A stretch of 64,000 nt of DNA from the NCBI GenBank assembly GCA_021555105.2, contig CP134604.1:1550001-1614000 (forward strand), given 5' to 3'. The position numbers and the translations under genes are program-made. Numbering within the stretch: the first letter of the stretch is position 1; the number at the start of each line of letters is the position of its first letter. This DNA comes from Thalassospiraceae bacterium LMO-JJ14 (GTDB lineage: Bacteria > Pseudomonadota > Alphaproteobacteria > Rhodospirillales > Casp-alpha2). Positions 1 through 64,000 of this stretch are shown here, piece by piece. The notes below the pieces were generated by a model, which worked only from the letters and a program-made list of their open reading frames with translations, did no database searches and was not told where the DNA came from.

Positions 1-1
1 C

Positions 2-421
2 GACAAATACGACACCTTCGTCGACTGGATCGTGCATACGGGTTTTTTTATCGCCCTGGGGTGGGGGACTGCCCGGCAGAGCGGTCAGGATATATGGTTA
101 TGGCTTGGCCTGTTGGGCGGCCTCGGCGGGACCATCAACTATGCAATCGGCTTGTACATGGACGCCCGCGACGGTGCCACTAGTGCCGGCGCACCGGTGG
201 AGCCGGCGGAAAGTATTGGCGAAGCGGCCATGGCGCCGCAAACCGCGTTGCAGTGGCTGGCCTTTGTACTGCGCGAACTGTCGCGGGCCGATTTCTGTAT
301 TATCGTTCTCGTCCTGGCGCTCTTCGATCTGACGTGGGTTCTGCTGCCGACGGCAGCGCTTGGTGCACATGCCTACTGGATGATGATGTTCGTGCAAGGG
401 GCGAGGAAGCAGCATGTTTGA
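2..421 (+). CDS. CDP-alcohol phosphatidyltransferase-like membrane protein (5'-truncated)
   Basis: The frame is open to the window edge, so this is the C-terminal 139 residues of a longer protein. It opens with D-K-Y-D-T-F-V-D-W, which resembles the tail of the D-x3-D segment that follows the DG-x2-AR motif in CDP-alcohol phosphatidyltransferases; the DG-x2-AR part itself would be off the window. Several hydrophobic helices follow (roughly residues 11-25, 34-55 and 105-135) with a conserved-looking RELSRADF stretch between them. Such enzymes join a CDP-linked lipid to an alcohol headgroup in the inner membrane. A lipid-modifying enzyme, cyclopropane synthase, follows on the same strand after 169 bp. 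The family call rests on the partial motif and topology only. Confidence 0.5.
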   Translation, partial: DKYDTFVDWIVHTGFFIALGWGTARQSGQDIWLWLGLLGGLGGTINYAIGLYMDARDGATSAGAPVEPAESIGEAAMAPQTALQWLAFVLRELSRADFCIIVLVLALFDLTWVLLPTAALGAHAYWMMMFVQGARKQHV

Positions 422-590
422 GCGCGGGGACTGAACGTCCCGGACAGGTTCAATGCCGGTGGTTCCGGGCCATCCCATTGACTCGTTGCATGAAAATGCC
501 CTTAACTTGGAACCGTTCCACTGTGCTGAATATTTTTGAGGGAAATTACCGCGGTCCCGGCCGCGTTCGGCGGCTGCGGGGAAGGCAAAC

Positions 591-1835
591 ATGCTCTTCG
601 CACGACTGCTACGTTTTGTCGTCAAAAAGGGACGCATCACGGTCATTGATGCGAAAGACCGCAGGCATGTCATATCCGGGACTTCGGGACCGTCGATAAC
701 CATCCGCCTGCATGATCCGGCGCTGCACTGGAAACTGTTCGTGAACCCGAACCTGTACCTCGGCGAAGCGTACATGAACGGGACCTTTACGGTCGAAGAC
801 GGCGATATCTACGATTTTCTCGAATTCGCCATGCGCAATATGGAAATTTCCGGCGAACATCCGGTCATGCACTGGATCAGTATGGCCGACAGCCTGTTTC
901 GCCGTGCCCAGCAATACAATCCTGCATGGCGGGCGCGGCAAAATGTCGCGCACCATTACGACCTGTCCGGACAGTTGTATGACCTGTTTCTGGACAGGGA
1001 CCGGCAATATTCCTGCGCCTATTTCATCAATCCGGACGACGACCTGGAAACGGCGCAAGCCAACAAGAAGCGCCACATCGCCGCCAAGCTTTTGCTGGAG
1101 CCGGGGATGGAGGTTCTCGACATCGGCTGCGGGTGGGGCGGGCTGGCGCTGTATCTTGCCGAGGAAACCGGTGTCCGGGTGACCGGCCTGACGCTGTCGA
1201 CGGAACAGCTTGCCGTGGCCCGCGACCGTGCCCGCAGGCGCGGCCTTGAGGACCGTGTGCAGTTTCACCTGCGCGATTACCGCGCGCAAACCGGGAACTT
1301 CGACCGCATCGTTTCGGTCGGCATGTTCGAGCATGTCGGGCTGAACCATTTCCCCGAGTACTTCGGCGGGCTCAGCCGCTTGCTGAACGATCGCGGGATT
1401 GCCCTGATCCATACCATCGGCCGCACCGAAATCCCCCGCGCGACGAATCCGTGGATCAGAAAATATATCTTCCCCGGCGGCTATATTCCGGCCCTCTCGG
1501 AAATGATGCAGAGCATCGAGCAGAGCCGCCTGGTGACCTGCGATGTGGAAATCCTGCGCTTGCACTATGCCGAGACGATCCTGCACTGGCGTAACCGTTT
1601 CCGCCGCAACAGGGACAAAGCACAGGAACTTTACGATGAAACGTTCTGCCGCATGTGGGATTTCTATCTGGCCGCCAGCGAGGTCTCGTTTCGGCATATG
1701 GACAGCGTCGTGTTCCAGCTTCAACTGGCGAAAAACCGGCTCAGCGTGCCGCTGACCCGCGATTACATCACGGAGTGGGAAGAGCGCCTGGAACCGCGCT
1801 CACGGCCGGCTTCCGGCGATGGCGCCGCGGCCTGA
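591..1835 (+). CDS. cfa: Cyclopropane-fatty-acyl-phospholipid synthase
   Basis: SAM-dependent enzyme that adds a methylene bridge across the cis double bond of unsaturated phospholipid acyl chains, altering membrane fluidity and stress tolerance. The 414-residue protein has the N-terminal lipid-binding region of the family, then a Rossmann methyltransferase core with motif I VLDIGCGWGGLA near residue 175. Further family motifs are HHYDLSGQLYDLFLD (near 120), SVGMFEHVG, where the Glu is the usual active-site acid, and the HYAETILHWR segment near the C-terminus. Length fits full-length bacterial Cfa. The ATG is preceded by a GGGGAAGG Shine-Dalgarno. It lies just downstream of a putative phospholipid synthase. 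Confidence 0.93.
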   Translation: MLFARLLRFVVKKGRITVIDAKDRRHVISGTSGPSITIRLHDPALHWKLFVNPNLYLGEAYMNGTFTVEDGDIYDFLEFAMRNMEISGEHPVMHWISMADSLFRRAQQYNPAWRARQNVAHHYDLSGQLYDLFLDRDRQYSCAYFINPDDDLETAQANKKRHIAAKLLLEPGMEVLDIGCGWGGLALYLAEETGVRVTGLTLSTEQLAVARDRARRRGLEDRVQFHLRDYRAQTGNFDRIVSVGMFEHVGLNHFPEYFGGLSRLLNDRGIALIHTIGRTEIPRATNPWIRKYIFPGGYIPALSEMMQSIEQSRLVTCDVEILRLHYAETILHWRNRFRRNRDKAQELYDETFCRMWDFYLAASEVSFRHMDSVVFQLQLAKNRLSVPLTRDYITEWEERLEPRSRPASGDGAAA

Positions 1836-1883
1836 ACAGCCTCCTGAACCGCCGCGCCGGGGCTATGGCAAACCTGAAACCGC

Positions 1884-1897
1884 TTGATCTGCATCAA
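1884..1897 (+). promoter_or_regulatory. FNR/Anr-type box upstream of hemN
   Basis: TTGATCTGCATCAA is an exact match to the FNR consensus TTGAT-N4-ATCAA. A -10-like TATAGT lies at 1920-1925. A start near 1932 would place the box centre (1890.5) at about -41.5, the classic class II activator position. Oxygen-independent hemN is a well-known FNR target. The site is seen directly; the start point is inferred. Confidence 0.85.
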
Positions 1898-1949
1898 ATC
1901 CCCCACGCTCCGGCTTCGCTATAGTAGCGGCGAATAAAGGAGGACCGCG

Positions 1950-3332
1950 ATGCAGGCTTGTGCCGGCGCAACGAACGACCCGGTGGAAGGTGCCGCACTG
2001 GCGGTGCGCTACGGTGGTGCCGTGCCGCGCTATACGAGCTATCCGACGGCGCCGCACTTCTCTGGCGAAATCGGGGCCGGGCGCTATGGCGAGTGGCTGC
2101 AGGCGATCGGCGCGGACGACGCCGTGTCGCTCTATCTGCATGTGCCGTTCTGCCGCGAAATGTGCTGGTACTGCGGCTGTTTCACCAAGATCGTCCGCAA
2201 GTACGAACCGATATCGGCGTATGTGAATGCGTTGCTCGGTGAGATCGATCTTGTCTCGGCACGGCTTTCGGGCAAGGCCAATGCGCGTTTCATTCACTGG
2301 GGCGGCGGCAGCCCGACGATCCTCAAGATCGAGGACTGGCACCGTATCCTGAACAGGCTGCGCGAAAAATTCGTTGTCGATGCGGATGCCGAGATCGCCG
2401 TCGAGATCGATCCGCGCACCATGACCCGCTCGTATGTCGGGGACCTTGCCCAGGCCGGTGTCAATCGCATCAGCATCGGCGTGCAGGAATTCGACGAAAC
2501 CATCCAGCGCGCCATCAACCGGGTGCAGCCGTTCGAAACCACAAGGCAGGTGGTGGACTGGATTTACGACGCCGGCATCGGCAATCTCAATCTCGATCTG
2601 ATGTACGGGCTGCCGGGGCAAACCCTTGGGCATGTAGAACGCATGACGGCGCGCGCCCTTGAATTCAAACCGTCGCGCATTGCGCTTTTCGGCTATGCCC
2701 ATGTGCCATGGATGAAATCCCACCAGCGCCTGATCAATGAAGACGATTTACCCGGCCCCGAGGCACGCTGGCAGCAGGCGGAACGCGCCGCGGCCATGCT
2801 GGTCGAGAGCGGTTACGTGCGTGTCGGTTTCGACCACTTCGCCTTGCCGTCGGATCCGATGGCCGAAGCCGCCACGGGAAGCGTCGGGCGGAATTTTCAG
2901 GGCTACACCTCGGATACGGCGGAAAACCTGATCGGCTTCGGGGCGTCGGCGATCAGTGCGCTTGCGCAGGGATACGCGCAGAATGTCGCCTCGTTGCCGT
3001 CGTACATGGCGGCCGTCGAAAAAGGCGAACTGCCGATTGCCCGCGGCATCGAGCTGACGTCGGACGACAAGCTCAGGCGTTTCGTGATCGAACGGATAAT
3101 GTGCGACATGACGGTCGATATCGGCGAAGCGTGCCGCAAATACGGCATGGACGCGGACACCCTCGATGCACAGCTCGCATACCTGGAACCGATGATCCGT
3201 GACGGCCTTGTCGAGGTGGCGGACCGGGCGATCCGGGTCAGCGAAGCCGGGCGGCCGCTGGTGCGCAATGTCGCCGCGGCTTTCGATGCCTATCTCGAAA
3301 CCGGAAAGGCCCGGCATTCATCGGCCATTTAG
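1950..3332 (+). CDS. hemN: Oxygen-independent coproporphyrinogen III oxidase (radical SAM)
   Basis: Converts coproporphyrinogen III to protoporphyrinogen IX without oxygen, using two SAM molecules and a 4Fe-4S cluster, in cytosolic heme synthesis. The cluster ligands are visible in H-V-P-F-C-R-E-M-C-W-Y-C-G-C (near residue 65), the CX3CX2C radical SAM motif plus the extra Cys characteristic of true HemN. The protein has 460 residues, normal for HemN and longer than HemW paralogues; it also has the GGGSPT motif and the HemN C-terminal domain. The ATG follows a strong AAAGGAGGA. Expression is probably induced at low oxygen through the perfect FNR box upstream. It converges with the adenylate cyclase gene 20 bp downstream. 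Confidence 0.95.
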   Translation: MQACAGATNDPVEGAALAVRYGGAVPRYTSYPTAPHFSGEIGAGRYGEWLQAIGADDAVSLYLHVPFCREMCWYCGCFTKIVRKYEPISAYVNALLGEIDLVSARLSGKANARFIHWGGGSPTILKIEDWHRILNRLREKFVVDADAEIAVEIDPRTMTRSYVGDLAQAGVNRISIGVQEFDETIQRAINRVQPFETTRQVVDWIYDAGIGNLNLDLMYGLPGQTLGHVERMTARALEFKPSRIALFGYAHVPWMKSHQRLINEDDLPGPEARWQQAERAAAMLVESGYVRVGFDHFALPSDPMAEAATGSVGRNFQGYTSDTAENLIGFGASAISALAQGYAQNVASLPSYMAAVEKGELPIARGIELTSDDKLRRFVIERIMCDMTVDIGEACRKYGMDADTLDAQLAYLEPMIRDGLVEVADRAIRVSEAGRPLVRNVAAAFDAYLETGKARHSSAI

Positions 3333-3351
3333 GGGCGGTGAAGTGCCCGGC

Positions 3352-5490
3352 TTATTTCTCGTCGAGGACGGTGGCGCCGTTCCATGAAGGCGGCGGCGGG
3401 GTTTCGGCGAAGGACCGGCATTTGGCCCGGAGTTGGGCGACCACCGCATCGTCGGGATATTGCCCGGCCAGCTGATCGAGAATGAACAGCGCGTCGGCGA
3501 AGTCACGGTGCAGATAAAAATCGAAAGCCTGTTCGTATTTGGAAGCAAGCTTGATCATATCCGCGCCGACATAGAAGGCGGCATCCTCGCCGCGTTCGCC
3601 CATCAGTTCATAGATCGTCAGCGGGACTGTCGTTCCCTTGGCTTCGACGATGTCGACGCGCCGGAACAGGAAGTCCGAAGACGCATTGCGCCGGACGGTA
3701 TCGCTGGCAAGTAACTGGGTGCCGTAAAACTTGTTCAGCCCCTCGATCCGGGCCGCGAGATTCACCCCCGAGCCGAGGCAGGTATATTGCATCCGGTCCC
3801 GGGCGCCGACGTTGCCGACCAGAACTTCGCAGGTATGCAATCCGAAACGCGTTTTCAGCGGCGCCATCCCCTTGGCGATGAATTCCTCGTTCAGATCCTT
3901 TGAGATATAGTATGACGCAAGCATGCCGCGGCATGCGTTGTCGACATGGAAAGGGTCTTCGCTCGGCGCGTTCCAGATCGCCATGATCGCATCGCCGATG
4001 AATTTGTCGATGGTGCCGCGGTTGGCCTGAATTCCCAGTGACATGACCTCGAAATATTCCGATGTCTGGGACATGATCTGTTCCGGTGTCATGCGTTCGG
4101 CAAGTGTGGTGAAGGACGCAATATCGGTAAACAGCAGCGTCACCTCGCGCCGCGTTCCGCCGACGGTTACGGCCTTTTCGGATTTGATCAGCTCGCGGAC
4201 GACGTCGCGGGGGACAAACCGCAAGAACATGTCGAGCGCACCCCGCATGCTGTCCATCGACATCTGCAGCCGGTTTATTTCCTCGAAAGGAGAATCGAAG
4301 CCCTTGATGTCGCCAAGATTCAAATTGGTGATCTGATCGGCCATACCCCTTAACCCGATGACCGGTGAGGAGATCCAGCCCGCCATGACACTTACGCCGG
4401 CCACGGCGATGACCAGCACGATGGCGGCAATCAGCAGCGAGCGGTTCAGCGTTTCCATCAGGGTGCCTGTGAAATCGCCGATCGCGGCGACGCTGACGAT
4501 ATTCCATTTGGCGAGACTGTCTTCTGCGTGCCGGCTGATGTAGCCGAGGTATTGCTGTCCGCCGATCTGGAAATCGATATGTGATGCCGATGCGGATGCG
4601 CCGAGTTCGATGGCTTTCCTGATGCGTGGATCATCGATCTCCGATGCCGATACGAGATCGACATTTACGCCGTTGCCGTCATTCGAGACGATTTTTTCGG
4701 GTTGCGGGTAGCCGATGACACGGTGTTCCGCATCGAGGATGGCGACAACGCCGTTCTTGCCGGGCTGCACCCTGTATGTGAGACCGGCCAGATCATTGAG
4801 CGACAGATCGACCCCGACGGTCGCCTCGCTGAAATTGTACAGGGGCTGCGCCACGGTAACCCCGGGTTTTTTCAAGCTGGCAAATACATACGCCGGCGAG
4901 ATGACCGGCTGAGCGGCTTTCTGTGCATCGATGAACCATGGTCTGGTGCGGGGATCGTAGCTCGTTGCTTTTGTCGCGACGCTGGCGGGATCGGCAATTT
5001 GAACGCGATCACTGTTGAAAAAGCGCCAGGTCTCGGTGCGCTCGTCGGCAACGATGGCCGGGCGAATGACCCGCCACGCCGTCACCGCATCGGCGGGCAT
5101 GCCCGGTACGGCACGCCGATCCCCGTTCGGTGCGGTCAGGTTGATGGCCTGCACGAAAGCGCCATCGGGAAAGCCGACAAAAACACCGTAGATTTCAGGG
5201 CTGGTTTTCAGGCTGACGGTCAGCGTCCCCAGCAAGGCCTCGGGGGTCTGCCAGCTGAACAGATCTTTCGGCAGTCCGGCAATCGTATCGGCGGCATTAA
5301 AAGCCCGGCTCAGCAGCAGTTCTATTTCCTGCTCGGCAGTCGTCGCCGATTTCGCGATGTTGGTCTTTGCCGTTTCAAAGATGGCGTCCCGGTTGCCGAT
5401 GTAATTGACGATTGCAACGGCAGACACAATCAGCACCATGAAAAGTGTGAACGCGGATGTGATCGTGAGCCTGAGGGGGAGTTTGATCAT
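3352..5490 (-). CDS. Membrane class III adenylate cyclase with Cache-type sensor and HAMP
   Basis: The 712-residue protein has a TM helix at about 8-32, an extracytoplasmic region of about 310 residues resembling a double Cache sensor, a second TM near 348-372, a HAMP linker and a class III cyclase domain near 445-620. Metal-binding aspartates are in LLFTDIASF and DKFIGDAIMAIW; the Lys of DKF is the usual adenine-selecting lysine. The partner position, usually Asp in LGDxVN, is Ser (LGSGVNLAAR), as in class IIIb cyclases. It should make cAMP in response to an external ligand or stress. A CRP-like protein with a cAMP-pocket signature is encoded at 43539-44237. The ligand is unknown. Confidence 0.9.
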   Translation of the reverse strand: MIKLPLRLTITSAFTLFMVLIVSAVAIVNYIGNRDAIFETAKTNIAKSATTAEQEIELLLSRAFNAADTIAGLPKDLFSWQTPEALLGTLTVSLKTSPEIYGVFVGFPDGAFVQAINLTAPNGDRRAVPGMPADAVTAWRVIRPAIVADERTETWRFFNSDRVQIADPASVATKATSYDPRTRPWFIDAQKAAQPVISPAYVFASLKKPGVTVAQPLYNFSEATVGVDLSLNDLAGLTYRVQPGKNGVVAILDAEHRVIGYPQPEKIVSNDGNGVNVDLVSASEIDDPRIRKAIELGASASASHIDFQIGGQQYLGYISRHAEDSLAKWNIVSVAAIGDFTGTLMETLNRSLLIAAIVLVIAVAGVSVMAGWISSPVIGLRGMADQITNLNLGDIKGFDSPFEEINRLQMSMDSMRGALDMFLRFVPRDVVRELIKSEKAVTVGGTRREVTLLFTDIASFTTLAERMTPEQIMSQTSEYFEVMSLGIQANRGTIDKFIGDAIMAIWNAPSEDPFHVDNACRGMLASYYISKDLNEEFIAKGMAPLKTRFGLHTCEVLVGNVGARDRMQYTCLGSGVNLAARIEGLNKFYGTQLLASDTVRRNASSDFLFRRVDIVEAKGTTVPLTIYELMGERGEDAAFYVGADMIKLASKYEQAFDFYLHRDFADALFILDQLAGQYPDDAVVAQLRAKCRSFAETPPPPSWNGATVLDEK

Positions 5491-5571
5491 GCTTGAACTG
5501 GGAACGCCCGACCTCCTGTTTTTATGTTGTGGTCTCGCCGGGGCGGAGCCGCAAAATCTTACTTAATCCCG

Positions 5572-5594
5572 TTATCGTATAACGTGCACGATAA
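5572..5594. promoter_or_regulatory. Inverted repeat upstream of the adenylate cyclase
   Basis: Perfect 7-bp inverted repeat TTATCGT / ACGATAA with a 9-nt centre, in the AT-rich 175-bp gap between the cyclase start (5490) and the end of the Spy-like gene (5666). It could be an operator for the cyclase, whose start lies 82 bp away. The function is not known. Confidence 0.35.
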
Positions 5595-5665
5595 TATTTA
5601 TATACGTAATACCTGTCAGCAATGTGACGTAATTATTTTGCTTCGCACCAGCCGTGGATTGACAG

Positions 5666-6259
5666 TCAGTCACAGTTGTTGTGGCGGCGCCACATCACCG
5701 GATCATGGCCTTCGGGGACGCTCAAGCACGGTGAGGCGCCATAGCCGCGCAGCGTATTGTATCTGTCGATTTGCTTGCGGCTCAGGATGGTGGGCGTCAT
5801 CAGATGCGTCGACAGGTGAATAAAGCGCAGGCGAGCCCGGCTTTCGGCAATTTCTGCCAGTAAGGCGCGAAGATCGGCATCGTTCATCGTCGCGTCCCGG
5901 AAACGGCGATCCAGTTCCCGTTCATGAGCGATGAATTTTTCACCTTCCTCGACCGCCTTGGCATGCATGTCCTGATAGAGCGCGGTGATCCGTTCGATCT
6001 GCTCGGCACTGAGCGCGATCTCATCTTTCAGTTCCAGCAGGTGCGCCGGTCCCGGCATGCCGTTCAGTTCGGCGGCCCGGGCCAGTCCCCATCCGCCGCC
6101 ACGTTGCAGCTCGGCGATGTCTTCGGCGGACAGGCTCTTGATTTCGCGTAGCTGCTGCCCGGCATATGGCGAGGGGTGGGCATGCTGTGCCGATAGCTGT
6201 GTCTGTGCCGCGAAAATGAAAACCGGGGACAACATGATCAGGGTCAGTTTCTTTAACAT
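5666..6259 (-). CDS. Spy/CpxP-like periplasmic protein
   Basis: A 197-residue exported helical protein. The start at 6259 gives a typical signal peptide (MLKKLTLIMLSPVFIFAAQ) with an AAAGGA Shine-Dalgarno; an upstream in-frame ATG would bury the signal. The mature part holds the NGMPGPAHLLELKDEIALS segment and amphipathic helices like Spy/CpxP/ZraP-family LTxxQ proteins, here LSAEQIERI and LSRKQIDRY. Such proteins bind metals or unfolded proteins in the periplasm and usually belong to envelope-stress regulons. It lies 64 bp downstream of a sensor kinase gene and is probably the output gene of that two-component operon. The family placement is by pattern, not search. Confidence 0.7.
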   Translation of the reverse strand: MLKKLTLIMLSPVFIFAAQTQLSAQHAHPSPYAGQQLREIKSLSAEDIAELQRGGGWGLARAAELNGMPGPAHLLELKDEIALSAEQIERITALYQDMHAKAVEEGEKFIAHERELDRRFRDATMNDADLRALLAEIAESRARLRFIHLSTHLMTPTILSRKQIDRYNTLRGYGASPCLSVPEGHDPVMWRRHNNCD

Positions 6260-6323
6260 TGCGCAGTCCTTTCGCGCCGGGATCTGTCTGGTGGTGTTAT
6301 GAGTATGGATTGCAACGGGGCCG

Positions 6324-7784
6324 TCAGGTGCCTGCCCCCTGTTCATTGACCGGCGGCAGGGTCACCGTTACGCGCAGACCGCCTTGCTCCATGTTTTCAA
6401 GCGTCACGTCCCCGCCGTGGCGGCGGATGATGTCGCGGGCAATCGACAAGCCCAGCCCGCTGCCACCGGTCTCGGTGCTGCGCGAGGTTTCAAGGCGCAC
6501 GAACGGCTCGAAAATGCGCTCCATCTGATCTTCGGGTATGCCCGGGCCATTGTCCTCTATGCGGATGGTCGGTGAACGTCTCTGCAGGTCCAGCGTGACA
6601 TGGACCTTCTGGCCGTACAGCGCGGCATTCTCGATCAGGTTCGAAAGCGCGCGCCTGAGCGCCAGCGGACGGCAGGGATAAACCGGCGAGTTGATGACCG
6701 ACAGGTCGATTTCATGGCCAAGGGTGTCAAGGTCGCCGATCACGGCTTCCAGTAGCTCCGCCAGCTTGCAGGGCCGGGTCGGCTCGTCTGACAATTCCTG
6801 GCGTGCGAACGCCAGCGTTGCCTCGATCATGTCCTGCATGTCGGAAAGGGTGGCGATCATGCGCTCGCTGGCTTCCGTGTCGTCGAGCATCTCGGCGCGC
6901 AGCCGCAAGGCGGTGATGGGTGTGCGCAAATCATGGCTGATGGCCGCAAGCATCCTTGTGCGCTCACGGACGAACGTCTTCAGGCGGTCCTGCATTTCGT
7001 TGAAGGCGCGGATCGTGTCCTTCACATCGTCGGGCCCGTTTTCCTTCAACGGTTCGACGTCTTCGCCGCGGCCGAGTTTTCGCGCCGCTTCCGAAAGCGC
7101 GCCGAGCGGCCGGGTGATACGCCCGAGTGCAATGAATACGATAAAGGTGATGGCACAGGCAGCAATCAGAAACGTGAACCATGCATCGGGACGGATCAGG
7201 CGACGGGGCGGCGGTGTGCTGAGCGCCGCATTCATCCACTGATCGCCGACAAGAGCCACCGAGATAATGGTGTCGCTGCGTTTTACCCTATCCGGCAGAC
7301 GGACGTGATTGAGGGCGTTATTCATGATCATGGACTTCGGGTGCATGCGGTCATGAGCGCTGTCGTGTTCCTGGTGGAAAACGCGGATGCGGTCTTTGTG
7401 CATTCCCTTCAACTCTGCCGCCAGGCTCGACGCCAGATCGCGTGCGTGCCAGCGGTACCCTTCGGTATCGTCCGTGGAAGGCACGGCAACGGCAGACACG
7501 GCGGCCTCCGGGCTGAGCCAGATGGTGAGGCGGCGGTTCGACAAGACGCTGGCGAGCTGATCGCGCTGTACCGGCGGTGTCTCGTCCATCAGTTTGGCAT
7601 ACGGCGCAATGCGTTCGGTGAGGAAGCGGACTTCCGCGCCGCTGTAAAAAGTGCGCGCTTCGCTGCGGACAATAAGGGCGACGATGATCTGTGCCATGAA
7701 CAGCGCGATCAGCACCAGCAGGACGGTTTGTCCCAGCAGGCGCTTCGGCCACAGCCGCTTGAAGAAATTCAAGACCCGTGTCAT
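6324..7784 (-). CDS. Sensor histidine kinase with periplasmic His cluster
   Basis: A 486-residue membrane kinase with TM helices at about 20-40 and 202-221 flanking a periplasmic sensor, then HAMP, HisKA with phospho-acceptor H284 (AAISHDLRTPI) and an intact HATPase domain (N-box NLIENAA, G1 DNGPGIP, G2 GSGLGLSIA). The periplasmic part carries H137, H140, H144 and H148 plus M147 (FHQEHDSAHDRMHPK), a plausible metal-binding cluster. Its ATG overlaps the stop of the response regulator gene by 4 bp (ATGA), so the two are translationally coupled. A Spy-like gene follows. Together these suggest an envelope or metal stress sensor; the metal is inferred. Confidence 0.92.
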   Translation of the reverse strand: MTRVLNFFKRLWPKRLLGQTVLLVLIALFMAQIIVALIVRSEARTFYSGAEVRFLTERIAPYAKLMDETPPVQRDQLASVLSNRRLTIWLSPEAAVSAVAVPSTDDTEGYRWHARDLASSLAAELKGMHKDRIRVFHQEHDSAHDRMHPKSMIMNNALNHVRLPDRVKRSDTIISVALVGDQWMNAALSTPPPRRLIRPDAWFTFLIAACAITFIVFIALGRITRPLGALSEAARKLGRGEDVEPLKENGPDDVKDTIRAFNEMQDRLKTFVRERTRMLAAISHDLRTPITALRLRAEMLDDTEASERMIATLSDMQDMIEATLAFARQELSDEPTRPCKLAELLEAVIGDLDTLGHEIDLSVINSPVYPCRPLALRRALSNLIENAALYGQKVHVTLDLQRRSPTIRIEDNGPGIPEDQMERIFEPFVRLETSRSTETGGSGLGLSIARDIIRRHGGDVTLENMEQGGLRVTVTLPPVNEQGAGT

Positions 7785-8500
7785 GTCCGCGTGACGTCCG
7801 CGGTGAATTTGTAGCCGCCGCCCCAGATGGTCTGGATCAGTTCCGGCTTTTTCGGGTCGGCCTCGATCTTCTTGCGCAGGCGGCTCACCTGATTGTCGAT
7901 GGCGCGGTCGAACAGCGCGGCTTCGCGGCCTGCCGTCAGGTCGAGCAGCTGATCGCGGCTCAGGACCATGCCCGGCCTTTGCAGGAAGATGTTCAGCAAC
8001 CGGAATTCCGCCGTCGAAAGCGGCATCGATACGCCGTCGGCGTCGATCAGTTCGCGCCGCTTGGTGTCCAGGGTCCAGTGATCGAAGGAAAGCCTGTCTG
8101 CGCTCGGTTCGCGATCCGTGCGGGGCAGGGAATTGGTGCGGCGGATCACCGCCTTGATGCGGGCCAGCAGTTCGCGCGGATTGAAGGGCTTGGTGACGTA
8201 ATCGTCGGCGCCGACCTCAAGGCCGATGATGCGGTCGGTATCGTCGGCCATCGCGGTCAGCAGGATCACCGGCAGGTCGGTGTTGTCGCGCAGGTAGCGG
8301 GTCAGTGTCAGTCCGTCCTCGCCCGGCATCATGACATCGAGGACGACCAGGTCCGGCGCGGCCGCCTTGAGGCATTCGCGCAGTTGCGCGCCGCCGCTGG
8401 CGATGCTTGTGCGCATGCCGCTCTTGCCCAGGTAGCGGGCCAGTTGGGTGCGGATTTCCTCGTTGTCGTCAACAATCAGGATGTGCGGCGTCTTGTCCAT
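7781..8500 (-). CDS. OmpR/PhoB-family response regulator
   Basis: A 239-residue regulator with a receiver domain (acidic DD at 11-12, phospho-acceptor D55 in VVLDVMMPG, K in VTKPFNP) and a C-terminal winged helix ending GGGYKF. The start at 8500 (MDKTPHILIV) is preferred over an in-frame GTG 21 bp upstream because receiver domains normally begin a few residues before the first beta strand. It forms an operon with the sensor kinase, ATGA overlap, and the Spy-like gene, and is divergent from the EF-hand gene. CGACAA direct repeats with a 10-bp period lie in the shared promoter region, as expected for an OmpR-type dimer. Confidence 0.93.
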   Translation of the reverse strand: MDKTPHILIVDDNEEIRTQLARYLGKSGMRTSIASGGAQLRECLKAAAPDLVVLDVMMPGEDGLTLTRYLRDNTDLPVILLTAMADDTDRIIGLEVGADDYVTKPFNPRELLARIKAVIRRTNSLPRTDREPSADRLSFDHWTLDTKRRELIDADGVSMPLSTAEFRLLNIFLQRPGMVLSRDQLLDLTAGREAALFDRAIDNQVSRLRKKIEADPKKPELIQTIWGGGYKFTADVTRT

Positions 8501-8576
8501 GCGCCATTGTATAACGTTCACGCAGCCCGCGTCTGTACAGGAAAATTGTATCTGAATGTCACAGACGCCGGCGTTG

Positions 8577-8625
8577 CGACAACTGACGACAAAACACCCT
8601 CTCGCGCGGCATAGTTCTGCGACAA
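8577..8625. promoter_or_regulatory. CGACAA direct repeats, candidate response regulator site
   Basis: CGACAA occurs at 8577-8582 and 8587-8592, exactly 10 bp apart, and again at 8620-8625, all in the divergent promoter region between the response regulator and the EF-hand gene. Tandem half-sites with about one helical turn of spacing are typical of OmpR/PhoB-type regulators. Binding is inferred. Confidence 0.4.
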
Positions 8626-8687
8626 ACGGCGCCTATTTTCATCGCATGCCCGATTTCGGGCTGCATTTTTGAAAAAGGGTTTATGAC

Positions 8688-9203
8688 ATGAAACACAAAA
8701 CAAAACTTCTCGCCACGCTTGGTGTCGTCGCCGGTCTCGCGGTTGCGGGTTATGCCGTGACAGCACACGCCAACGGCGGTTCGCACCGCTGCGAAGGCGG
8801 GCAGGGCGAACGCCAGCACGGCATGATGGGTGGCGGCAGCCACGGCATGATGGGTGGCGGCATGCGCATGATGCACATGATGGAAACCTACGACACCAAC
8901 AACGACGGTGCGCTGACGGTGGAAGAAGTGACCGCCGAGCGGGCCAAGAAGTTCAAGGCGTTCGACAAGAATGCCGACGGCATGCTCGATCTGAACGAGT
9001 ATCAGGCTTTGTGGATGGACGCCATGCGCGAGCGTATGGTCGACCGGTTCCAGAAGCACGACAACGACGGTGACGGGAAGATCAGCGAGCAGGATTTCTC
9101 CGAGAGATATTCGCGCATGATGACCTGGATGGACCGTAACGAAGACGGCAAAATCGACCGCGAGGACCACATGGGGTCACGCCGTCATCACGGTAACAAC
9201 TGA
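8688..9203 (+). CDS. Exported Met/His-rich EF-hand protein
   Basis: A 171-residue protein with a signal peptide (residues 1-28, cleavage after a TAHA-like site) and four EF-hand loops: 69-80 (DTNNDGALTVEE), 93-104 (DKNADGMLDLNE), 125-136 and 149-160. Loops 1 and 2 end in the canonical Glu, 3 and 4 in Asp. Before them, residues about 44-65 form a Gly/Met/His-rich stretch (repeated HGMMGGG), reminiscent of copper-binding periplasmic segments. It should bind Ca2+ and perhaps Cu/Ag in the periplasm. It is transcribed divergently from the two-component operon, suggesting co-regulation. The hypothetical metal role is inferred from composition. Confidence 0.85.
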   Translation: MKHKTKLLATLGVVAGLAVAGYAVTAHANGGSHRCEGGQGERQHGMMGGGSHGMMGGGMRMMHMMETYDTNNDGALTVEEVTAERAKKFKAFDKNADGMLDLNEYQALWMDAMRERMVDRFQKHDNDGDGKISEQDFSERYSRMMTWMDRNEDGKIDREDHMGSRRHHGNN

Positions 9204-9261
9204 CACTGACGGTATCGACCGTTCCGCCGGCTGGTCCGCCGGAACGGACAAACCGGCATTG

Positions 9262-9291
9262 AACGGCCAGGCCTGTTAAGGTCTGGCCGTT
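9262..9291. terminator. Strong hairpin between EF-hand gene and kinase fusion gene
   Basis: A 13-bp stem (AACGGCCAGGCCT / AGGTCTGGCCGTT, one G-T wobble) with a GTTA loop, in the convergent gap. It overlaps the 3' end of the minus-strand gene, whose TAA stop is at 9276-9278. It probably ends plus-strand transcription, although the following T-run is weak. Confidence 0.5.
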
Positions 9292-10460
9292 GCGGTTTCG
9301 GGCAGGAAGATGCGGGTGACGAAGCGTCTTGGCCCTTCTTCGGTGCACTCGACCGTGCCGCGGTGCGCCTGAACGATGGCGCGGATCAACGGCAAGCCCT
9401 GCATAAGCCCGTTTTGACCGGGGGAACCGATCGTTCGTTGCGCTTCTGGACGCGCCGTCAGCACCGGCTTCGATGGCGATATAACCTTGAGGGTTATGCC
9501 GGTGTCTTTCTCGAACGCGGTTTCGACATCGATCGTGTGGCCGCGTCCGGTTGACATGATCGTCGCTTCGATCAGCCGCCGGATGCATTGTTTCAACCGG
9601 TCCTGATCTCCGGAAACACGTCCCTTCTGGGAACTCCACTTGCGGCGCAGCATGACACCGCGGCGGTCGGCGGCCTGGGCTGCTTCGCGGCAGGTCGTAT
9701 CGACGATCTCCTCGATGTCGATCTGCATCAACGGGCCAAGCGGAATGTTGACGCCGTATTCGGCAAGTGTGGTGTCGACCAGATTGTTCATGGCGTCGAG
9801 AAGATGCGATGCGGCATGGCGGATATCGCGGGCATATTCGGCATACCCGGCCGGTTGCACCGGGCCGAGCGTTTCATCCGCGATCATTTCCGAAAACCCG
9901 ACAATCGCCGTTAACGGCGTCCGCAACTGATGGCTCAACTGGTTCAGCAGGTCGATCAGCGGTTCCTGGCCCGGCGCGAAATCTTCGCGCGTCTGGAAGC
10001 GGTTTTCACTGCTTGTGAGAGAATCGAACGGGGCGTCGTACCCCTGTCCGAGCCGTTCGCCGCATTCGACGATAAAAAGCTCGACCTCATAGATGACGCT
10101 GTCGGAAATACCGATCCGCCGGCGCCGCGCGTCGCTTCGGTCCTGGACCTTGTGGATCGCCTTGCGCCGTTCCAGCTCGGCGAGCCCGGTAATCGCCGTG
10201 CCCTTGGAAAGACCCGTCGTGATATAGATGTCGGTGACGTTCGGTGTGATGTCCTGCAAATAACACTGTATCAGATAATACAGGATGTCCCAGGTTGAAC
10301 GATTGAACGCACCGGGTTTCTGGTCGATGTCAAGAAGAGTACGCAAGCGCTCCGTAATGTCGCGATGGCGGAACAACTCGTAACGCAGGATGTGGTCGAC
10401 CACCCGTTTGCGTTCGGTTACATCCCTGATTGTATTTGGTTTTTCAGGTCCATCTTGCAT
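9276..10460 (-). CDS. MarR-like winged helix fused to a degenerate histidine kinase
   Basis: A 394-residue cytosolic protein with no TM helix. Residues about 54-118 look like a MarR-type winged helix: a helix-turn-helix around VTDIYITTGLSKGTAITGL, then a basic wing QDRSDARRRR. A HisKA helix pair follows with an intact H-box, H177 in LNQLSHQLRTPLTAIVGF. The ATPase part is eroded: the N-box Asn is missing (CIRRLIEAT), no DxGxG G1 box is present, and only a GL-P-LIRAIVQAHRG remnant of the G2 region remains. It may therefore bind DNA and accept or shuttle phosphate, or dimerise, rather than autophosphorylate. No cognate response regulator is adjacent. Confidence 0.8.
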   Translation of the reverse strand: MQDGPEKPNTIRDVTERKRVVDHILRYELFRHRDITERLRTLLDIDQKPGAFNRSTWDILYYLIQCYLQDITPNVTDIYITTGLSKGTAITGLAELERRKAIHKVQDRSDARRRRIGISDSVIYEVELFIVECGERLGQGYDAPFDSLTSSENRFQTREDFAPGQEPLIDLLNQLSHQLRTPLTAIVGFSEMIADETLGPVQPAGYAEYARDIRHAASHLLDAMNNLVDTTLAEYGVNIPLGPLMQIDIEEIVDTTCREAAQAADRRGVMLRRKWSSQKGRVSGDQDRLKQCIRRLIEATIMSTGRGHTIDVETAFEKDTGITLKVISPSKPVLTARPEAQRTIGSPGQNGLMQGLPLIRAIVQAHRGTVECTEEGPRRFVTRIFLPETATARP

Positions 10461-10554
10461 GCCGGTTCTCTTAATCTCATCTTCCCAGAGAGCTTAAGGG
10501 ATCTTCAACAAGAAATAAATAAGATTAATTCAATGACCTAAAATAGGTTTAATA

Positions 10555-10983
10555 TTATTGCCGTTCGTCGCCGCGTAAACCTAAGTGCAACATGAGGCCA
10601 ATAATCATACCTTTAAGGCGCGGCAAGAACCAGAATGCCAATACCGCGGTTGCCGGCAGCCAGACCGACAGATGCAGCGTAATGGACGGCTGGAATTCCC
10701 GTTCGGTGAACAGGATCAGCGGCACGATAATATGCCCGACCACGACCATCGTCAGGTACGGCGGGAAGTCGTCAGCGCGGATGTCCCCCAGATGTTGCTG
10801 GCACGATGCGCAATTTTCCGTGGCTTTCAGAAACTTCCTGAACAGGCGGCCCTTACCGCAGCGTGGGCAGGATTTGCGAAATCCCCGCCACAACAATGTC
10901 GCTAGACCGGGTACGGGAAATGTTCCTGATGGTGTACTGTTCGGGGCGACCGGCGGTACGGCGGGATCCAAGACTGTATTCAT
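10555..10983 (-). CDS. DUF983 family membrane protein
   Basis: A 142-residue protein with a zinc-ribbon-like CPRCGKGRLF motif near residue 38 and a second CASCQQ pair about 20 residues later, then FPPYLTMVVVGH and two C-terminal TM helices. This matches DUF983, a family common in alphaproteobacteria whose members often lie near cytochrome oxidase genes, although none is visible here. Its exact function is not established. It is divergent from the DUF599 gene, with about 190 bp between start codons. Confidence 0.85.
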   Translation of the reverse strand: MNTVLDPAVPPVAPNSTPSGTFPVPGLATLLWRGFRKSCPRCGKGRLFRKFLKATENCASCQQHLGDIRADDFPPYLTMVVVGHIIVPLILFTEREFQPSITLHLSVWLPATAVLAFWFLPRLKGMIIGLMLHLGLRGDERQ

Positions 10984-11173
10984 GCGCTTTATAAATCATG
11001 ATTGTTTATTATGAACAAGAAATAATGACAAAAAAATTGGGTTGAATCTTTCGTTGAGTCATGCGGTGGACAGATTTCCCGCGCTGGAACACGGCGCGGG
11101 GGCCCTGTATGGTCTGCAGAATAACGCAGCCAAGCATGACAGCCTGCAAAACATAGGCAACGGCACACAAGGC

Positions 11174-11872
11174 ATGGACATCTACATTCCGGTTTACGAT
11201 CTGAGCGCGCTCGTGTTCTTCCTCGCCGGCTGGATCGGCTATTCCATGTACGCCGACAAGATGGCGCGCGACCGCAGGCCCGTTGCCGTGGTCATGAACG
11301 ACTACCGGCTCAGGTGGATGGAACGCATGCTGGAACGCGAGAACCGCATGCCCGACGTCAACATCACGGTATCGTTCGTGCGCTCGGCGATGATGTTCGC
11401 CTCGACCACGATCCTGCTGATGGCCGGTGCGCTGGCGATGCTCGGCCAGATCGAGCACGTGCGCGAGATCATTGCCGGCTTGCCGTATGCCCGCGCCGCC
11501 AGCCGCGGCCTGATGGAAATACAACTGATCATCCTGACGGCGATTTTCGTGTTCGCGTTTTTCAAGTTCGTCTGGGCGATCCGGCTGTTCAATAACATGC
11601 TGGTTTTGCTCGGCGCGGCGCCGCAACCGGTTGACTGCGACGAGCTTATCCGCCGCGAATACCCGAGCCACATGGCGCGCTTTCTGGATCGCGCCCAGCA
11701 TAACCAGAACCTGGGCGTGCGCGCCTATGCCTTCGGCCTCGGGCTGTTGCCGTGGTTTCTGCATCCGCTTTTGCTGGCGGTCTCGACCATCGTCGTCATT
11801 ACCATGCTGCACCGGCGCGATTTCCGTTCGCTGTCGCTGAAGGTTCTCGAGGAACTGCGCGAACATCACTGA
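11174..11872 (+). CDS. DUF599 family membrane protein
   Basis: A 232-residue protein with about four TM helices (near 8-26, 70-95, 112-135 and 195-220). The family opening, an acidic start then hydrophobic F-x-A-G-W-x-G-Y, matches residues MDIYIPVYDLSALVFFLAGWIG, so the ATG at 11174 is chosen. An in-frame ATG 132 bp upstream would add an unlikely N-terminus. DUF599 proteins are inner-membrane proteins of unknown function. A palindromic repeat fragment lies between this gene and mnmA. Confidence 0.8.
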   Translation: MDIYIPVYDLSALVFFLAGWIGYSMYADKMARDRRPVAVVMNDYRLRWMERMLERENRMPDVNITVSFVRSAMMFASTTILLMAGALAMLGQIEHVREIIAGLPYARAASRGLMEIQLIILTAIFVFAFFKFVWAIRLFNNMLVLLGAAPQPVDCDELIRREYPSHMARFLDRAQHNQNLGVRAYAFGLGLLPWFLHPLLLAVSTIVVITMLHRRDFRSLSLKVLEELREHH

Positions 11873-11893
11873 GGGGTATGCGTCCTTCCACAC

Positions 11894-11937
11894 CCCTCTC
11901 CCTTGGGAGAGGGTAAAATCTCGTCCTCTCCCTTGTG
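11894..11937. repeat. Fragment of the CCTCTCCC palindromic repeat family
   Basis: CCCTCTCCC-TT-GGGAGAGGG (11894-11913) is a perfect 9-bp palindrome, followed by a partial second arm, TCCTCTCCCTTG. It shares its core with the longer copies at 13437, 17693 and 26033 and may act as a terminator after the DUF599 gene. Confidence 0.7.
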
Positions 11938-11967
11938 ATCGCAGGACGAAAGCGTATATTCCCGCAA

Positions 11968-13086
11968 ATGAGCACCGAAAACCTGCAATCGCTGATTAAC
12001 CCGGCCAAGGCGCCCGCGGACACGCGCGTCGTCGTTGCCATGTCGGGCGGGGTCGACAGCTCGGTCACGGCGGCGCTGATGGCCGAGGCCGGCTATGACG
12101 TCGTCGGCGTGACGCTTCAGCTTTACGATCACGGCGAAGCGATCCAGAAAAAAGGCGCGTGCTGCGCCGGTCAGGATATCTATGACGCCAAGCGCGTCGC
12201 CGACCGGCTCGGCATCGCGCATTACGTGCTGGATTATGAAAGCCGTTTCCGCGAACAGGTGATGGAGGATTTCGCCGATACCTATCTGCGCGGCGAGACG
12301 CCGATCCCGTGCGTGCGCTGCAATCAGACCGTGAAGTTTCACGACCTGCTGGGTACGGCCAGGGATCTCGGCGCAGAGGCAATGGTCACCGGCCATTACG
12401 TGCGCCAGATGCTGGGGCCGCATGGCGCGGAAATGCACCGCGCCGTCGACCGTTCCAAAGACCAGAGCTACTTCCTGTTCGCGACCACCGGCGCGCAGCT
12501 CGATTTCCTGCGCTTCCCGCTGGGCGGCATGGACAAGGCGGAAACCCGCCGCCATGCCGGGCGTTTCAATCTGCCGGTCGCCGATAAGCCGGAAAGCCAG
12601 GATATCTGTTTCGTGCCGAACGGTTCGTATGCCCGCGTCGTCGAACGGCTGCGCCCCGGCGCCTGTGATCCGGGCCGGATCGTCGATCTGGACGGCAATG
12701 TTCTGGGCACCCATGACGGGATCATCAATTTCACTGTCGGCCAGCGCAAAGGCCTCGGTGTCGCCACCGGTGAGCCGCTGTACGTGGTGAAAATCGATCC
12801 GGACACCAAGAACGTCATCGTCGGCCCCAAGGACGCGCTCTTGTGTGCGGAAATAGGCGTCAGCGATCTGAACTGGCTCGATCACGTGCCGCTCGATGAA
12901 ACGCCCCGTGCCGTGACCGTCAAGGTCCGCTCGACCACCGACCCGGTGGCGGCGGGTATCTATCAGGGCGCGGACAGCGTGCATGTTCGCTTCGATACAC
13001 CGCAGCCCGGCGTCGCGCCGGGGCAGGCGTGTGTCGTCTATGACGGGGACCGGGTGCTCGGCGGCGGCTGGATCGTCCGCGACTAA
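11968..13086 (+). CDS. mnmA: tRNA-specific 2-thiouridylase
   Basis: Installs sulfur at C2 of wobble uridine 34 in tRNA-Lys/Glu/Gln using ATP and a relayed persulfide. The 372-residue protein has the PP-loop [11 protein letters not shown], the first catalytic Cys in PIPCVRCNQ and the second in ESQDICFVP, plus a C-terminal beta-barrel. The start MSTENLQSL at 11968 fits the family; the frame is open upstream to an ATG at 11935, but that extension overlaps the palindromic repeat. It converges with and overlaps the YnfA-like gene by 4 bp. Confidence 0.96.
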
Positions 13087-13415
13087 CCCGCGCGCGGTCC
13101 GAACAGGATCACCAGCGCGCCGATCACGCACAGCATGACGCCGAAGCCGTCCCAGCGGTCGGGCTTCGCCCCCTCGACGAGCCACATCCAGCCCATGCTG
13201 GCGAGAATGTAAATCCCCCCATACGCCGCATAGGCGCGCCCGGCAAAAGCCGCATCGACGCGGCTCAGCAGCCACGCGAAAACGATCAGCGCGAATATAC
13301 CAGGGACGATCCACCAGACCGGCTTTGCCAGCCTGAGCCAGGCCCAGAAGGCAAAACACCCGGCGATCTCGCAGATCGCGGCGGCGATATAGATGAGGAG
13401 GGCACTCGGCTGCAT
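13083..13415 (-). CDS. YnfA/UPF0060 family small membrane protein
   Basis: A 110-residue protein with four predicted TM helices. The UPF0060 pattern is clear: E-I-x-G-C-F-A-F-W near the N-terminus, then [19 protein letters not shown] and a conserved W-x-V-E-G-x-x-P-D-x-W-D. Some family members resemble small multidrug-resistance pumps; the actual substrate is unknown. It overlaps the mnmA stop convergently by 4 bp. Confidence 0.9.
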
Positions 13416-13436
13416 GGGTTACCTTAGCATGGTTCA

Positions 13437-13535
13437 CCCCCTCACCTAACCTCTCCCCCTGAAAGGGGGAGAGGGATATGTGCGGAACTGGGCGTGAATC
13501 CGAGAGTCCCTCTCCCCTGCTGAGCGAGGGAGAGG
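13437..13535. repeat. Dispersed palindromic repeat copy, right end degraded
   Basis: Begins with CCCCCTCACCT and contains the hairpin CCTCTCCCCCT-gaa-AGGGGGAGAGG and a second CCTCTCCC...GGGAGAGG hairpin. It matches the copies at 17693-17804 and 26033-26142 almost base for base over the left half, but lacks the right terminal AGGTGAGGGGG. Confidence 0.85.
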
Positions 13536-13720
13536 CGTGCACACACGGGCTGGATCAAAAGGTTTGCTATTGTACCGGAATCATAGAACAACATTTCTAT
13601 AACGTGTGTTCGTTTTGCATAGAACACTTTCACGTGCCTCCCAGAATACAAGCAACCCCTGCAAACGGTCCGACATTTGCGCCGTCCGGGGATTCTTTTC
13701 GAAACTGAAAGAGAGACAAC

Positions 13721-14392
13721 GTGACAGCAAAAAACTCAGCACCGGCAAGTCCGTCGATGAAATTCGATGCCAAGCTCTTCCTTACCTCGGTGGGGACCGG
13801 CCGGCGCAGCGTCAAATATCAGGCCAAGGACTTTATCTTCAGACAAGGAGATGCCGCAGAATCCGTCTTCTACATCGAGAAAGGCAAAGTGCAGATTACC
13901 GTTGTCTCCGATCAGGGCAAGGAAGGCATCATCGCAACCCTTGGTGCAGGTCAGTTTCTGGGCGAGGGTTGCCTTGCCGGTCAGGAATGCTATTTGGCAT
14001 CTGCGCATGCGGTCGAACCGACCACGGCGGTTACCGTCGACAAGGCGGCCATGATCCGTGTCATGCACGAACAACCTGAGCTTTCGGAAATGTTCATGTC
14101 GTTTCTGCTAACACGCAACATCAGGATCGAAGCCGATCTGGTCGACCAGTTGTTCAATTCCAGTGAAAAGCGTCTGGCGCGGGCGCTGCTGCTGTTGGCG
14201 AATTTCGGCAAGGAAGGGAGATTGGAGACAGTCGTCCCGAAGGTCAGTCAAGAAGACCTGGCGGCAACCGTCGGCACGACACGCGCCCGCGTCAACTTCT
14301 TCATGAACAAGTTCCGCAAGCTCGGCCTGATCGAGTACAACGGCGAACTCAAGGTTCACTCGGCGTTGTTGAATATCATCGTTCACGATTAG
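13721..14392 (+). CDS. Crp/Fnr family transcriptional regulator
   Basis: A 223-residue regulator with an N-terminal cyclic-nucleotide-binding-like beta roll (GDAAESVFYIEKGKVQITV, then GQFLGEGCLAGQ), a dimerisation helix and a C-terminal HTH (SQEDLAATVGTTRARVNFFMNKF). It lacks the cluster cysteines of FNR and the CRP R-S/T pair of the cAMP pocket, so its ligand is unclear. The recognition helix R-A-R-V-N-F-F differs from both CRP (RExxxR) and FNR (ExxSR), so its site is probably non-standard. GTG start at 13721; an internal ATG at 13757 (MKFDAKLFL) is a plausible alternative. Close relatives are widespread in alphaproteobacteria. Confidence 0.88.
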   Translation: MTAKNSAPASPSMKFDAKLFLTSVGTGRRSVKYQAKDFIFRQGDAAESVFYIEKGKVQITVVSDQGKEGIIATLGAGQFLGEGCLAGQECYLASAHAVEPTTAVTVDKAAMIRVMHEQPELSEMFMSFLLTRNIRIEADLVDQLFNSSEKRLARALLLLANFGKEGRLETVVPKVSQEDLAATVGTTRARVNFFMNKFRKLGLIEYNGELKVHSALLNIIVHD

Positions 14393-14413
14393 AAGCGGTT
14401 TTAGCATTGAAAA

Positions 14414-14441
14414 ACGGCGCCGGGTTTTAATCCGGCGCCGT
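14414..14441. terminator. Bidirectional intrinsic terminator
   Basis: Perfect 10-bp stem ACGGCGCCGG / CCGGCGCCGT with an 8-nt loop. It lies between the convergent Crp/Fnr-family and OmpA-like genes and has an A-run on its left, so it can serve the minus-strand gene as a T-tract terminator. Confidence 0.85.
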
Positions 14442-14473
14442 CAATTCAGGCTTGGTGTGTGTAGCGTGCAGGA

Positions 14474-15370
14474 TTATTTCTGCAAGATAACCACGACACG
14501 GCGGTTTGCCCAATTTTGGGTGTCGTCAGCGGTCTTCACGGCGGAGCGGGTTTCACCGAACGACTGGTAACCGACCTTCGGCTTGATGCCGGATGCCACG
14601 ATGGCGTCGGTGACGGTCGCGGTGCGTCGTTCCGCGAGCTGCCTGTTATAGGCATTGGTCCCGGAACGGTCGGTATAACCGTTGACCGTGACACTGGTTG
14701 CTTTTGTGTTCTTGATCGCAGCGATTATTTCATTATTCATCGCAAGGGCCTTGCTGTTCAGCGATGAACTGTTGTGGTCGAAATAAATCGTGTAGGTGGC
14801 TATTTCGATAAGTGGCTTCGGGGCCGGTGCCGGGGCTGCTGCGGCTTTCGGCTGCACCATCGGCTTGACGACGGCGGCGAGTATCGCATTGGTCTGGTTG
14901 AGGGCCGTCAGGAACCCTTTGCGGCATGCCGCGATATCGTCGGGCTGATAATTTTCTTCCTGTTCCTGCATCCAGCAATCGAACTGGGTCTGCGCGCGTG
15001 CACTCGGTAACGGGGCGCGTGTCGCGGCGCCGGCATCCAATGCCCGCATCAGGTTGCCACGTGCTTGTGCCAGTTCGTTGACATATGCACTCGGAATGCT
15101 GCGCTCATCCATCCTGGTCGGTAGAACATTGCCGTTGGCTGCGGCCTGGCGTGCTTTGGTGTTGAAGTAGTCTGTATCCCCGCGATCCGCTTCGTCCAAT
15201 TCGCTCTGCGCGAGGGCCGTGTAATCACGGTGCAGCGCGGCATGGAACTCATTGCCCTTGTCCTGCAGCCCGCGTACCTGCGAGACGTTAAGATCCTGGG
15301 GCGTCGGTGCGGCACAGGCGCCGAGTACGGAGGCAAGGGCGATAACGGATAGATATTTAATCGATTTCAT
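14474..15370 (-). CDS. OmpA-family outer membrane lipoprotein
   Basis: A 298-residue protein with a lipoprotein signal peptide ending in lipobox L-G-A-C (Cys19). A helical middle region (about 30-185) is rich in Ala and Gln. The C-terminal OmpA-like peptidoglycan-binding domain (about 190-298) shows IYFDHNSSSLN, VTVNGYTDRSGTNAYN, LAERRTATV and NRRVVVIL. It should tether the outer membrane to peptidoglycan. It is divergent from the PA2779-like gene across a long AT-rich intergenic region. Confidence 0.9.
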   Translation of the reverse strand: MKSIKYLSVIALASVLGACAAPTPQDLNVSQVRGLQDKGNEFHAALHRDYTALAQSELDEADRGDTDYFNTKARQAAANGNVLPTRMDERSIPSAYVNELAQARGNLMRALDAGAATRAPLPSARAQTQFDCWMQEQEENYQPDDIAACRKGFLTALNQTNAILAAVVKPMVQPKAAAAPAPAPKPLIEIATYTIYFDHNSSSLNSKALAMNNEIIAAIKNTKATSVTVNGYTDRSGTNAYNRQLAERRTATVTDAIVASGIKPKVGYQSFGETRSAVKTADDTQNWANRRVVVILQK

Positions 15371-15864
15371 TCAATTCATCCTCTCTGAGATGACATAAGA
15401 TTGCTGGCCGCGCCTCTTTTTGCCGGGCGCGGCTAAAATTTCTTTTCCAGGCAGGGAAGTGCATTATCACTACAACAACGCAAGTGTCGGCGATGTTCAA
15501 TATTGCACACGTTATAAAAATAAAAGAATAAGTACGAATTACTATTTTAATAATTAAATATTTTGTGAAAAATCTAACAAAATAATTAAACTAATAAACA
15601 AGAAAGCTTTCTGTAAAACAGGAATTGTGCTACATTTGCTGACTTGGTCGAAGTATTCATGCGTGGCCCGGCCTTTATTTCTATCGCTCTTGATTTTCTA
15701 AAACGAGATATCCCGCTGTCCGCCTTGGTTGTTTGACGGCTCCGGTTCTCGAGCTTGCATTTCTAAAATGACACCCTCACGCGGCAGTACATGGCGTGAC
15801 GGCACGATCCCGGTGGTAAACCTACCGCCGATAATGCGCATTTATATAAACGGAGATAACAAAA
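15371..15864. other. Long AT-rich intergenic region
   Basis: About 490 bp between divergent genes. The part near 15490-15640 is conspicuously A+T rich compared with the rest of the window, with runs such as TTTTAATAATTAAATATTTT. It probably holds both divergent promoters. A 25-codon ORF near 15659 has no Shine-Dalgarno and is not called. I see no RNA gene in it. Confidence 0.5.
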
Positions 15865-16290
15865 ATGGTTTCGAAAAAATTTAGGTTTAAAGCAGTTGCG
15901 ATCGCCATCATCACGGCATTCAGTGTGACGTTAATGCCGATCGTTCCGGTGAGCGCCGCACTTGTTAATAATAATCAGGTTGTTGAACAGCAAACAGTGC
16001 AGGGCGACCGCGATCTCGTGAATGACTTTATGAGCCGTGCCGATGTGCGCGCGCAGTTCGAGCAGCTCGGTGTCAACGCCGACGAAGCCAATCTTCGTGT
16101 CGCTGCGCTTAGCGATGTCGAAGTTGCCAAGCTTGCGAACGAAATTAAAAGTTCACCAGCAGGGCAGGGCGCTATTGGCGGCATCATCGGTGCAATCGTT
16201 CTGATCTTCATTATTCTGCTGATTACCGATTTGCTCGGCTTTACCAGTGTGTTCGGTTGGACCAACAAAGGTTCGGCGAACCCGACCTGA
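15865..16290 (+). CDS. PA2779-family small secreted membrane protein
   Basis: A 141-residue protein with a signal peptide (about 1-31), a helical, polar middle (about 35-98) and a Gly-rich C-terminal TM segment (about 103-128) starting at QGAIGGIIGAIV. The architecture matches the PA2779 family. The next gene, 13 bp downstream, encodes a C39-like cysteine peptidase of the PA2778 family, the partner normally found beside it. No enzymatic motif is present, so this may be a substrate or membrane anchor of the peptidase; that is inference. The start has a GGAG Shine-Dalgarno (ACGGAGATAAC). Confidence 0.75.
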   Translation: MVSKKFRFKAVAIAIITAFSVTLMPIVPVSAALVNNNQVVEQQTVQGDRDLVNDFMSRADVRAQFEQLGVNADEANLRVAALSDVEVAKLANEIKSSPAGQGAIGGIIGAIVLIFIILLITDLLGFTSVFGWTNKGSANPT

Positions 16291-16303
16291 GTATCTACGG
16301 CCA

Positions 16304-17260
16304 ATGCGACGTTACAATTATAAGATACGGTTCATTGCGGTACTGGTGATGCTGGTGACGTTGGGAGGTTGTGCGGCGACGCCCATGACTGAACAACTCA
16401 CGGCGTCACCGCCGCAAGGTCTGCCCGCATTCGCCGAGTTGACCGATGTGCCGTTTTTTGCACAAACGCAGTACTTCTGCGGACCTGCGGCACTCGCGAC
16501 CGTATTGAATACATCGGGTCTTGAGATCAATCCCGAAGACCTTGCAAAAAGCATCTATACACCGGGCCGGCAAGGCACCCTGCAAACAGAAATACTTACC
16601 GGGACGCGCCGTCAGGGCCGACTTGCATTGCCCGTCCATGACATGGGCGAGGCGTTCATGAACATCGCCCATGGGCGGCCGGTTTTGATTTTACAAAATC
16701 TGGCACTGGAACTTGTGCCGCAATGGCATTACGCCGTCCTGGTCGGTTTTGATCTGCCCGCGGAAACCGTAGTGCTGCGCTCCGGCACGACACGCCGGCA
16801 GGTAATGCCAATGACGACCTTCGAGCACACCTGGCGCCGCGCCGAGTTCTGGGGGGTCGTCGTCGTTGGACCAGAGGGACCCATCCCCGAAAACACATCC
16901 CTTTCTGCATGGTTGCACGAAGCCCTCGGGCTTGAGCGGGCAGGAAAGCCAACGGACGCCCTGACCGCTTTTAGCGTGGCGGCCGGTCATTGGCCCAATG
17001 CCTCAGCGCCGCTAATTGCCGCTGCAAATATATTAATAGTGCAAGGCCGTCTGCAGGATGCTGCGAGCAGTCTGCAAGCGGCAGTGCGTCGTCAGCCGGA
17101 CAATGCCGTGGCGTTGAACAACCTGGCGCATGTTCTAATGCTGCAAGGCGCGCTTGAAGCGGCTGAAAAAGCCGCTCTGAAAGCCGTTGAATATGGCGGC
17201 AGTTCCGAAGCCACGGCACGGGAAACCCTTGCCGCCATCCGGGCCAGGCAAACCAACTGA
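16304..17260 (+). CDS. PA2778-family C39-like cysteine peptidase lipoprotein with TPR repeats
   Basis: A 318-residue protein. The start at 16304 gives a lipoprotein signal with lipobox L-G-G-C (Cys23). The peptidase domain (about 45-190) has a papain-like triad: Gln near 54-56, Cys59 in QYFCGPAALATVL, His142 in QWHYAVLVGFD and Asp150. Residues about 205-315 are TPR-like helical repeats (LGLERAGKPTDALTAF; NAVALNNLAHVLMLQG). It is predicted to be lipid-anchored in the cell envelope and translationally close to the PA2779-like gene. The substrate is unknown; the adjacent Gly-rich membrane protein is the obvious candidate. Confidence 0.82.
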   Translation: MRRYNYKIRFIAVLVMLVTLGGCAATPMTEQLTASPPQGLPAFAELTDVPFFAQTQYFCGPAALATVLNTSGLEINPEDLAKSIYTPGRQGTLQTEILTGTRRQGRLALPVHDMGEAFMNIAHGRPVLILQNLALELVPQWHYAVLVGFDLPAETVVLRSGTTRRQVMPMTTFEHTWRRAEFWGVVVVGPEGPIPENTSLSAWLHEALGLERAGKPTDALTAFSVAAGHWPNASAPLIAAANILIVQGRLQDAASSLQAAVRRQPDNAVALNNLAHVLMLQGALEAAEKAALKAVEYGGSSEATARETLAAIRARQTN

Positions 17261-17273
17261 TCGCTTGGCACGG

Positions 17274-17298
17274 CCCCTCTCCCTTGGGAGGGAGAGGA
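17274..17298. repeat. Fragment of the CCTCTCCC palindromic repeat family
   Basis: CCCCTCTCCCTTGGGAGG-GAGAGG palindrome located between the PA2778-like gene and the DUF559 gene. It is a half-element related to the full copy that overlaps the end of the DUF559 gene, so that gene is bracketed by repeat sequence. Confidence 0.7.
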
Positions 17299-17354
17299 GA
17301 ACAAAATGAGCGGATGTTGTCAAAAACCGCTCTACACCTCGCATAGCTCAGTTC

Positions 17355-17705
17355 ATGGACACAGCATTCAGCAGAGCGCGCCGTCTGCGCCGTGACATGA
17401 CACCACCCGAACGGAAAGTCTGGGCCGTGTTGCGCGCACGGGGACTGAAGGGTTTCAAATTCCGCCGACAGGTCCCGATCGGCCCTTATATCGTCGACTT
17501 TTTGTGTGCAGAAAAGTGCCTTGTCATCGAAATCGATGGGAAAAGTCACGATCATCAATTGGTGTACGATGCGCGGCGGGACAGCTATCTCCGGAACATG
17601 GGGTATCGCGTTCTACGCCTTCGAAACGATCAGGTTCTGCATGAGCTTGAAGGGGCGATGCATCTGGTGCTGCAGGCGCTTCAAGCCAAATACCCCCTCA
17701 CCTAA
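17355..17705 (+). CDS. DUF559 (Vsr-like) endonuclease-domain protein
   Basis: A 116-residue protein matching the DUF559 pattern: MTPPERKVWAVLRARGLKGFKFRRQVPIG near the N-terminus, then YIVDFLCAEKCLVIEIDGKSHD, which carries the D...E-x-D/G-K-type nuclease core, and RRDSYLRNMGYRVLRL. The family is related to very-short-patch repair endonucleases; its biological role is not established. The stop TAA is supplied by a palindromic repeat that starts at 17693, and a repeat fragment lies 57 bp upstream, so the gene is embedded in repeat DNA and may be mobile with it. No clear Shine-Dalgarno was seen for the ATG. Confidence 0.85.
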   Translation: MDTAFSRARRLRRDMTPPERKVWAVLRARGLKGFKFRRQVPIGPYIVDFLCAEKCLVIEIDGKSHDHQLVYDARRDSYLRNMGYRVLRLRNDQVLHELEGAMHLVLQALQAKYPLT

Positions 17706-17804
17706 CCTCTCCCCCTGAAAGGGGGAGAGGGATATGAGCGGAACTGGGCGTGTATGCGTGAGTCCCTCTCCCCTGCGCAGCGGGGGAGAGGACAGGTGAG
17801 GGGG
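17693..17804. repeat. Full dispersed palindromic repeat (nested hairpins with terminal inverted repeats)
   Basis: 112 bp bounded by CCCCCTCACCT and its exact complement AGGTGAGGGGG. Inside are hairpin 1 (CCTCTCCCCCT-gaa-AGGGGGAGAGG) and hairpin 2 (CCTCTCCCC...GGGGGAGAGG). The left end contains the DUF559 stop codon, and the right end abuts the stop of the ABC transporter. The layout is MITE-like; no target duplication was recognised. Confidence 0.9.
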
Positions 17805-17805
17805 G

Positions 17806-19647
17806 CTAGTCCCCAGTCCCGAGTTCGTCCAGCTTCGCCTCGGCTTCGCGCGCCTGCTGCTGGCGCTGCCACATATCCGTGTAGGTGCCGTCCTGCTTCA
17901 GTAGTACCGGGTGCGTGCCGCGCTCGACGATTGCACCATCCTGAAGCACGAGAATCTCGTCGGCGTCGATCACGGTCGACAGCCGGTGCGCGATGGTCAG
18001 GGTGGTGCGGTCGGCGGAGACATCCTTGAAGCTGGCGAGAATGTCCTGCTCGGTGCGCGAGTCCAGCGCCGAGGTCGCCTCGTCGAAGACCAGAATACGC
18101 GGGTCCTTGAGGATGGTGCGCGCAATGGCGACGCGCTGCTTCTCGCCGCCCGACAGTTTCAGGCCGCGCTCGCCGACCTTGGACTGATAGCCGTCGGGCA
18201 GGCTCATGATGAAATCGTGAATGTGCGCCTGACGGGCTGCATTCTCGACGGCGGCGGGGGATGCGCCCGGCGCGCCATAGGCGATGTTGTAAAAGATCGT
18301 GTCGTTGAACAGCACCGTGTCCTGCGGCACCACGCCGATGGCGGCGCGCAGGCTTTTCTGTGTGACGTCGCGGATATCCTCGCCGTCTATCTTAACCGCG
18401 CCGCCGTCGACCTCGTAAAAGCGGTACAGGATGCGCGAGATCGTCGACTTGCCGGACCCGGTCGGGCCGACGATGGCGAGCTTCTTGCCGGCCGGCACGG
18501 TAAACGAGACATCCTTGAGGATCGCCCGGCGCTGGTCATAGGCGAAATCGACATGATCGAAGTCGATCCGTCCCGGCCCGTCTTTAAGCGGGCGAGCGTC
18601 GGGGGCGTCGGTGATCTCGCCCGGCTCGCGCAGCAGTTCGAACATCGCTTCCAGGTCGGTCAGCGAGCGCTTGATCTCGCGGTACACGAAGCCGAGGAAG
18701 TTGAGCGGCATGAATATCTGGATCAGGTACGAATTGACCAAAACGAAATCGCCGACGCTCATGGATTTGTCGGCGACGCCGTAGCCGGCCATGATCATCG
18801 CCGCCGTCACGCCGATGGTGATGATGACCGCCTGGCCGATATTCAAAAACGCCAGCGAGGTGCCGCTTTTGACGGCGGCGCGCTCGTATGCCTGCAAGGC
18901 CTGATCGAAGCGGCCGGCCTCGTGATCCTCGTTGCCGAAATACTTGACGGTCTCGAAGTTGAGCAGGCTGTCGATGGCGCGGGTATTGGCCTCGCTGTCG
19001 GTCTCGTTCATGGCGCGGCGGAACTTCAGCCGCCATTCCGTGACCAACAGCGTCCAGGCGATGTAGACGCTGAGCACGCCCAGCGTCAGCGCCGCATAGG
19101 CAAAGCCGTAAAGTTTCCACAGGATGCCGCAGACCATGACGACTTCGAGGATCGTCGGCAGCACGTTGAACAGCATGAAGCGGAGCAGGAATTCGATGCC
19201 GCTGGTGCCGCGCTCGACGGCGCGCGCCACACCGCCGGTCTTGCGTTCGAGATGAAACCGCATCGACAGATGGTGCAGGTGACGGAAGGTCTTGAGCCCG
19301 GCCTGACGGATGGCGCGCTGCGCGACGCGGGTGAAAACGGCGTCTCTCAGCTCGCCGAACGCCATCGCGGCGACGCGGCAGATGCCGTATCCGACGATCA
19401 ACGCGACCGGTACGCTGATGGCGATATCGACTTTCCCGCCGGCTGTCAGGATATCGACAGCTTGTTTGTAAAATATAGGCACCGAGACGTTCGTTGCCTT
19501 GGCCGCGATCAACAAAACCATGGCGACGACGACGCGCACGCGTAAACCCGTCTCGCCGCTCGGCCAAAGATAGGGCAGCAGGGTTTTGACGGTCGTCCAT
19601 TCACCGGTTCTGGTCATTGGGCCCGGACCGGGCTGGCGGCTGCGCAT
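17806..19647 (-). CDS. Atm1-type ABC transporter (permease-ATPase half-transporter)
   Basis: A 613-residue half-transporter: a six-helix exporter domain (about 40-330) and an ATPase domain with Walker A GPTGSGKST, signature LSGGEKQRVAIART and Walker B ILVFDEATSALD. The N-terminal TLLPYLWP and KATNVSVPIFYK segments match bacterial Atm1/HMT exporters, which export glutathione-linked or metal-thiol compounds and support Fe-S homeostasis or heavy metal tolerance. It should homodimerise in the inner membrane. The start is uncertain: a second ATG lies 30 bp downstream (MTRTGEWTT) and neither has a strong Shine-Dalgarno. A palindromic repeat abuts the stop codon. Confidence 0.9.
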   Translation of the reverse strand: MRSRQPGPGPMTRTGEWTTVKTLLPYLWPSGETGLRVRVVVAMVLLIAAKATNVSVPIFYKQAVDILTAGGKVDIAISVPVALIVGYGICRVAAMAFGELRDAVFTRVAQRAIRQAGLKTFRHLHHLSMRFHLERKTGGVARAVERGTSGIEFLLRFMLFNVLPTILEVVMVCGILWKLYGFAYAALTLGVLSVYIAWTLLVTEWRLKFRRAMNETDSEANTRAIDSLLNFETVKYFGNEDHEAGRFDQALQAYERAAVKSGTSLAFLNIGQAVIITIGVTAAMIMAGYGVADKSMSVGDFVLVNSYLIQIFMPLNFLGFVYREIKRSLTDLEAMFELLREPGEITDAPDARPLKDGPGRIDFDHVDFAYDQRRAILKDVSFTVPAGKKLAIVGPTGSGKSTISRILYRFYEVDGGAVKIDGEDIRDVTQKSLRAAIGVVPQDTVLFNDTIFYNIAYGAPGASPAAVENAARQAHIHDFIMSLPDGYQSKVGERGLKLSGGEKQRVAIARTILKDPRILVFDEATSALDSRTEQDILASFKDVSADRTTLTIAHRLSTVIDADEILVLQDGAIVERGTHPVLLKQDGTYTDMWQRQQQAREAEAKLDELGTGD

Positions 19648-19794
19648 GGCGTTCTCGCGTTGCAGTTGGGGCCCCCTTTATATAGGGTGCGCGCTTCATT
19701 TCGCCATACAAAGCATCCACAGGGTGCGGGTATGGCGTGAATAACGGGTGTCTAGGTGATATGCTGACGGCGCCGTGGGGATTCTGAGAGTTTA

Positions 19795-20292
19795 ATGTCA
19801 GGCTACGACTTCGAAACATTAAAGGTTCTGGTTGCCGATGACAGCAGGCCCATGCGCTCGCTGATCAAGAGCTTCCTGCTCGGCTTCGGGGTCAAGGAAA
19901 TGTTCGAGGCCGCGGATGCCAACGAGGCATACGACGAGGTCAAGAATGAAGAGCCGGACATCGTCATTACCGACTGGCGCATGCCGCCGACGGACGGTCT
20001 CGACCTGGTGAAGCAGATCCGTATGGATTTGGACAGTCCGAACCCGTATCTTCCTGTTATCATGCTGACCGGCTTCACAGAGCTTCATCGCGTCAAGCAG
20101 GCCCGCGATGCGGGCGTGACGGCGTTCCTCGCCAAACCGATTTCGGCAGCAGCTCTGTATCGCAGACTGTGCACGGTGATCGACGATCAGCGTCCGTTTG
20201 TCCGCGTCGGGGAGTTTTTCGGACCCGACCGCCGCGCCCGGCGCCGAACCGAGCCGTACATGGGCACTGAACGCCGCCGTGATGCGCAGTAA
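19795..20292 (+). CDS. CheY-like response regulator with Arg-rich tail
   Basis: A 165-residue single receiver domain: acidic pair at D15-D16, phospho-acceptor D60 (IVITDWRMPP), Thr in MLTGF and Lys in FLAKPIS. A C-terminal extension of about 35 residues is basic (FFGPDRRARRR, GTERRRD), a tail seen in many alphaproteobacterial orphan receivers. It has no output domain, so it probably acts by protein contact. The following gene, 23 bp downstream, encodes an Hpt-like protein; the two form a likely phosphorelay pair. No kinase is adjacent. Confidence 0.88.
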   Translation: MSGYDFETLKVLVADDSRPMRSLIKSFLLGFGVKEMFEAADANEAYDEVKNEEPDIVITDWRMPPTDGLDLVKQIRMDLDSPNPYLPVIMLTGFTELHRVKQARDAGVTAFLAKPISAAALYRRLCTVIDDQRPFVRVGEFFGPDRRARRRTEPYMGTERRRDAQ

Positions 20293-20315
20293 GGCGGAAA
20301 AGGACTGACCCCCAC

Positions 20316-20789
20316 ATGGCCAACCGACCGCAGAAATTCCAGCCGCCCGACCGGCTCAGACGCAAGGTCAAGAAAACCGGCGGACCGGAACCCGAGCAGG
20401 CGATCCTGCGCGCCCTGAATGCCGCCGAGGACCTGATGGACAATTATCAGGGCTGGGCCGTGGACGATCTTTCGGCGCTGTGGAAGGCGTTTCAGGAGCA
20501 GCATAAGGCGGGCAGTGAGTCCGCTCAGATCGCGGAAATGTATGAAATCGCGCACGGCATCCGCGGCGAGGGCGGCAGCTTCGGTTTCCAGCTGATCTCG
20601 ACGATCGGCGATTCGCTGTGCAAGTTCCTCGAAGGCAGGAAGAAACTCGGGGTCCGGGAATCGGAAATCGTCAAGGTGCACATCCTGGCGATGCGCGCGG
20701 TGTTCCGCCAAAACCTCAAGGGGCCGCAGCCGGCGATGGAACGCGACCTCCGTCAGTTGCTGGCGCTGCTCCGCGAGCGGATGGGCTAA
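20316..20789 (+). CDS. Hpt-like phosphotransfer protein
   Basis: A 157-residue helical protein. The segment EIAHGIRGEGGSFGFQLIS places a candidate phospho-histidine at H80 in an H-x-I-R-G-x-G-G-S-F-G context close to histidine phosphotransfer domains (H-x-x-K-G-x-S-x-x-G), with Arg in place of the usual Lys. It is likely co-transcribed with the CheY-like gene immediately upstream and could relay phosphate to or from it. The basic N-terminus (about 1-22) is probably unstructured. Confidence 0.7.
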   Translation: MANRPQKFQPPDRLRRKVKKTGGPEPEQAILRALNAAEDLMDNYQGWAVDDLSALWKAFQEQHKAGSESAQIAEMYEIAHGIRGEGGSFGFQLISTIGDSLCKFLEGRKKLGVRESEIVKVHILAMRAVFRQNLKGPQPAMERDLRQLLALLRERMG

Positions 20790-20820
20790 CGGCGGAAAAT
20801 TTCCGCGATCCCGCCGCGTG

Positions 20821-21264
20821 CTAGTCGCGGCTATCCATGACGAGGGTGAACGGGCCGTCGTTGATCAGTGCAACTCTCATCTCGGCGGCGAAGATTCCGG
20901 TCTCGACGGCAATACCGTCTTCTCGAAGCGTGTCGCAGTATAATTCGTAAAGCTGTTTGGCGCGCTCGGGGGTCTCGGCGGCGGAAAATCCGGGGCGGTT
21001 TCCCTTCCGCCACTGCGCGGCCAGGGTAAACTGGCTGATGGCGAGGATTTTGCCCTTAACTTCGTTAATATCGAGGTTGGTTTTGCCGTTCTCATCGGAA
21101 AATATGCGCAATTTTGCAGCTTTATGCGCAAACTGGATGGCGTCGGCGTCGCTGTCACCGCGCTCGGCGCAGAACAGAATGACGATCCCGTTTGCGATTT
21201 CGCCGACGGTTTCGCCGTCGACTTTGACCGATGCTTCCAGGACGCGCTGCAGAACGGCTTTCAT
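20821..21264 (-). CDS. dtd: D-aminoacyl-tRNA deacylase
   Basis: Hydrolyses D-aminoacyl-tRNAs, and Gly-tRNA(Ala), to keep translation homochiral. The 147-residue length is typical. The diagnostic motifs are present: SQFTLAAQ (the SQFTL motif) and the C-terminal GPFT (the cross-subunit Gly-cisPro motif). The ATG overlaps the stop of the upstream nnrU-like gene by 4 bp, so they form a two-gene operon. Confidence 0.95.
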   Translation of the reverse strand: MKAVLQRVLEASVKVDGETVGEIANGIVILFCAERGDSDADAIQFAHKAAKLRIFSDENGKTNLDINEVKGKILAISQFTLAAQWRKGNRPGFSAAETPERAKQLYELYCDTLREDGIAVETGIFAAEMRVALINDGPFTLVMDSRD

Positions 21265-21815
21265 AACACACTGACTCCGAACAGGTTTTCATGCAGATGC
21301 GCAATCGCCGCAGCGACGGCGCCGCCGATCACGAGCGCCAGCGCATCGCGCCACAGCGGCGCGCGCATCGTTACTTTTTGCACGCCCTTCCGTCCCTCCG
21401 CGACACCTGCAACCGCTGCATAAATCAGAAAAACACCGAACATCAGCAGCGACGGCAGATCGCCGTTGTTGAGCAGGTGCACCGCTGCCCAGAGACCGAT
21501 GCCCCACGATAGCGGATGCGCCGTCAGGCGCTGGATGTTGGTGCCGCCATAGGCGCTGATCACCAGCGTCACCGCGAGCGGAACCGCGATATAGGCAAGC
21601 GTTCGTCCCCATGCCGGTGCAGCCCAAAGGTGGGCGCGCTCGGTCGTCGCATAACCCAGAACGATCAGGGCGAGACTGCCGAGCGAGAACAGGACAAAGA
21701 TCGTGATGTAGACAGATACGCCGAGTTTCTCGCGGGCGGCGCTGCGCCATGCCGGAAACCAGGGGAACGCATGCACGACAAAGAAAGTTGCGAGACCTGT
21801 GATGAGGTAAATCAT
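21261..21815 (-). CDS. NnrU-family membrane protein
   Basis: A 184-residue integral membrane protein with about five TM helices. The family features HAFPWFPAWR near the N-terminus and THxxxW-like AHPLSWGIGLWAAVHLLNNGD are visible. NnrU was described in connection with denitrification and nitric oxide reductase expression, but the family is also found beyond denitrifiers and its role is unclear; no denitrification gene is in this window. It is coupled to dtd through an ATGA overlap. Confidence 0.85.
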   Translation of the reverse strand: MIYLITGLATFFVVHAFPWFPAWRSAAREKLGVSVYITIFVLFSLGSLALIVLGYATTERAHLWAAPAWGRTLAYIAVPLAVTLVISAYGGTNIQRLTAHPLSWGIGLWAAVHLLNNGDLPSLLMFGVFLIYAAVAGVAEGRKGVQKVTMRAPLWRDALALVIGGAVAAAIAHLHENLFGVSVL

Positions 21816-21862
21816 GCCAGCCTCCTGATGCCCGCGCCGGCCTTGCCGTCAGGGCCGCCGGA

Positions 21863-23431
21863 TCACTCCCACTCGATGGTGCCGGGCGGCTTCGAGGTGA
21901 CGTCATAAACGACGCGGTTGATGCCTTTGACCTCGTTGACGATGCGGCTGGAGACGCGGCCCAAGAACTCGTGATCGAAGGGATAGTAGTCCGCCGTCAT
22001 GCCGTCGGTCGAGGTCACGGCGCGCAACGCACAGACGAAATCATATGTTCGGGCATCGCCCATGACGCCGACGGTCTGCACCGGCAGAAGCACGGCGAAA
22101 GCCTGCCAGATGGTGTCGTACAGCCCGGCGCGGCGGATCTCGTCGAGATAGATCACGTCGGCGGCGCGCAGGATATCGAGCCGATCTTTGGTGATGACAC
22201 CCGGCACGCGGATCGCCAGACCCGGGCCCGGGAACGGATGCCGCCCAACGAAGCTGTCGGGCAGACCCAGTTCACGGCCGAGCGCGCGGACCTCGTCCTT
22301 GAAAAGTTCGCGCAGCGGCTCGACCAGTTGCATGTTCATGCGTTCCGGCAGCCCGCCGACATTATGGTGCGACTTGATGGTGACGCTCGGCCCGCCGGTG
22401 AACGAGACCGACTCGATCACGTCCGGATACAGCGTGCCCTGCGCCAGGAAATCCGCGCCGCCGACAGCCTTGGCTTCTTCGTCAAAGACGTCGATGAACA
22501 GTTTGCCGATGGTCTTGCGTTTGATTTCCGGATCGGAGACCCCGTCCAACTCGCCCAGGAAAAGTTCTTCGGCGTTCCGGTGCACGAGCGGAATGTTGTA
22601 ATGATCGCGGAACAGCGACACCACTTCGTCGGCCTCGTTGGCGCGCATCAGGCCGTGGTCTACAAAGACGCAGGTCAACTGATCGCCGATGGCTTCATGC
22701 AACAGGACCGCGACGACGGAACTGTCGACGCCACCCGATAACCCGCAGATGACACGGCCGCTGCCGACCTGATCGCGGACTTTCTGGATCGCCTCGTCCT
22801 TGAAGGACGCCATGGTCCAGTCGCCGGACGCGCCGCAAATCTTGTGCGTGAAGTTATTCAAAAGCTTGGCGCCGTCCGGTGTGTGCATGACTTCCGGGTG
22901 GAACTGCACGCCGTAAAGTTTGCGTGCCTCGTCGGCGATGATCGCGAACGGCGAGCCGTCCGACGTTGCGACCACGTCGAAGCCGTCCGGGATCGCATCG
23001 ATACGGTCGCCGTGGCTCATCCACACCTGATGCCGCTCGCCGGGTTTCCAGATGCCCTCGAACAGGCAGCAGTCCTTCTGGATTTCCACGAAGGCGCGGC
23101 CGAACTCGCGGTGCGTCGAGGGCTGAACCTGGCCGCCCATCTGCTGCACCATGGTCTGTTCGCCATAGCAGATACCGAACACCGGCACACCCAGCGCAAA
23201 CACGGCGTCGTGCGCGCGCGGCGTCGTCGCCTCGTGCACGCTGGCCGGGCCGCCGCTGAGGATGATACCTTTGGGCGCGAATGCCGTCAGGCTTTCGGCA
23301 GTGATCTGATTGAACGGATGAATTTCGCAATAGACCCCTGATTCCCGGACCCGGCGCGCGATGAGTTGCGTCACCTGCGAGCCGAAATCGACGATCAGAA
23401 TATGGTCATGCTGGGCGAGAATGTCGGACAT
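21863..23431 (-). CDS. guaA: GMP synthase (glutamine-hydrolysing)
   Basis: Aminates XMP to GMP using glutamine and ATP. The 522-residue protein has the class I amidotransferase domain (nucleophile Cys in FGICYGEQ; His-x-Glu in FHPEVMH), the PP-loop ATPase LSGGVDSSV and the C-terminal dimerisation domain ending PPGTIEWE. The start [10 protein letters not shown] at 23431 fits the family; the frame remains open for 33 more codons upstream, with in-frame alternative starts but no better Shine-Dalgarno. A TTAACCAT motif lies at 23487-23494 in the divergent promoter region. Confidence 0.96.
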
Positions 23432-23486
23432 GAGGTCTGATACCGGATCGCTCCCGAAAAGGAAAGAGGAGATGGTTGACGGATTG

Positions 23487-23494
23487 TTAACCAT
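23487..23494. promoter_or_regulatory. TTAACCAT motif, CtrA half-site-like
   Basis: Exact TTAACCAT in the divergent gap between guaA and the Ala-rich secreted protein gene. The same octamer occurs at 44289 and 60607. It resembles the half-site bound by the cell-cycle regulator CtrA in several alphaproteobacteria. Function is inferred. Confidence 0.3.
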
Positions 23495-23545
23495 TTCGAT
23501 ACGGAATCGCCGGACAATGGCGGTTTGCAAGAGGAGAGCGCGATT

Positions 23546-24460
23546 TTGCCGATAAATCGCAGATATTCGGGATTTTCGGGCGCCGTATCACGGGCAGCAC
23601 TGCTGGCATGCATGCTTTCAGCCGTTACCGGCGTGCAGGCGCAGACGGCGGACGGTGCGCCGGAAGCCGTAACCAAGGGCGATACGGTGCCGGCCGCGCC
23701 GAAGGTGCGAATCACCAAGCGCGACTGTCAGCGCATCGTGCGTCATCAGGCCAGTGCCGATGTCGCCTATAAGCCCGGGGTCGATGTTCGCGGCAATCCG
23801 GTCGTGCCGGCGGATGCCAGCGGTGGCTTCACAATCCCGCTGCCCGATGTCTTCGAGTTCAATATTACCAAGGATCTGACGGCTTATCTGGATGGCCCGG
23901 AAGAGCAATTGGCGGCAGACAAGGCCGCTGCGATTGCCGCCGAACGATCGGTCGCCGCGACCAATGCGGCTGTCGATTCGGCGGCGCTGTCCCTGGCCGG
24001 TGCAGAGACGGTATATGACGCCGCCGTGGCCGCAGCAGCCGCAGCCCCGGACGATGCCGCCCTTGCCGCGGCGGCAGAGACCGCCGAGGCGGGTCTGGCA
24101 GCGACGCAAACCGCGTATGACGCAGCACAGACGGCGGCGACATCGGATGACGTTTCAACGGCATTGAGCGCGGCACAGACCGCCAAGGCAGCAGCCGAGG
24201 CGATCGGCTATGCCCCCGATGCTACGGCAACCGAGGCCAACGAGACCGCAACGCAGGCAGCGGCGGATTCAGCGGCTGCGGACACGGCAGCGCTGGCGGC
24301 GGCGGAAACGGTCGCCAAAAGTTCAGGGATGAGCCTGAATGTCGGCACGGTGCGATTTAACATCAATACCGGTGAGATGACCTTCAACGGCAAGCCGCTG
24401 ACGGACGCATCCGAAGGTGAACTGGCAGCCCGCTGCCGGGCCATGATGTCGGCGAAGTAG
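23546..24460 (+). CDS. Secreted Ala-rich helical protein
   Basis: I do not recognise the family. The 304-residue protein probably starts at a TTG (23546), which has a GAGGAG Shine-Dalgarno 9 bp upstream; another in-frame TTG lies 21 bp before it. A signal peptide ends near AQT. A first domain contains a conserved-looking RDCQRIVRH, then residues about 115-265 are extremely Ala-rich (over one third Ala) with heptad-like spacing, predicted to be a long helix or coiled coil. A compact C-terminus follows: [19 protein letters not shown] and an LAARCR segment. It may be an envelope-spanning spacer. It converges with the cysteine-rich gene, 8 bp apart. Confidence 0.65.
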
Positions 24461-24468
24461 ACTTTATT

Positions 24469-24768
24469 CTAGAAGCACTGGGTTCGTTGCTTGCGGCACT
24501 GGTTTTTGCAACTGCTGTTGCCGCCGCACTGCGCGAGGCATTTCTTGTAAATGGAGCCGCAGTCGCGGCCCTGTCCGCCGCTTGTGGCACCCTTGCCGAA
24601 GCCGCATTGCAGTGCGCAGGCCTGCTTCTTGCTGGCCCCATAGGTTTCGATGCAGGTCTTGAAGCAGACGTTCGGATCGCTCGTCGATTGGGCGCGTGTA
24701 TCGGAGTGGGGGGACATGATTGCCACAAGGGTCACGGCAAAAAGTACGGACAGTGCAAACAGGCGCAT
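24469..24768 (-). CDS. Secreted cysteine-rich protein with twin CX3C motifs
   Basis: A 99-residue protein with a signal peptide (about 1-26) and a mature part with ten cysteines. Four CX3C motifs are seen: CFKTC, CALQC, CLAQC and CKNQC, plus two single Cys. The first two CX3C motifs are 11 residues apart, the spacing of twin-CX3C helical hairpins in mitochondrial small Tim and CHCH proteins. It should fold by disulfide formation in the periplasm. I do not recognise a named bacterial family. A clear Shine-Dalgarno (AAAGGAGGC) precedes the ATG. Confidence 0.75.
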   Translation of the reverse strand: MRLFALSVLFAVTLVAIMSPHSDTRAQSTSDPNVCFKTCIETYGASKKQACALQCGFGKGATSGGQGRDCGSIYKKCLAQCGGNSSCKNQCRKQRTQCF

Positions 24769-24900
24769 ATCGGCCTCCTTTCATGCGGTGTTTTCAGATT
24801 ATCACGCAGATCGTGGATTGCGAAATCTTCTGGGCGCGCTAACGTAAGGGCCAGTCTTACGGATCAATCAGCCGACATCAGCCTTGGGAGGGCTATATTT

Positions 24901-25428
24901 ATGGACGGAAGCGTGCACCCGCACGATCAATGGTCGCGGAACTTATTCAAGCAGTTCAAGGACGCGGGCGTCCGTTTGTTCAGCTATATCCCGGACGCGG
25001 GCAATGCGCGCATGGTCGAACTCGCCGATGAAGATAACGAAACCCGGACGGTGCTGCTGACGACCGAGGAAGAGGGCGTGTCGCTGGCCGCGGGCGCCGA
25101 CCTGGTCGGCGAAAAAGCGGTGCTGATGATGCAATCGTCCGGCGTCGGCAACTGCCCCAACTTTCTGTCGTTCGTGAAGGGCGGGAATTTTCCGGTCTTC
25201 ATGTTCGTTTCCATGCGCGGCGATTACGGCGAGCAAAACCCCTGGCAGTACCCGATGGGCGAGGCGGTGGAACCGATCCTCGAAGCGATGGGCGTGCTGG
25301 TATTCAAGGTGGAACGCGCCGACGAGCTCGAAGGTGCCGCAACGGCAGCGTTGGATACCGTTTTCAGGGCAGGGAAGTCGGCCGCACTTGTGCTGAGCCA
25401 GAAGTTCCTGGGCGCCAAGGGCTTTTGA
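24901..25428 (+). CDS. TPP-dependent decarboxylase, alpha subunit (sulfopyruvate/phosphonopyruvate decarboxylase-like)
   Basis: A 175-residue protein corresponding to the pyrimidine-binding half of a thiamine diphosphate enzyme. The catalytic Glu that activates TPP is likely in LTTEEEGVSLAAGADLVG (near 57-59). Length and order match the alpha subunit of split decarboxylases such as ComD of ComDE. The beta subunit follows 14 bp later. Substrate cannot be told from sequence: sulfopyruvate and phosphonopyruvate decarboxylases share this fold. The ATG has a TTGGGAGGGC Shine-Dalgarno. Confidence 0.75.
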   Translation: MDGSVHPHDQWSRNLFKQFKDAGVRLFSYIPDAGNARMVELADEDNETRTVLLTTEEEGVSLAAGADLVGEKAVLMMQSSGVGNCPNFLSFVKGGNFPVFMFVSMRGDYGEQNPWQYPMGEAVEPILEAMGVLVFKVERADELEGAATAALDTVFRAGKSAALVLSQKFLGAKGF

Positions 25429-25442
25429 GGGGGAATGATAGA

Positions 25443-26024
25443 ATGACCGAAGTAACACTGAACCGTGTCGGCGCACTGCCGCAGATTTTCCCGAACCCGG
25501 ACGATTACCTGTTCGTGACCGGCCTTGCCGGGCCGGCCCGCGATGCTGCTGCGCTGACGGGCGACGGGGCGAATATGTTCACCATGGCCGGCTGCATGGG
25601 CGCGTCCATGACCATGGGGCTCGGTATGGCGCTGGGCGCACCTGAGCGCGACGTGGTCGTCATTGCCGGTGACGGCGAGATGATGATGAACATCGGCTCG
25701 CTGGCGACCATCGCCAGCCAGGCGCCGAAGAATCTGACCATCGTCTGTGTCGATAACGGCGGGCACGGGGAGACCGGCGGTCAGGACGGGCACACGTCGG
25801 TGCGTACCAACCTGGCAAAGGTCGCCGACGGCTTCGGGATCGAGAATGTCCTGACGGTCTCAACCGACGCCGGGCTCAAGGACGCCGCCGAATTCGTCAA
25901 GTCCGGCGACGGTCCGCGCTTTCTGTGGCTTCGCGTCATGGCCGGTGAGCCGACCAAGTTCAAACGTAACATGAACCCGGCCGAATGCCGGGTCAGGTTC
26001 AAGGCGGCGTTTCAGGCGGCCTGA
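25443..26024 (+). CDS. TPP-dependent decarboxylase, beta subunit
   Basis: A 193-residue protein carrying the diphosphate-binding half: GDG at 76-78 (VVIAGDGEMMMNIG), followed after about 26 residues by D-N at 104-105 (CVDNGGHGETGGQ), the standard GDG-X~26-N TPP/Mg motif. Together with the upstream alpha subunit the total, about 368 residues, is close to a single-chain phosphonopyruvate decarboxylase. No PEP mutase or coenzyme M gene is in the window. A GAGGGG Shine-Dalgarno overlaps the alpha stop codon, so translation is coupled. A palindromic repeat begins 8 bp after the stop. Confidence 0.78.
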   Translation: MTEVTLNRVGALPQIFPNPDDYLFVTGLAGPARDAAALTGDGANMFTMAGCMGASMTMGLGMALGAPERDVVVIAGDGEMMMNIGSLATIASQAPKNLTIVCVDNGGHGETGGQDGHTSVRTNLAKVADGFGIENVLTVSTDAGLKDAAEFVKSGDGPRFLWLRVMAGEPTKFKRNMNPAECRVRFKAAFQAA

Positions 26025-26032
26025 TTAGATCA

Positions 26033-26142
26033 CCCCCTCACCTAACCTCTCCCCCTAGAAGGGGGAGAGGGAATAGTAAAAACGTGCGTGAATGCGTGAG
26101 TCCCTCTCCACCACGAAGTGGGGGAGAGGACAGGTGAGGGGG
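26033..26142. repeat. Full dispersed palindromic repeat copy
   Basis: 110 bp with terminal CCCCCTCACCT / AGGTGAGGGGG and two internal CCTCTCC hairpins, very close to the copy at 17693-17804. The spacer between hairpins differs (AATAGTAAAAACGTGC), so only the palindromic parts and flanks are conserved. Confidence 0.9.
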
Positions 26143-26226
26143 AATTGATCCGCTCTCAATGCGCTCTTTTGTCGCATGTGTGATAGCCTACAATCAAAGG
26201 TCTTACATATGACAAAGGAGGGCGAC

Positions 26227-26679
26227 ATGCTTTTCGGCAATCCGTCTTTGTTCACGCGCATCGTCATCGGCAAGGGTGTCGGCTTCGTGCTCGGCATCAT
26301 CGGCTTTTTTGCGCTGCCGTGGTTCTGGCCCGAAGTCGGCATGCATCTGCGCGTCGGTTTCCTGTTCTGGTACGCGACCGTCGGCGGGATGATCGCCGTG
26401 TTCGGCGTCGTCACCTGGCACCCGGTGCTGCATATACCGATGCCGTGGTGGTTCCGCGCACCCCTGGTCGGCGCATGGATGAACCTGCTGATCGTGCTGA
26501 TCGCGCATACCGACCTGAGCGCCATGATGACGGCGGGTTTCGGACCGGAAAGCGTATGGAGTTCGGTTTACTGGCTGCTGCTTGAAGGCGCCGTGGTCGG
26601 TCTGCTGATCGGTGGGCTGTGTACGCGTTTCGGCGGCGAGGGTGTTGCTGCAGCGGAGGCGATGTCGGGGCCAGCATGA
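26227..26679 (+). CDS. Small polytopic membrane protein of unknown function
   Basis: A 150-residue protein with about four TM helices (near 12-30, 38-60, 72-92 and 110-130). The ATG at 26227 is chosen because AAAGGAGGGCGAC gives a near-perfect Shine-Dalgarno; an in-frame ATG 51 bp upstream lacks one. I do not recognise the family. It is preceded by a palindromic repeat and followed by another palindrome, so it is probably monocistronic. Confidence 0.75.
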   Translation: MLFGNPSLFTRIVIGKGVGFVLGIIGFFALPWFWPEVGMHLRVGFLFWYATVGGMIAVFGVVTWHPVLHIPMPWWFRAPLVGAWMNLLIVLIAHTDLSAMMTAGFGPESVWSSVYWLLLEGAVVGLLIGGLCTRFGGEGVAAAEAMSGPA

Positions 26680-26681
26680 AA

Positions 26682-26732
26682 AAGCCCCCATCCTTCGAGA
26701 CGCCCTTTAGGGGCTCCTCAGGATGAGGGCTT
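26682..26732. repeat. Alphaproteobacterial extragenic palindrome
   Basis: AAGCCCCCATCCTTCGAGAC ... CTCCTCAGGATGAGGGCTT forms a 13-bp stem with one mismatch and an inner GCCCCTTTAGGGGC-like hairpin. This sequence type (CATCCTTCGAGACG...CTCCTCAGGATGAGG) recurs between genes in many alphaproteobacteria. It sits between convergent genes and may act as a terminator. Confidence 0.75.
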
Positions 26733-26754
26733 GATCGATCTAACCGGTTCGTGA

Positions 26755-28653
<1,899 letters not shown>

Positions 28654-28681
28654 TCAGGAAGGAAGAACGGGTTTAACGTTC

Positions 28682-28792
28682 CGATCCCTACGCCGGTGTC
28701 ACCCGGATCAGGTTCGACGGGTCACCGCCGTTTCGCTGCATAAGGCTGCGATCAGGCGGACTCTCAGCCCTGTCAACCAAGGCTCCCCGCGG
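28682..28792 (-). promoter_or_regulatory. TPP riboswitch (THI element)
   Basis: On the minus strand the THI signatures appear in order: GGGGAGCC, GGGCTGAGAGT, then GAACCTGATCCGGGTGACACC and GGCGTAGGGA. These are the pyrimidine- and diphosphate-sensing elements of the aptamer. It lies about 70 bp upstream of thiC. Confidence 0.95.
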
Positions 28793-29052
28793 AACAAATT
28801 ACGCCATGATGTTGCGGCTTATCGGCGCCGGGGTCAAGGGGGCGATTGCGAGGTGCCTGGGGAAAAGCCGCAGAATCAATAGTTTTCAAGCTGCAGGTCT
28901 AAAACGAGCTGACCCGGAAAGAGCAAGGCATGGGCCTTGGTTAGCCGGTCGCCGCTTCACTGGCGGCTCCGATGCATGCGGAATTCCGGTTGGAAAGCGA
29001 AGAAGGCAGGGGAACGGCTGCTTATTTGATATTGCCGGTCGCGCTTTAGAGG
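28793..29052. other. Intergenic region with no recognised feature
   Basis: About 260 bp between the thiC riboswitch and the end of the minus-strand membrane protein gene. The thiC promoter is presumably here. ORFs that cross it lack supporting signals, and I recognise no RNA gene. Confidence 0.4.
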
Positions 29053-29538
29053 CTAGGCGGCCGCCGGTACTTTCTCGTCGGCAGGTTGCTGAGGAGTCAG
29101 ACCGTCACCGCCTAGGTCTGCATCGGTGATCACTTCATCGCCCCATTCATCGAGGATTTGACGTTGTGTTTTGCGAAGCTGTTCCAGTCGCCGTTCCGAC
29201 ATGACCTGAATAAACGACGCGATGACCGGCGGTAATGACAGATAGAGCATCCAGCCCATACATGCGCCGCCGTACATGACGGCCAATGCGAAGACATCGG
29301 TGAGGATCTGGATTGCCTGACCAAGGTCATGATCGCCGAACCAGAGGTCCATCAGATACGGGAACATGCCGCAGAAATTAAGGCCGCCGACGCAGAATGC
29401 CGCGGAACGTTCCTCGGTCCGGTCGATGATGACTGCGACAATCGTCGGTAGCATGGCAAAGGCGATCAGCATAACCGTCGGCAGCGCAACGATCAGCAGC
29501 AGGGCAAAAATCAGCAGGGACCAGACTATAACGCGCAT
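29053..29538 (-). CDS. Membrane protein paired with the pseudokinase
   Basis: A 161-residue protein of no family I recognise. A long N-terminal hydrophobic segment (about 3-37, probably two short TM helices) is followed by RTEERSAAFCVGGLNFCGMFPYLMDLWFG and a TM near 82-107. The C-terminal 50 residues are cytosolic and charged, ending in a Pro/Ala-rich tail. The gene starts 17 bp after the stop of the pseudokinase gene and is almost certainly co-transcribed, so the product may form a complex with that tail-anchored protein. Confidence 0.7.
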   Translation of the reverse strand: MRVIVWSLLIFALLLIVALPTVMLIAFAMLPTIVAVIIDRTEERSAAFCVGGLNFCGMFPYLMDLWFGDHDLGQAIQILTDVFALAVMYGGACMGWMLYLSLPPVIASFIQVMSERRLEQLRKTQRQILDEWGDEVITDADLGGDGLTPQQPADEKVPAAA

Positions 29539-29555
29539 GATGTTTCCCGGCTCCC

Positions 29556-31601
29556 TTACAAGATTTCCGAGAAGAACATGATCGTCACCGCAATCATGGT
29601 GGTTATGATCGAAATCGTTGCGGCTGTTTTCTGACCGGTTTTTTCTGCCTTTTCCGTCAGTTCGTTTCCGCTGCCTTCGATTTCCATGATTTCCTGCGCG
29701 CAGATGGCATATTCATCCACGGCGTCGGCGTAACCGTCCTGATCTTCACGTCGTTTTTCGGCGTTGTCGATCAGATCGAACATGTCCGGCAGACTGCCGC
29801 GCCTGACCAGTTTTGGAATTTCTTTCTCCAGATCCCGACGCATGGTGCGGCTATGATAGGCATTGATCGCCGGGCCGAGCAGTCCGCCGATCCAACTCGT
29901 GAGTCCGAAAACGGGTTCGGTTTTCAGCTTCCATTGAAGAAAGGCGAGTAAACTCAGCATGCCGATTATGGATGTGCTTTCTTTCGGCGCTGCGAGTGCG
30001 CGCAAATGCGGCAGAATATCCTCGTTGAAGCGGGCCGCTATGAACGCGGCAACATGCCGGTCGACGGGCTTGGAGTGGCTATCGGCATGATTGGCCGCCC
30101 GGTCGAGGGCGGGTAACAGATCTTCGATGAAGATGATGCCGTCTTCGATGATGTGCTGGCTTTGGCAGGCTAAACCGGTATTGAGTTCATACAGGCAGCG
30201 CTCCAGCCCCTGGCCGGCCTCGTTGGTGTTCAACCAGACCTTCATTTGCGCGAACATTTGTGCGATTTCAAGCGAGTCGAGGAACACGGCGCGATCGCCG
30301 ACCCAGAACTGATAGATATCCTTGTTGATGATTTCCGTCAGCACCTGAACGTTCCCGTCCCGGATAACTTCCATGGCCAGCATCGGCCCAAACCCGTCGA
30401 GGTAGACGGAAACGCCCTTGTAGCGGATTGGCCCGTGCGGGTCCATCGCCGCACAGCACCGTGCCACCAGATATTCATCGGTTCCCTGATGGTCATCCTT
30501 GTGAAAGTTCGCCGTATCGACATAGCCCTTGAGGGCTTCCGACAAGTCGCCCTCGCCGGCGGAGCGTTTCAGCCATGCATGAAAAGTCTCGTCCTTGAGC
30601 GCCTTCACGGCTTCGGGAATCTGCCGGTTAAAGGCGTGTGCGATGGTCCGCACGTTGGTGTGGTCGCGTCCGCCGAAGCGAAGCGGCGTATCTCCTTTGC
30701 GGGCTGGCTTCTTCTGCTGCGGCGTCTGTTTGAGTCCGTTTAGCCAATTTGAAATTTCATCCAGACCCCAGCGTTCAGTAGGGTTGTCGGACAACAGGCC
30801 GCGGAGCGGTTCAAGCAGCGACATCGGAATCCGCGCATTGCCGCATACGGCGGCATAGCTGCCGAGATTTGTGCGCCGAAACAAAAGGTCTTCGCCCTTC
30901 ATGCGCTCGATCGGATTGGTGCCCAGTGTCAGCACAACAATTGATGCGCCGAGCGCATACAAATCATCGGTCGTAGAACCGGTGCCGCGCCCGGCCGGGC
31001 TGCTGGCGAGCGCGCGTTCAAGCGGCTCGTACATCAGCGGCTGATCGAAACCCTCAGGCGCGGTCACGCAATCGCCGAGGACGATTTCCTGAAGATCTTC
31101 GTCGAGAAAGAAGATGTTTTCAGGACGTAGCGCGCGATGAGCGGTGTTCAGCGTTTTGATATGCCGAAGACCCTCGACGATCGGCTGAATGATCTTGCGC
31201 GGGATGTCATATTCGGTGATGCGGGCTTGTCCGCTCCGGATCTGATCGATGACCCGCCCACCCATCGGGCGTTCATAGACGATGATCATGGTCCGTTGAC
31301 CGATGACCGGCCAGAAAACGCTTTCCCAATCGACAAGCTCGAGCATGCCGGCACCCGGCGACGTCTTGAATTTTCTTATCTCGCGGGTACGCAACGGAAT
31401 GCCGGGGGTGCAGACAAGCGCAAACAGATTGCGCGACAGATCGTGACGATCTTCCGCCATATAGGCCTTGGCATTGGGCGAGTCGAGACCGGGCAACGGT
31501 TTGTCACCGTTGATGATAAAGCGCTCACGAAGAACTACCGAACCGCCCCTCGGGGGAGGCGCTTCATCGATCTCGTCCGCGTCAAAAGGCTCTTCTGCCA
31601 T
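29556..31601 (-). CDS. Tail-anchored Ser/Thr pseudokinase
   Basis: The 681-residue protein has a kinase-like N-lobe and C-lobe (about 25-300): NIFFL after H155-R-A-L-R-P-E-N162 is the catalytic loop, but the essential HRD Asp is Ala157. The beta3 VAIK Lys seems absent (NLFALVC, near 59-64). The DFG motif reads G-D-C (D177 kept). A DDLYALGAS segment matches helix F (DxWxLG). Residues about 300-620 are an unfamiliar helical region, and a C-terminal TM (about 655-677) anchors it, leaving the kinase part cytosolic. It probably acts as a scaffold or ATP-sensing regulator. It is the first gene of a two-gene operon with the membrane protein downstream. Confidence 0.8.
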   Translation of the reverse strand: MAEEPFDADEIDEAPPPRGGSVVLRERFIINGDKPLPGLDSPNAKAYMAEDRHDLSRNLFALVCTPGIPLRTREIRKFKTSPGAGMLELVDWESVFWPVIGQRTMIIVYERPMGGRVIDQIRSGQARITEYDIPRKIIQPIVEGLRHIKTLNTAHRALRPENIFFLDEDLQEIVLGDCVTAPEGFDQPLMYEPLERALASSPAGRGTGSTTDDLYALGASIVVLTLGTNPIERMKGEDLLFRRTNLGSYAAVCGNARIPMSLLEPLRGLLSDNPTERWGLDEISNWLNGLKQTPQQKKPARKGDTPLRFGGRDHTNVRTIAHAFNRQIPEAVKALKDETFHAWLKRSAGEGDLSEALKGYVDTANFHKDDHQGTDEYLVARCCAAMDPHGPIRYKGVSVYLDGFGPMLAMEVIRDGNVQVLTEIINKDIYQFWVGDRAVFLDSLEIAQMFAQMKVWLNTNEAGQGLERCLYELNTGLACQSQHIIEDGIIFIEDLLPALDRAANHADSHSKPVDRHVAAFIAARFNEDILPHLRALAAPKESTSIIGMLSLLAFLQWKLKTEPVFGLTSWIGGLLGPAINAYHSRTMRRDLEKEIPKLVRRGSLPDMFDLIDNAEKRREDQDGYADAVDEYAICAQEIMEIEGSGNELTEKAEKTGQKTAATISIITTMIAVTIMFFSEIL

Positions 31602-31817
31602 CGCACGCGTCCTTAAAGAACGTTACGCCGAAATGCACATTTGCATAACCGGCACCTTGGTCAAAATCGTTTCTCTTTGACCAGAGGCCCTATTGAATCG
31701 GTAAACGTTGAAAATCGCAAGCTTTTCCTTTGGTTTCCGGGGAGTATGGTTAACATGGAAACGGCTGGGATCGGTTGGCGGAAGCCACTTGCGGGCAGTA
31801 TAAAGAGGGGGGCGGCG

Positions 31818-32897
31818 ATGTCAGAACAGACCACGATAACACGGATCGGATTGACCCCGGTCCTGGTGCCCTTGTCCCGGCCCATGCGAACGGCGTCGGG
31901 GACACTGCCCGGGGCGGCGTTGTGTCTCATCGATGTCGATACGGATGCCGGGATTACGGGAACCTCTTATATTTTCACCTATACGCCGAAAATGCTGAGC
32001 GCGATGGCTGCGCTGCATGGCAGCATCGGTGAGATGTTTTCGAACCAGCCGCTCGACCCGGCGGCACAAATGGACAGGTTCCAATCTGCGTTCCGCCTGC
32101 TGGGCATTCAGGGGCTGTTGGGGATGTATTTCGCAGGCATCGAACAGGCAATCTGGGATGCACGCGGCAAAATTGAAGGAAAATCGGTGTGCCGTCTGCT
32201 GGGCGGCGAGGAAAAGCCGATCCAGGCCTATGACAGTTTCGGCTTTATCGACCCCGGTGAAGATCTGGGACTGGTTGAAGACAGCATCAAAGCGGGCTTC
32301 AAGGCGATCAAGATCAAGCTCGGCGTTGGCGAATTCGCCGCCGATCTGGCCAGTGTCGCCGCTGTGCGTGACGTCATCGGCCCGGATGTTCACCTGATGA
32401 TCGACTATAACCAGTCGCTTGACGTGCAAAGTGCGCTCAGCCATGCGGCGCGCCTGGCACCGTATGATATCTACTGGCTTGAAGAACCGGTGCCGGCGGA
32501 GGATCTGGCCGGGCATGCGGCCGTTCGGATGAAAAGCCCAATCAAGGTCCAGACCGGCGAGAACTGGTGGCATCCGGCAGGGGCGACCAATGCGATCAAT
32601 GCCGGTGCCAGCGATTACGTCATGCCCGATATGATGAAGATCGGCGGTTTCACGGGATGGATGTCGGCGGCCGGTCTTGCCGAAGCTGCCGGGCTGCCGG
32701 TCTCTAGCCATGCCTTTGTTGAAGTCAGTGCGCATGCACTGGCGGCTACGTCCGGTGCGCATTGGCTTGAATATCTCGACAAGGCGCGGCCGTTACTCAG
32801 GGAAGCCTATGACGCCAAAGACGGCATGGTCACACCGCGCGGTCCCGGCCTCGGTATCGAATGGGATCCGAAGAAGGTCGCCGAATTCGCGGTTTAG
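31818..32897 (+). CDS. Mandelate racemase/muconate lactonizing enzyme family protein
   Basis: Enolase-superfamily enzyme of 359 residues. The N-terminal capping domain is followed by a TIM barrel with the KxK motif (AIKIKLG), metal ligands Asp in MIDYNQS, Glu in YWLEEPV and Glu in VQTGENW, and a late [11 protein letters not shown] with a candidate catalytic His. Such enzymes abstract an alpha proton from carboxylate substrates such as sugar acids or mandelate. The substrate cannot be deduced. The ATG at 31818 with AGAGGGG upstream is chosen over a 59-codon upstream extension. It ends 3 bp before the purA stop on the other strand. Confidence 0.88.
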
Positions 32898-32900
32898 TCC

Positions 32901-34193
32901 CTAGTCCTCGAACGGATCGTGCACGAGGATCGTGTCGTCGCGCTCGGGACTGGTCGACAGCAGTGCCACCGGCGCATCGATCAGTTCCTCGATACGGCGG
33001 ATGTACTTGATCGCCGTTGCCGGCAAATCCGCCCACGAGCGCGCACCCTGGGTGCTTTCATCCCAGCCGTCGAGAGTCTCGTAAATCGGCGTGACGCGGC
33101 TCTGTCGTACGGTCGAAGCGGGCAGGTGATCGAATTTCTGACCGTCGATATCGTAACCGATGCAGACGTTGAGTTCCTTAAGGCCGTCCAGCACATCGAG
33201 TTTCGTCAGTGCGATACCGTTGATGCCGTTGACCTTGACGGCCTGGCGGACCAAAACGGCATCGAACCAGCCACAACGGCGCTTGCGGCCGGTAACGACC
33301 CCGAATTCACGGCCCCGTTCGCCGAGACGCTCGCCGATATCATCAAGCAGTTCCGTTGGAAACGGTCCGGAACCGACCCGTGTCGTATATGCCTTGGTGA
33401 TGCCGAGCACGTAATCGATGGCGCCCGGCCCCTGACCCGAACCGATGGCGGCCTGGCCGGCGACGGTATTCGACGATGTAACGAAAGGATACGTGCCGTG
33501 GTCGATGTCGAGCATCGTGCCTTGGGCACCCTCGAACAGGATGCGGTTGCCTTTGCGGCGCATCTCATCGAGGTCCTGCCACACCGTCGCCGCATAAGGC
33601 AGCAGCAGCGGCGCCATGTCATTGAGTTCCTTGAGCAACTGGGCGCCATCGACTTCCGGCATGTCCATGCCGCGCAGCAGCGCGTTGTGGTGGAACAGCA
33701 GGGCCTCGACCTTGTCGGCCAGCACGTCGGTGTCGGCCAGATCGCCAACGCGGATCGCACGGCGGGCGGTTTTGTCTTCGTAGGCCGGTCCGATGCCGCG
33801 TCCGGTGGTGCCGATCTTGGCTTTGCCGGCCGCTTGCTCGCGCGCCTGATCCAGGTTTTTGTGAAGCGGCAAGATCAGTACCGCATTTTCGGCGATGCGC
33901 AGATTTTCCGGGCTGACCTGGACACCGAGTTCCTTGATTTTCTCGATTTCGCTCATCAGCGCCCACGGATCGACAACGACGCCGTTGCCGATGATCGACA
34001 GCTTGCCTTTGCGGACGATACCGGACGGCAAGAGGCTCAGTTTATAGGTGACACCATCGATGACCAGGGTATGGCCGGCATTGTGACCGCCCTGAAAACG
34101 CACCACGACATCGGCGCGTTCCGACAGCCAGTCGACAATTTTGCCTTTTCCTTCATCACCCCATTGCGAGCCGATCACGACAACATTGGCCAT
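32901..34193 (-). CDS. purA: Adenylosuccinate synthetase
   Basis: GTP-dependent ligation of aspartate to IMP, the first committed step to AMP. The 430-residue protein starts [21 protein letters not shown], the family signature with the catalytic Asp and P-loop-like GDEGKGK; HNAGHT and the second signature GIGPAYEDK are also present. The start at 34193 has an AAGGAG Shine-Dalgarno; the reading frame is open further upstream but lacks one. It follows hisZ by about 20 bp, an arrangement common in alphaproteobacteria. Confidence 0.97.
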
Positions 34194-34213
34194 GCGAACT
34201 GTCTCCTTCGGAC

Positions 34214-35395
34214 TTAAAGATTGCCGAGCGGCTTTGGTGAGCCACCCTGCAGTAAATGTGTGCATTTCATACGCCGGGCATCGTCTTCAGCCCCGGCGCC
34301 GGATGAAAACCCTTCAATGGTGCGATAACCCTCTTCGCGGAGCGCGGCGCCCGTGCTGCGGGGCGTGCCTTCAGGCAGATAGATCTTCGGTGCCGCCTGC
34401 GGCACGCTTATGGCACGCAGGATGCTGTCCAGGAAAAGCGTGAACCCGGTCGCCGGCTCGCCATCGGAAGGGTTGGCGGCATCGTTGGGACCGGCGACAT
34501 ATCGTCCGCCCGAACCCAGTTCGCCGCGCACGCCGGGCGCAAACAAGGTGAAAGTTACACCGGAGTGGTATTCAAAGCCGCGATTTTCGACGGCATCGAG
34601 CGTCAGGTCGAGCGCGGGGTCGGCGCGTTCAATCAGCGACACGGTCTCAAGCAAGGTATCGCGCGCCTGGGCCGCAGCGCCGGAAAGCGGGAGTTCCGCG
34701 ATTTTCGGCGCGACGGCCTCGGAAGGACCGGAGGCCGCCAGCAATTTGACGAAAAGGCTGCGTGCCTCGTCACCGAGCGCGCCGGACAGCGTCTTGACCT
34801 CGGCAGCGTCCTTGGCGTCGAGCGCGGCACGAATACGGGCGGCATCTTCGCCGACGATATTCATTGCTGCCATGACATGCGGCACCAGCGTCGGCTGACA
34901 CAGGTCGACCTTGATGTCCTTGATTCCCAGTGTGGCCAGGGTTTCGGCGGCCATCAGCACCATTTCCGCATCGGCACGCGGATCGGCGGTGCCGATCAGC
35001 TCGGCGCCGGCCTGGCTGAACTGGCGTTCCGGGCGCAGTTGCGAACCACGAATACGGAGGACTTCGCCACCGTAACAAAGACGTAGCGGACGGGGTTCAT
35101 GTGCAAGCCGGGTTGTCGCAATGCGCGCGGCCTGCGGCGTGATATCGGCGCGAAGTCCCATCATGCGCTGTGAAACAGGATCCATAAGGCGGAATGTCTG
35201 TTCGGCCATGGCGGCGCCGGTGCCGGCCAGCAGGTTGTCTTCAAACTCGACAAGCGGCGGCGCGACACGGTCGAAACCGCGTCCGACAAACGAGGCGACG
35301 AGGCGTTCGCGGACATCGGCCTCGAACGCCGCATTCGGCGGCAGCCCGTCCGTCAGTCCGGCAGGCAAAAGTGCTTTTTCCGTCGATTTCGCCAT
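34214..35395 (-). CDS. hisZ: ATP phosphoribosyltransferase regulatory subunit
   Basis: HisS-like paralogue that activates short-form HisG in the first step of histidine synthesis. The 393-residue protein has class II synthetase-like motifs ([42 protein letters not shown]-type PERQFSQAG) but lacks the HisRS anticodon domain. The start MAKSTEKAL at 35395 is preferred over an in-frame codon 51 bp upstream. hisG is not in the window. purA follows closely on the same strand, so the two are probably one operon. Confidence 0.92.
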
Positions 35396-35509
35396 CAAAT
35401 GAAACCTAAATGAAAATTCCCCGGCGCAGCCTGCCGAGCATGCCACAAGCGCGCACGTTTCGTAACGGTTTTGCGCGCGAAGGGCAAGGATGGGAGAGGT
35501 ATGGAAGGC

Positions 35510-36103
35510 TTATTCGCTACGGACGGTTTTGCCGATGTTATCGACAATCGGTTTCACCAACGAACGGTGCAGCATGGTTTCCTCGCTACCGGCGATCATG
35601 TCGGTGACGCTCCAGCCCTGCCACAGACGCTTGCCGGTCTGCCGGTCTTCAACAGTGGCGTCGATACGGAACTGGCTCGGGGCGATCTGGGTGATGCCCT
35701 TGTCCCGCTTGGGGTTCAGAATGCCGCCACGCTGCGAATCGAATATATTGAGGCGCACATCGGGGGCGTCCTTGCCGGTGTGATTTTCGCTGTTGCCGAT
35801 CTGAACCAGTCTGTTGGGGCCGCCGCCGCTCCACTTGCCGGACGTATCCTGGGTCTCGAAGCTGAGGATCAGCCGCGCCCCTTCCGTGACGGTATAGCCC
35901 TGAGAACGAAGCTCTTCTTCAAACTGTTTCTTGAGTTTCAAGACGGTTTCGGAATCGTCATAGGTTTCAACGGTGATATTCTCGCCACGCGGAAATGCGG
36001 CGAATGAGACGGCATTCACCTCGACACCCTGCGCCAAAAGCGGGGATGCACAGATCAGAAGGCTGAAAAGCCAAGCGCTGAAGGCGAAAACGCCGGTTCG
36101 CAT
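35510..36103 (-). CDS. Secreted protein of unknown function (DUF4136-like)
   Basis: A 197-residue protein with a signal peptide (1-24, ending PLLAQ). The mature part shows a beta-rich pattern: PRGENITVETYDDSETV, LKLKKQFEEELRSQGYTV, ILSFETQD, FRIDATVEDRQTGKRLWQGW, which recalls DUF4136-type lipoproteins, but no lipobox is visible. The W-x-G-W segment and the YTV/ILSF pair are the family-like features. Function unknown. It lies between hisZ and phnE2 on the same strand, with about 110 bp on each side. Confidence 0.65.
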   Translation of the reverse strand: MRTGVFAFSAWLFSLLICASPLLAQGVEVNAVSFAAFPRGENITVETYDDSETVLKLKKQFEEELRSQGYTVTEGARLILSFETQDTSGKWSGGGPNRLVQIGNSENHTGKDAPDVRLNIFDSQRGGILNPKRDKGITQIAPSQFRIDATVEDRQTGKRLWQGWSVTDMIAGSEETMLHRSLVKPIVDNIGKTVRSE

Positions 36104-36212
36104 ATCACGGTCCTCAGAAATCAGATGTAACGTGGGAATCAGGGAATCACCTTCCCATTAGAGAGTCAACACGCGGCAGAACGTGCCTCTTTCCGGACGG
36201 GTATTCAAGGCG

Positions 36213-37028
36213 TCAAATAATTGCGTGGCGGACTTTCGCAGAGACCCACTCGCTGACGATGACAGTGCCCAAAATGACCAGCAAGATCAGGGAAACCTGG
36301 GTCCAGGCGACATTGTTGATCGACGCATTCAACTGCAGACCGATGCCGCCGGCACCGACAAGGCCGAGAACGGTGGATTCACGGATGTTGATATCCCAGC
36401 GGAATACGGAAATGCCGGCAAACGCGGGCAGGATTTGCGGCACGATTCCGTAATGCAGGATCTGCGGGCCGCTTGCACCGGTGGCGGTGACGGCCTCGAC
36501 CTGTGTGGTGTCGATTTCCTCGATCGCCTCGTACAGCAGCTTGGCGCAGAAGCCGATGGAACGGAATCCGATCGCCAGCACCCCGGCGAGAACGCCCGGA
36601 CCGATGATGGTGACCAGCATCAGCGCCCACAACAGCGAGTTGATGGATCTGGACGAGACGATGATGAACAGTGCGATGGGCCGGATGAATACCCTGGACG
36701 GTGTCGTGTTGCTGGCCGCGAGGAAGGCGATGGGGAAGGCGAGAACGACGGCCATTAACGTCCCCAGCGTGGCGATGTTGATGGTGTCCCAGACCGCCAG
36801 CCACAGCTTGTCCATGTAATCCCATGCCGGCGGCACCATGCGTGAGCCCATATCGGCGGCCTGATGCGGCGCATCGTAGACGAATTCCCAGATTGTCTTG
36901 TCCGAGACCAGCGCCCAGCAATACACGAACACCATCAGACAGCCGAGTTGTATCGCCCAGATCGACATCTGCGATTTGCGGTCACGCCGCTGCCAGACCT
37001 TGCTGTTCGTCGTTTCACGCACCGGCAT
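36213..37028 (-). CDS. phnE: Phosphonate-type ABC transporter permease 2
   Basis: A 271-residue inner-membrane permease with six predicted TM helices. The binding-protein-dependent transporter EAA loop is EAVTATGASGPQILHYGIVPQILPA, where the permease contacts the ATPase; INIRESTVLGLVGAGGIG is typical of PhnE. The start MPVRETTNSK at 37028 lies 1 bp after the stop of the first permease, so they are coupled. Two tandem PhnE genes form the transmembrane heterodimer of phnDCE1E2 systems. Confidence 0.92.
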   Translation of the reverse strand: MPVRETTNSKVWQRRDRKSQMSIWAIQLGCLMVFVYCWALVSDKTIWEFVYDAPHQAADMGSRMVPPAWDYMDKLWLAVWDTINIATLGTLMAVVLAFPIAFLAASNTTPSRVFIRPIALFIIVSSRSINSLLWALMLVTIIGPGVLAGVLAIGFRSIGFCAKLLYEAIEEIDTTQVEAVTATGASGPQILHYGIVPQILPAFAGISVFRWDINIRESTVLGLVGAGGIGLQLNASINNVAWTQVSLILLVILGTVIVSEWVSAKVRHAII

Positions 37029-37029
37029 G

Positions 37030-37836
37030 CTACTGGACCCACTTTCTGATGTAGCTGGATGAATATTCGACGGCCATGACAATGCCGATGATGACCAGCA
37101 GGATTGCCGCTGCGGAATCGAATTCATAACGGTCGAACGAGGTCAGCAGCGTCGCGCCGATGCCGCCGCCGCCGACGATGCCGACAACGGCAGATTCGCG
37201 AAAATTGATATCGAGCCGGTACATGCCGAGCCCGATCATGCGCGGCATGACCTGCGGCTGGATGGCATAGTTGAGCCACTGGAACCAGCCGGCGCCCGTC
37301 GCCTTGACCGCTTCGGCCTGCGACGGGTCCATATCCTCGATATCCTCGGCCAGCAGCTTGCCGTAAAAGCCGATGGTGCCGACGGAAAGCGCGATGAACC
37401 CGGCGAACGGGCCGAACCCGAACAGCTTGACGGCGAAAAGCGCGACGATGATCTCGGGGAAGGTCCGGGAAAGCGCTAGCACCGCGCGGGAAAACAGATA
37501 CACCGGGCGGGGGGCCAGATTGCGCGCCGCACCCAGGCCGACGGGGATCGAAATGGCGATCCCGGCAACGGTCGAGATGATGGTGATCCAAAGACTTTCG
37601 AGAATGCCGTCGACAATGTCGCCGGATCGGGAGATGAAATCGGGGGGGAAGAACGATGCCAGGAACCGCTGGCCGCGCGGAATGCCGTCGGCAACGCGTC
37701 CCCAGTTGACGTCCATGGTGCCGAATACGATCGCCAGATAAGCCGCACCACCGACGATCAGGCCCCAGCGCAGCATGGGGCTGCGGATGAACGGCGGTTT
37801 CGTCCATGAACGCGGTGCTGGGGCTGGCGGGTTCAT
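37030..37836 (-). CDS. phnE: Phosphonate-type ABC transporter permease 1
   Basis: A 268-residue permease with an N-terminal TM near 21-40 and a periplasmic loop, then five further helices. The EAA loop is [21 protein letters not shown] and the PhnE signature [19 protein letters not shown] is present. It overlaps the phnC stop codon by 4 bp. It is a paralogue of the next gene and likely pairs with it. Confidence 0.93.
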
Positions 37837-38627
37837 GGAACGACTTCGACCTCTTCCTCGTCCTCGACCTTGGCGATCGTCGCTTCCCAGTCTTCCTCGC
37901 CGTAAATCTGCGTCAGTACATCCGGGCTCAGGCCGTCGGGGGGGCCGTCATAGACGATTTCACCCAGTTGCAGGCCGACGATGCGTTCGGCGAACATCTG
38001 CGCCAGCATGACATCGTGAATGTTGATGATGGCGGACAGGTTGCGCTCTTCGCACAGTTCACGGATCAGGCGCATGATCTGGCGGGATGTCTTGGGATCG
38101 AGGGATGCCGTCGGCTCATCGACGAGAAGCAGTTCCGGATTCTGGATCAATGCCCGGCAGATGCCGACACGCTGGCGTTGCCCGCCGGAAAGCTCATCGG
38201 CGCGTTTGTCGACCATGTGATCAAGGCCGACCCGCGCCAGCAGACGAAATGCCTCGTCGATATCGGATTGCGGAAACTTGCGGAAATAACTGCGCCAGAA
38301 CGGCACATAGCCGAGCCGGCCCGTCAGCACGTTTTCCATCACCGTCAGGCGTTCGACCAGTGCGTATTCCTGAAATATCATGCCCATGCGCCGACGCGCC
38401 CGGCGCAATGCCCCCTGGCCCAAAGACGAGAGCTGCATATCGCCGAGGAATATCTGTCCTGACGTCGGCTCGACCAGCCGGTTGACGCAGCGGATCAGCG
38501 TCGATTTCCCCGCACCCGAAGGGCCGATCAAGGCCATCACCTGGCCGTCAGGAACTTCCAGGTTGACGCTTTTGAGCGCCTTGTCGCCGGTCTTGTATTG
38601 TTTGACGAGATCAACCAGTCGCAACAT
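37833..38627 (-). CDS. phnC: Phosphonate-type ABC transporter ATPase
   Basis: A 264-residue ATPase with Walker [10 protein letters not shown], signature [15 protein letters not shown], Walker [14 protein letters not shown] and the switch His in [10 protein letters not shown]. The C-terminus is acidic (EDEEEVEV). It drives import of phosphonate, phosphite or phosphate esters through the PhnE pair. It is preceded by phnD with an intercistronic hairpin and overlaps phnE1 by 4 bp. Confidence 0.95.
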
Positions 38628-38669
38628 CGCGCATACATCCTCTCTTTAAGGTCTCGATATAAGCCACAA

Positions 38670-38696
38670 AGGTGCCGACGATGTCCGCCGGCACCT
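38670..38696 (-). terminator. Intercistronic hairpin between phnD and phnC
   Basis: Perfect 8-bp stem AGGTGCCG / CGGCACCT with an 11-nt loop just after the phnD stop. Such hairpins after binding-protein genes often stabilise the upstream mRNA and reduce downstream expression. There is no T-run, so full termination is unlikely. Confidence 0.55.
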
Positions 38697-38720
38697 CCAT
38701 GGGTCTGATATCAGAAACGC

Positions 38721-39680
38721 TTACTTACAAGTGTATTTGACGCCGTTTGCGGAGTCGATCTTGCGGATAACGTCCCAATCCTTCTTATGCGTGATGGGGA
38801 TAAACCTGCCTTCTTTCTTGAACTCCTTCTGGAGCTCCGAGCCTTCCCACGGGAAGGAGAAGAAAGCTTCCTTGATTTTGGCGGCTAGCGCCGGATCCAG
38901 GTTGTGCGCCAGGCCATACCCGGTGGTCGGGAAGGTCTGCGATTTATAGATCGAGCGGATTTGCTCTTTCTTGACCACATCGCGCTGGATCATCCGGTTC
39001 ATCACCGAGTTGGCGACGGCGGCGGCTTCATAATCCTTGTTGGCGACGCCGAGCACGGAGTTGTCGTGCTTGCCAGAGAAGGTGGTCTTGAAGTCCTTGT
39101 CGGCGATCAGGCCGAACTCACCCTTGAGCAGCGCGGACGGCGCCTTGAACCCGGAATTCGACGTCGGCGATGTAAAGGCCAAGGTACGACCCTTCAGATC
39201 GGCGGGCGACTTGATGGTGCTGTCTGCCGGCACGATCAGTTCCATTTCGTAGCCGTAAGAACCGTCCTTCGCCGCCATCATGGCGAACGGTACGAACCCG
39301 GCGCAGGCGACCGCGATCGGATTGGAGCCGGTGTTGAACCCTGCGACGTGCAGGCGGCCGGAGCGCATGGCTTCGATCTGCGCGGCGTTGGACTGAACCG
39401 GGAAGAACACAACCTTCTTGCCGGTGGTTTTGGACATGTGCTGAATGAAGCCGTCCCACACCTTGGCGTAAACGGCAGGGTCCTCGACCGGTGTATAGGC
39501 AAAGATGATGGTGCCCGGATCGGCGATCTTGCTCTTGTCGGTCGGCAGGTCGGCGGTCAGGTCGCCGTCCCTGTCGCAATATTGCTCGTCAAGAAAGCTT
39601 CGCGGACAATCTTCGGCGCTGGCGGCGCCGCTGAACATAAGGTACACCGCAGCCAATGCGGCACCGATAAACTTTTTCAT
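38721..39680 (-). CDS. phnD: Phosphonate/phosphite/phosphate-ester ABC transporter binding protein
   Basis: A 319-residue periplasmic binding protein with a signal peptide (1-22). The PhnD family region is clear: GTIIFAYTPVEDPAVYAKVWDGF, then GRLHVAGFNTGSNPIAVACAGF and LAFTSPTSNSGFKAPS, where the S-x-S/T residues bind the phosphorus oxyanion. Residues about 25-55 form an extra N-terminal segment with two Cys and DRDGDLTADLP, unusual for the family. The ATG follows GGAGG. The ligand is not determined; no C-P lyase or phosphite dehydrogenase gene is in the window. Confidence 0.92.
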   Translation of the reverse strand: MKKFIGAALAAVYLMFSGAASAEDCPRSFLDEQYCDRDGDLTADLPTDKSKIADPGTIIFAYTPVEDPAVYAKVWDGFIQHMSKTTGKKVVFFPVQSNAAQIEAMRSGRLHVAGFNTGSNPIAVACAGFVPFAMMAAKDGSYGYEMELIVPADSTIKSPADLKGRTLAFTSPTSNSGFKAPSALLKGEFGLIADKDFKTTFSGKHDNSVLGVANKDYEAAAVANSVMNRMIQRDVVKKEQIRSIYKSQTFPTTGYGLAHNLDPALAAKIKEAFFSFPWEGSELQKEFKKEGRFIPITHKKDWDVIRKIDSANGVKYTCK

Positions 39681-39880
39681 GAAAACCTCCCAATCTTCAA
39701 TGTGTCGGATATGTTGTTTTTTTATGACATCCGACGATTCGGATCATGCCGGTATTTCTGAATGGAATCCAGTAACGATTGCACTTGTGATTGCAGTGCA
39801 GTGTCATTCGCCGTTATCAATGCCCCCGGGTTATGTGCCCCGGTGCGTCTCAACGCTGCCGCAAGCAGAGAGGAGTCTTG

Positions 39881-40783
39881 ATGAGAGCCAGAGTCGATGC
39901 CGACTGGGCGTTCCGACGTTATCAGGAAATCCGTGCGCGTTTACCGTCCGCCGTGTTCCCCGAGGATGCGCTGGCGTGTGCGGATTTGGGTGAAATCGCT
40001 GCGCAGTTCGATGTCTTTATTTTCGACTCGTTCGGGGTTCTGAATGTCGGTGAAACGGCGATCCCCGGCGCGGCGCCCAGGATCGATTTGCTGCGCGGTG
40101 CCGCGAAAAGCGTCATCGTGCTGACCAATGCGGCGAGTTTGCCGCTTGGCGCAAACAAGGCCAAGTACGCCGCTTTCGGTTTTGATTTCTCGGATCGTGA
40201 AATCGTTTCGTCCCGGGCGGTGCTTGCGGAAGCGCTGGCGGGGTATGGCCCGGATATACGATGGGCGGTGGCGGCGCCGGCCGCTTCGGCAATCGACGAG
40301 TTGCCCTGTCGGACACATCCCCTCGACGAGACGGGACTTGTCGACGCGGACGGCTTCATTCTGCTCAGCAGTTCCGGATGGACCGGTGCGCATCAGGATG
40401 CGCTTCTGGCGGCCTTGCGAGAGCGGCCGCGGCCTGTGCTGGTCGGCAATCCCGATCTGGTTGCGCCGCGCGAAGACGGCTTTACCCGCGAACCCGGGTC
40501 ATATGCGCATGAACTCGATGACGCGTTGGACATTCGTCCGGTTTTTTTCGGCAAGCCGTATGCGAATGCCTTTGAAACCGCGCTTTCACGTATCGCCCCG
40601 GGCGTTGACCGCCGGCGTATCCTGATGCTCGGCGATACGCTGCATACCGATATTCTGGGCGGCGCGGCGATGGGAATGAAAACGGCGCTGATCACGGGGC
40701 ATGGTGTCATGCGCGGGATGGACGTCGATGCCTGTATCGAAGAATCGGGCATTTGCCCTGATTTCATTATGCCGTCAATCTGA
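39881..40783 (+). CDS. HAD-superfamily IIA hydrolase-like protein
   Basis: A 300-residue protein in the NagD/AraL-like HAD subclass IIA. Motif I is VFIFDSFGVLN: the nucleophile Asp is present but the second, general acid/base Asp of DxD is Phe. Motif II is VIVLTNAAS, motif III Lys in FFGKPYANAFE and motif IV ILMLGDTLHTDILGG. The missing Asp resembles a hyp-type subfamily (TIGR01459-like) and argues against ordinary phosphatase chemistry. The start at 39881 has GAGGAG. It is divergent from phnD, so a role with phosphonate import is possible but unproven. Confidence 0.8.
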   Translation: MRARVDADWAFRRYQEIRARLPSAVFPEDALACADLGEIAAQFDVFIFDSFGVLNVGETAIPGAAPRIDLLRGAAKSVIVLTNAASLPLGANKAKYAAFGFDFSDREIVSSRAVLAEALAGYGPDIRWAVAAPAASAIDELPCRTHPLDETGLVDADGFILLSSSGWTGAHQDALLAALRERPRPVLVGNPDLVAPREDGFTREPGSYAHELDDALDIRPVFFGKPYANAFETALSRIAPGVDRRRILMLGDTLHTDILGGAAMGMKTALITGHGVMRGMDVDACIEESGICPDFIMPSI

Positions 40784-40822
40784 CGGTCTCGCGTCTCCGC
40801 TACAGATATGTAAAATCCCTTG

Positions 40823-42331
40823 ATGGCGATCGCTGAAAATCACAATGCGGGTGTTGCCGCCGGACACGCCGAAACCGCGAATGCAGCCATGTGTGTGCTG
40901 CGCGAGGGCGGAAACGCTTTCGATGCGGCGATTGCCGCATTTCTGGCGGCGTGCGTCGCGGAACCGGTGCTTGCGTCGCTGGGTGGCGGCGGGTTCCTTG
41001 TCGCCAAGACCGCCGATGATGAAATCAGTGTGTTCGATTTCTTTACCGAAACGCCGCTCAGCCGGCCGTTGCGCCATGCCGTCGACTTCCATCCCGTCAA
41101 TGCGGATTTCGGCGGGGTGCTGCAGGAGTTTCATATCGGTATGGGGGCGGTGGCGACGCCGGGGGCGGTGGCCGGGATTTTCGCCGTCCATGATGCGCTG
41201 GGCCGCATGCCGATGGCGGATCTGGTGGCACCGGCAAGAGCGCTAGCCAAGGAAGGCATGAAGCTCAATCCGTATCAGGCGTACCTGCTCGATGTCGTCG
41301 GCCCGATATACAGGGCGTCGGCTTCTGCGCGCGACCTGTTCTGCCGCACCGGCGGGGAGACATTGCTCGAGGCCGGCGATCTGTATCACCCGGAAGCCTT
41401 TGCGGATTTTCTCGACGTGCTCGCGCATGAAGGGGCGGCGTTGTTTTACGAAGGTGACGTTGCAAAGCGGATTGCCGCCATGGACGGCTGCACCATCGGT
41501 ATGGAGGATCTGGCGCGGTATCGGGTTGAGCGCCGCCAGCCTCTGCAAAGCCGTATCGCTGCGCATGACATTTACATGAATTCACCGCCCGCAATCGGTG
41601 GTGCACTGATCGACTATACCCTGAGTTTGTTGGCAAAGGCCGGGCTTTCGCCGCAGGACTTCGGGACCCAGGTACATATGCAATCGCTGATCGGCGCCAT
41701 GGACGTCTGCAACCGGGCGCGCACGGCAAGCGGGATCGACACGGATGCATTCGCCGGGGCGGCGGCGCTTGCGGGCATGGACAAGCACCCCCCCGCATAC
41801 CGGGGCACGACACATATCAGTGTCGCCGATGCCGACGGCAATCTGGCGGCGTTGACGGTTTCCAACGGTGAAGGTTGCGGTCACATTGTACCGGGAACCG
41901 GTATCATGCTGAACAATATGCTCGGCGAAGACGATTTGAACACCGCCGGTTTTTTCGCCTGGCCCGAGGGCGTCAGGCTGTCGTCGATGATGACGCCGGG
42001 CGTCATTGCCGCGCCGGACGGGACCTGGACGGCGTTCGGGTCTGGCGGCTCGAACCGTATCAGGTCGGCTTTGACGCAGGTTATCCTCAACCTCTGCGTT
42101 TTCGGCCGCCCCCTGAAAGAAGCGGTTGCGCATCCGCGCCTGCATCTGGAAGTCGACAAGCTCTCACTGGAACCGGGGATTGCCCACGACATCGATTGGC
42201 ATGGCGAGGTGCAAGTCTGGCCGGCGCCGAACATGTTTTTCGGCGGTGTGCATCTGATAACACGTGGGGCGGACGGGACGATTTCCGGGGCCGGTGATCC
42301 GCGCCGCGACGGTGTTTATCTCGGGATTTAG
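40823..42331 (+). CDS. Gamma-glutamyltransferase-like protein, no signal peptide
   Basis: A 502-residue Ntn-hydrolase of the gamma-glutamyltransferase family. The autoprocessing/nucleophile Thr is in GTTHISVADADGN (near residue 335), followed by a GTGIMLNNML segment and the FGSGGSNRI substrate loop. The early GGNAFDAAIAA and LGGGGFLVA blocks are typical. No signal peptide is seen, unlike periplasmic GGTs. The preferred ATG at 40823 follows an in-frame TTG three bases earlier. It converges with the glycosyltransferase gene, overlapping by 4 bp. The substrate is unknown; cleavage of gamma-glutamyl or related amide compounds is likely. Confidence 0.82.
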   Translation: MAIAENHNAGVAAGHAETANAAMCVLREGGNAFDAAIAAFLAACVAEPVLASLGGGGFLVAKTADDEISVFDFFTETPLSRPLRHAVDFHPVNADFGGVLQEFHIGMGAVATPGAVAGIFAVHDALGRMPMADLVAPARALAKEGMKLNPYQAYLLDVVGPIYRASASARDLFCRTGGETLLEAGDLYHPEAFADFLDVLAHEGAALFYEGDVAKRIAAMDGCTIGMEDLARYRVERRQPLQSRIAAHDIYMNSPPAIGGALIDYTLSLLAKAGLSPQDFGTQVHMQSLIGAMDVCNRARTASGIDTDAFAGAAALAGMDKHPPAYRGTTHISVADADGNLAALTVSNGEGCGHIVPGTGIMLNNMLGEDDLNTAGFFAWPEGVRLSSMMTPGVIAAPDGTWTAFGSGGSNRIRSALTQVILNLCVFGRPLKEAVAHPRLHLEVDKLSLEPGIAHDIDWHGEVQVWPAPNMFFGGVHLITRGADGTISGAGDPRRDGVYLGI

Positions 42332-43329
42332 CCAGTTTGACCTGTGCCGCCCAGATGTACAGGCCGGGTCGGTTGCCTGCGCGTGTCATGGCCGATGAAT
42401 GCCAGCAACAACTGCACCCCAACGATGATCGGCATGGCCGAAAGAATGACAGTTCCTGCCGTCGCGGGCACGCCGGTTGTTATGCTTCTCCACCAGTGAA
42501 AAGCGCCATATGCGCTGCCCGCAGGCAATAGCAGTGCGCCCAGCATGAGTTCAAGCGATGCCATATTGATTTCGCGAACGAAGTATGTATCGATCAACCG
42601 GCGCCAGGTGTTGCGGGTATGCCCTTTGATAAAGGGCCAGAAAATGCGGTGTACGACCAGGTGGCTTGTTTCCTCGCCGTACTGCGCGCGCATGGCAACA
42701 TCCCTGACGACCGCCTTCAACTCGGACAGGTGATACAACATATCGGATTCAAAAAAGAAATCCTTGGCAATATCGTCGAGGGGCAAATCCTTGGCGACAT
42801 TGGCGTGTATGGCCGTAAAGCCATTGGTCGGATCCATGATATCCCAGTACCCACTGGATAATTTTGACATCAAGGTGAGTCCCACGTTGCCGAGAAGACG
42901 GACAACCGGCATGCCGCGCGCGCTGTCGCGCCGATGCAACCGGTTGCCTTTTGCATAGTCGGCTTCATGGTTTCTGATGGGATCGATGAGTTTCGGGATC
43001 AATGCCGGGTCCATCTGGCCGTCGCCATCAAGTTTGACGATGATGTCGGCCCCTTCATCCAGTGCGGCTTTGTAACCCGTCACCGTTGCCCCGCCGACGC
43101 CCATGTTGGCCGGGTTGTGCAGAACCTTTATTCGGGGGTCGTTCACATTGTCGGTGACATACTCACCTGTATCGTCAGGGCAGGCATCGTCTACCACATA
43201 GATCGACGTGACTTCCGGACCGATGGCTTTAAGGACGGTCAGAATATGATTCGTTTCCCTGTAACACGGGACCACCGCGGCAATTCTCATTGCCTCGTCA
43301 TTTCTGGTTTTCGGCGTGTTTGTTGTCAT
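42328..43329 (-). CDS. Membrane-associated family 2 glycosyltransferase
   Basis: A 333-residue GT-A glycosyltransferase: VVPCYRETNHILTVL, nucleotide-sugar motif IYVVDDACPDDTGEYV and metal-binding VKLDGDGQMDP. Two TM helices lie near the C-terminus (about 250-300). It resembles dolichyl/undecaprenyl-phosphate glycosyltransferases (DPG-synthase-like). The start MTTNTPKTRND at 43329 with GGAAG upstream is chosen over a 13-codon extension. It may initiate a lipid-linked sugar for surface polysaccharide. Confidence 0.85.
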   Translation of the reverse strand: MTTNTPKTRNDEAMRIAAVVPCYRETNHILTVLKAIGPEVTSIYVVDDACPDDTGEYVTDNVNDPRIKVLHNPANMGVGGATVTGYKAALDEGADIIVKLDGDGQMDPALIPKLIDPIRNHEADYAKGNRLHRRDSARGMPVVRLLGNVGLTLMSKLSSGYWDIMDPTNGFTAIHANVAKDLPLDDIAKDFFFESDMLYHLSELKAVVRDVAMRAQYGEETSHLVVHRIFWPFIKGHTRNTWRRLIDTYFVREINMASLELMLGALLLPAGSAYGAFHWWRSITTGVPATAGTVILSAMPIIVGVQLLLAFIGHDTRRQPTRPVHLGGTGQTG

Positions 43330-43438
43330 GCTGTCTTCCAAGGCTTTGCTCCCCGGTGCCTGGCGCACAATAGAGCACCCGGGATTCCTACCGCAAGCAC
43401 GAGAAAAAGCCGGTTAAACGCTATTCTCAAGAAACGTT

Positions 43439-43466
43439 ATTTCACGGGTTCGCAATCCTGTGAAAT
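43439..43466. promoter_or_regulatory. 28-bp inverted repeat upstream of the CRP-like gene
   Basis: ATTTCACGGG-N8-CCTGTGAAAT: 9 of 10 arm bases are complementary. It lies 73 bp before the CRP-like start. The GTGAAA/TTTCAC halves recall, but do not match, a CRP site (TGTGA-N6-TCACA). It may be an operator or a terminator-like stem. Confidence 0.4.
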
Positions 43467-43538
43467 TAGGTCTAAGATAAAACCGATTAACCCGGTGAGA
43501 AGTCCGGGAAAGGGTGTTTTTGTGCTTCGGGGGACAAG

Positions 43539-44237
43539 ATGTCGGATAGTGAGGCATCATCGCTAGGCGAAATCCGTATTTTGGAAGGCGTGAGTACTGC
43601 GGCGCTGGCAGAGCTTGAAAAAGCCTGCACGTGGCGCCGGTACGCCGACCACGAGCAGATCATCGATCGCCAGAGCGACTCAACGGATGTGTTCTTTGTC
43701 GTCGAGGGCCGTGTACGGATCGTCAATTATTCGCTGTCGGGCAAGGAAATCACCCTTGAGGATCTCGACGCCGGCAGCCATTTCGGCGAATTGTCCGCCC
43801 TCGACGGGCAACCCCGTTCCGCCAGTGTGATGTCGCTGAATAACTGCCTGATCGCGGCGTTGGCACAGGACAGATTCCTCAATTTGTTGCGCGAGAATGC
43901 GGATATTTCATTCCGGGTCTTGCGGGCGCTGGCGGGCATCATCCGCAATTCCACCGACCGGATCATGGATTTGAGCACCCTTGCCGCGAACAACAGGGTG
44001 CAGGCAGACCTTCTGCGTCAGGCCCGCAGCGGCCTGCTCGGCGAGAACCAGGCGGAAATCCGCCCGATACCGGTTCACGGCGACATCGCCAGCCGGGTCT
44101 CGACGACACGTGAAACCGTGGCCCGGGTGCTCAGCGACCTGGCTCGCCAGAACATCGTCGAACGCAAGAAAAACGTGCTTCTGATCAAGGATCTGGCGCA
44201 GTTGCGCGAAATGGTCGAGGAAGTGCGCGGCGAATAA
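43539..44237 (+). CDS. CRP-like cAMP-responsive regulator
   Basis: A 232-residue Crp-family protein. The cAMP-pocket signature FGELSALDGQPRSASV matches E. coli CRP (GEL...RSA), with the Glu-72 and Arg-82/Ser-83 equivalents kept. The recognition helix STTRETVARVL keeps the R-E-x3-R residues that read TGTGA in CRP, so binding to TGTGA-N6-TCACA-like sites is expected. A linker of about 25 residues between the C-helix and HTH is longer than in E. coli. A CRP-type site lies just downstream at 44268-44283, and the cell has a class III adenylate cyclase gene in this window. cAMP control is inferred. Confidence 0.9.
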   Translation: MSDSEASSLGEIRILEGVSTAALAELEKACTWRRYADHEQIIDRQSDSTDVFFVVEGRVRIVNYSLSGKEITLEDLDAGSHFGELSALDGQPRSASVMSLNNCLIAALAQDRFLNLLRENADISFRVLRALAGIIRNSTDRIMDLSTLAANNRVQADLLRQARSGLLGENQAEIRPIPVHGDIASRVSTTRETVARVLSDLARQNIVERKKNVLLIKDLAQLREMVEEVRGE

Positions 44238-44267
44238 ATATCAGGGCAATAAACAATTTACCCTTTG

Positions 44268-44283
44268 CGTGAGCACGATCACA
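44268..44283. promoter_or_regulatory. CRP-type binding site
   Basis: CGTGA-GCACGA-TCACA matches the CRP consensus TGTGA-N6-TCACA at 9 of 10 half-site positions. It lies about 100 bp upstream of the microprotein gene and directly downstream of the CRP-like gene, whose recognition helix retains the residues that read TGTGA. Confidence 0.6.
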
Positions 44284-44288
44284 GACCG

Positions 44289-44296
44289 TTAACCAT
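44289..44296. promoter_or_regulatory. TTAACCAT motif, CtrA half-site-like
   Basis: Exact octamer TTAACCAT immediately after the CRP-type site, 87 bp before the microprotein ATG and about 350 bp before divK. It recurs at 23487 and 60607. Binding by CtrA is a hypothesis. Confidence 0.35.
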
Positions 44297-44382
44297 ATTT
44301 TTGCCATCTTCACTGCATAGTTTGATCTCGCCTGATACCCGGGCATTCCGGGTGACTGGCTGGAGGACCGGAGGATAGCAAA

Positions 44383-44478
44383 ATGGCGACGTGGAAAGCA
44401 TTCAGCCTCGCCCTCACGCTGACGATTTTGACGGCGGTACTGGCTTCTGAACTTAACGTCGGGCTTGTCCCTTATTGA
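44383..44478 (+). CDS. Putative 31-residue membrane microprotein
   Basis: A short ORF (M-A-T-W-K-A-F...V-P-Y-stop) with a strong GGAGGA Shine-Dalgarno 8 bp before the ATG. It starts with a short basic segment, then has one hydrophobic stretch (about residues 6-21) with the pattern S-L-A-L-T-L-T-I-L-T-A-V-L-A, enough for a single TM helix or signal peptide. It lies below a CRP-type site and before divK. No homologue is recognised; expression is predicted from the Shine-Dalgarno and composition. Confidence 0.5.
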   Translation: MATWKAFSLALTLTILTAVLASELNVGLVPY

Positions 44479-44644
44479 GCCCGAGCGTGCGGGACAGCGG
44501 GGTGTGAATACCGAATAGGTAGGCAACCCGACTTAGCATCAATTGACTCATACAATGTAATATTCCATTCTCTGCCAAACTCCCGAGGGGCGACCCTTTT
44601 CGGCTATACAGGCTGTACTCATACGGCCTTCAAGGAACCTATTT

Positions 44645-45010
44645 ATGGCGAGTAAAATCCTTATCGTTGAAGACAACGATCTAAACATGAAGTTGTTCAA
44701 CGATCTTCTTCAGGCGCACGGCTATGAAACGGTCCAGACAGTTGACGGACGCGATGCCTTGAAGCTTGCACGTGAACATTCGCCGGACTTGATTCTCATG
44801 GATATTCAGTTGCCTGAGATTTCAGGCCTTGAAGTGACCAAGATGCTGAAAGCCGACGATGACCTGAAAAGCATTCCGGTCATTGCCGTGACGGCTTTTG
44901 CCATGAAAGGTGATGAGGAAAAAATTCGCGAAGGTGGTTGCGAAGGCTATATCGCCAAGCCGATATCCGTCCCGCACTTCCTTGAAACGGTCAAAAAGTT
45001 CCTGAGTTGA
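44645..45010 (+). CDS. divK: Single-domain response regulator DivK
   Basis: A 121-residue receiver nearly identical in pattern to Caulobacter Div[15 protein letters not shown], phospho-acceptor D53 in [47 protein letters not shown]. DivK relays the PleC/DivJ signals to DivL-CckA and thereby CtrA activity in the alphaproteobacterial cell cycle. In Caulobacter divK is followed by pleD; here the next gene, rpmG, is on the opposite strand and no pleD is seen. Confidence 0.97.
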
Positions 45011-45082
45011 TCGTTGTCCGCGGCGCGGCAGGGGCCGTGCCGTGCATCGCGCGTTCTGCAAAATTGCCGTGAACAAACAAAA

Positions 45083-45106
45083 ATGCGCCGCTTTTCAGCG
45101 GCGCAT
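45083..45106 (-). terminator. Intrinsic terminator of rpmG
   Basis: Perfect 9-bp stem ATGCGCCGC / GCGGCGCAT with a 6-nt loop. On the minus strand the stem is followed by ATTTTTGTTTG, a good T-tract. It lies about 30 bp beyond the rpmG stop and between the convergent divK and rpmG genes, so it may work in both directions. Confidence 0.88.
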
Positions 45107-45134
45107 GGCGTTTCAGAAAGCCGACACGGCTTGC

Positions 45135-45302
45135 TTACTTGATCTTCGCTTCCTTGAACAAAACATGCTTGCGCACGACCGGGTCGTACTTGCGCATCTG
45201 CATCTTCTCGGTCGAATTGCGCGGGTTCTTCTTGGTGATGTAGAAGAATCCGGTGTCCGCCGTGCTGACGAGACGAATTTGAATGGTCGCCGGTTTCGCC
45301 AT
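45135..45302 (-). CDS. rpmG: 50S ribosomal protein L33
   Basis: A 55-residue small ribosomal protein read from the minus strand: [20 protein letters not shown], then the conserved Y-I-T-K-K-N-P-R-N (YxTxKNxRN) and [23 protein letters not shown]. It has no Cys, so it is the zinc-independent type. It is the last gene before the divK region and follows the S41 protease gene on the same strand. Confidence 0.97.
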
Positions 45303-45426
45303 GACTTTTGTGTCCTGTCCAAATCAAGAACGCCAAGCGTTCGAAGAGGCGGCAAGATAGCGTCAAAGCCGCCCAAGTCAAGAGGGTTTGCGCGGAAATC
45401 GGCCAAGTGAATGGCAGTTTCCCGGT

Positions 45427-47007
45427 TTAGTGCGTCGCCTGGGCCGTCGCGGTGGTTATCCGGAGCGCGCGGGCATGCAGTCTGCCATTCAAAATGAGCC
45501 GTTTGGCGATCTCCAGATCCAGTGCGCCAGGGCGGGATTCTGCCGGACAGCCGCTTCGCATCTGCTGACGTTCATCGTCATCCAGGAGCGCGCGGCGGCG
45601 CCATGAGACGGTTTTTAGCGCCTGTTCGCCTTCCAGCGATTTTTCGATGATGCCGGCGGCCTGATGTATTTTTTCCTGGCCGCTGGTGCAGACGGTCGGG
45701 ACGACGCCGAGCCCATGGATGTAATACCCGGACGGGGCGACGAATTTGGACCACGTCAGGGTGATTTCGCCGTCGTTGGGCAGGCGGATCACGGTTTGTA
45801 CGCTGCCTTTGCCATATGACGATGTGCCGATGATGACGGCGCGGTCGCGGTCCTGCAGCGCCGCCGCGACGATCTCGGCCGCCGATGCGGATTTGCCGTC
45901 GATCATGATGACCAGGGGCTTGCCGGCGGCAAGGTCGCGTCCGCTGGCCTTATAGTGGTGCAGGCTGTCCGGATGGCGGCCTGAGGTGCGCAGGATATCG
46001 CCTTGGGTCAGCAGCATATCGGCGACTTCGATGGATTGCCGCAAAAGCCCACCGGGATTGCCCCTGAGATCGATGACAAGGCCGGCCAAAGGCTCGGAAT
46101 CCGGGGCCATGGCTTTGTTCAGGACTTTTTCCAGCGCATTCGCGGTTTCATGATTGAAACTGGATATCTGAATGATGCCGATGTTGTTTTCGACCCGCCA
46201 GCGCACGGTTTCCGGCACGATGTGAACGCGCGCCACGGCGATGGTGAAGGGCTGCACCGCTTCGGGGCGCGATATTGTCAGGGTCACCTGGGTATGCACG
46301 GGGCCGCGGATTATGCGGGTGATTTCCGTGTTTTCCAGCCCCTTGGTTTCGCGGCCTTCCACCTTGATGATGCGGTCGCCCGGTCGCATGCCGCTGTCGA
46401 AAGCCGGTGTCGCCTCAAGCACCTTGGTGACCACGGCGGCGCCGTCCTCGATACGGAAGCGGATGCCGATGCCGCCGAAACCATCGCGCCGGGCGCGGTT
46501 TCGGGTGGCTTCCTTCATGCCGGCATATCTGGAAAAGATATCCAGGTCCGACAAAGCGCCGTCGAAAATGGCCTCGTAGATTTTTTCCGGAGAGGCGGCG
46601 CGGATATCGGAGGAATTCTCACGCGCTTTTTCCGTCAGCGCGACAACGGCGGCGGCCCAGGCACGCACATCCGTTGCCGGCGGGAACTGCATGCGGCCGA
46701 TTTCCGTGCCATATTCGAACATGACGATCTCGCCGGATTGTTCGGAAAGACTAAGCCCGGCGTCAATGGCGCCAAGGCCCCGCAAACCCTCGACGCCGAT
46801 TCGTTTCAATTCCACAGGCTCGATGTACTTGTCCGCGATGTTGTCGAAACCGACGGCAATCACTTCGGCGGCGGCGGGTTCGGCGAATGTGGCGGTAGGC
46901 TGTGTCTTGTCCTGCCCCGGGATCATGGCACACGCTGACAACGCCAGAACCGCGAGCGGCCCGGTCAGTCTGCGTAATATCCTGAAATTCCCAGTCATAG
47001 CCTGCAT
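45427..47007 (-). CDS. S41-family C-terminal processing peptidase lipoprotein
   Basis: A 526-residue CtpA/Prc-type protease. The N-terminus is a signal peptide with lipobox L-S-A-C (Cys26). A helical N-domain precedes a PDZ domain (about 190-260; GGIGIRF, MRPGDRIIKVEG). The catalytic Ser-Lys dyad is in DGKSASAAEIVAAAL and the downstream SSYGKGSVQT. It should degrade or trim periplasmic proteins from their C-terminus. A second in-frame ATG lies three codons later. Neighbours rnr, topA and dprA are on the same strand. Confidence 0.92.
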   Translation of the reverse strand: MQAMTGNFRILRRLTGPLAVLALSACAMIPGQDKTQPTATFAEPAAAEVIAVGFDNIADKYIEPVELKRIGVEGLRGLGAIDAGLSLSEQSGEIVMFEYGTEIGRMQFPPATDVRAWAAAVVALTEKARENSSDIRAASPEKIYEAIFDGALSDLDIFSRYAGMKEATRNRARRDGFGGIGIRFRIEDGAAVVTKVLEATPAFDSGMRPGDRIIKVEGRETKGLENTEITRIIRGPVHTQVTLTISRPEAVQPFTIAVARVHIVPETVRWRVENNIGIIQISSFNHETANALEKVLNKAMAPDSEPLAGLVIDLRGNPGGLLRQSIEVADMLLTQGDILRTSGRHPDSLHHYKASGRDLAAGKPLVIMIDGKSASAAEIVAAALQDRDRAVIIGTSSYGKGSVQTVIRLPNDGEITLTWSKFVAPSGYYIHGLGVVPTVCTSGQEKIHQAAGIIEKSLEGEQALKTVSWRRRALLDDDERQQMRSGCPAESRPGALDLEIAKRLILNGRLHARALRITTATAQATH

Positions 47008-47087
47008 TTAAGAACATCTTCGAGGGTGTGTATATGCCCTCCGTCACACCGAGCCTTGTTTTGGCCTTTCGTATCGTCGTCGGCGGA

Positions 47088-49418
47088 TCAGCTCTTCGGA
47101 CGGGCCTTGCCTTTACTTTTTGTGCGCTTTTTCGGTCCCGTGTCCAGCGCATTTCGTTTTTGCCGTCTGGACGCACGGCTTTTGCCTTTGGCTTTTTTCG
47201 GCGTGGCGCCCCGTTTCTGGCCGGGTTTGGGACCGCGTTTCTGTCCGGGTTTGTAGGACCCCGGCTGAGCGGAATCTCCGGCGGCTGTGCTGCCCATGAC
47301 CTCGAACAGCATGCCGCCGGTCACCGGCGTCACTTCCCTGAGCACCACTTCGACCTTGTCGCCCAGCCGGTAGACCATGCCGTTGTTGCGGCCTCTCAGC
47401 TGATGGCGTTCCTCGTCGTGGATGTAATAGTCATTGGGCAGGGTTTTGATCGGCACAAGGCCGTCTGCGCCGATATCGTCGACACGGATGAAAATGCCGA
47501 ACCGGGTGACACCGGAAATTCTGGCCAGGAAGCTGGCGCCGACCTTGTCGCGCATGAAGTAGGCGCCGTAGCGGTCCATGGCGTCGCGTTCGGCAGCCTG
47601 TGCCCGCCGCTCGGTGATCGACAGATGCTCGCCGATTTTGGCGAAATCGCCCGGATCTTCACCCAGTGCGCCGTCGTTCGGCTTCATGCCGCGAATCAAG
47701 GCACGGTGCACGAGCAGATCCGCATAGCGGCGGATCGGCGACGTGAAATGGCAATAGCGTTTCAGTGACAGCCCGAAGTGGCCGAGATTGACCGGATCGT
47801 ACATGGCCTGCGCCTGCGAGCGCAGCACGACATCGTTGATCATCTGCTGATGCGGTGTGCCGTGCGCTTTCTTGAGGATCTGGTTGAAACGGTGCGGGGT
47901 CACGGTCTGGCCCCTGTCGAAACGGATGTGCACGCTATCCAGGACTTCCGAAAGCGCTTCGATCTTGGACATCGACGGTTCGTCGTGGACCCGGTACATG
48001 CAGGGGCGTTTTTTCTCTTCCAGAAATTCCGCCGCGGCGACGTTGGCGAGGACCATGAATTCCTCGATCAGCTTGTGACTGTCGAGACGCTGGCGCGGCT
48101 CAATGCCCGTGATGTCGCCGTTGTCGTCCAGAACCACCTTGCGTTCATCGCCTTCGATTTCGAGCGCGCCACGTGCTTCGCGTGCTTTCAGCAGAATATC
48201 GAAAGCGGCGTACAGGGGAGAGATCACATCATCCACCAAAGGCGCCGTCATCTCGTCGGGATGACCGTCACGGGCCATCTGCACCTGTTCATAGGTCAGC
48301 CGTGCATGAGATTTCATCATCGCGCGCTTGAAGCTTTTGGTCCGCAGGTTGCCCTCGGCATCGATCTTCAGATGCGCCACCAGGCAAGGCCTGTCCTCGT
48401 GCGGTTTCAGCGAGCACCAGCCGTTCGATAGTTGTTCGGGCAGCATCGGCACGACGCGGTCGGGAAAATACACCGAATTGCCGCGCTCGAACGCCGCTTT
48501 GTCCAGCGCATCGCCGGTTCGCACATACCAGGCGACATCGGCGATGGCGACGAGCAGCCTGAAGCCGCCCGGGTTTTTCGGGTCGTCGTCGGGTTCGGCA
48601 AAGACGGCGTCATCGAAATCGCGGGCATCGGCGCCGTCAATGGTGACCAGCGGGACTTTGCGCAGATCGTCACGCGCACCCAGCGGGGCGGCTTTCGATT
48701 TTTCCGCCTGCTTCATCGCCGGGTCGGGGAAGGCGACCGGAATGCCGTGCTGGTGCACGCAGATCAGACTGATGGCGGATGCGCCTTCGGCTTCGGCGAT
48801 GCGCTCGATGACGCGGCAGCGCTTCAAGCCCAACCGGGGGCCACGCACGCCCTGGGCGCGCACAAGCTCGCCCACCTGCGCGCCTTTGTCCTGTCCTTTT
48901 TCGATGACGAACTCATAGCGTTCGCGCTTGTCGACGGGGCGAATACGCAATTCGCCCTCGGCTTCCGTGACAATGCCCAAAATATCGGACGGTGCCGCCG
49001 CGATACAGCGGATGATTTTGGCGTTATAGCCGTCGTCCGCCGGGCTCAGGCGGGCCAGAATTTGTTCGCCGATGCCCAGTGCCGGGCCGGCGCGGTCGTC
49101 CGGGTTGACGTAGATGTTAGGGGGTGTCGCTTCGCTTTCCCATTTGACGGGACGGGCGAGGACTTCGCCATCGATGTCGGTGCCGCTGATGACCAGCACA
49201 CACACGTTTGGCAGTGTTTCGGGGTCGCGCAGCTTTTTGCCGCGCCCCGGCTTTAGGCTGCCGTCTTCTTGCATTTCTTTGAGTACTTTCTTGAGAGTGC
49301 GTTTTTGATCGGCGTCTAGCCTAAAGGCGCGCGCGATCTCGCGTTTGCCGACGCGGCCATCCTGATCGCGGACGAAATCCGCAATCTGCTGCTTTGTCGG
49401 AAAGGGGGTGTCATTCAT
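47088..49418 (-). CDS. rnr: Ribonuclease R
   Basis: A 776-residue 3'-5' exoribonuclease of the RNB family, used in rRNA/tRNA and structured mRNA decay. Domains in order: N-terminal winged helix, cold-shock OB folds, RNB catalytic domain with the acidic cluster IDGADARDFDDAVF, an S1 RNA-binding domain (about 615-700), and a Lys/Arg-rich tail (about 705-776). The start MNDTPFPTKQQ at 49418 is preferred to an upstream ATG. topA lies about 50 bp upstream, suggesting a topA-rnr transcription unit. Confidence 0.95.
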   Translation of the reverse strand: MNDTPFPTKQQIADFVRDQDGRVGKREIARAFRLDADQKRTLKKVLKEMQEDGSLKPGRGKKLRDPETLPNVCVLVISGTDIDGEVLARPVKWESEATPPNIYVNPDDRAGPALGIGEQILARLSPADDGYNAKIIRCIAAAPSDILGIVTEAEGELRIRPVDKRERYEFVIEKGQDKGAQVGELVRAQGVRGPRLGLKRCRVIERIAEAEGASAISLICVHQHGIPVAFPDPAMKQAEKSKAAPLGARDDLRKVPLVTIDGADARDFDDAVFAEPDDDPKNPGGFRLLVAIADVAWYVRTGDALDKAAFERGNSVYFPDRVVPMLPEQLSNGWCSLKPHEDRPCLVAHLKIDAEGNLRTKSFKRAMMKSHARLTYEQVQMARDGHPDEMTAPLVDDVISPLYAAFDILLKAREARGALEIEGDERKVVLDDNGDITGIEPRQRLDSHKLIEEFMVLANVAAAEFLEEKKRPCMYRVHDEPSMSKIEALSEVLDSVHIRFDRGQTVTPHRFNQILKKAHGTPHQQMINDVVLRSQAQAMYDPVNLGHFGLSLKRYCHFTSPIRRYADLLVHRALIRGMKPNDGALGEDPGDFAKIGEHLSITERRAQAAERDAMDRYGAYFMRDKVGASFLARISGVTRFGIFIRVDDIGADGLVPIKTLPNDYYIHDEERHQLRGRNNGMVYRLGDKVEVVLREVTPVTGGMLFEVMGSTAAGDSAQPGSYKPGQKRGPKPGQKRGATPKKAKGKSRASRRQKRNALDTGPKKRTKSKGKARPKS

Positions 49419-49471
49419 TTCTCGAAGGTAAGCACGTGCATGCCCGGCCACAAGGGGTATGCGGATTTGGC

Positions 49472-52108
49472 TTACTCAGCCGCGTCGGATTCGGCGGCGG
49501 GCTTTTTCTTCGCAGCGGTTTTCTTTTTGGCGGCGGTTTTCTTCTTTGCCGCCGTCTTTTTCTTGGCTGGGGCTTTCTTGGCGGCTGTCTTCGTCGTGGG
49601 CTTGCCGTTTCCGCTTTTGGCATCGATCAGGTCGATGGCGATTTCCAGCGTCACGTCTTCCTTGGTCATATCCTTGGGCAGACGCGCCATGGTGCGACCG
49701 TGTTGTACGAAAGGCCCCCAGCGGCCGTCCTTGACCATCAGCGGCTTCTTGCTTTTCGGATGCTTGCCGAGTGCGATCGGCGGATCCTTGCGCGGTTTGT
49801 CACCGAGCAACGACACGGCGCGGTTCAGCCCGATGGTCAGCACATCGTCTTCGTCGCCCTTGAGCGACACATAGGTGCCGCCGACCTGCAGGAACGGACC
49901 GAAGCGGCCGATGCCGGCGCGGATTTCCATGCCGGATACCGGGTCGATCCCGACAAGGCGGGGCAGGGACATCAGGCCGAGCGCTTTTTCCAGGTCCACG
50001 TCGTCCGGGTTTACACCCTGCGGCAACGATGACCGCTTGGGTTTGATCTTTTTCTTGCCTTCCAGCTCTTCTTCGCCGAGCTGGATATAGGGCCCGTATG
50101 GGCCCTGACGCAGCGTGATCAGCTTGCCGGTCTGCGGATCGGTCCCCAGTTCCTTCGGCCCGTCGCCGAGCGAGTTCTCGGCCGGGTCGGCGCCCAGCGG
50201 CGTCGTGAAATTACACTCCGGATAGCGCGAGCAGCCGAGGAAAGCCCCGTGCCGGCCGAGCTTGATCGACAACTCGCCTTCCTTGCATTTCGGGCAGCTT
50301 CGGGGGTCCGAACCATCGGCGCGTTCCGGGAAGAAGTGCGGCTTGAGTTCCTCGTTCAGCACATCGAGAACATCGCGGACGCGCAGTTCCTTGGTTTCAT
50401 CGACCTTGTGCTTGAAGGCCTGCCAGAAATCGAGAAGAACCTGCTTCCACTGGATGCGGCCGCCGGAAATATCGTCGAGCTTTTCCTCGAGATCGGCGGT
50501 GAAGTCATATTCGACATAGCGTTCGAAGAAACTGGCCAGGAACGTCGTCACAAGGCGGCCGCGGTCTTCGGGAATAAAGCGGCGCTTGTCGATGGTGACG
50601 TAATTGCGGTCCTGCAGCACGGAAATGATCGACGCATAGGTGGACGGCCGGCCGATGCCGAGTTCTTCCAGCTTTTTCACCAGCGAGGCTTCGCTGTATC
50701 TGGGCGGCGGTTGCGTGAAGTGCTGTTCCGGCAGAATGTCGGTGCGCTCCAGCGCCTCGCCTTCGTTCATCTGCGGCAGGATACGATTGCTGTCATCTTC
50801 GTCCGAGCCGTCATCGCTGCCTTCACGGTAGACCTTGATGAAACCGTCAAAGGAAATCACCGAGCCGGTGGCACGGAAGGTGATCTTGTCATCGGCGGAG
50901 CTGATATCGACACCGACCTGATCGAGCACGGCGGCTTCCATCTGGCTGGCGACGGTGCGCTTCCAGATCAGGGTGTAAAGCTTGAGTTGATCCGGGTTCA
51001 GGTACTGCGCCAGGGAATCCGGTGTGCGGCGGATATCGGTGGGGCGGATTGCTTCGTGCGCTTCCTGGGCGTTTTTCGCCTTTGACTTATATATACGCGG
51101 GCTTTCCGGCAGGTATTTGGAGCCGAAGGTTTCCTGAATGACGTTGCGGCTGGTGGCAATGGCTTCGCGCGCCATCTGCACGCCGTCGGTACGCATATAC
51201 GTGATCAGGCCGACGTTCTCGCCGCCGATGCGGACGCCTTCATACAGGCTTTGAGCCGTCTGCATGGTCTTGCGCGCCGGGAAATACATCTTGCGCGCCG
51301 CTTCCTGCTGCATCGTCGAGGTGGTGAACGGCGGCGACGGGAAGCGCCGCGTCTGTTTGCGTTCGATTACACCGGTGGTGAAGCCCTGCGTTTCAATCGC
51401 GGCCACGGCCTGATTGGCCAATGCTTCGGAGTTGATCGTGAACTTGGAAACTTTCTCGCCGTTGATACGTGACAGCGATGCCTTGAAACCGTCGCCGCGC
51501 GGAGTCTGGAACATCGCATCGACGCTCCAGTATTCTTCCGGCTTGAACATTTCGATTTCAAGTTCGCGTTCGCAGATCAGCCTGAGCGCGACCGACTGCA
51601 CACGTCCCGCCGAGCGCGACCCCGGCAGTTTGCGCCACAACACCGGCGACAGGGTAAAGCCGACCAGATAATCGAGCGCCCGGCGTGCCATATAGGCATC
51701 GACCAGTTCGTGATCCAGTTCCCGGGGGTGTGCAAAGGCTTCCTGCACGGCATCCTTGGTGATCTCGTTAAAGACGACGCGCTTGACGGGCATGCCGCCG
51801 AGCAGTTTCTTTTCTTCAAGCACTTCCTTGATGTGCCAGGAAATCGCTTCGCCTTCACGGTCCGGGTCAGTCGCCAGATAAAGCGCGTCGGCGTTCTTGA
51901 CGGCCTTGGCGATTTCGTCGACGTGCTTCTTCGAGCGGCCGTCGATTTCCCATTTCATGGCAAAATCATCGTCCGGTTCGACGGAGCCGTTCTTGGACGG
52001 CAGGTCGCGGATATGGCCATAGCTCGCGAGGACGGTGTAATCGTCTCCGAGGTATTTGTTGATCGTTTTGGCCTTGGCCGGCGATTCGACGACGACGACG
52101 CTTGTCAT
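49472..52108 (-). CDS. topA: DNA topoisomerase I
   Basis: An 878-residue type IA topoisomerase that relaxes negative supercoils. The TOPRIM domain starts VVESPAKAKTI; the active Tyr is in GLITYMRTDGVQ. A zinc-ribbon (CPKCKEGELS, then LGCSRYPECNF) is followed by three GxxGPxxQ-type repeats (GPYGPYIQLG, GRFGPFLQVG, GRWGPFVQHG). The C-terminal about 45 residues form a K-A-A-K repeat tail, as in many high-GC alphaproteobacteria. The start MTSVVVVESPAK at 52108 fits the family. dprA is upstream. Confidence 0.97.
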   Translation of the reverse strand: MTSVVVVESPAKAKTINKYLGDDYTVLASYGHIRDLPSKNGSVEPDDDFAMKWEIDGRSKKHVDEIAKAVKNADALYLATDPDREGEAISWHIKEVLEEKKLLGGMPVKRVVFNEITKDAVQEAFAHPRELDHELVDAYMARRALDYLVGFTLSPVLWRKLPGSRSAGRVQSVALRLICERELEIEMFKPEEYWSVDAMFQTPRGDGFKASLSRINGEKVSKFTINSEALANQAVAAIETQGFTTGVIERKQTRRFPSPPFTTSTMQQEAARKMYFPARKTMQTAQSLYEGVRIGGENVGLITYMRTDGVQMAREAIATSRNVIQETFGSKYLPESPRIYKSKAKNAQEAHEAIRPTDIRRTPDSLAQYLNPDQLKLYTLIWKRTVASQMEAAVLDQVGVDISSADDKITFRATGSVISFDGFIKVYREGSDDGSDEDDSNRILPQMNEGEALERTDILPEQHFTQPPPRYSEASLVKKLEELGIGRPSTYASIISVLQDRNYVTIDKRRFIPEDRGRLVTTFLASFFERYVEYDFTADLEEKLDDISGGRIQWKQVLLDFWQAFKHKVDETKELRVRDVLDVLNEELKPHFFPERADGSDPRSCPKCKEGELSIKLGRHGAFLGCSRYPECNFTTPLGADPAENSLGDGPKELGTDPQTGKLITLRQGPYGPYIQLGEEELEGKKKIKPKRSSLPQGVNPDDVDLEKALGLMSLPRLVGIDPVSGMEIRAGIGRFGPFLQVGGTYVSLKGDEDDVLTIGLNRAVSLLGDKPRKDPPIALGKHPKSKKPLMVKDGRWGPFVQHGRTMARLPKDMTKEDVTLEIAIDLIDAKSGNGKPTTKTAAKKAPAKKKTAAKKKTAAKKKTAAKKKPAAESDAAE

Positions 52109-52322
52109 TTTTACCCGTGCAAATTTACGTACATTATAAGTCCCGCTACGAATCACTTCGCCGGGGCCGGGGAGAATTGGCGATAAATGAACAGCTCGTC
52201 AACAGGGGAAATTTCACACACCCGGGAAAAGCAGCATTTGCGGGTTGTTTTTATTTATTAATTTCAATGAGTTATGTGGTGGTGAAAATTTTTTACGGCA
52301 TTGATCCGCCTGTTTTGCCGGC

Positions 52323-53486
52323 TCAGAGGGCAATCAGGGCCACCTTGTTGCCTGCCTGACGCTCCAGCCGGCCCGCGATTTCAAGCTCCAGAAGCACCAC
52401 AAAAACCGCTGGCGCATCGCATCCGCTATCGCGAATGATGTCGTCGATATCGGTCGGGCCGAAGCCCAGTGCCTGCGCCACCTGTTTGCGGGCTGCATCG
52501 AGCCGTGCGGGTTCGAGGGCTGGCGGTGCCGGGGGGCGGATGGCGGGGCGGCGGCCGTCATGCAGAGCGCCGTTCTGCAAGCTTGTACCCATTTCCGCCA
52601 AGGCACGGATCACGTCTTCAGCGTTTTCGGTCAACATCGCCCCGTCGCGGATCAGGGTGTTGGAGCCTTTGACACGGGGGTCCTGCGGCGCCCCCGGGAC
52701 GGCAAAGACCTCGCGGCCCTGCTCGAGCGCCATGCGCGCCGTGATCAGGGATCCCGACTTGGCGCCGGCTTCCATGACGACAATGGCCCTGGCCATGCCG
52801 GAAATGATCCGGTTGCGTCGCGGGAAATGGCGGGCCTGCGGGGTCGTGCCGATGGCGACTTCGGTGCAGACGGCGCCGGTCTCGATCAGGGCGTCATACA
52901 GGTTCCGGTTTTCACGCGGGTAACAGACATCGACGCCGCCACCCATGACGGCGACGGTGCCGCTGGCAAGAGCGCCCTGATGAGCCGCCGTATCGATCCC
53001 GCGCGCCATGCCCGAGACGACAAGGTAGCCGGCCGCGCCAAGGCTCTGCGCCATGTCCTGCGCAAAGCGGCGTCCGTTGATGGACGCATTGCGTGAACCG
53101 ACGAGCGCAACCGCCTTTTTTGCCATCAAGTTCGCGTGCCCGCGTGTGAACAGTATCGGTGGCGCGTCCTCTATATGCGACAGCAAGGGCGGATAAGCGG
53201 GCTCGCCCCGGAAATGCATGGCAGCGCCCAGGCTTTGCAGTTCGGCGATTTCATCTTCGGCTTCACTGAGTGTGCAAATGCGGATCGGCTTGGCGCGTCC
53301 GCCCTTGCGGGCAAGGTCCGGCAGCGCGTCCAGCGCACGGCGGGCATCGCCGTAGGTTTGCAATAGCCGCGAAAACGTCACCGGGCCGATGTTCTCGGAA
53401 CGGATCAGTCTGAGGCGTGCCAGCTTTTCGCCATTGTCCAGCGACACTGTCGCCTCGTCGGTTTCCTTGCAGAGCGGTACACCCAT
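52323..53486 (-). CDS. dprA: DNA processing protein A
   Basis: A 387-residue protein that loads RecA onto incoming single-stranded DNA during transformation. The Rossmann-like core shows VALVGSRNASINGRRFA, SGMARGIDTAAHQGAL, GGGVDVCYPREN and a NRIISG motif. A C-terminal winged helix (about 320-385) is present as in most proteobacterial DprA. The arrangement dprA-topA-rnr recurs in alphaproteobacteria. About 210 bp separate it from the topA start. Confidence 0.95.
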   Translation of the reverse strand: MGVPLCKETDEATVSLDNGEKLARLRLIRSENIGPVTFSRLLQTYGDARRALDALPDLARKGGRAKPIRICTLSEAEDEIAELQSLGAAMHFRGEPAYPPLLSHIEDAPPILFTRGHANLMAKKAVALVGSRNASINGRRFAQDMAQSLGAAGYLVVSGMARGIDTAAHQGALASGTVAVMGGGVDVCYPRENRNLYDALIETGAVCTEVAIGTTPQARHFPRRNRIISGMARAIVVMEAGAKSGSLITARMALEQGREVFAVPGAPQDPRVKGSNTLIRDGAMLTENAEDVIRALAEMGTSLQNGALHDGRRPAIRPPAPPALEPARLDAARKQVAQALGFGPTDIDDIIRDSGCDAPAVFVVLLELEIAGRLERQAGNKVALIAL

Positions 53487-53563
53487 ATCTGGCCCTTTCG
53501 TGTTCCGGAAAGGTTATGCAAGGGCTGGACGGATAATTGACCGGGTCTGTGAAAAATTATGAT

Positions 53564-55126
53564 TTATTTGCGCGATGAGCGGGCCAGCATCATGGCCGGG
53601 ATCAGGGCGATGATGAAGGCCGCCGAGATGATCAGGAAGGTGTCCTGGAAACCGAAGGTGCGCGCCTGCGCATAGATGGTGCGGCTCAGGTAGTCGTAAG
53701 CGCCCCATTCCAGCGCCAGATTGCTCAGCCCGCCTTCGGCAAGCAGGCGCCGCACCTGTTCCAGCATCTCGCGGGTGAAATCGTTACCCGACGTCTGCGT
53801 TGCCGTCAGCCAGTCGGCGTGATGCGCGCTGCGGTATTCGATCAGTGCTGCTGTGATATTGACGCCGAAAGCGCCGCCGGTCTGGCGGATAAAGTTGTAC
53901 GCGCCGGCGGCGGCATTGAGTTTTTCCGCCGTGATCGAGCGCATGGCCGCGCCGCCCAGGTTGGGCATCACAAGCCCCAGCGCGGCACGGCTCATGACCG
54001 TCAGCCCGGCCATGGTCCAGAACGCCGTGTTGACGTCTGATGACGAGATCAGGAACGTCGCCGTGGCGAAGATAATGCAGCCAGCGGTTATTGGAATGTG
54101 CGGCGGCACGCTGTCGGCGATCCGGCCTGAAATCGGAATCAGGGTAAACAGGAACAAACCCGCAGGGACCAGAACCAACCCCGACTGGGTCGGCGTAAAG
54201 TGCTGGATCGTCTGCACGAAAACCGGGATCGCATAGTTGGTGGCAAAGTTGCCGGCGCCGAAGGCAAAACCGATGGCCATGGCGGCGGCGAACTTGGGAT
54301 CGAGGAACAGCGTCGGATCGAGAAGCGGCGATTTGGTCTTCAGTTGCGAATAAATAAACAGGGCAAAGGCCGTGACGCCGCCGATCGCGGTCATCATTGT
54401 CAGGTCCGATGTCCAGCCCCAGCGTTGCCCGTTACCGATCGCGCGCATCACCAGCACCAGAGAAACACACAACAAGATGAACCCCGGCCAGTTGAACGGC
54501 GGCAGGCGCCGTTCGAATTTTTTCGCCGGCATGAAAATCAGACCGCCGACAAAAGCGATCAGGACCAGGGGCAGCGGCATGATAAAGGCATGGCGCCATG
54601 TCAGGAAATCGATGGTCAGGCCGCCGACCAGCGGGCCGAAGCTGGGCGCCAGCGTGACGCCGAGCCCGTACATGCCGACGGCAAAGCCGCGCCGGTTCTT
54701 GGGAAACACGGCGACCATGGTCGCCAAAACAAGAGGCTGGATAATGCCTGCCGAAAAGCCCTGCATGATGCGGCCGATGATCAACACGTCCATGTTCGGG
54801 CTAAAGGCACAGACGAACGCACCGGCGACGAAAATGATCAGCGTCAACGAATAGGCGAGCCGCTGACCCAGCGCCCGCACGACCCAGGAATTGAGCAACT
54901 GGCTGGCGACCATTGTCGACAGGAATGCCGTTGCCGCCCACTGCGCGACGTCCTGACCGATACCATAGGCACCCATGATGCTGGGCACGGCGACATTGAC
55001 GATGGTCGCCGACAGGATCATCGAGATCGCACCCGTCAGGCCGCTCATCGTCACCAGCCAGCGATAGGCGGGGCCGTAGCGGTCGAATTGCCTCTGAATT
55101 GCCGGATCGTCGTAAGTCTCGGCCAA
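53564..55126 (-). CDS. emrB: DHA2-family multidrug MFS transporter (EmrB-type)
   Basis: A 520-residue protein with about 14 TM helices, the DHA2 topology. The motif around GRIMQGFSAGIIQPL (motif C/MFS signature) and GLGVTLAPSFGPLVGGL are seen. It exports hydrophobic drugs or toxins through the EmrA bridge. The start is a TTG at 55126, 8 bp after the emrA stop, with no good Shine-Dalgarno; translation is probably coupled to emrA. No TetR/MarR regulator is adjacent. Confidence 0.92.
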   Translation of the reverse strand: MAETYDDPAIQRQFDRYGPAYRWLVTMSGLTGAISMILSATIVNVAVPSIMGAYGIGQDVAQWAATAFLSTMVASQLLNSWVVRALGQRLAYSLTLIIFVAGAFVCAFSPNMDVLIIGRIMQGFSAGIIQPLVLATMVAVFPKNRRGFAVGMYGLGVTLAPSFGPLVGGLTIDFLTWRHAFIMPLPLVLIAFVGGLIFMPAKKFERRLPPFNWPGFILLCVSLVLVMRAIGNGQRWGWTSDLTMMTAIGGVTAFALFIYSQLKTKSPLLDPTLFLDPKFAAAMAIGFAFGAGNFATNYAIPVFVQTIQHFTPTQSGLVLVPAGLFLFTLIPISGRIADSVPPHIPITAGCIIFATATFLISSSDVNTAFWTMAGLTVMSRAALGLVMPNLGGAAMRSITAEKLNAAAGAYNFIRQTGGAFGVNITAALIEYRSAHHADWLTATQTSGNDFTREMLEQVRRLLAEGGLSNLALEWGAYDYLSRTIYAQARTFGFQDTFLIISAAFIIALIPAMMLARSSRK

Positions 55127-55134
55127 GTGCGGGG

Positions 55135-56298
55135 TTACTCTTGTATGGCGATCTTGACGACGACCATCATGCCCGGCCGCAAGCGCGGATCGGTATTGTT
55201 GATGGCGATACGGATCGGCAGGCGTTGCGTGATTTTGGTGAAGTTGCCGCTCGGGTTGGGCGTCGGCAGAAGGGCAAACTGGCTGGTGGCGGCCGAGCCG
55301 ATGTTCTGAACGGTGCCGTCAAACGCCTCATCGGGATAGGCATCGATGTGAATGTCGACTTTTTGGCCGACCTTCAGCTTGCGGACGACGGTTTCCTTGA
55401 CGTTGGCTTCGACCCAGATTTTTTCGGGATTATGCGTCAGCAGCAATCGCTGACCGGGGGTTACGTATTCCCCGGCGTCAACAAAGGTCTTGTCGACGAT
55501 GCCGTTAATCGGCGACTTGATGGTACGGTCGGAAATGTCGAGACGTTGACGCTGGATGCGGGCGCGGATTTCCGCTTCCTTCTGTTCCAGGACAAGAACC
55601 TCACCGGCCAGCACGTCAAGGCGGGCGCGATCGGCCTCAACCTCGGCAATGCGCGATTTCGCGGACTGCAGTTCGGCGACGGCAATCCGGTATTCGCGGT
55701 CTATCTGTTGGTGTTGTGCTTCGGCCTGATCGAGCTGACGCCGCGATGCGACCTTGTCGTCGAAGAGCTTTTTCGCACGGTTCAGTTCACGTTCGGCCAG
55801 TTCGCGTTGCGGGCGAAGCGACGAGACCACGACCTCGGCGGCGGAAACCCGCGCCCGCTCGGATTGCATGCGGCTCTCGATCTGACTTGCAATCAGGATC
55901 CGTTCGGCGGCAAGGCGCGTGCGTTCGGCATTGGCGGCGGCGGCCTGGGCTTCCAGTTCGATCAGGAAGATGCGGGACTCGCGATCGTCGACCTGTACCA
56001 GCACCGTGCTTTCTTCGACGGTTTCACCTTCGGCGGCGGGCATTTCCGTGATCCAGCCGGCGACCCGTGACGACACGGTGACAAGATCGGTTTGGATGCG
56101 GGCATCTTCTTCAAAGATATAGGTCAGACGCTTGTGGACTTCGGTAATGCCGATGTAGACGGCGCCGATCAAAACCAGGAAAGCGATGATGAACACCGGG
56201 CGGATTCGGCGCTTCGGCTTGGTGTCGCTCGGCGGTTTGGTTTCGAAGGCCTGACCGTCCGGCGCGACGCGGCCTTCTGCTTTGGTTTCATCCGGCAT
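55135..56298 (-). CDS. emrA: HlyD/EmrA-family membrane fusion protein
   Basis: A 387-residue membrane fusion protein: a TM helix near 33-53 (VFIIAFLVLIGAVYIG), a biotinyl-lipoyl-like half (VSSRVAGWITEMPAAEGETVE), a long coiled coil (about 100-210) and a second half with IKSPINGIVDKTFVDAGEYVTPGQ. It links EmrB to an outer-membrane channel. The start MPDETKAEGR at 56298 is chosen over earlier in-frame ATGs at 56319 and 56361; this is uncertain. It is divergent from the copper ATPase gene. Confidence 0.88.
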   Translation of the reverse strand: MPDETKAEGRVAPDGQAFETKPPSDTKPKRRIRPVFIIAFLVLIGAVYIGITEVHKRLTYIFEEDARIQTDLVTVSSRVAGWITEMPAAEGETVEESTVLVQVDDRESRIFLIELEAQAAAANAERTRLAAERILIASQIESRMQSERARVSAAEVVVSSLRPQRELAERELNRAKKLFDDKVASRRQLDQAEAQHQQIDREYRIAVAELQSAKSRIAEVEADRARLDVLAGEVLVLEQKEAEIRARIQRQRLDISDRTIKSPINGIVDKTFVDAGEYVTPGQRLLLTHNPEKIWVEANVKETVVRKLKVGQKVDIHIDAYPDEAFDGTVQNIGSAATSQFALLPTPNPSGNFTKITQRLPIRIAINNTDPRLRPGMMVVVKIAIQE

Positions 56299-56448
56299 GT
56301 TTCTATTCCCATGTGCCATGAAGCGGGTTTCTGATGGCCCGGCACGTCGACAAGTTTGCAACCATTGAATCCGTTTGGAAAGACCCTGCGCAACAGTACG
56401 GGCAGATTTTCTTTAGTTTCAGGGCGTTGCAAGATTGCGGGAAACTTC

Positions 56449-56479
56449 TTGATCTTCCAGTAACTGGAAGCTTTATGGT
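56449..56479 (+). promoter_or_regulatory. CueR-type copper-responsive promoter of copA
   Basis: TTGATC (-35, 56449-56454) and TATGGT (-10, 56474-56479) are separated by 19 bp, the elongated spacer typical of MerR-family promoters. The spacer carries the palindrome CTTCCAGT-A-ACTGGAAG (56454-56470), perfect over 8+1+8 bp. A CueR-like activator is encoded at the 3' end of this operon. Confidence 0.88.
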
Positions 56480-56509
56480 ATGATCCAATGACCAGACTGG
56501 AGGACTGCC

Positions 56510-58964
<2,455 letters not shown>

Positions 58965-58978
<14 letters not shown>

Positions 58979-59354
58979 TGCAGCGTTACGAAGCGGGCTG
59001 CCAGCGAAAACAATCCGCTATTACGATGATATCGGGCTTGTGGTACCGGATCGCCTGGGAAACGGTTACCGGGATTACGATATCAGCGCCGTGCAGAAAC
59101 TTGCCTTTCTGAAACGGGCACGCCAGCTCGGGTTTTCGATTGATGATTGCCGGCAGTTATTGTCGCTCTATGAGGACAAGGATCGTGCAAGTGCCGATGT
59201 CAAAGCACTGGCTGAAACGCATCTCGCCGAAATAGACAAACGTCTCGAGGAGCTTGAGCATCTGCGTGATACCCTGAAACACCTGATCCACGCTTGCCGG
59301 GGCGATGATCGCCCCGATTGTCCGATCCTTGCCGACTTGTCCGGCAGCGAATGA
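58965..59354 (+). CDS. cueR: CueR/HmrR-type copper efflux regulator
   Basis: A 129-residue MerR-family activator: winged helix starting MNVRDAALRSGLPAKTIRYYDDIGL, a dimerisation helix and the metal loop C111-R-G-D-D-R-P-D-C119 (C-X7-C), equivalent to Cys112/Cys120 of E. coli CueR, followed by P-I-L. A Ser at about position 76 matches the Ser77 that marks monovalent-metal sensors. The start at 58965 has TCCGGAG upstream and lies inside the end of copA, so the regulator is made as part of its own target operon. Confidence 0.94.
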
Positions 59355-59484
59355 TTTTGATGATTATTCTGTGAACTACGGAAAACCCTTATTTTCCGGA
59401 ACCCGGAGTTTGGGCATCCTTTTCGACTGACGCAGCGGGGGAAGCGCGTGAGCGCCAGATTCTGAAAAGGATGATCTTCTGATC

Positions 59485-60069
59485 ATGGCTACACCTTCGC
59501 TGACCAATTCGCCGGATGACAAGTCTGTGGCGCCGGGTTTTATGAAATCCCTCGCTGTCCGTGAGTTCTGGGTACATACATCCCAACTTGCTTTTGAAAA
59601 CGGCATGGCGAAGGTCATCGATTTCGACCTGATGAATATTCACCGGTTGGCGCCTTACATCATTCTGTGTGATGTCGATTATGAACGTTGCCGCCACAAG
59701 CTACGGTTCGTCGGCACGAAGGCCGTCGAGTTATTTGGCGGCGAAACGACCGGCCAATTCCTTGATGAAATCAATCTTGGCCCATATCGCTCGCAACAGT
59801 TAGCAGCCTTTAACATGGCCGTTGCATCGGGCTGCCCGCAGTGGACACAAAGCTGCGTTATCGCTGCTGAAAAAAACCGGGGCGAATTGGCAATGAAACG
59901 CCCAGGCCGTTCTGAAGATTCTTACGAAAGACTGATTGTGCCGCTTGCAGGTGCGGGTTCGACGATCATTCAACTGGCGGCAATTACGTATGCTTCTGAA
60001 ATTCCGTGCGACAGCAACACGTTCGAGCACCAAGAAATTTCAACTCAGCAGACCCGTTTCAGCGCTTAA
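59485..60069 (+). CDS. PAS-like domain protein
   Basis: A 194-residue cytosolic protein without TM helices. Residues about 25-170 show the alternation of a PAS-type sensor: FDLMNIHRLAPYIILCDVDYERCRHKLRFVGTKAVELFGGE, TGQFLDEINLG, then a late beta strand YERLIVPLAGAGSTIIQLAAI. This resembles PAS_5-type single-domain proteins common in Rhodospirillales, usually of unknown output. An AAGGATG Shine-Dalgarno precedes the ATG. The 3' end overlaps the Nudix gene convergently by 4 bp. Confidence 0.7.
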   Translation: MATPSLTNSPDDKSVAPGFMKSLAVREFWVHTSQLAFENGMAKVIDFDLMNIHRLAPYIILCDVDYERCRHKLRFVGTKAVELFGGETTGQFLDEINLGPYRSQQLAAFNMAVASGCPQWTQSCVIAAEKNRGELAMKRPGRSEDSYERLIVPLAGAGSTIIQLAAITYASEIPCDSNTFEHQEISTQQTRFSA

Positions 60070-60506
60070 ACTTCTTGCGCCACCAGCGTTGACAGCATAT
60101 CGCCGAAATCGTGCAGTAGGGTTCTCAACTCAGGCTCTTCAACGGCGTTTGCGGCGCTCTTGAAGTCCATCCATAGCCTGTCGCGTTGATCTTTCTCTGG
60201 CCAGTCGTCGGAAATCGAAGACACAACCATGGGATAGACCTTGACCCGGTAAGAATTGTCTTCGGGTTGATCGAGCTTGGTGTAGGAGTAAACCCCGATC
60301 TTGGTGGAGACCTCGCCCTTGATGCCGGCTTCCTCGTAAGCTTCCAGAAGGGCACATTCTTTCGCCGATTGGCCATCTTCGATTCGGCCTTTCGGCAAGA
60401 CCCAGCGACGTCGCCCGCGCGACGTGATCATCAGGACCTTGGGGGTCCCGGATTCGAAGCAGTAAGCAATTACCGCAGATTGTGGAATACCGTCCGTACG
60501 CGCCAT
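60066..60506 (-). CDS. Nudix hydrolase
   Basis: A 146-residue protein with a Nudix box PKGRIEDGQSAKECALLEAYEEAGI: the metal-binding EAYEEAG core is intact, while the first Glu of the consensus is Gln and the Arg of RE is Leu. RRRWVLPKGR is typical of diphosphoinositol- or dinucleotide-polyphosphate hydrolases (DIPP/ApaH-like). The start MARTDGIPQ at 60506 is chosen over a 20-codon upstream extension. Exact substrate unknown. Confidence 0.85.
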   Translation of the reverse strand: MARTDGIPQSAVIAYCFESGTPKVLMITSRGRRRWVLPKGRIEDGQSAKECALLEAYEEAGIKGEVSTKIGVYSYTKLDQPEDNSYRVKVYPMVVSSISDDWPEKDQRDRLWMDFKSAANAVEEPELRTLLHDFGDMLSTLVAQEV

Positions 60507-60606
60507 TGGATTTCCCCGTTTCCGTATCATAGCCGGAATTACCCGATACCAGCTACTTTTCCCCAAATAAGTCTGATCAAACTACGGTTACGGTCTTTTT
60601 ATTTGG

Positions 60607-60614
60607 TTAACCAT
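60607..60614. promoter_or_regulatory. TTAACCAT motif, CtrA half-site-like
   Basis: Exact TTAACCAT in the divergent gap between the Nudix and PiT genes, third of three intergenic copies in the window. Regulatory role is inferred only. Confidence 0.3.
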
Positions 60615-60714
60615 ATGACAATTTCATGACAATCCGCTTGCTGTGCCAATTGTATTCGAGCGACGTCAGCATCAGGCAACCTCAAACCGGACACGGCAAC
60701 AGAGCCAGCAGGGC

Positions 60715-62238
60715 ATGAATTTTTTCAGCGATAAACAGAAGCAGCCGCAAGATCTGAAACCGCAACCGCTCGACAAGGATTTGAAGCGGCTCAATCAACT
60801 TGAGCATGCGGCAAAGGAAGTCGGCGCCAGTGTCTACAGCATCGGAATGGGATTGCTGTTCCTCGTCGGGGTTTGGGGATTCACATTTATATATTCCGGG
60901 GGCGAAGCCAATGGTGTCTTGATCGCCGCCGCCGTCATCGGTGGGTATATGGCGCTGAACATCGGCGCCAACGATGTCGCCAACAATGTCGGCCCGGCAG
61001 TTGGCTCCAAGGCGCTGAGCATGGCCGGCGCGCTTGTGATTGCGGCGATCTTCGAGGCCGCCGGGGCGTTGATTGCAGGTGGCGAAGTTGTATCGACGAT
61101 TTCCAAGGGCATCATCTCAACCAAGTCGATCGACGATGTAGATATCTTTATCTGGGCGATGATGTCGGCGCTGCTGTCTGCTGCGCTGTGGGTTAATCTG
61201 GCGACGTTTCTGAGCGCGCCGGTATCGACGACCCATTCCATTGTCGGCGGTGTCATGGGGGCGGGTATTGCCGCGGCGGGTATCGGTGCCGTCAACTGGC
61301 CGGTAATGAGTGCGATTGCCGCGAGCTGGGTCATATCGCCTGTCATGGGCGGCGTGATTGCAGCGTTGTTCCTGATGTTCATCAAAAGCTCGATCCTGTT
61401 TCGTCAGGACAAGATAGCCGCGGCCCGCCGCTGGGTGCCGGTTCTGGTCGCGATCATGGCGTCGGTGTTTTCCGTGTATCTGATGATCAAGGGGCTGAAA
61501 CGTATCTGGAAACCGGACGTGACGATGATCATGCTGGTTGCAGCAGGCGTCGCCGCCGTTTCCTTTGTCTGGTCGCGCCGTGTTGTCGCCAGGGCGTCGG
61601 AAGGGATGGAAAACAAAAGGAAATCCGTGGCGAAGCTGTTCACGCTGCCGTTGATCTGTTCAGCGGCATTGTTGTCTTTCGCGCACGGTTCGAACGATGT
61701 CGCCAATGCGGTCGGACCGTTGGCGGCTATCGTAAGCGCCGTCGAGCTGGGAACGATCTCGGCCAAGGCGCCGTTACCGTTCTGGGTTCTGCTGATCGGT
61801 GCGATAGGGATTTCCATAGGGCTTGCACTGTTTGGACCGAAAATCATCAAGCTGGTCGGCGAGAAGATTACCAAGCTCAATCAGGTGCGCGCTTTCTGTG
61901 TCGCGCTTTCTGCGGCGATCACGGTGATTATTGCTTCGGGACTGGGCCTGCCGGTCAGTTCCACGCATATTGCCATCGGTGCTGTTTTCGGCGTTGGTTT
62001 CGTACGTGAAGCCATTGCCAACCGCGGTGGCGGGGGGGCCGGTGTTGGTGTCATCAGTCCTGATACACTGGCCGGCATAGACGAAGGCAAGCTGTTCAAA
62101 TCGTGGCGCAAATATCGCAAACGAAAGCTCGTCCGCCGTCAGCATATGCTGTCGATTGCCGCAGCATGGGTGATAACGGTGCCTGCATCTGCGCTGCTGG
62201 CTGCCGTGATTTACTGGCTGATCACGCATCTGATTTAA
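60715..62238 (+). CDS. pit: PiT-family inorganic phosphate transporter
   Basis: A 507-residue transporter with about 10-11 TM helices. The two inverted PiT signatures are clear: GANDVANNVGPAVGSKAL near residue 85 and HGSNDVANAVGPLAAI near 325, plus PVSTTHSIVGGVMG and PVSSTHIAIGAVFG. It imports phosphate, probably as a metal-phosphate complex with H+ or Na+. The start MNFFSDKQK at 60715 is chosen over a GTG 72 bp upstream. No PhoU-like partner is adjacent. Confidence 0.93.
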   Translation: MNFFSDKQKQPQDLKPQPLDKDLKRLNQLEHAAKEVGASVYSIGMGLLFLVGVWGFTFIYSGGEANGVLIAAAVIGGYMALNIGANDVANNVGPAVGSKALSMAGALVIAAIFEAAGALIAGGEVVSTISKGIISTKSIDDVDIFIWAMMSALLSAALWVNLATFLSAPVSTTHSIVGGVMGAGIAAAGIGAVNWPVMSAIAASWVISPVMGGVIAALFLMFIKSSILFRQDKIAAARRWVPVLVAIMASVFSVYLMIKGLKRIWKPDVTMIMLVAAGVAAVSFVWSRRVVARASEGMENKRKSVAKLFTLPLICSAALLSFAHGSNDVANAVGPLAAIVSAVELGTISAKAPLPFWVLLIGAIGISIGLALFGPKIIKLVGEKITKLNQVRAFCVALSAAITVIIASGLGLPVSSTHIAIGAVFGVGFVREAIANRGGGGAGVGVISPDTLAGIDEGKLFKSWRKYRKRKLVRRQHMLSIAAAWVITVPASALLAAVIYWLITHLI

Positions 62239-62304
62239 CGTCCGTTTTGATTTTAACTTGCCGTCCGGGGATGCATCGGCCAAGAACGGACGACGGATGG
62301 GCCG

Positions 62305-63834
62305 ATGCTTTTTAATTCATACACATTCCTGTTTGCGTTTTTACCGCTGACGCTGCTCGGTTTTGCCGTGTTGGCGAACATCGGCAATGCGCGCGCAGTG
62401 ATGCTTTGGCTGCTTGCCATGTCGCTGGTTTTCTATGCTTGGTGGAACCCGGTCTATCTGATTTTACTGATTGGGTCCGTCGTTGTTAATCACGGGCTCG
62501 GGCGGATACTGGCACAAGGCACGCGTGCCGGAGTGGCGAACAAGCCTGTTCTGATCGCCGGGATCGCACTCAATCTGGGTCTGATCGGCTGGTTCAAGTA
62601 TCTCGGCTTTTTTGCCGGGATCGCGGATGCCGTGTCCGGTGCCGGTTTCGGTCCCGTCGAGGTCGCGTTACCGCTGGCCATATCGTTTTTCACGTTTCAG
62701 CAGATCGCCTATCTGGTGGACTGTCACAAGGGCATTGCAGGTGAAGGCGATTTCTTCAAATACGCGTTGTTCGTGACGTTCTTTCCGCAGCTTATCGCAG
62801 GCCCGATTGTGCATCATTCGGAAGTCATGGGGCAGTATGAGCGGGCATTCTCGAAAAGCCTTTCAAGCCGCCATGCCGCAATCGGCCTGACGCTGATCGC
62901 CGCCGGTCTTTTCAAGAAAGTCGTGATCGCAGATCATCTGGCGCTATATGCATCTCCGGTGTTCGCCGATGCCGATGCAGGTATGAGCCTGGGATTTGCG
63001 CGGGCCTGGTCGGGGACGCTCGCTTATACCCTGCAGATCTATTTTGATTTCTCCGGCTACTCGGACATGGCGGTCGGACTGGCAAGGCTGTTCGGCGTGC
63101 GATTGCCGGTGAACTTCTTTTCTCCTTACAGAACCACCAGCATCATCGAATTTTGGCGCCGTTGGCACATGACGTTGAGCCGGTTTCTCAGGGATTACCT
63201 GTATGTGCCGCTGGGCGGCAGCCGCAAGGGGGCGCCCCGCCGGTATGTCAATCTGATGGTCACCATGTTGCTGGGCGGTCTGTGGCATGGGGCTGGATGG
63301 ACATTCGTGGTCTGGGGCGGCCTGCACGGGCTGTTTCTGATCATCAATCACGGTTGGCGGCATATAAGGAAGCGGTTCGGCTGGCAGGGGCAAGGCACGG
63401 CCTATCGGCTCGTCGCCTGGGCGGTGACGTTCTTTGCCGTGGCCCTGGCCTGGGTGTTTTTCCGTGCTGAAACCTTCGGCGGTGCGATGATAATGCTGCA
63501 TGGGATGGCCGGGCTGAACGATTTGTTGCCTGCGCTTGGCATCGTCGACGGCGCCGTGATCGCCGATCAGGATGTCAATTTCCAGACCGCGCGGCGGGCC
63601 TGGCGGTGGATTGCCGTGGCGCTTGTGATTGCTGTCGCGATGCCGAATATCTATCAGTTGATGCGCCGCTACCGTCCGGCGCTCGGTGTGCCGGATAAGC
63701 GCTTCAAGCTGCCGGGCGGGATCCGCCCTGAATGGCGATTGACCATGCCATGGGCATTCGGCAGTGCCGTTCTGGCGCTGGTTGCGTTCCTGATGCTGAC
63801 GCAAGTCAGTGAATTCCTTTATTTCCGGTTCTGA
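62305..63834 (+). CDS. MBOAT-family O-acyltransferase (AlgI-type)
   Basis: A 509-residue membrane-bound O-acyltransferase. The AlgI pattern MLFNSYTFLFAFLPLTL, WWNPVYLILL, a FFPQLIAGPIVHHSEV segment and SPYRTTSIIEFWRRWHMTLSRFLRDY leads to the catalytic His in GLWHGAGWTFVVWGGLHG. It transfers acetyl groups across the membrane for polysaccharide modification, usually with an AlgJ/AlgX/DltD-like partner. The next gene starts 3 bp after the stop. Confidence 0.93.
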   Translation: MLFNSYTFLFAFLPLTLLGFAVLANIGNARAVMLWLLAMSLVFYAWWNPVYLILLIGSVVVNHGLGRILAQGTRAGVANKPVLIAGIALNLGLIGWFKYLGFFAGIADAVSGAGFGPVEVALPLAISFFTFQQIAYLVDCHKGIAGEGDFFKYALFVTFFPQLIAGPIVHHSEVMGQYERAFSKSLSSRHAAIGLTLIAAGLFKKVVIADHLALYASPVFADADAGMSLGFARAWSGTLAYTLQIYFDFSGYSDMAVGLARLFGVRLPVNFFSPYRTTSIIEFWRRWHMTLSRFLRDYLYVPLGGSRKGAPRRYVNLMVTMLLGGLWHGAGWTFVVWGGLHGLFLIINHGWRHIRKRFGWQGQGTAYRLVAWAVTFFAVALAWVFFRAETFGGAMIMLHGMAGLNDLLPALGIVDGAVIADQDVNFQTARRAWRWIAVALVIAVAMPNIYQLMRRYRPALGVPDKRFKLPGGIRPEWRLTMPWAFGSAVLALVAFLMLTQVSEFLYFRF

Positions 63835-63837
63835 TCC

Positions 63838-64000
63838 ATGAAAACGCCAGCCCGCAAATACACCGGCATTTTTCTTGGCCTCGCCTTCGGACTGTATGTC
63901 CTGATAGGGGCGTTTAACTTCGTTGTCGATCCGTTTGGTCTGTTCCCGGGGCCAGAGATCGAAGGCTTCAATGCGATCAAGGCGGATGTCGACAAGCATG
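63838..64000 (+). CDS. Membrane-anchored partner of the MBOAT protein (3'-truncated)
   Basis: Only the first 54 residues are in the window. A short basic start and one TM helix (about 9-28) are followed by FNFVVDPFGLFPGPEIEGFNAIKADVDKH. The N-terminal anchor plus V-D-P-F/Y-G-x-F segment is seen in proteins encoded next to AlgI-type MBOAT genes. The start overlaps the preceding operon with a 3-bp gap. Likely a periplasmic acyltransfer partner; the catalytic part is outside. Confidence 0.55.
   Translation, partial: MKTPARKYTGIFLGLAFGLYVLIGAFNFVVDPFGLFPGPEIEGFNAIKADVDKH

Follow-up and report, generated by a model that had tools for sequence, protein, structure and literature searches.

The window, the stretch of 64 000 nucleotides that was analysed, belongs to a 3.89 Mb genome assembled as a single contig. 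A gene on its reverse strand (9276–10460) encodes a protein of 394 amino acids, complete from ATG to stop according to the ORF listing, Pfam and the orthologues. The protein, here called the wHTH-pseudokinase, joins an N-terminal winged helix (wHTH) to a HisKA domain and a degenerate ATPase domain. The gene lies 94 bp downstream of a DUF983 gene of the same orientation; DUF599 and mnmA come next on that side, and these neighbours recur in genomes with the fused form. On the opposite flank, within the genus, are an EF-hand gene and an OmpR-type kinase/regulator pair. The initial annotation placed the gene alone between unrelated gene pairs, which is partly right; however, both its position and its DUF983/DUF599/mnmA neighbours are conserved. 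The OmpR-type pair (6324–8521) was considered as a partner and rejected, since the adjacency is restricted to the genus and the kinase is of another type. The EF-hand protein (8688–9203, forward strand), which looks secreted and is conserved in the genus, is encoded between this pair and the wHTH-pseudokinase.

The model of the whole protein (mean pLDDT 76) contains a winged helix, a long HisKA hairpin and a Bergerat-like domain. Because fold comparison of the whole model is dominated by kinases, the winged helix (residues 14–137; 10050–10421, reverse strand) was modelled and searched separately (AlphaFold pLDDT 92.5, pTM 0.86). Its top Foldseek matches in the PDB are MepR, MarR and SlyA, several of them DNA complexes, with E values of 2e-5 to 1e-3; the TM-scores of about 0.5 make the fold class clear and point to no close relative among the solved structures. 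The α1 and α5 extensions of the MarR fold are present, as seen in the model and the structural matches. The recognition helix spans about residues 86–98 and the basic wing residues 107–114 (DRSDARRR), and Leu96, Asp110 and Arg112 are invariant in the orthologue alignment. By sequence, the MarR_2 match is weak (Pfam, E 0.17) and the full MarR Pfam cut-off is missed; one orthologue of the family reaches E 8e-6 for MarR_2.

The dimerization and phosphotransfer helices (HisKA/DHp, residues 167–235; 9756–9962, reverse strand) are of the DivJ/PleC/PdhS/DivL kind. The Pfam HisKA match covers residues 170–230 (E 1e-10; 41.8 bits versus a cut-off of 26.9), the top NCBIfam models are PdhS and DivJ, and the top PDB sequence match is DivL (4q20). 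HATPase_c at residues 284–389 scores under its Pfam cut-off (24.6 versus 26.4 bits). The degenerate ATPase (CA) domain, residues 242–391 (9288–9737, reverse strand), was delimited by alignment to the intact relative G053 and by VIA-align. It superposes on the ThkA catalytic domain with a Z score of 20.1 and an rmsd of 2.9 for 138 aligned residues; the corresponding values for the model and DivL are 18.5 and 8.8 for 209 residues. The Bergerat fold of the CA domain is predicted to be kept, judging from the model. There is no transmembrane helix, the maximum Kyte–Doolittle(19) value being 1.16 compared with 3.18 for the neighbouring membrane kinase.

To describe the kept and lost residues, we compared the wHTH-pseudokinase with G053 and among six orthologues (G000, which is the genome of the window, G001, G002, G006, G007 and G010). 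Where G053 reads SHDLRAPL, NLLSNAVKF, DTGPGIP and GTGLGL, the window protein reads SHQLRTPL, RRLIEATIM, ISPSKPV and NGLMQGL. The N-box Asn is changed to Glu or another residue, DxGxG to SxSxP and GTGLG to GLMQG. All three ATP motifs, N, G1 (DxGxG) and G2 (GxGxG), are lost in 6/6 orthologues and intact in G053 at the same locus, and the ATP lid is likewise gone in all six. The phospho-acceptor His177 (codon 9930–9932, reverse strand) and Thr181 (9918–9920) are invariant across the set. Residue 178 (9927–9929), directly after the His, is Gln in G000, G001 and G002 and Glu in G006, G007 and G010; this position is normally Glu or Asp. In HisKA kinases, kinase activity depends on the acidic residue after the His, which phosphatase activity does not need; for Thr or Asn at His+4 the reverse holds (PMC3510030). 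Thus, Gln178 in half of the orthologues, together with the kept Thr181, indicates that the loss is selective and on the kinase side. In G053, the positions of Thr181 and Thr184 are occupied by Ala and Asn. The wHTH-pseudokinase therefore shares the His-bearing HisKA domain with active HisKA sensor kinases, and lacks their ATP motifs and, with Gln178, their acidic residue. The initial annotation had read a MarR-type winged helix, a canonical H-box His177, a missing N-box Asn and DxGxG and no transmembrane helix from the sequence; structure prediction, the HisKA match, the alignment and the hydropathy values bear out all of these. Its inference that the protein is not a sensor kinase is supported by the lost ATP motifs and by Gln178 beside the kept Thr181, and the protein very probably has no autokinase activity.

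The HisKA surface was compared with that of DivL, in which R553, T557, G561, Y562, L565 and H579 contact DivK (PMC4211667). The equivalent residues by alignment are R180, T184, G188, F189, M192 and Y209, which are invariant in 6/6 orthologues. The same DivL-like surface is common to dozens of kinases in these genomes, so DivK as the partner is a guess. A DivK orthologue is encoded in the window (44645–45010, forward strand), with 76% identity to Caulobacter DivK. Its gene follows that of a Crp-type regulator.

The locus differs between genomes in a graded manner. In two genomes of another family (G025 and G094, family f2) the winged helix stands alone; in G053 it is joined to an intact kinase, and in six genomes (those of the window's genus plus G010) to a His-bearing HisKA domain and a dead ATPase. 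In G022, the protein is reduced to 219 amino acids, comprising the winged helix and a HisKA remnant without the His and without most of the docking residues; about 184 bp separate it from the next gene, hence there is no ATPase. Most other genera of the family do not have the gene, and the DUF983 neighbour gave no tblastn match in G053. The host group of the dead-kinase form consists of uncultured alphaproteobacteria. In the kinase tree, G053 groups with the dead forms against 41 other kinase cores, with long branches and a support of 92/84, which is just under the starred level. Because this close relative at the same locus has an intact kinase, the wHTH-pseudokinase is a decayed wHTH-kinase, not a design that arose de novo. 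We infer the time order of the series, from active kinase to bare remnant. In genus g7 this locus holds a PAS-PAS kinase, which was rejected as the ancestor, as the tree does not join it to the wHTH-pseudokinase group. The wHTH-PAS-kinases L062 and L063 were also rejected as kin: their N-terminal domain is of the same class, but their kinase cores lie elsewhere in the tree.

Selection acts unequally along the protein. Pairwise dN/dS values among G000, G001 and G002, which are rough because synonymous sites are near saturation, are 0.02–0.06 for HisKA, 0.07–0.13 for the winged helix and 0.10–0.19 for the dead ATPase. The dead ATPase is the fastest-changing folded part, with a dN/dS of 0.58 against G010. 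HisKA is the most constrained domain, with 91–94% identity compared with 85% for MnmA; for the pair G000 and G001, the values are 93% for HisKA, 85% for MnmA and 78% for the HisKA domain of the adjacent active membrane kinase. Purifying selection acts on every domain, and the frame is open in every complete copy. The conservation of HisKA and the purifying selection thus speak against both a pseudogene and a simple scaffold.

Two conserved elements lie in the promoter. The sequence TAAGATTAATTCAATGACCTA (10520–10540) has one mismatch to TAGG-N13-CCTA, an inverted repeat found in 6/6 promoters of the genus (exact in G001, G002, G004, G006 and G007, one mismatch in G000) and elsewhere once among 189 loci. 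Adjacent to it, the element TTAAACCTATTT (10541–10552, reverse strand) is common to six orthologous promoters and is the sole match in the window at up to one mismatch. Over the six genomes it has 5 mismatches in total, whereas shuffles gave a mean of 16.5 and a minimum of 15 (0/40), although the relatedness of the genomes inflates such conservation figures. TAGG-N13-CCTA is the natural candidate operator for the wHTH-pseudokinase, but it could be the target of a different regulator. A regulon search with this repeat led to TAGGTCA-N7-TGACCTA, which is also found near amino-acid genes elsewhere and is probably the site of another regulator. This near-perfect palindrome occurs at L190:3014-3034 (G000:C1:3030513-3030533) and in L191, L192, L193, L202 and L203. 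It is fixed at −73 to −80 before an indolepyruvate ferredoxin oxidoreductase-like gene within the genus and is absent before that gene in most other genera. Its half-site resembles the repeat before the wHTH-pseudokinase, and it is the stronger of the two.

We compared the wHTH-pseudokinase with known systems that share its parts. The Caulobacter pseudokinase DivL (PDB 4q20) has the same kind of HisKA domain and likewise no useful ATP site, and its HisKA has been put to a new use, the binding of phosphorylated DivK (DivK~P; PMC4211667). However, in DivL Tyr550 replaces the His and the ATPase domain is more normal, whereas the wHTH-pseudokinase keeps His177, which sets it apart from the DivL class, and lacks the ATP motifs. 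DivL also carries PAS domains and acts on CckA, where our protein has a winged helix. In this respect the two proteins mirror each other, the His being lost in DivL and ATP use in the wHTH-pseudokinase. ChpT, PhyT and Spo0B similarly have a His in a kinase-like helical bundle and have lost ATP use (PMC3433190, PMC5898713), but they have no DNA-binding domain, and PhyT is membrane-bound. RtrC, a stand-alone and proven transcription factor in Caulobacter that is confined for the most part to Caulobacterales and Rhodospirillales (PMC9648850), represents with MarR and MepR the fold class of the winged helix (MepR being the top match); this likeness is one of fold class, and the kinase-derived part is absent from these factors. 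Alphaproteobacterial REC-wHTH response regulators match the same winged-helix profile; in them the winged helix follows the receiver, whereas in the wHTH-pseudokinase it precedes HisKA and there is no receiver. The hybrid two-component systems (HTCS) of Bacteroides, unlike the wHTH-pseudokinase, comprise a membrane-bound active kinase, a receiver and a C-terminal AraC-type domain. What they have in common with it is a DNA-binding domain and a histidine kinase in one chain (PMC11253607). In the literature searched, mostly papers free of subscription, neither a DNA-binding histidine kinase with a dead ATP site nor a MarR-kinase fusion was found described. The initial annotation spoke of a new signalling layout; His-bearing kinases with dead ATP sites (ChpT and PhyT), DivL and the HTCS fusions are known, but the combination of a dead kinase, a retained His and a DNA-binding domain in one soluble protein looks undescribed.

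We favour, with a probability of about 0.6, a regulator that is soluble, dimeric and DNA-binding and that descends from a fusion of winged helix and histidine kinase through loss of ATP use. In its favour are the confidently modelled winged helix with its DNA-bound MarR-family matches, the loss of the ATP motifs beside the invariant His177, Thr181 and docking-equivalent residues, the strong conservation of HisKA and its kinship with DivL, DivJ and PdhS, the DivK orthologue in the window, the intact kinase at the locus in G053, the inverted repeat in the promoters of the genus and the precedent of RtrC. We infer four elements of its function: DNA binding, dimerization, regulator docking and a switch. 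The winged helix would bind DNA, with the inverted repeat upstream of its own gene plausibly among the sites, and DNA binding by the protein is likely. The HisKA four-helix bundle would hold the dimer and dock a response regulator of the DivK/PleD class, a docking that we consider reasonably probable. The phosphorylated regulator would dock and might be dephosphorylated or transfer its phosphoryl group to His177; phosphatase, phospho-acceptor and docking-only modes are about equally likely. Docking would move the two winged helices relative to each other and thereby switch DNA binding, with the dead ATPase domain as a structural or regulatory remnant. The wHTH-pseudokinase thus probably acts as a transcription factor that takes its input from a two-component pathway, not as a kinase that drives one, and 'sensor histidine kinase' annotations of such genes are wrong in kind. 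A more specific version, in which a phosphorylated DivK-like single-domain regulator acts backwards by docking on the protein or phosphorylating His177, is tentative. If true, this step of the information flow, from regulator to former kinase to promoter, would need neither an active kinase nor a DNA-binding receiver protein. The wHTH-pseudokinase makes it possible to ask whether a response regulator can govern DNA binding from a docking site on a dead kinase domain, opposite to the direction given in textbooks, and the graded series at one locus indicates how a histidine kinase can be converted into a transcription factor.

The G022 remnant, which lost the His and the whole ATPase, counts against the favoured reading, since phospho-chemistry is dispensable in that lineage; so do the Ala and Asn of G053 at the positions of Thr181 and Thr184. 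With its missing docking residues and the stand-alone winged helices at the same locus in family f2, the G022 remnant fits a plain one-component transcription factor, in which HisKA is a dimerization scaffold without two-component input and the kinase parts are gradually eroding. If HisKA were just a scaffold, one would not expect His177, Thr181 and the docking-equivalent residues to be invariant, and within the genus HisKA is more conserved than the DNA-binding domain and MnmA, so we regard this explanation as unlikely, if a serious one. The invariant His177 beside an absent ATP site is also the pattern of a phosphotransferase of the ChpT/PhyT/Spo0B kind with an added DNA-binding domain, in which His177 would relay phosphoryl groups between two response regulators, coupled to DNA binding. 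ChpT has a His-bearing bundle and a Bergerat-fold domain unable to bind ATP (PMC3433190), and PhyT relays phosphate through its His despite a degenerated ATPase domain (PMC5898713). Yet such a relay requires the chemistry that G022 has dispensed with, a candidate second regulator is lacking, and the Glu-to-Gln change next to the His is no argument for transfer; we consider it quite improbable.

A kinase still active through a non-canonical nucleotide site would agree with the predicted Bergerat fold and with Glu at position 178 in G006, G007 and G010, but it would have to work without the N-box Asn, the G1 Asp and Gly, the G2 glycines and the ATP lid, all gone in 6/6 orthologues, and in three of them with Gln in place of the acidic residue needed for kinase activity (PMC3510030), which we find very hard to credit. 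A decaying pseudogene would account for the fast change of the ATPase domain (dN/dS 0.10–0.19; 0.58 to G010); it is at odds with the open frame of all complete copies, purifying selection in every domain and the conserved promoter element, and is the least credible of all.

The fusion of this winged helix and HisKA is found in this family only, among sampled genomes from the family (48), order (248) and class (385). A pattern search of genome contigs matched just two orthologues, G001 and G002. The winged-helix profile also matches the C-terminal output domain of alphaproteobacterial receiver proteins (E of about 1e-9 to 1e-17) and the wHTH-PAS-kinases L062 and L063, which have intact ATP motifs; the domain has thus been repeatedly paired with two-component parts. 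Stand-alone winged helices of about 133–153 amino acids also occur in this family. In three loci, the winged helix is followed by PAS domains without a kinase (L060:3976-5724, forward; L061:3936-5678, reverse; L083:4693-5889, forward). In other alphaproteobacteria, ORFs of 328–347 amino acids (L154, L156, L164 and L171) combine the wHTH with an N-terminal receiver-like part without the phosphorylation site; here too, two-component chemistry appears to have been lost beside the same winged helix. Lastly, a protein of 570 amino acids (L166:1778-3490, forward) matches the winged-helix profile at its N-terminus, and its remainder resembles an extracellular solute-binding protein.

Follow-up and report, generated by a model that had tools for sequence, protein, structure and literature searches.

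The DUF559 gene of the window (the whole analysed stretch of 64,000 nucleotides from contig CP134604.1 of Thalassospiraceae bacterium LMO-JJ14) is the sole DUF559 copy in the 3.89-Mb source genome and is free-standing and intergenic. It is bordered by copies of a palindromic repeat that also occurs elsewhere in the window (TM, the triplex motif discussed below); the features concerned are as follows:

11895..11932: short palindrome of related type CCTCTCCCTTGGGAGAGG plus a half site
13437..13536: solo copy of the double-TM element, right outer arm missing (93% identical, 99 aligned columns)
17274..17314: decayed upstream half-element, consisting of the degenerate hairpin CCTCTCCCTTGGGAGGGAGAGG (17276-17297) and a linker remnant
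17355..17705, plus strand: predicted DUF559 (Vsr/EDxHD-fold) nuclease gene, 116 aa, based on Pfam profile and predicted structure
17693..17804: complete double-TM element (111 bp), two inverted triplex-type hairpins with third strands outward
17693..17702: third-strand arm CCCCCTCACC of the first TM, overlapping the last codons of the DUF559 gene
17703..17705, plus strand: stop codon TAA of the DUF559 gene, also spacer of the first TM
17706..17730: first hairpin CCTCTCCCCC-TGAAA-GGGGGAGAGG
17765..17791: second hairpin CCTCTCCCC-TGCGCAGC-GGGGGAGAGG
17795..17803: third-strand arm GGTGAGGGG of the second TM
26033..26142: solo copy of the double-TM element (86%, 112 aligned columns)

The product of 17355-17705 matched PF04480 over residues 6-110 (E 1.5e-38; 131.4 bits versus a cut-off of 20.6); no HUH/Y1 domain was detected by Pfam, which gave DUF559 alone and MTES_1575 below its cut-off. 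The predicted structure (pLDDT 89.8) was closest in fold to 3HRL (Z 15.6) and shared the nuclease fold of the EDxHD homing endonuclease I-Bth0305I (3r3p; Z 12.3, rmsd 2.8, 94 aligned) and of Vsr (1cw0; Z 11.4, rmsd 2.0, 101 aligned); the Z of 7.2 for TnsA lies in a range where a common fold can be due to chance, and Holliday-junction resolvases were placed further down the same list. At profile level, I-Bth0305I was matched with E 1.4e-4 (toxin B chains, with E values of 0.24 or more, were treated as chance matches). Nine residues are invariant across 61 DUF559 sequences, including E59, D61, H65 and D72, and D48 is present in at least 90% of them; by analogy, these four residues together with D48 may represent the catalytic set. 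Fold and conserved residues support the assignment of the protein to the Vsr/EDxHD branch of PD-(D/E)XK enzymes as a predicted nuclease, and the Vsr-like character proposed in the original prediction is borne out by the fold match to Vsr, which covers the whole domain.

The complete element comprises, in this order, CCCCCTCACC, TAA, the first hairpin, a linker, the second hairpin, an ACA spacer and GGTGAGGGG, the outer arms being purine-rich. Its single-stranded fold (17693-17803/4) was calculated at -37.9 kcal/mol versus -20.3 +- 2.6 for shuffled sequences (z -6.7; 0/200 shuffles as good). The 20-mer CCCCTCACCTAACCTCTCCC, with up to three mismatches allowed, occurs five times in the window (0.00 expected) and the 8-mer CCTCTCCC 17 times (1.6 expected). 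The upstream piece at 17274-17314 corresponds to a degenerate first hairpin plus linker (GGAGAACAAAATGAGCGGA versus GGAGAGGGATATGAGCGGA) and reached a local score of 23 against the element, the maximum in 500 shuffles being 22. The gene is indeed located between an upstream repeat fragment and a full downstream repeat, as had been claimed, with the upstream one decayed; likewise, its TAA stop at 17703-17705 falls into the first 13 bases of the element starting at 17693. The copies at 13437 and 26033 were 81-93% identical to the element across their aligned parts, and the source genome contains 91 matches per strand (some nested) to the pattern CCTCTCCCN2-30GGGAGAGG versus 25 for the pattern read backwards, a control that partly re-reads the same repeats. 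A second repeat variant, in which third strand and main hairpin are separated by an additional small hairpin (GGCGC...GCGCC), was seen at the loci L005, L008 and other places of the source genome, and also at L031, L033 and L034. Within window positions 13083-19647, approximately 4 kb with several genes are located between two element copies and split the genes of a small membrane protein and an ABC transporter that are adjacent in the relatives L124 and L120; recombination between element copies is a possible origin of this layout. At L120 (genome G044, without DUF559), a solo double palindrome of related type is present at the place matching the DUF559 unit of the window.

Judged by its sequence, the window repeat is the G/C-rich intrastrand-triplex motif TM, earlier named PIT, as described in PMC4666352: the hairpin CCTCTCCCC/GGGGGAGAGG with the purine-rich third strand GGTGAGGGG can be compared with Table 1 of that paper. 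The TM/PIT motif has been reported from E. coli and more than 260 genomes as an intergenic sequence with the layout CCCTCTCCC-loop-GGGAGAGGG-spacer-GGGTGAGGG, some E. coli sites being inverted pairs (PMC4666352); the window element has in common with it the inverted pairs, the succession of hairpin, spacer and third strand, the intergenic location and the occurrence in many genomes. The triplex of the E. coli motif formed in vitro and was unsupported in vivo, and transposase or integrase activities near TM sites were never found by the authors (PMC4666352). TM/PIT sequences were published as repeats without an associated gene, whereas here they are tied to the DUF559 nuclease family.

The original prediction had drawn a parallel to REP-associated transposase (RAYT) genes, and this parallel holds for the architecture: both systems combine the gene of a small DNA-cutting enzyme (predicted in the case of DUF559), inverted palindromes flanking it (one side decayed at the window locus) and dispersed solo pairs, with many solo repeats in the genome that carries the gene, in the source genome as well as generally. 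The parallel fails for the enzyme: RAYT is an HUH/Y1 enzyme, whereas the window protein is Vsr-like, lacks an HUH/Y1 domain and is unrelated to RAYT. REP hairpins are tagged by GTAG/CGTC (PMC3733652), in contrast to the CCTCTCCC triplex motif found here; when the window repeat was read against the definition in that paper, no GTAG/CGTC tag was present at the foot of its hairpins.

The association was surveyed beyond the window. Twelve DUF559 matches were found in the window's family (48 genomes); palindromes were read close to all 11 stand-alone genes (one of these genes is broken), and the twelfth match is a domain in a long protein without nearby palindromes. In the window's class (Alphaproteobacteria), 126 of the 387 genomes contained a DUF559 match; one genome of this class matched a named Rhizobium record with full identity across 3.3 kb, in keeping with the class name. 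A flank scan (stem of at least 8, loop of at most 20, 5' arm containing at least 7 consecutive pyrimidines, within 300 bp of the gene) detected hairpins at 26/30 and 48/60 DUF559 loci of two class sets, the 60 of the latter being taken alternately from 119 listed, stronger matches that had not yet been assigned a locus. By eye, all 30 loci of the first set show hairpins; among 17 misses of the strict scan that were re-read, 14 were judged to contain imperfect palindromes, and L112, L117 and L160 did not clearly do so. Hairpin density in the class sets was 4.4-6.1/kb within 150 bp of DUF559, and at distances above 300 bp it was 0.04-0.10/kb (60-locus set) and 0.00-0.04/kb (30-locus set). Unlike DUF559, vsr genes were without flanking repeat: the same scan, applied to 30 vsr genes of these 387 genomes, gave 0/30 with hairpins. 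A slightly laxer scan (pyrimidine run of at least 6) of 80 named loci detected a hairpin within 300 bp in 73 and on both sides in 59, with densities of 6.2/kb near the gene, 0.32 at 300-500 bp and 0.07-0.17 beyond. According to the record titles, these loci include Nitrospira, Desulfobacterales, Chloroflexi, Melainabacteria, Planctomycetota and Omnitrophota as well as Chlamydiae, Spirochaetes, Aminicenantes and Daviesbacteria; a good number of these records consist of one contig assembled from a metagenome, and individual names should be treated with caution.

At the level of whole genomes, matches to the pattern CCYTCYCCCN2-14GGGRGARGG were counted across all 387 class genomes, and DUF559 matches with E below 1e-20 were regarded as strong; a threshold of five TMs was applied because the flanking copies themselves add a few matches to each DUF559-positive genome. 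At least five TMs were present in 67/95 genomes with strong DUF559 matches (median 13; 15 with none), in 3/31 with weak matches alone and in 16/261 without a match (median 0; 205 with none), which corresponds to a phylogenetically uncorrected Fisher odds ratio of 36.6 for DUF559-positive versus DUF559-negative genomes (p 2.9e-34). Among the 31 mixed families, the mean TM count of DUF559-positive genomes was higher in 26, lower in 3 and tied in 2. Vsr was no predictor of TMs among DUF559-negative genomes (4/48 with versus 15/244 without Vsr reaching five TMs), and DUF559 predicted them in both Vsr-positive (22/30 versus 4/48) and Vsr-negative genomes (45/65 versus 15/244). In the window's family, at least one TM of similar pattern occurred in 11/11 DUF559-positive and 13/37 DUF559-negative genomes; a clear exception is G044 (99% complete), which lacks DUF559 and contains 132 palindromes.

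The nearest flanks are intergenic, where terminator hairpins are common, and the association could have been an artefact of palindromes that any small gene in such DNA would show. This reading is hardly credible: it is refuted for vsr in the same genomes and is opposed by the steep distance profile (4.4-6.2 hairpins/kb within 150 bp versus 0.00-0.32/kb at 300-5000 bp) and by the genome-level test, and chance or generic intergenic hairpins were ruled out as explanation for these three reasons. The statistical association of DUF559 genes with the repeats across genomes, absence of which would have refuted the original prediction, is very strong per locus, per genome and for gene ends (see below); at the level of sequence, the partnership of DUF559 gene and TM repeat can be considered established.

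The anatomy of the unit was analysed in a 244-locus table, from which L026 (broken gene), L027 (domain in a long protein) and the duplicates L246, L249, L255 and L258 were dropped; L198 (in-frame stop) was dropped from alignment A2. The third strand pointed toward the gene in 91 versus 18 of the nearest upstream hairpins (n=182) and in 87 versus 26 of the nearest downstream hairpins (n=170), all others being undecided or of both kinds. The stop codon is located inside the third strand or hairpin at 99 of the 145 DUF559 loci with a downstream hairpin, giving protein tails such as PSPQPSP; whether DUF559 genes elsewhere end inside palindromes, as the window gene does, is answered affirmatively by this survey. 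Comparison of the upstream flank with the reverse complement of the downstream flank gave a median of 51 for the same locus and of 22 for different loci, and paralogues within one genome were accompanied by different TM variants. Gene and flanks co-diversified (uncapped: 71.4 versus 47.0 +- 5.1, 0/5000 shuffles); the uncapped value is inflated, because L043 and L187 as well as L215 and L262 are the same DNA and some nearest pairs occupy orthologous sites. When the nearest relative was limited to less than 70%, 65% and 60% identity, 0, 0 and 30 of 5000 shuffles, respectively, reached the observed value. These capped tests, which are the ones relied upon, demonstrate that gene and flank are linked, not that the flank is recognised; an adjacent gene and repeat can co-vary by linkage alone.

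Signatures of carA and/or carB were seen at 17/244 DUF559 loci (L017, L018, L021, L040, L041, L049, L054, L058, L061, L163, L173, L201, L207, L219, L223, L229 and L230), which marks carA/carB as a favoured or anciently occupied DUF559 site. For 11/17 of them the nearest foreign relative was also a carAB locus, and the group is therefore partly of vertical descent. The carA/carB loci and the structural and profile match to I-Bth0305I are compatible with a free-standing EDxHD homing endonuclease that spreads into intergenic sites such as carA-carB and uses the TMs as terminators or homology arms; I-Bth0305I itself is intron-encoded and has extra DNA-binding regions (PMC3943268), whereas the window gene is free-standing and intergenic. 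Such a homing endonuclease is very improbable in view of the varying DUF559 positions within one genus, the partly vertical carAB members and the abundance of solo TMs, which it would leave unexplained.

Signs of movement were found in one genus of the window's family: in G029 and G035, two transport genes are separated by 46 bp, and the corresponding interval of G028, G031 and G032 comprises approximately 530 bp with DUF559 and one double TM; in a further species (neighbouring protein 97% identical to that of one of the three), fragments of the gene end and of TM surround another insertion. Genome G717 carries the unit twice (97% identical over 619 bp, a within-genome duplication); at L303 of the same genome, a 225-bp TM-containing stretch adjoins DUF559 in three near-identical head-to-tail copies. 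In two Legionella species, DUF559 is enclosed by terminal inverted repeats of approximately 145-150 bp, the inner part of which is TM, with TA at both ends (units of 661, 683 and 1001 bp); copies of the outer end TAGGNAANGTCCCTA number 17 in one of the genomes and 9 in the other, versus 0 for the reversed pattern. At L323 and L315 (Legionella gormanii), transposase-like sequence adjoins the palindrome in units with the same outer inverted repeat; the transposase-like ORF of some Legionella units is presumably IS5-like. No clear target-site duplication was present at the window copy or at the empty site, and no terminal inverted repeat or target-site duplication beyond the TMs at the window locus or at the g13 site. 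In evolving L. pneumophila, segments with transposase and DUF559 genes have been described as mutation and recombination hotspots, and 44% of 61 long-range variants joined hotspot pairs, homing-endonuclease and DUF559 groups combined (PMC12308824). As far as sequence comparison goes, the empty site, the duplication and the Legionella units suggest that the DUF559 gene and its TMs move as one unit.

What drives such movement could be something other than the nuclease. As the main rival to a repeat-copying nuclease, DUF559 may be the passenger of a cassette that travels through the tendency of its TM ends to recombine or through a different transposase; the enzyme would then leave TMs alone and serve some other purpose such as mismatch repair or defence. 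The separate outer inverted repeats of the Legionella units, some with the presumed IS5-like ORF, fit this reading, as do the E. coli TM sites, which are rearrangement-prone and tied to genome instability (PMC4666352), and Caulobacter VsrA with its link to cytosine methylation and SOS (PMC12907096). By itself it accounts neither for the abundance of solo TMs in DUF559 genomes nor for the lack of flanks at vsr genes, and it is considered rather unlikely.

In E. coli, the DUF559 family is represented by ycjD:

1351407-1351760, minus strand: ycjD (b1289), DUF559 gene of MG1655

The gene is located between sapF and fabI in 3365 of 5426 complete E. coli genomes. In MG1655, the 3' end of ycjD overlaps with a TM-like remnant; next comes a second TM, with the sequence of TM no. 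9 (1351204-1351239) in PMC4666352. A long inverted repeat, CACCTCATTCTGACAA...TTGTCAGAATGAGGTG, unrelated to TM, lies directly 5' of ycjD at positions 2190-2231 of L336. Comparison of the ycjD-negative loci L333, L334 and L335 with L336 revealed an efflux operon between sapF and fabI, as likewise described for ycjD-negative strains (PMC12817139); ycjD and the efflux operon are alternatives that replace each other at this site, and the ycjD-negative strains were ruled out as a clean empty site. The Rouxiella gene gave no match to the E. coli DUF559 gene by DNA similarity; the E. coli one was found by protein search (plasmid collection). A gonococcal DUF559 gene lies between TM-type repeats and is, by family, taken to be of the NGO0050 type (PDB 3HRL). 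Within DUF559, YcjD is a predicted nuclease (earlier assigned to PD-(D/E)XK; PMC1189080), NGO0050 a solved structure and VsrA a suspected VSP repair enzyme. Caulobacter VsrA causes SOS induction when a cytosine methyltransferase is absent (PMC12907096), which would imply DNA cutting or nicking by this family in at least one setting. No repeat link was met in the available parts of the papers on YcjD and VsrA (PMC12907096, PMC12817139, PMC1189080), and no paper linking DUF559/YcjD to TM repeats was found in a search whose scope largely excluded subscription papers and preprints.

The SOS induction of VsrA, the Vsr-like fold (Holliday-junction resolvases appear further down among the structural matches) and the co-occurrence of DUF559 and TMs across genomes would also agree with a caretaker nuclease that resolves or repairs TM structures at forks and is kept near TMs to limit damage, the TMs spreading otherwise. 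TM-rich genomes without DUF559 exist (G044), and joint gain, inverted flanks facing the gene and stop codons inside the repeat are not predicted by a caretaker, so that this role appears improbable.

With little more than even confidence, DUF559 is regarded as a repeat-copying nuclease with its own TM motif, RAYT-like in arrangement and not by descent: the DUF559 gene and its flanking triplex-type palindromes would belong together as a single unit, in which a compact nuclease of Vsr/EDxHD fold is paired with a dedicated DNA motif. The nuclease would recognise the TM, either in duplex form or, at forks, as a hairpin or triplex of single-stranded DNA, and would nick or cut at the TM or at a target; repair or template switching might copy the TM pair, and occasionally the whole unit, to new sites, and the solo double TMs would be the counterpart of REPINs in RAYT systems, namely non-autonomous copies. 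An action of DUF559 on TM DNA, and a nuclease that itself moves or maintains the repeat, originally raised as a possibility, are what we infer. Against a repeat-copying nuclease speak the TM-rich G044 and the 13 DUF559-negative family genomes with at least one TM, the 15 DUF559-positive genomes without a pattern match and the three reversed families; furthermore, E. coli TM sites are mostly common to different strains (PMC4666352), a clear target-site duplication is missing, linkage alone may explain the co-variation, and in Legionella another transposase could do the moving.

A wider reading, to which somewhat less than even confidence is attached, is that DUF559 with triplex-type palindromes constitutes a pan-bacterial class of minimal selfish elements, ranging from E. 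coli K-12 as far as candidate phyla; a PD-(D/E)XK enzyme of approximately 110 residues would recognise triplex or hairpin DNA and copy it around genomes. Such elements would have evolved independently of REP-RAYT as a second system of that kind, and the PIT/TM repeats would originate from them. The origin of these repeats was left open in PMC4666352. The association described here names a candidate enzyme family for making or spreading TM/PIT; with ycjD, E. coli K-12 itself has a member, and both gene and repeats are testable there with ordinary tools. The repeat-copying reading would give DUF559, which has no agreed function, a biological setting, and would represent, beside RAYT-REP, a second and unrelated case of a partnership between an enzyme and a palindrome.
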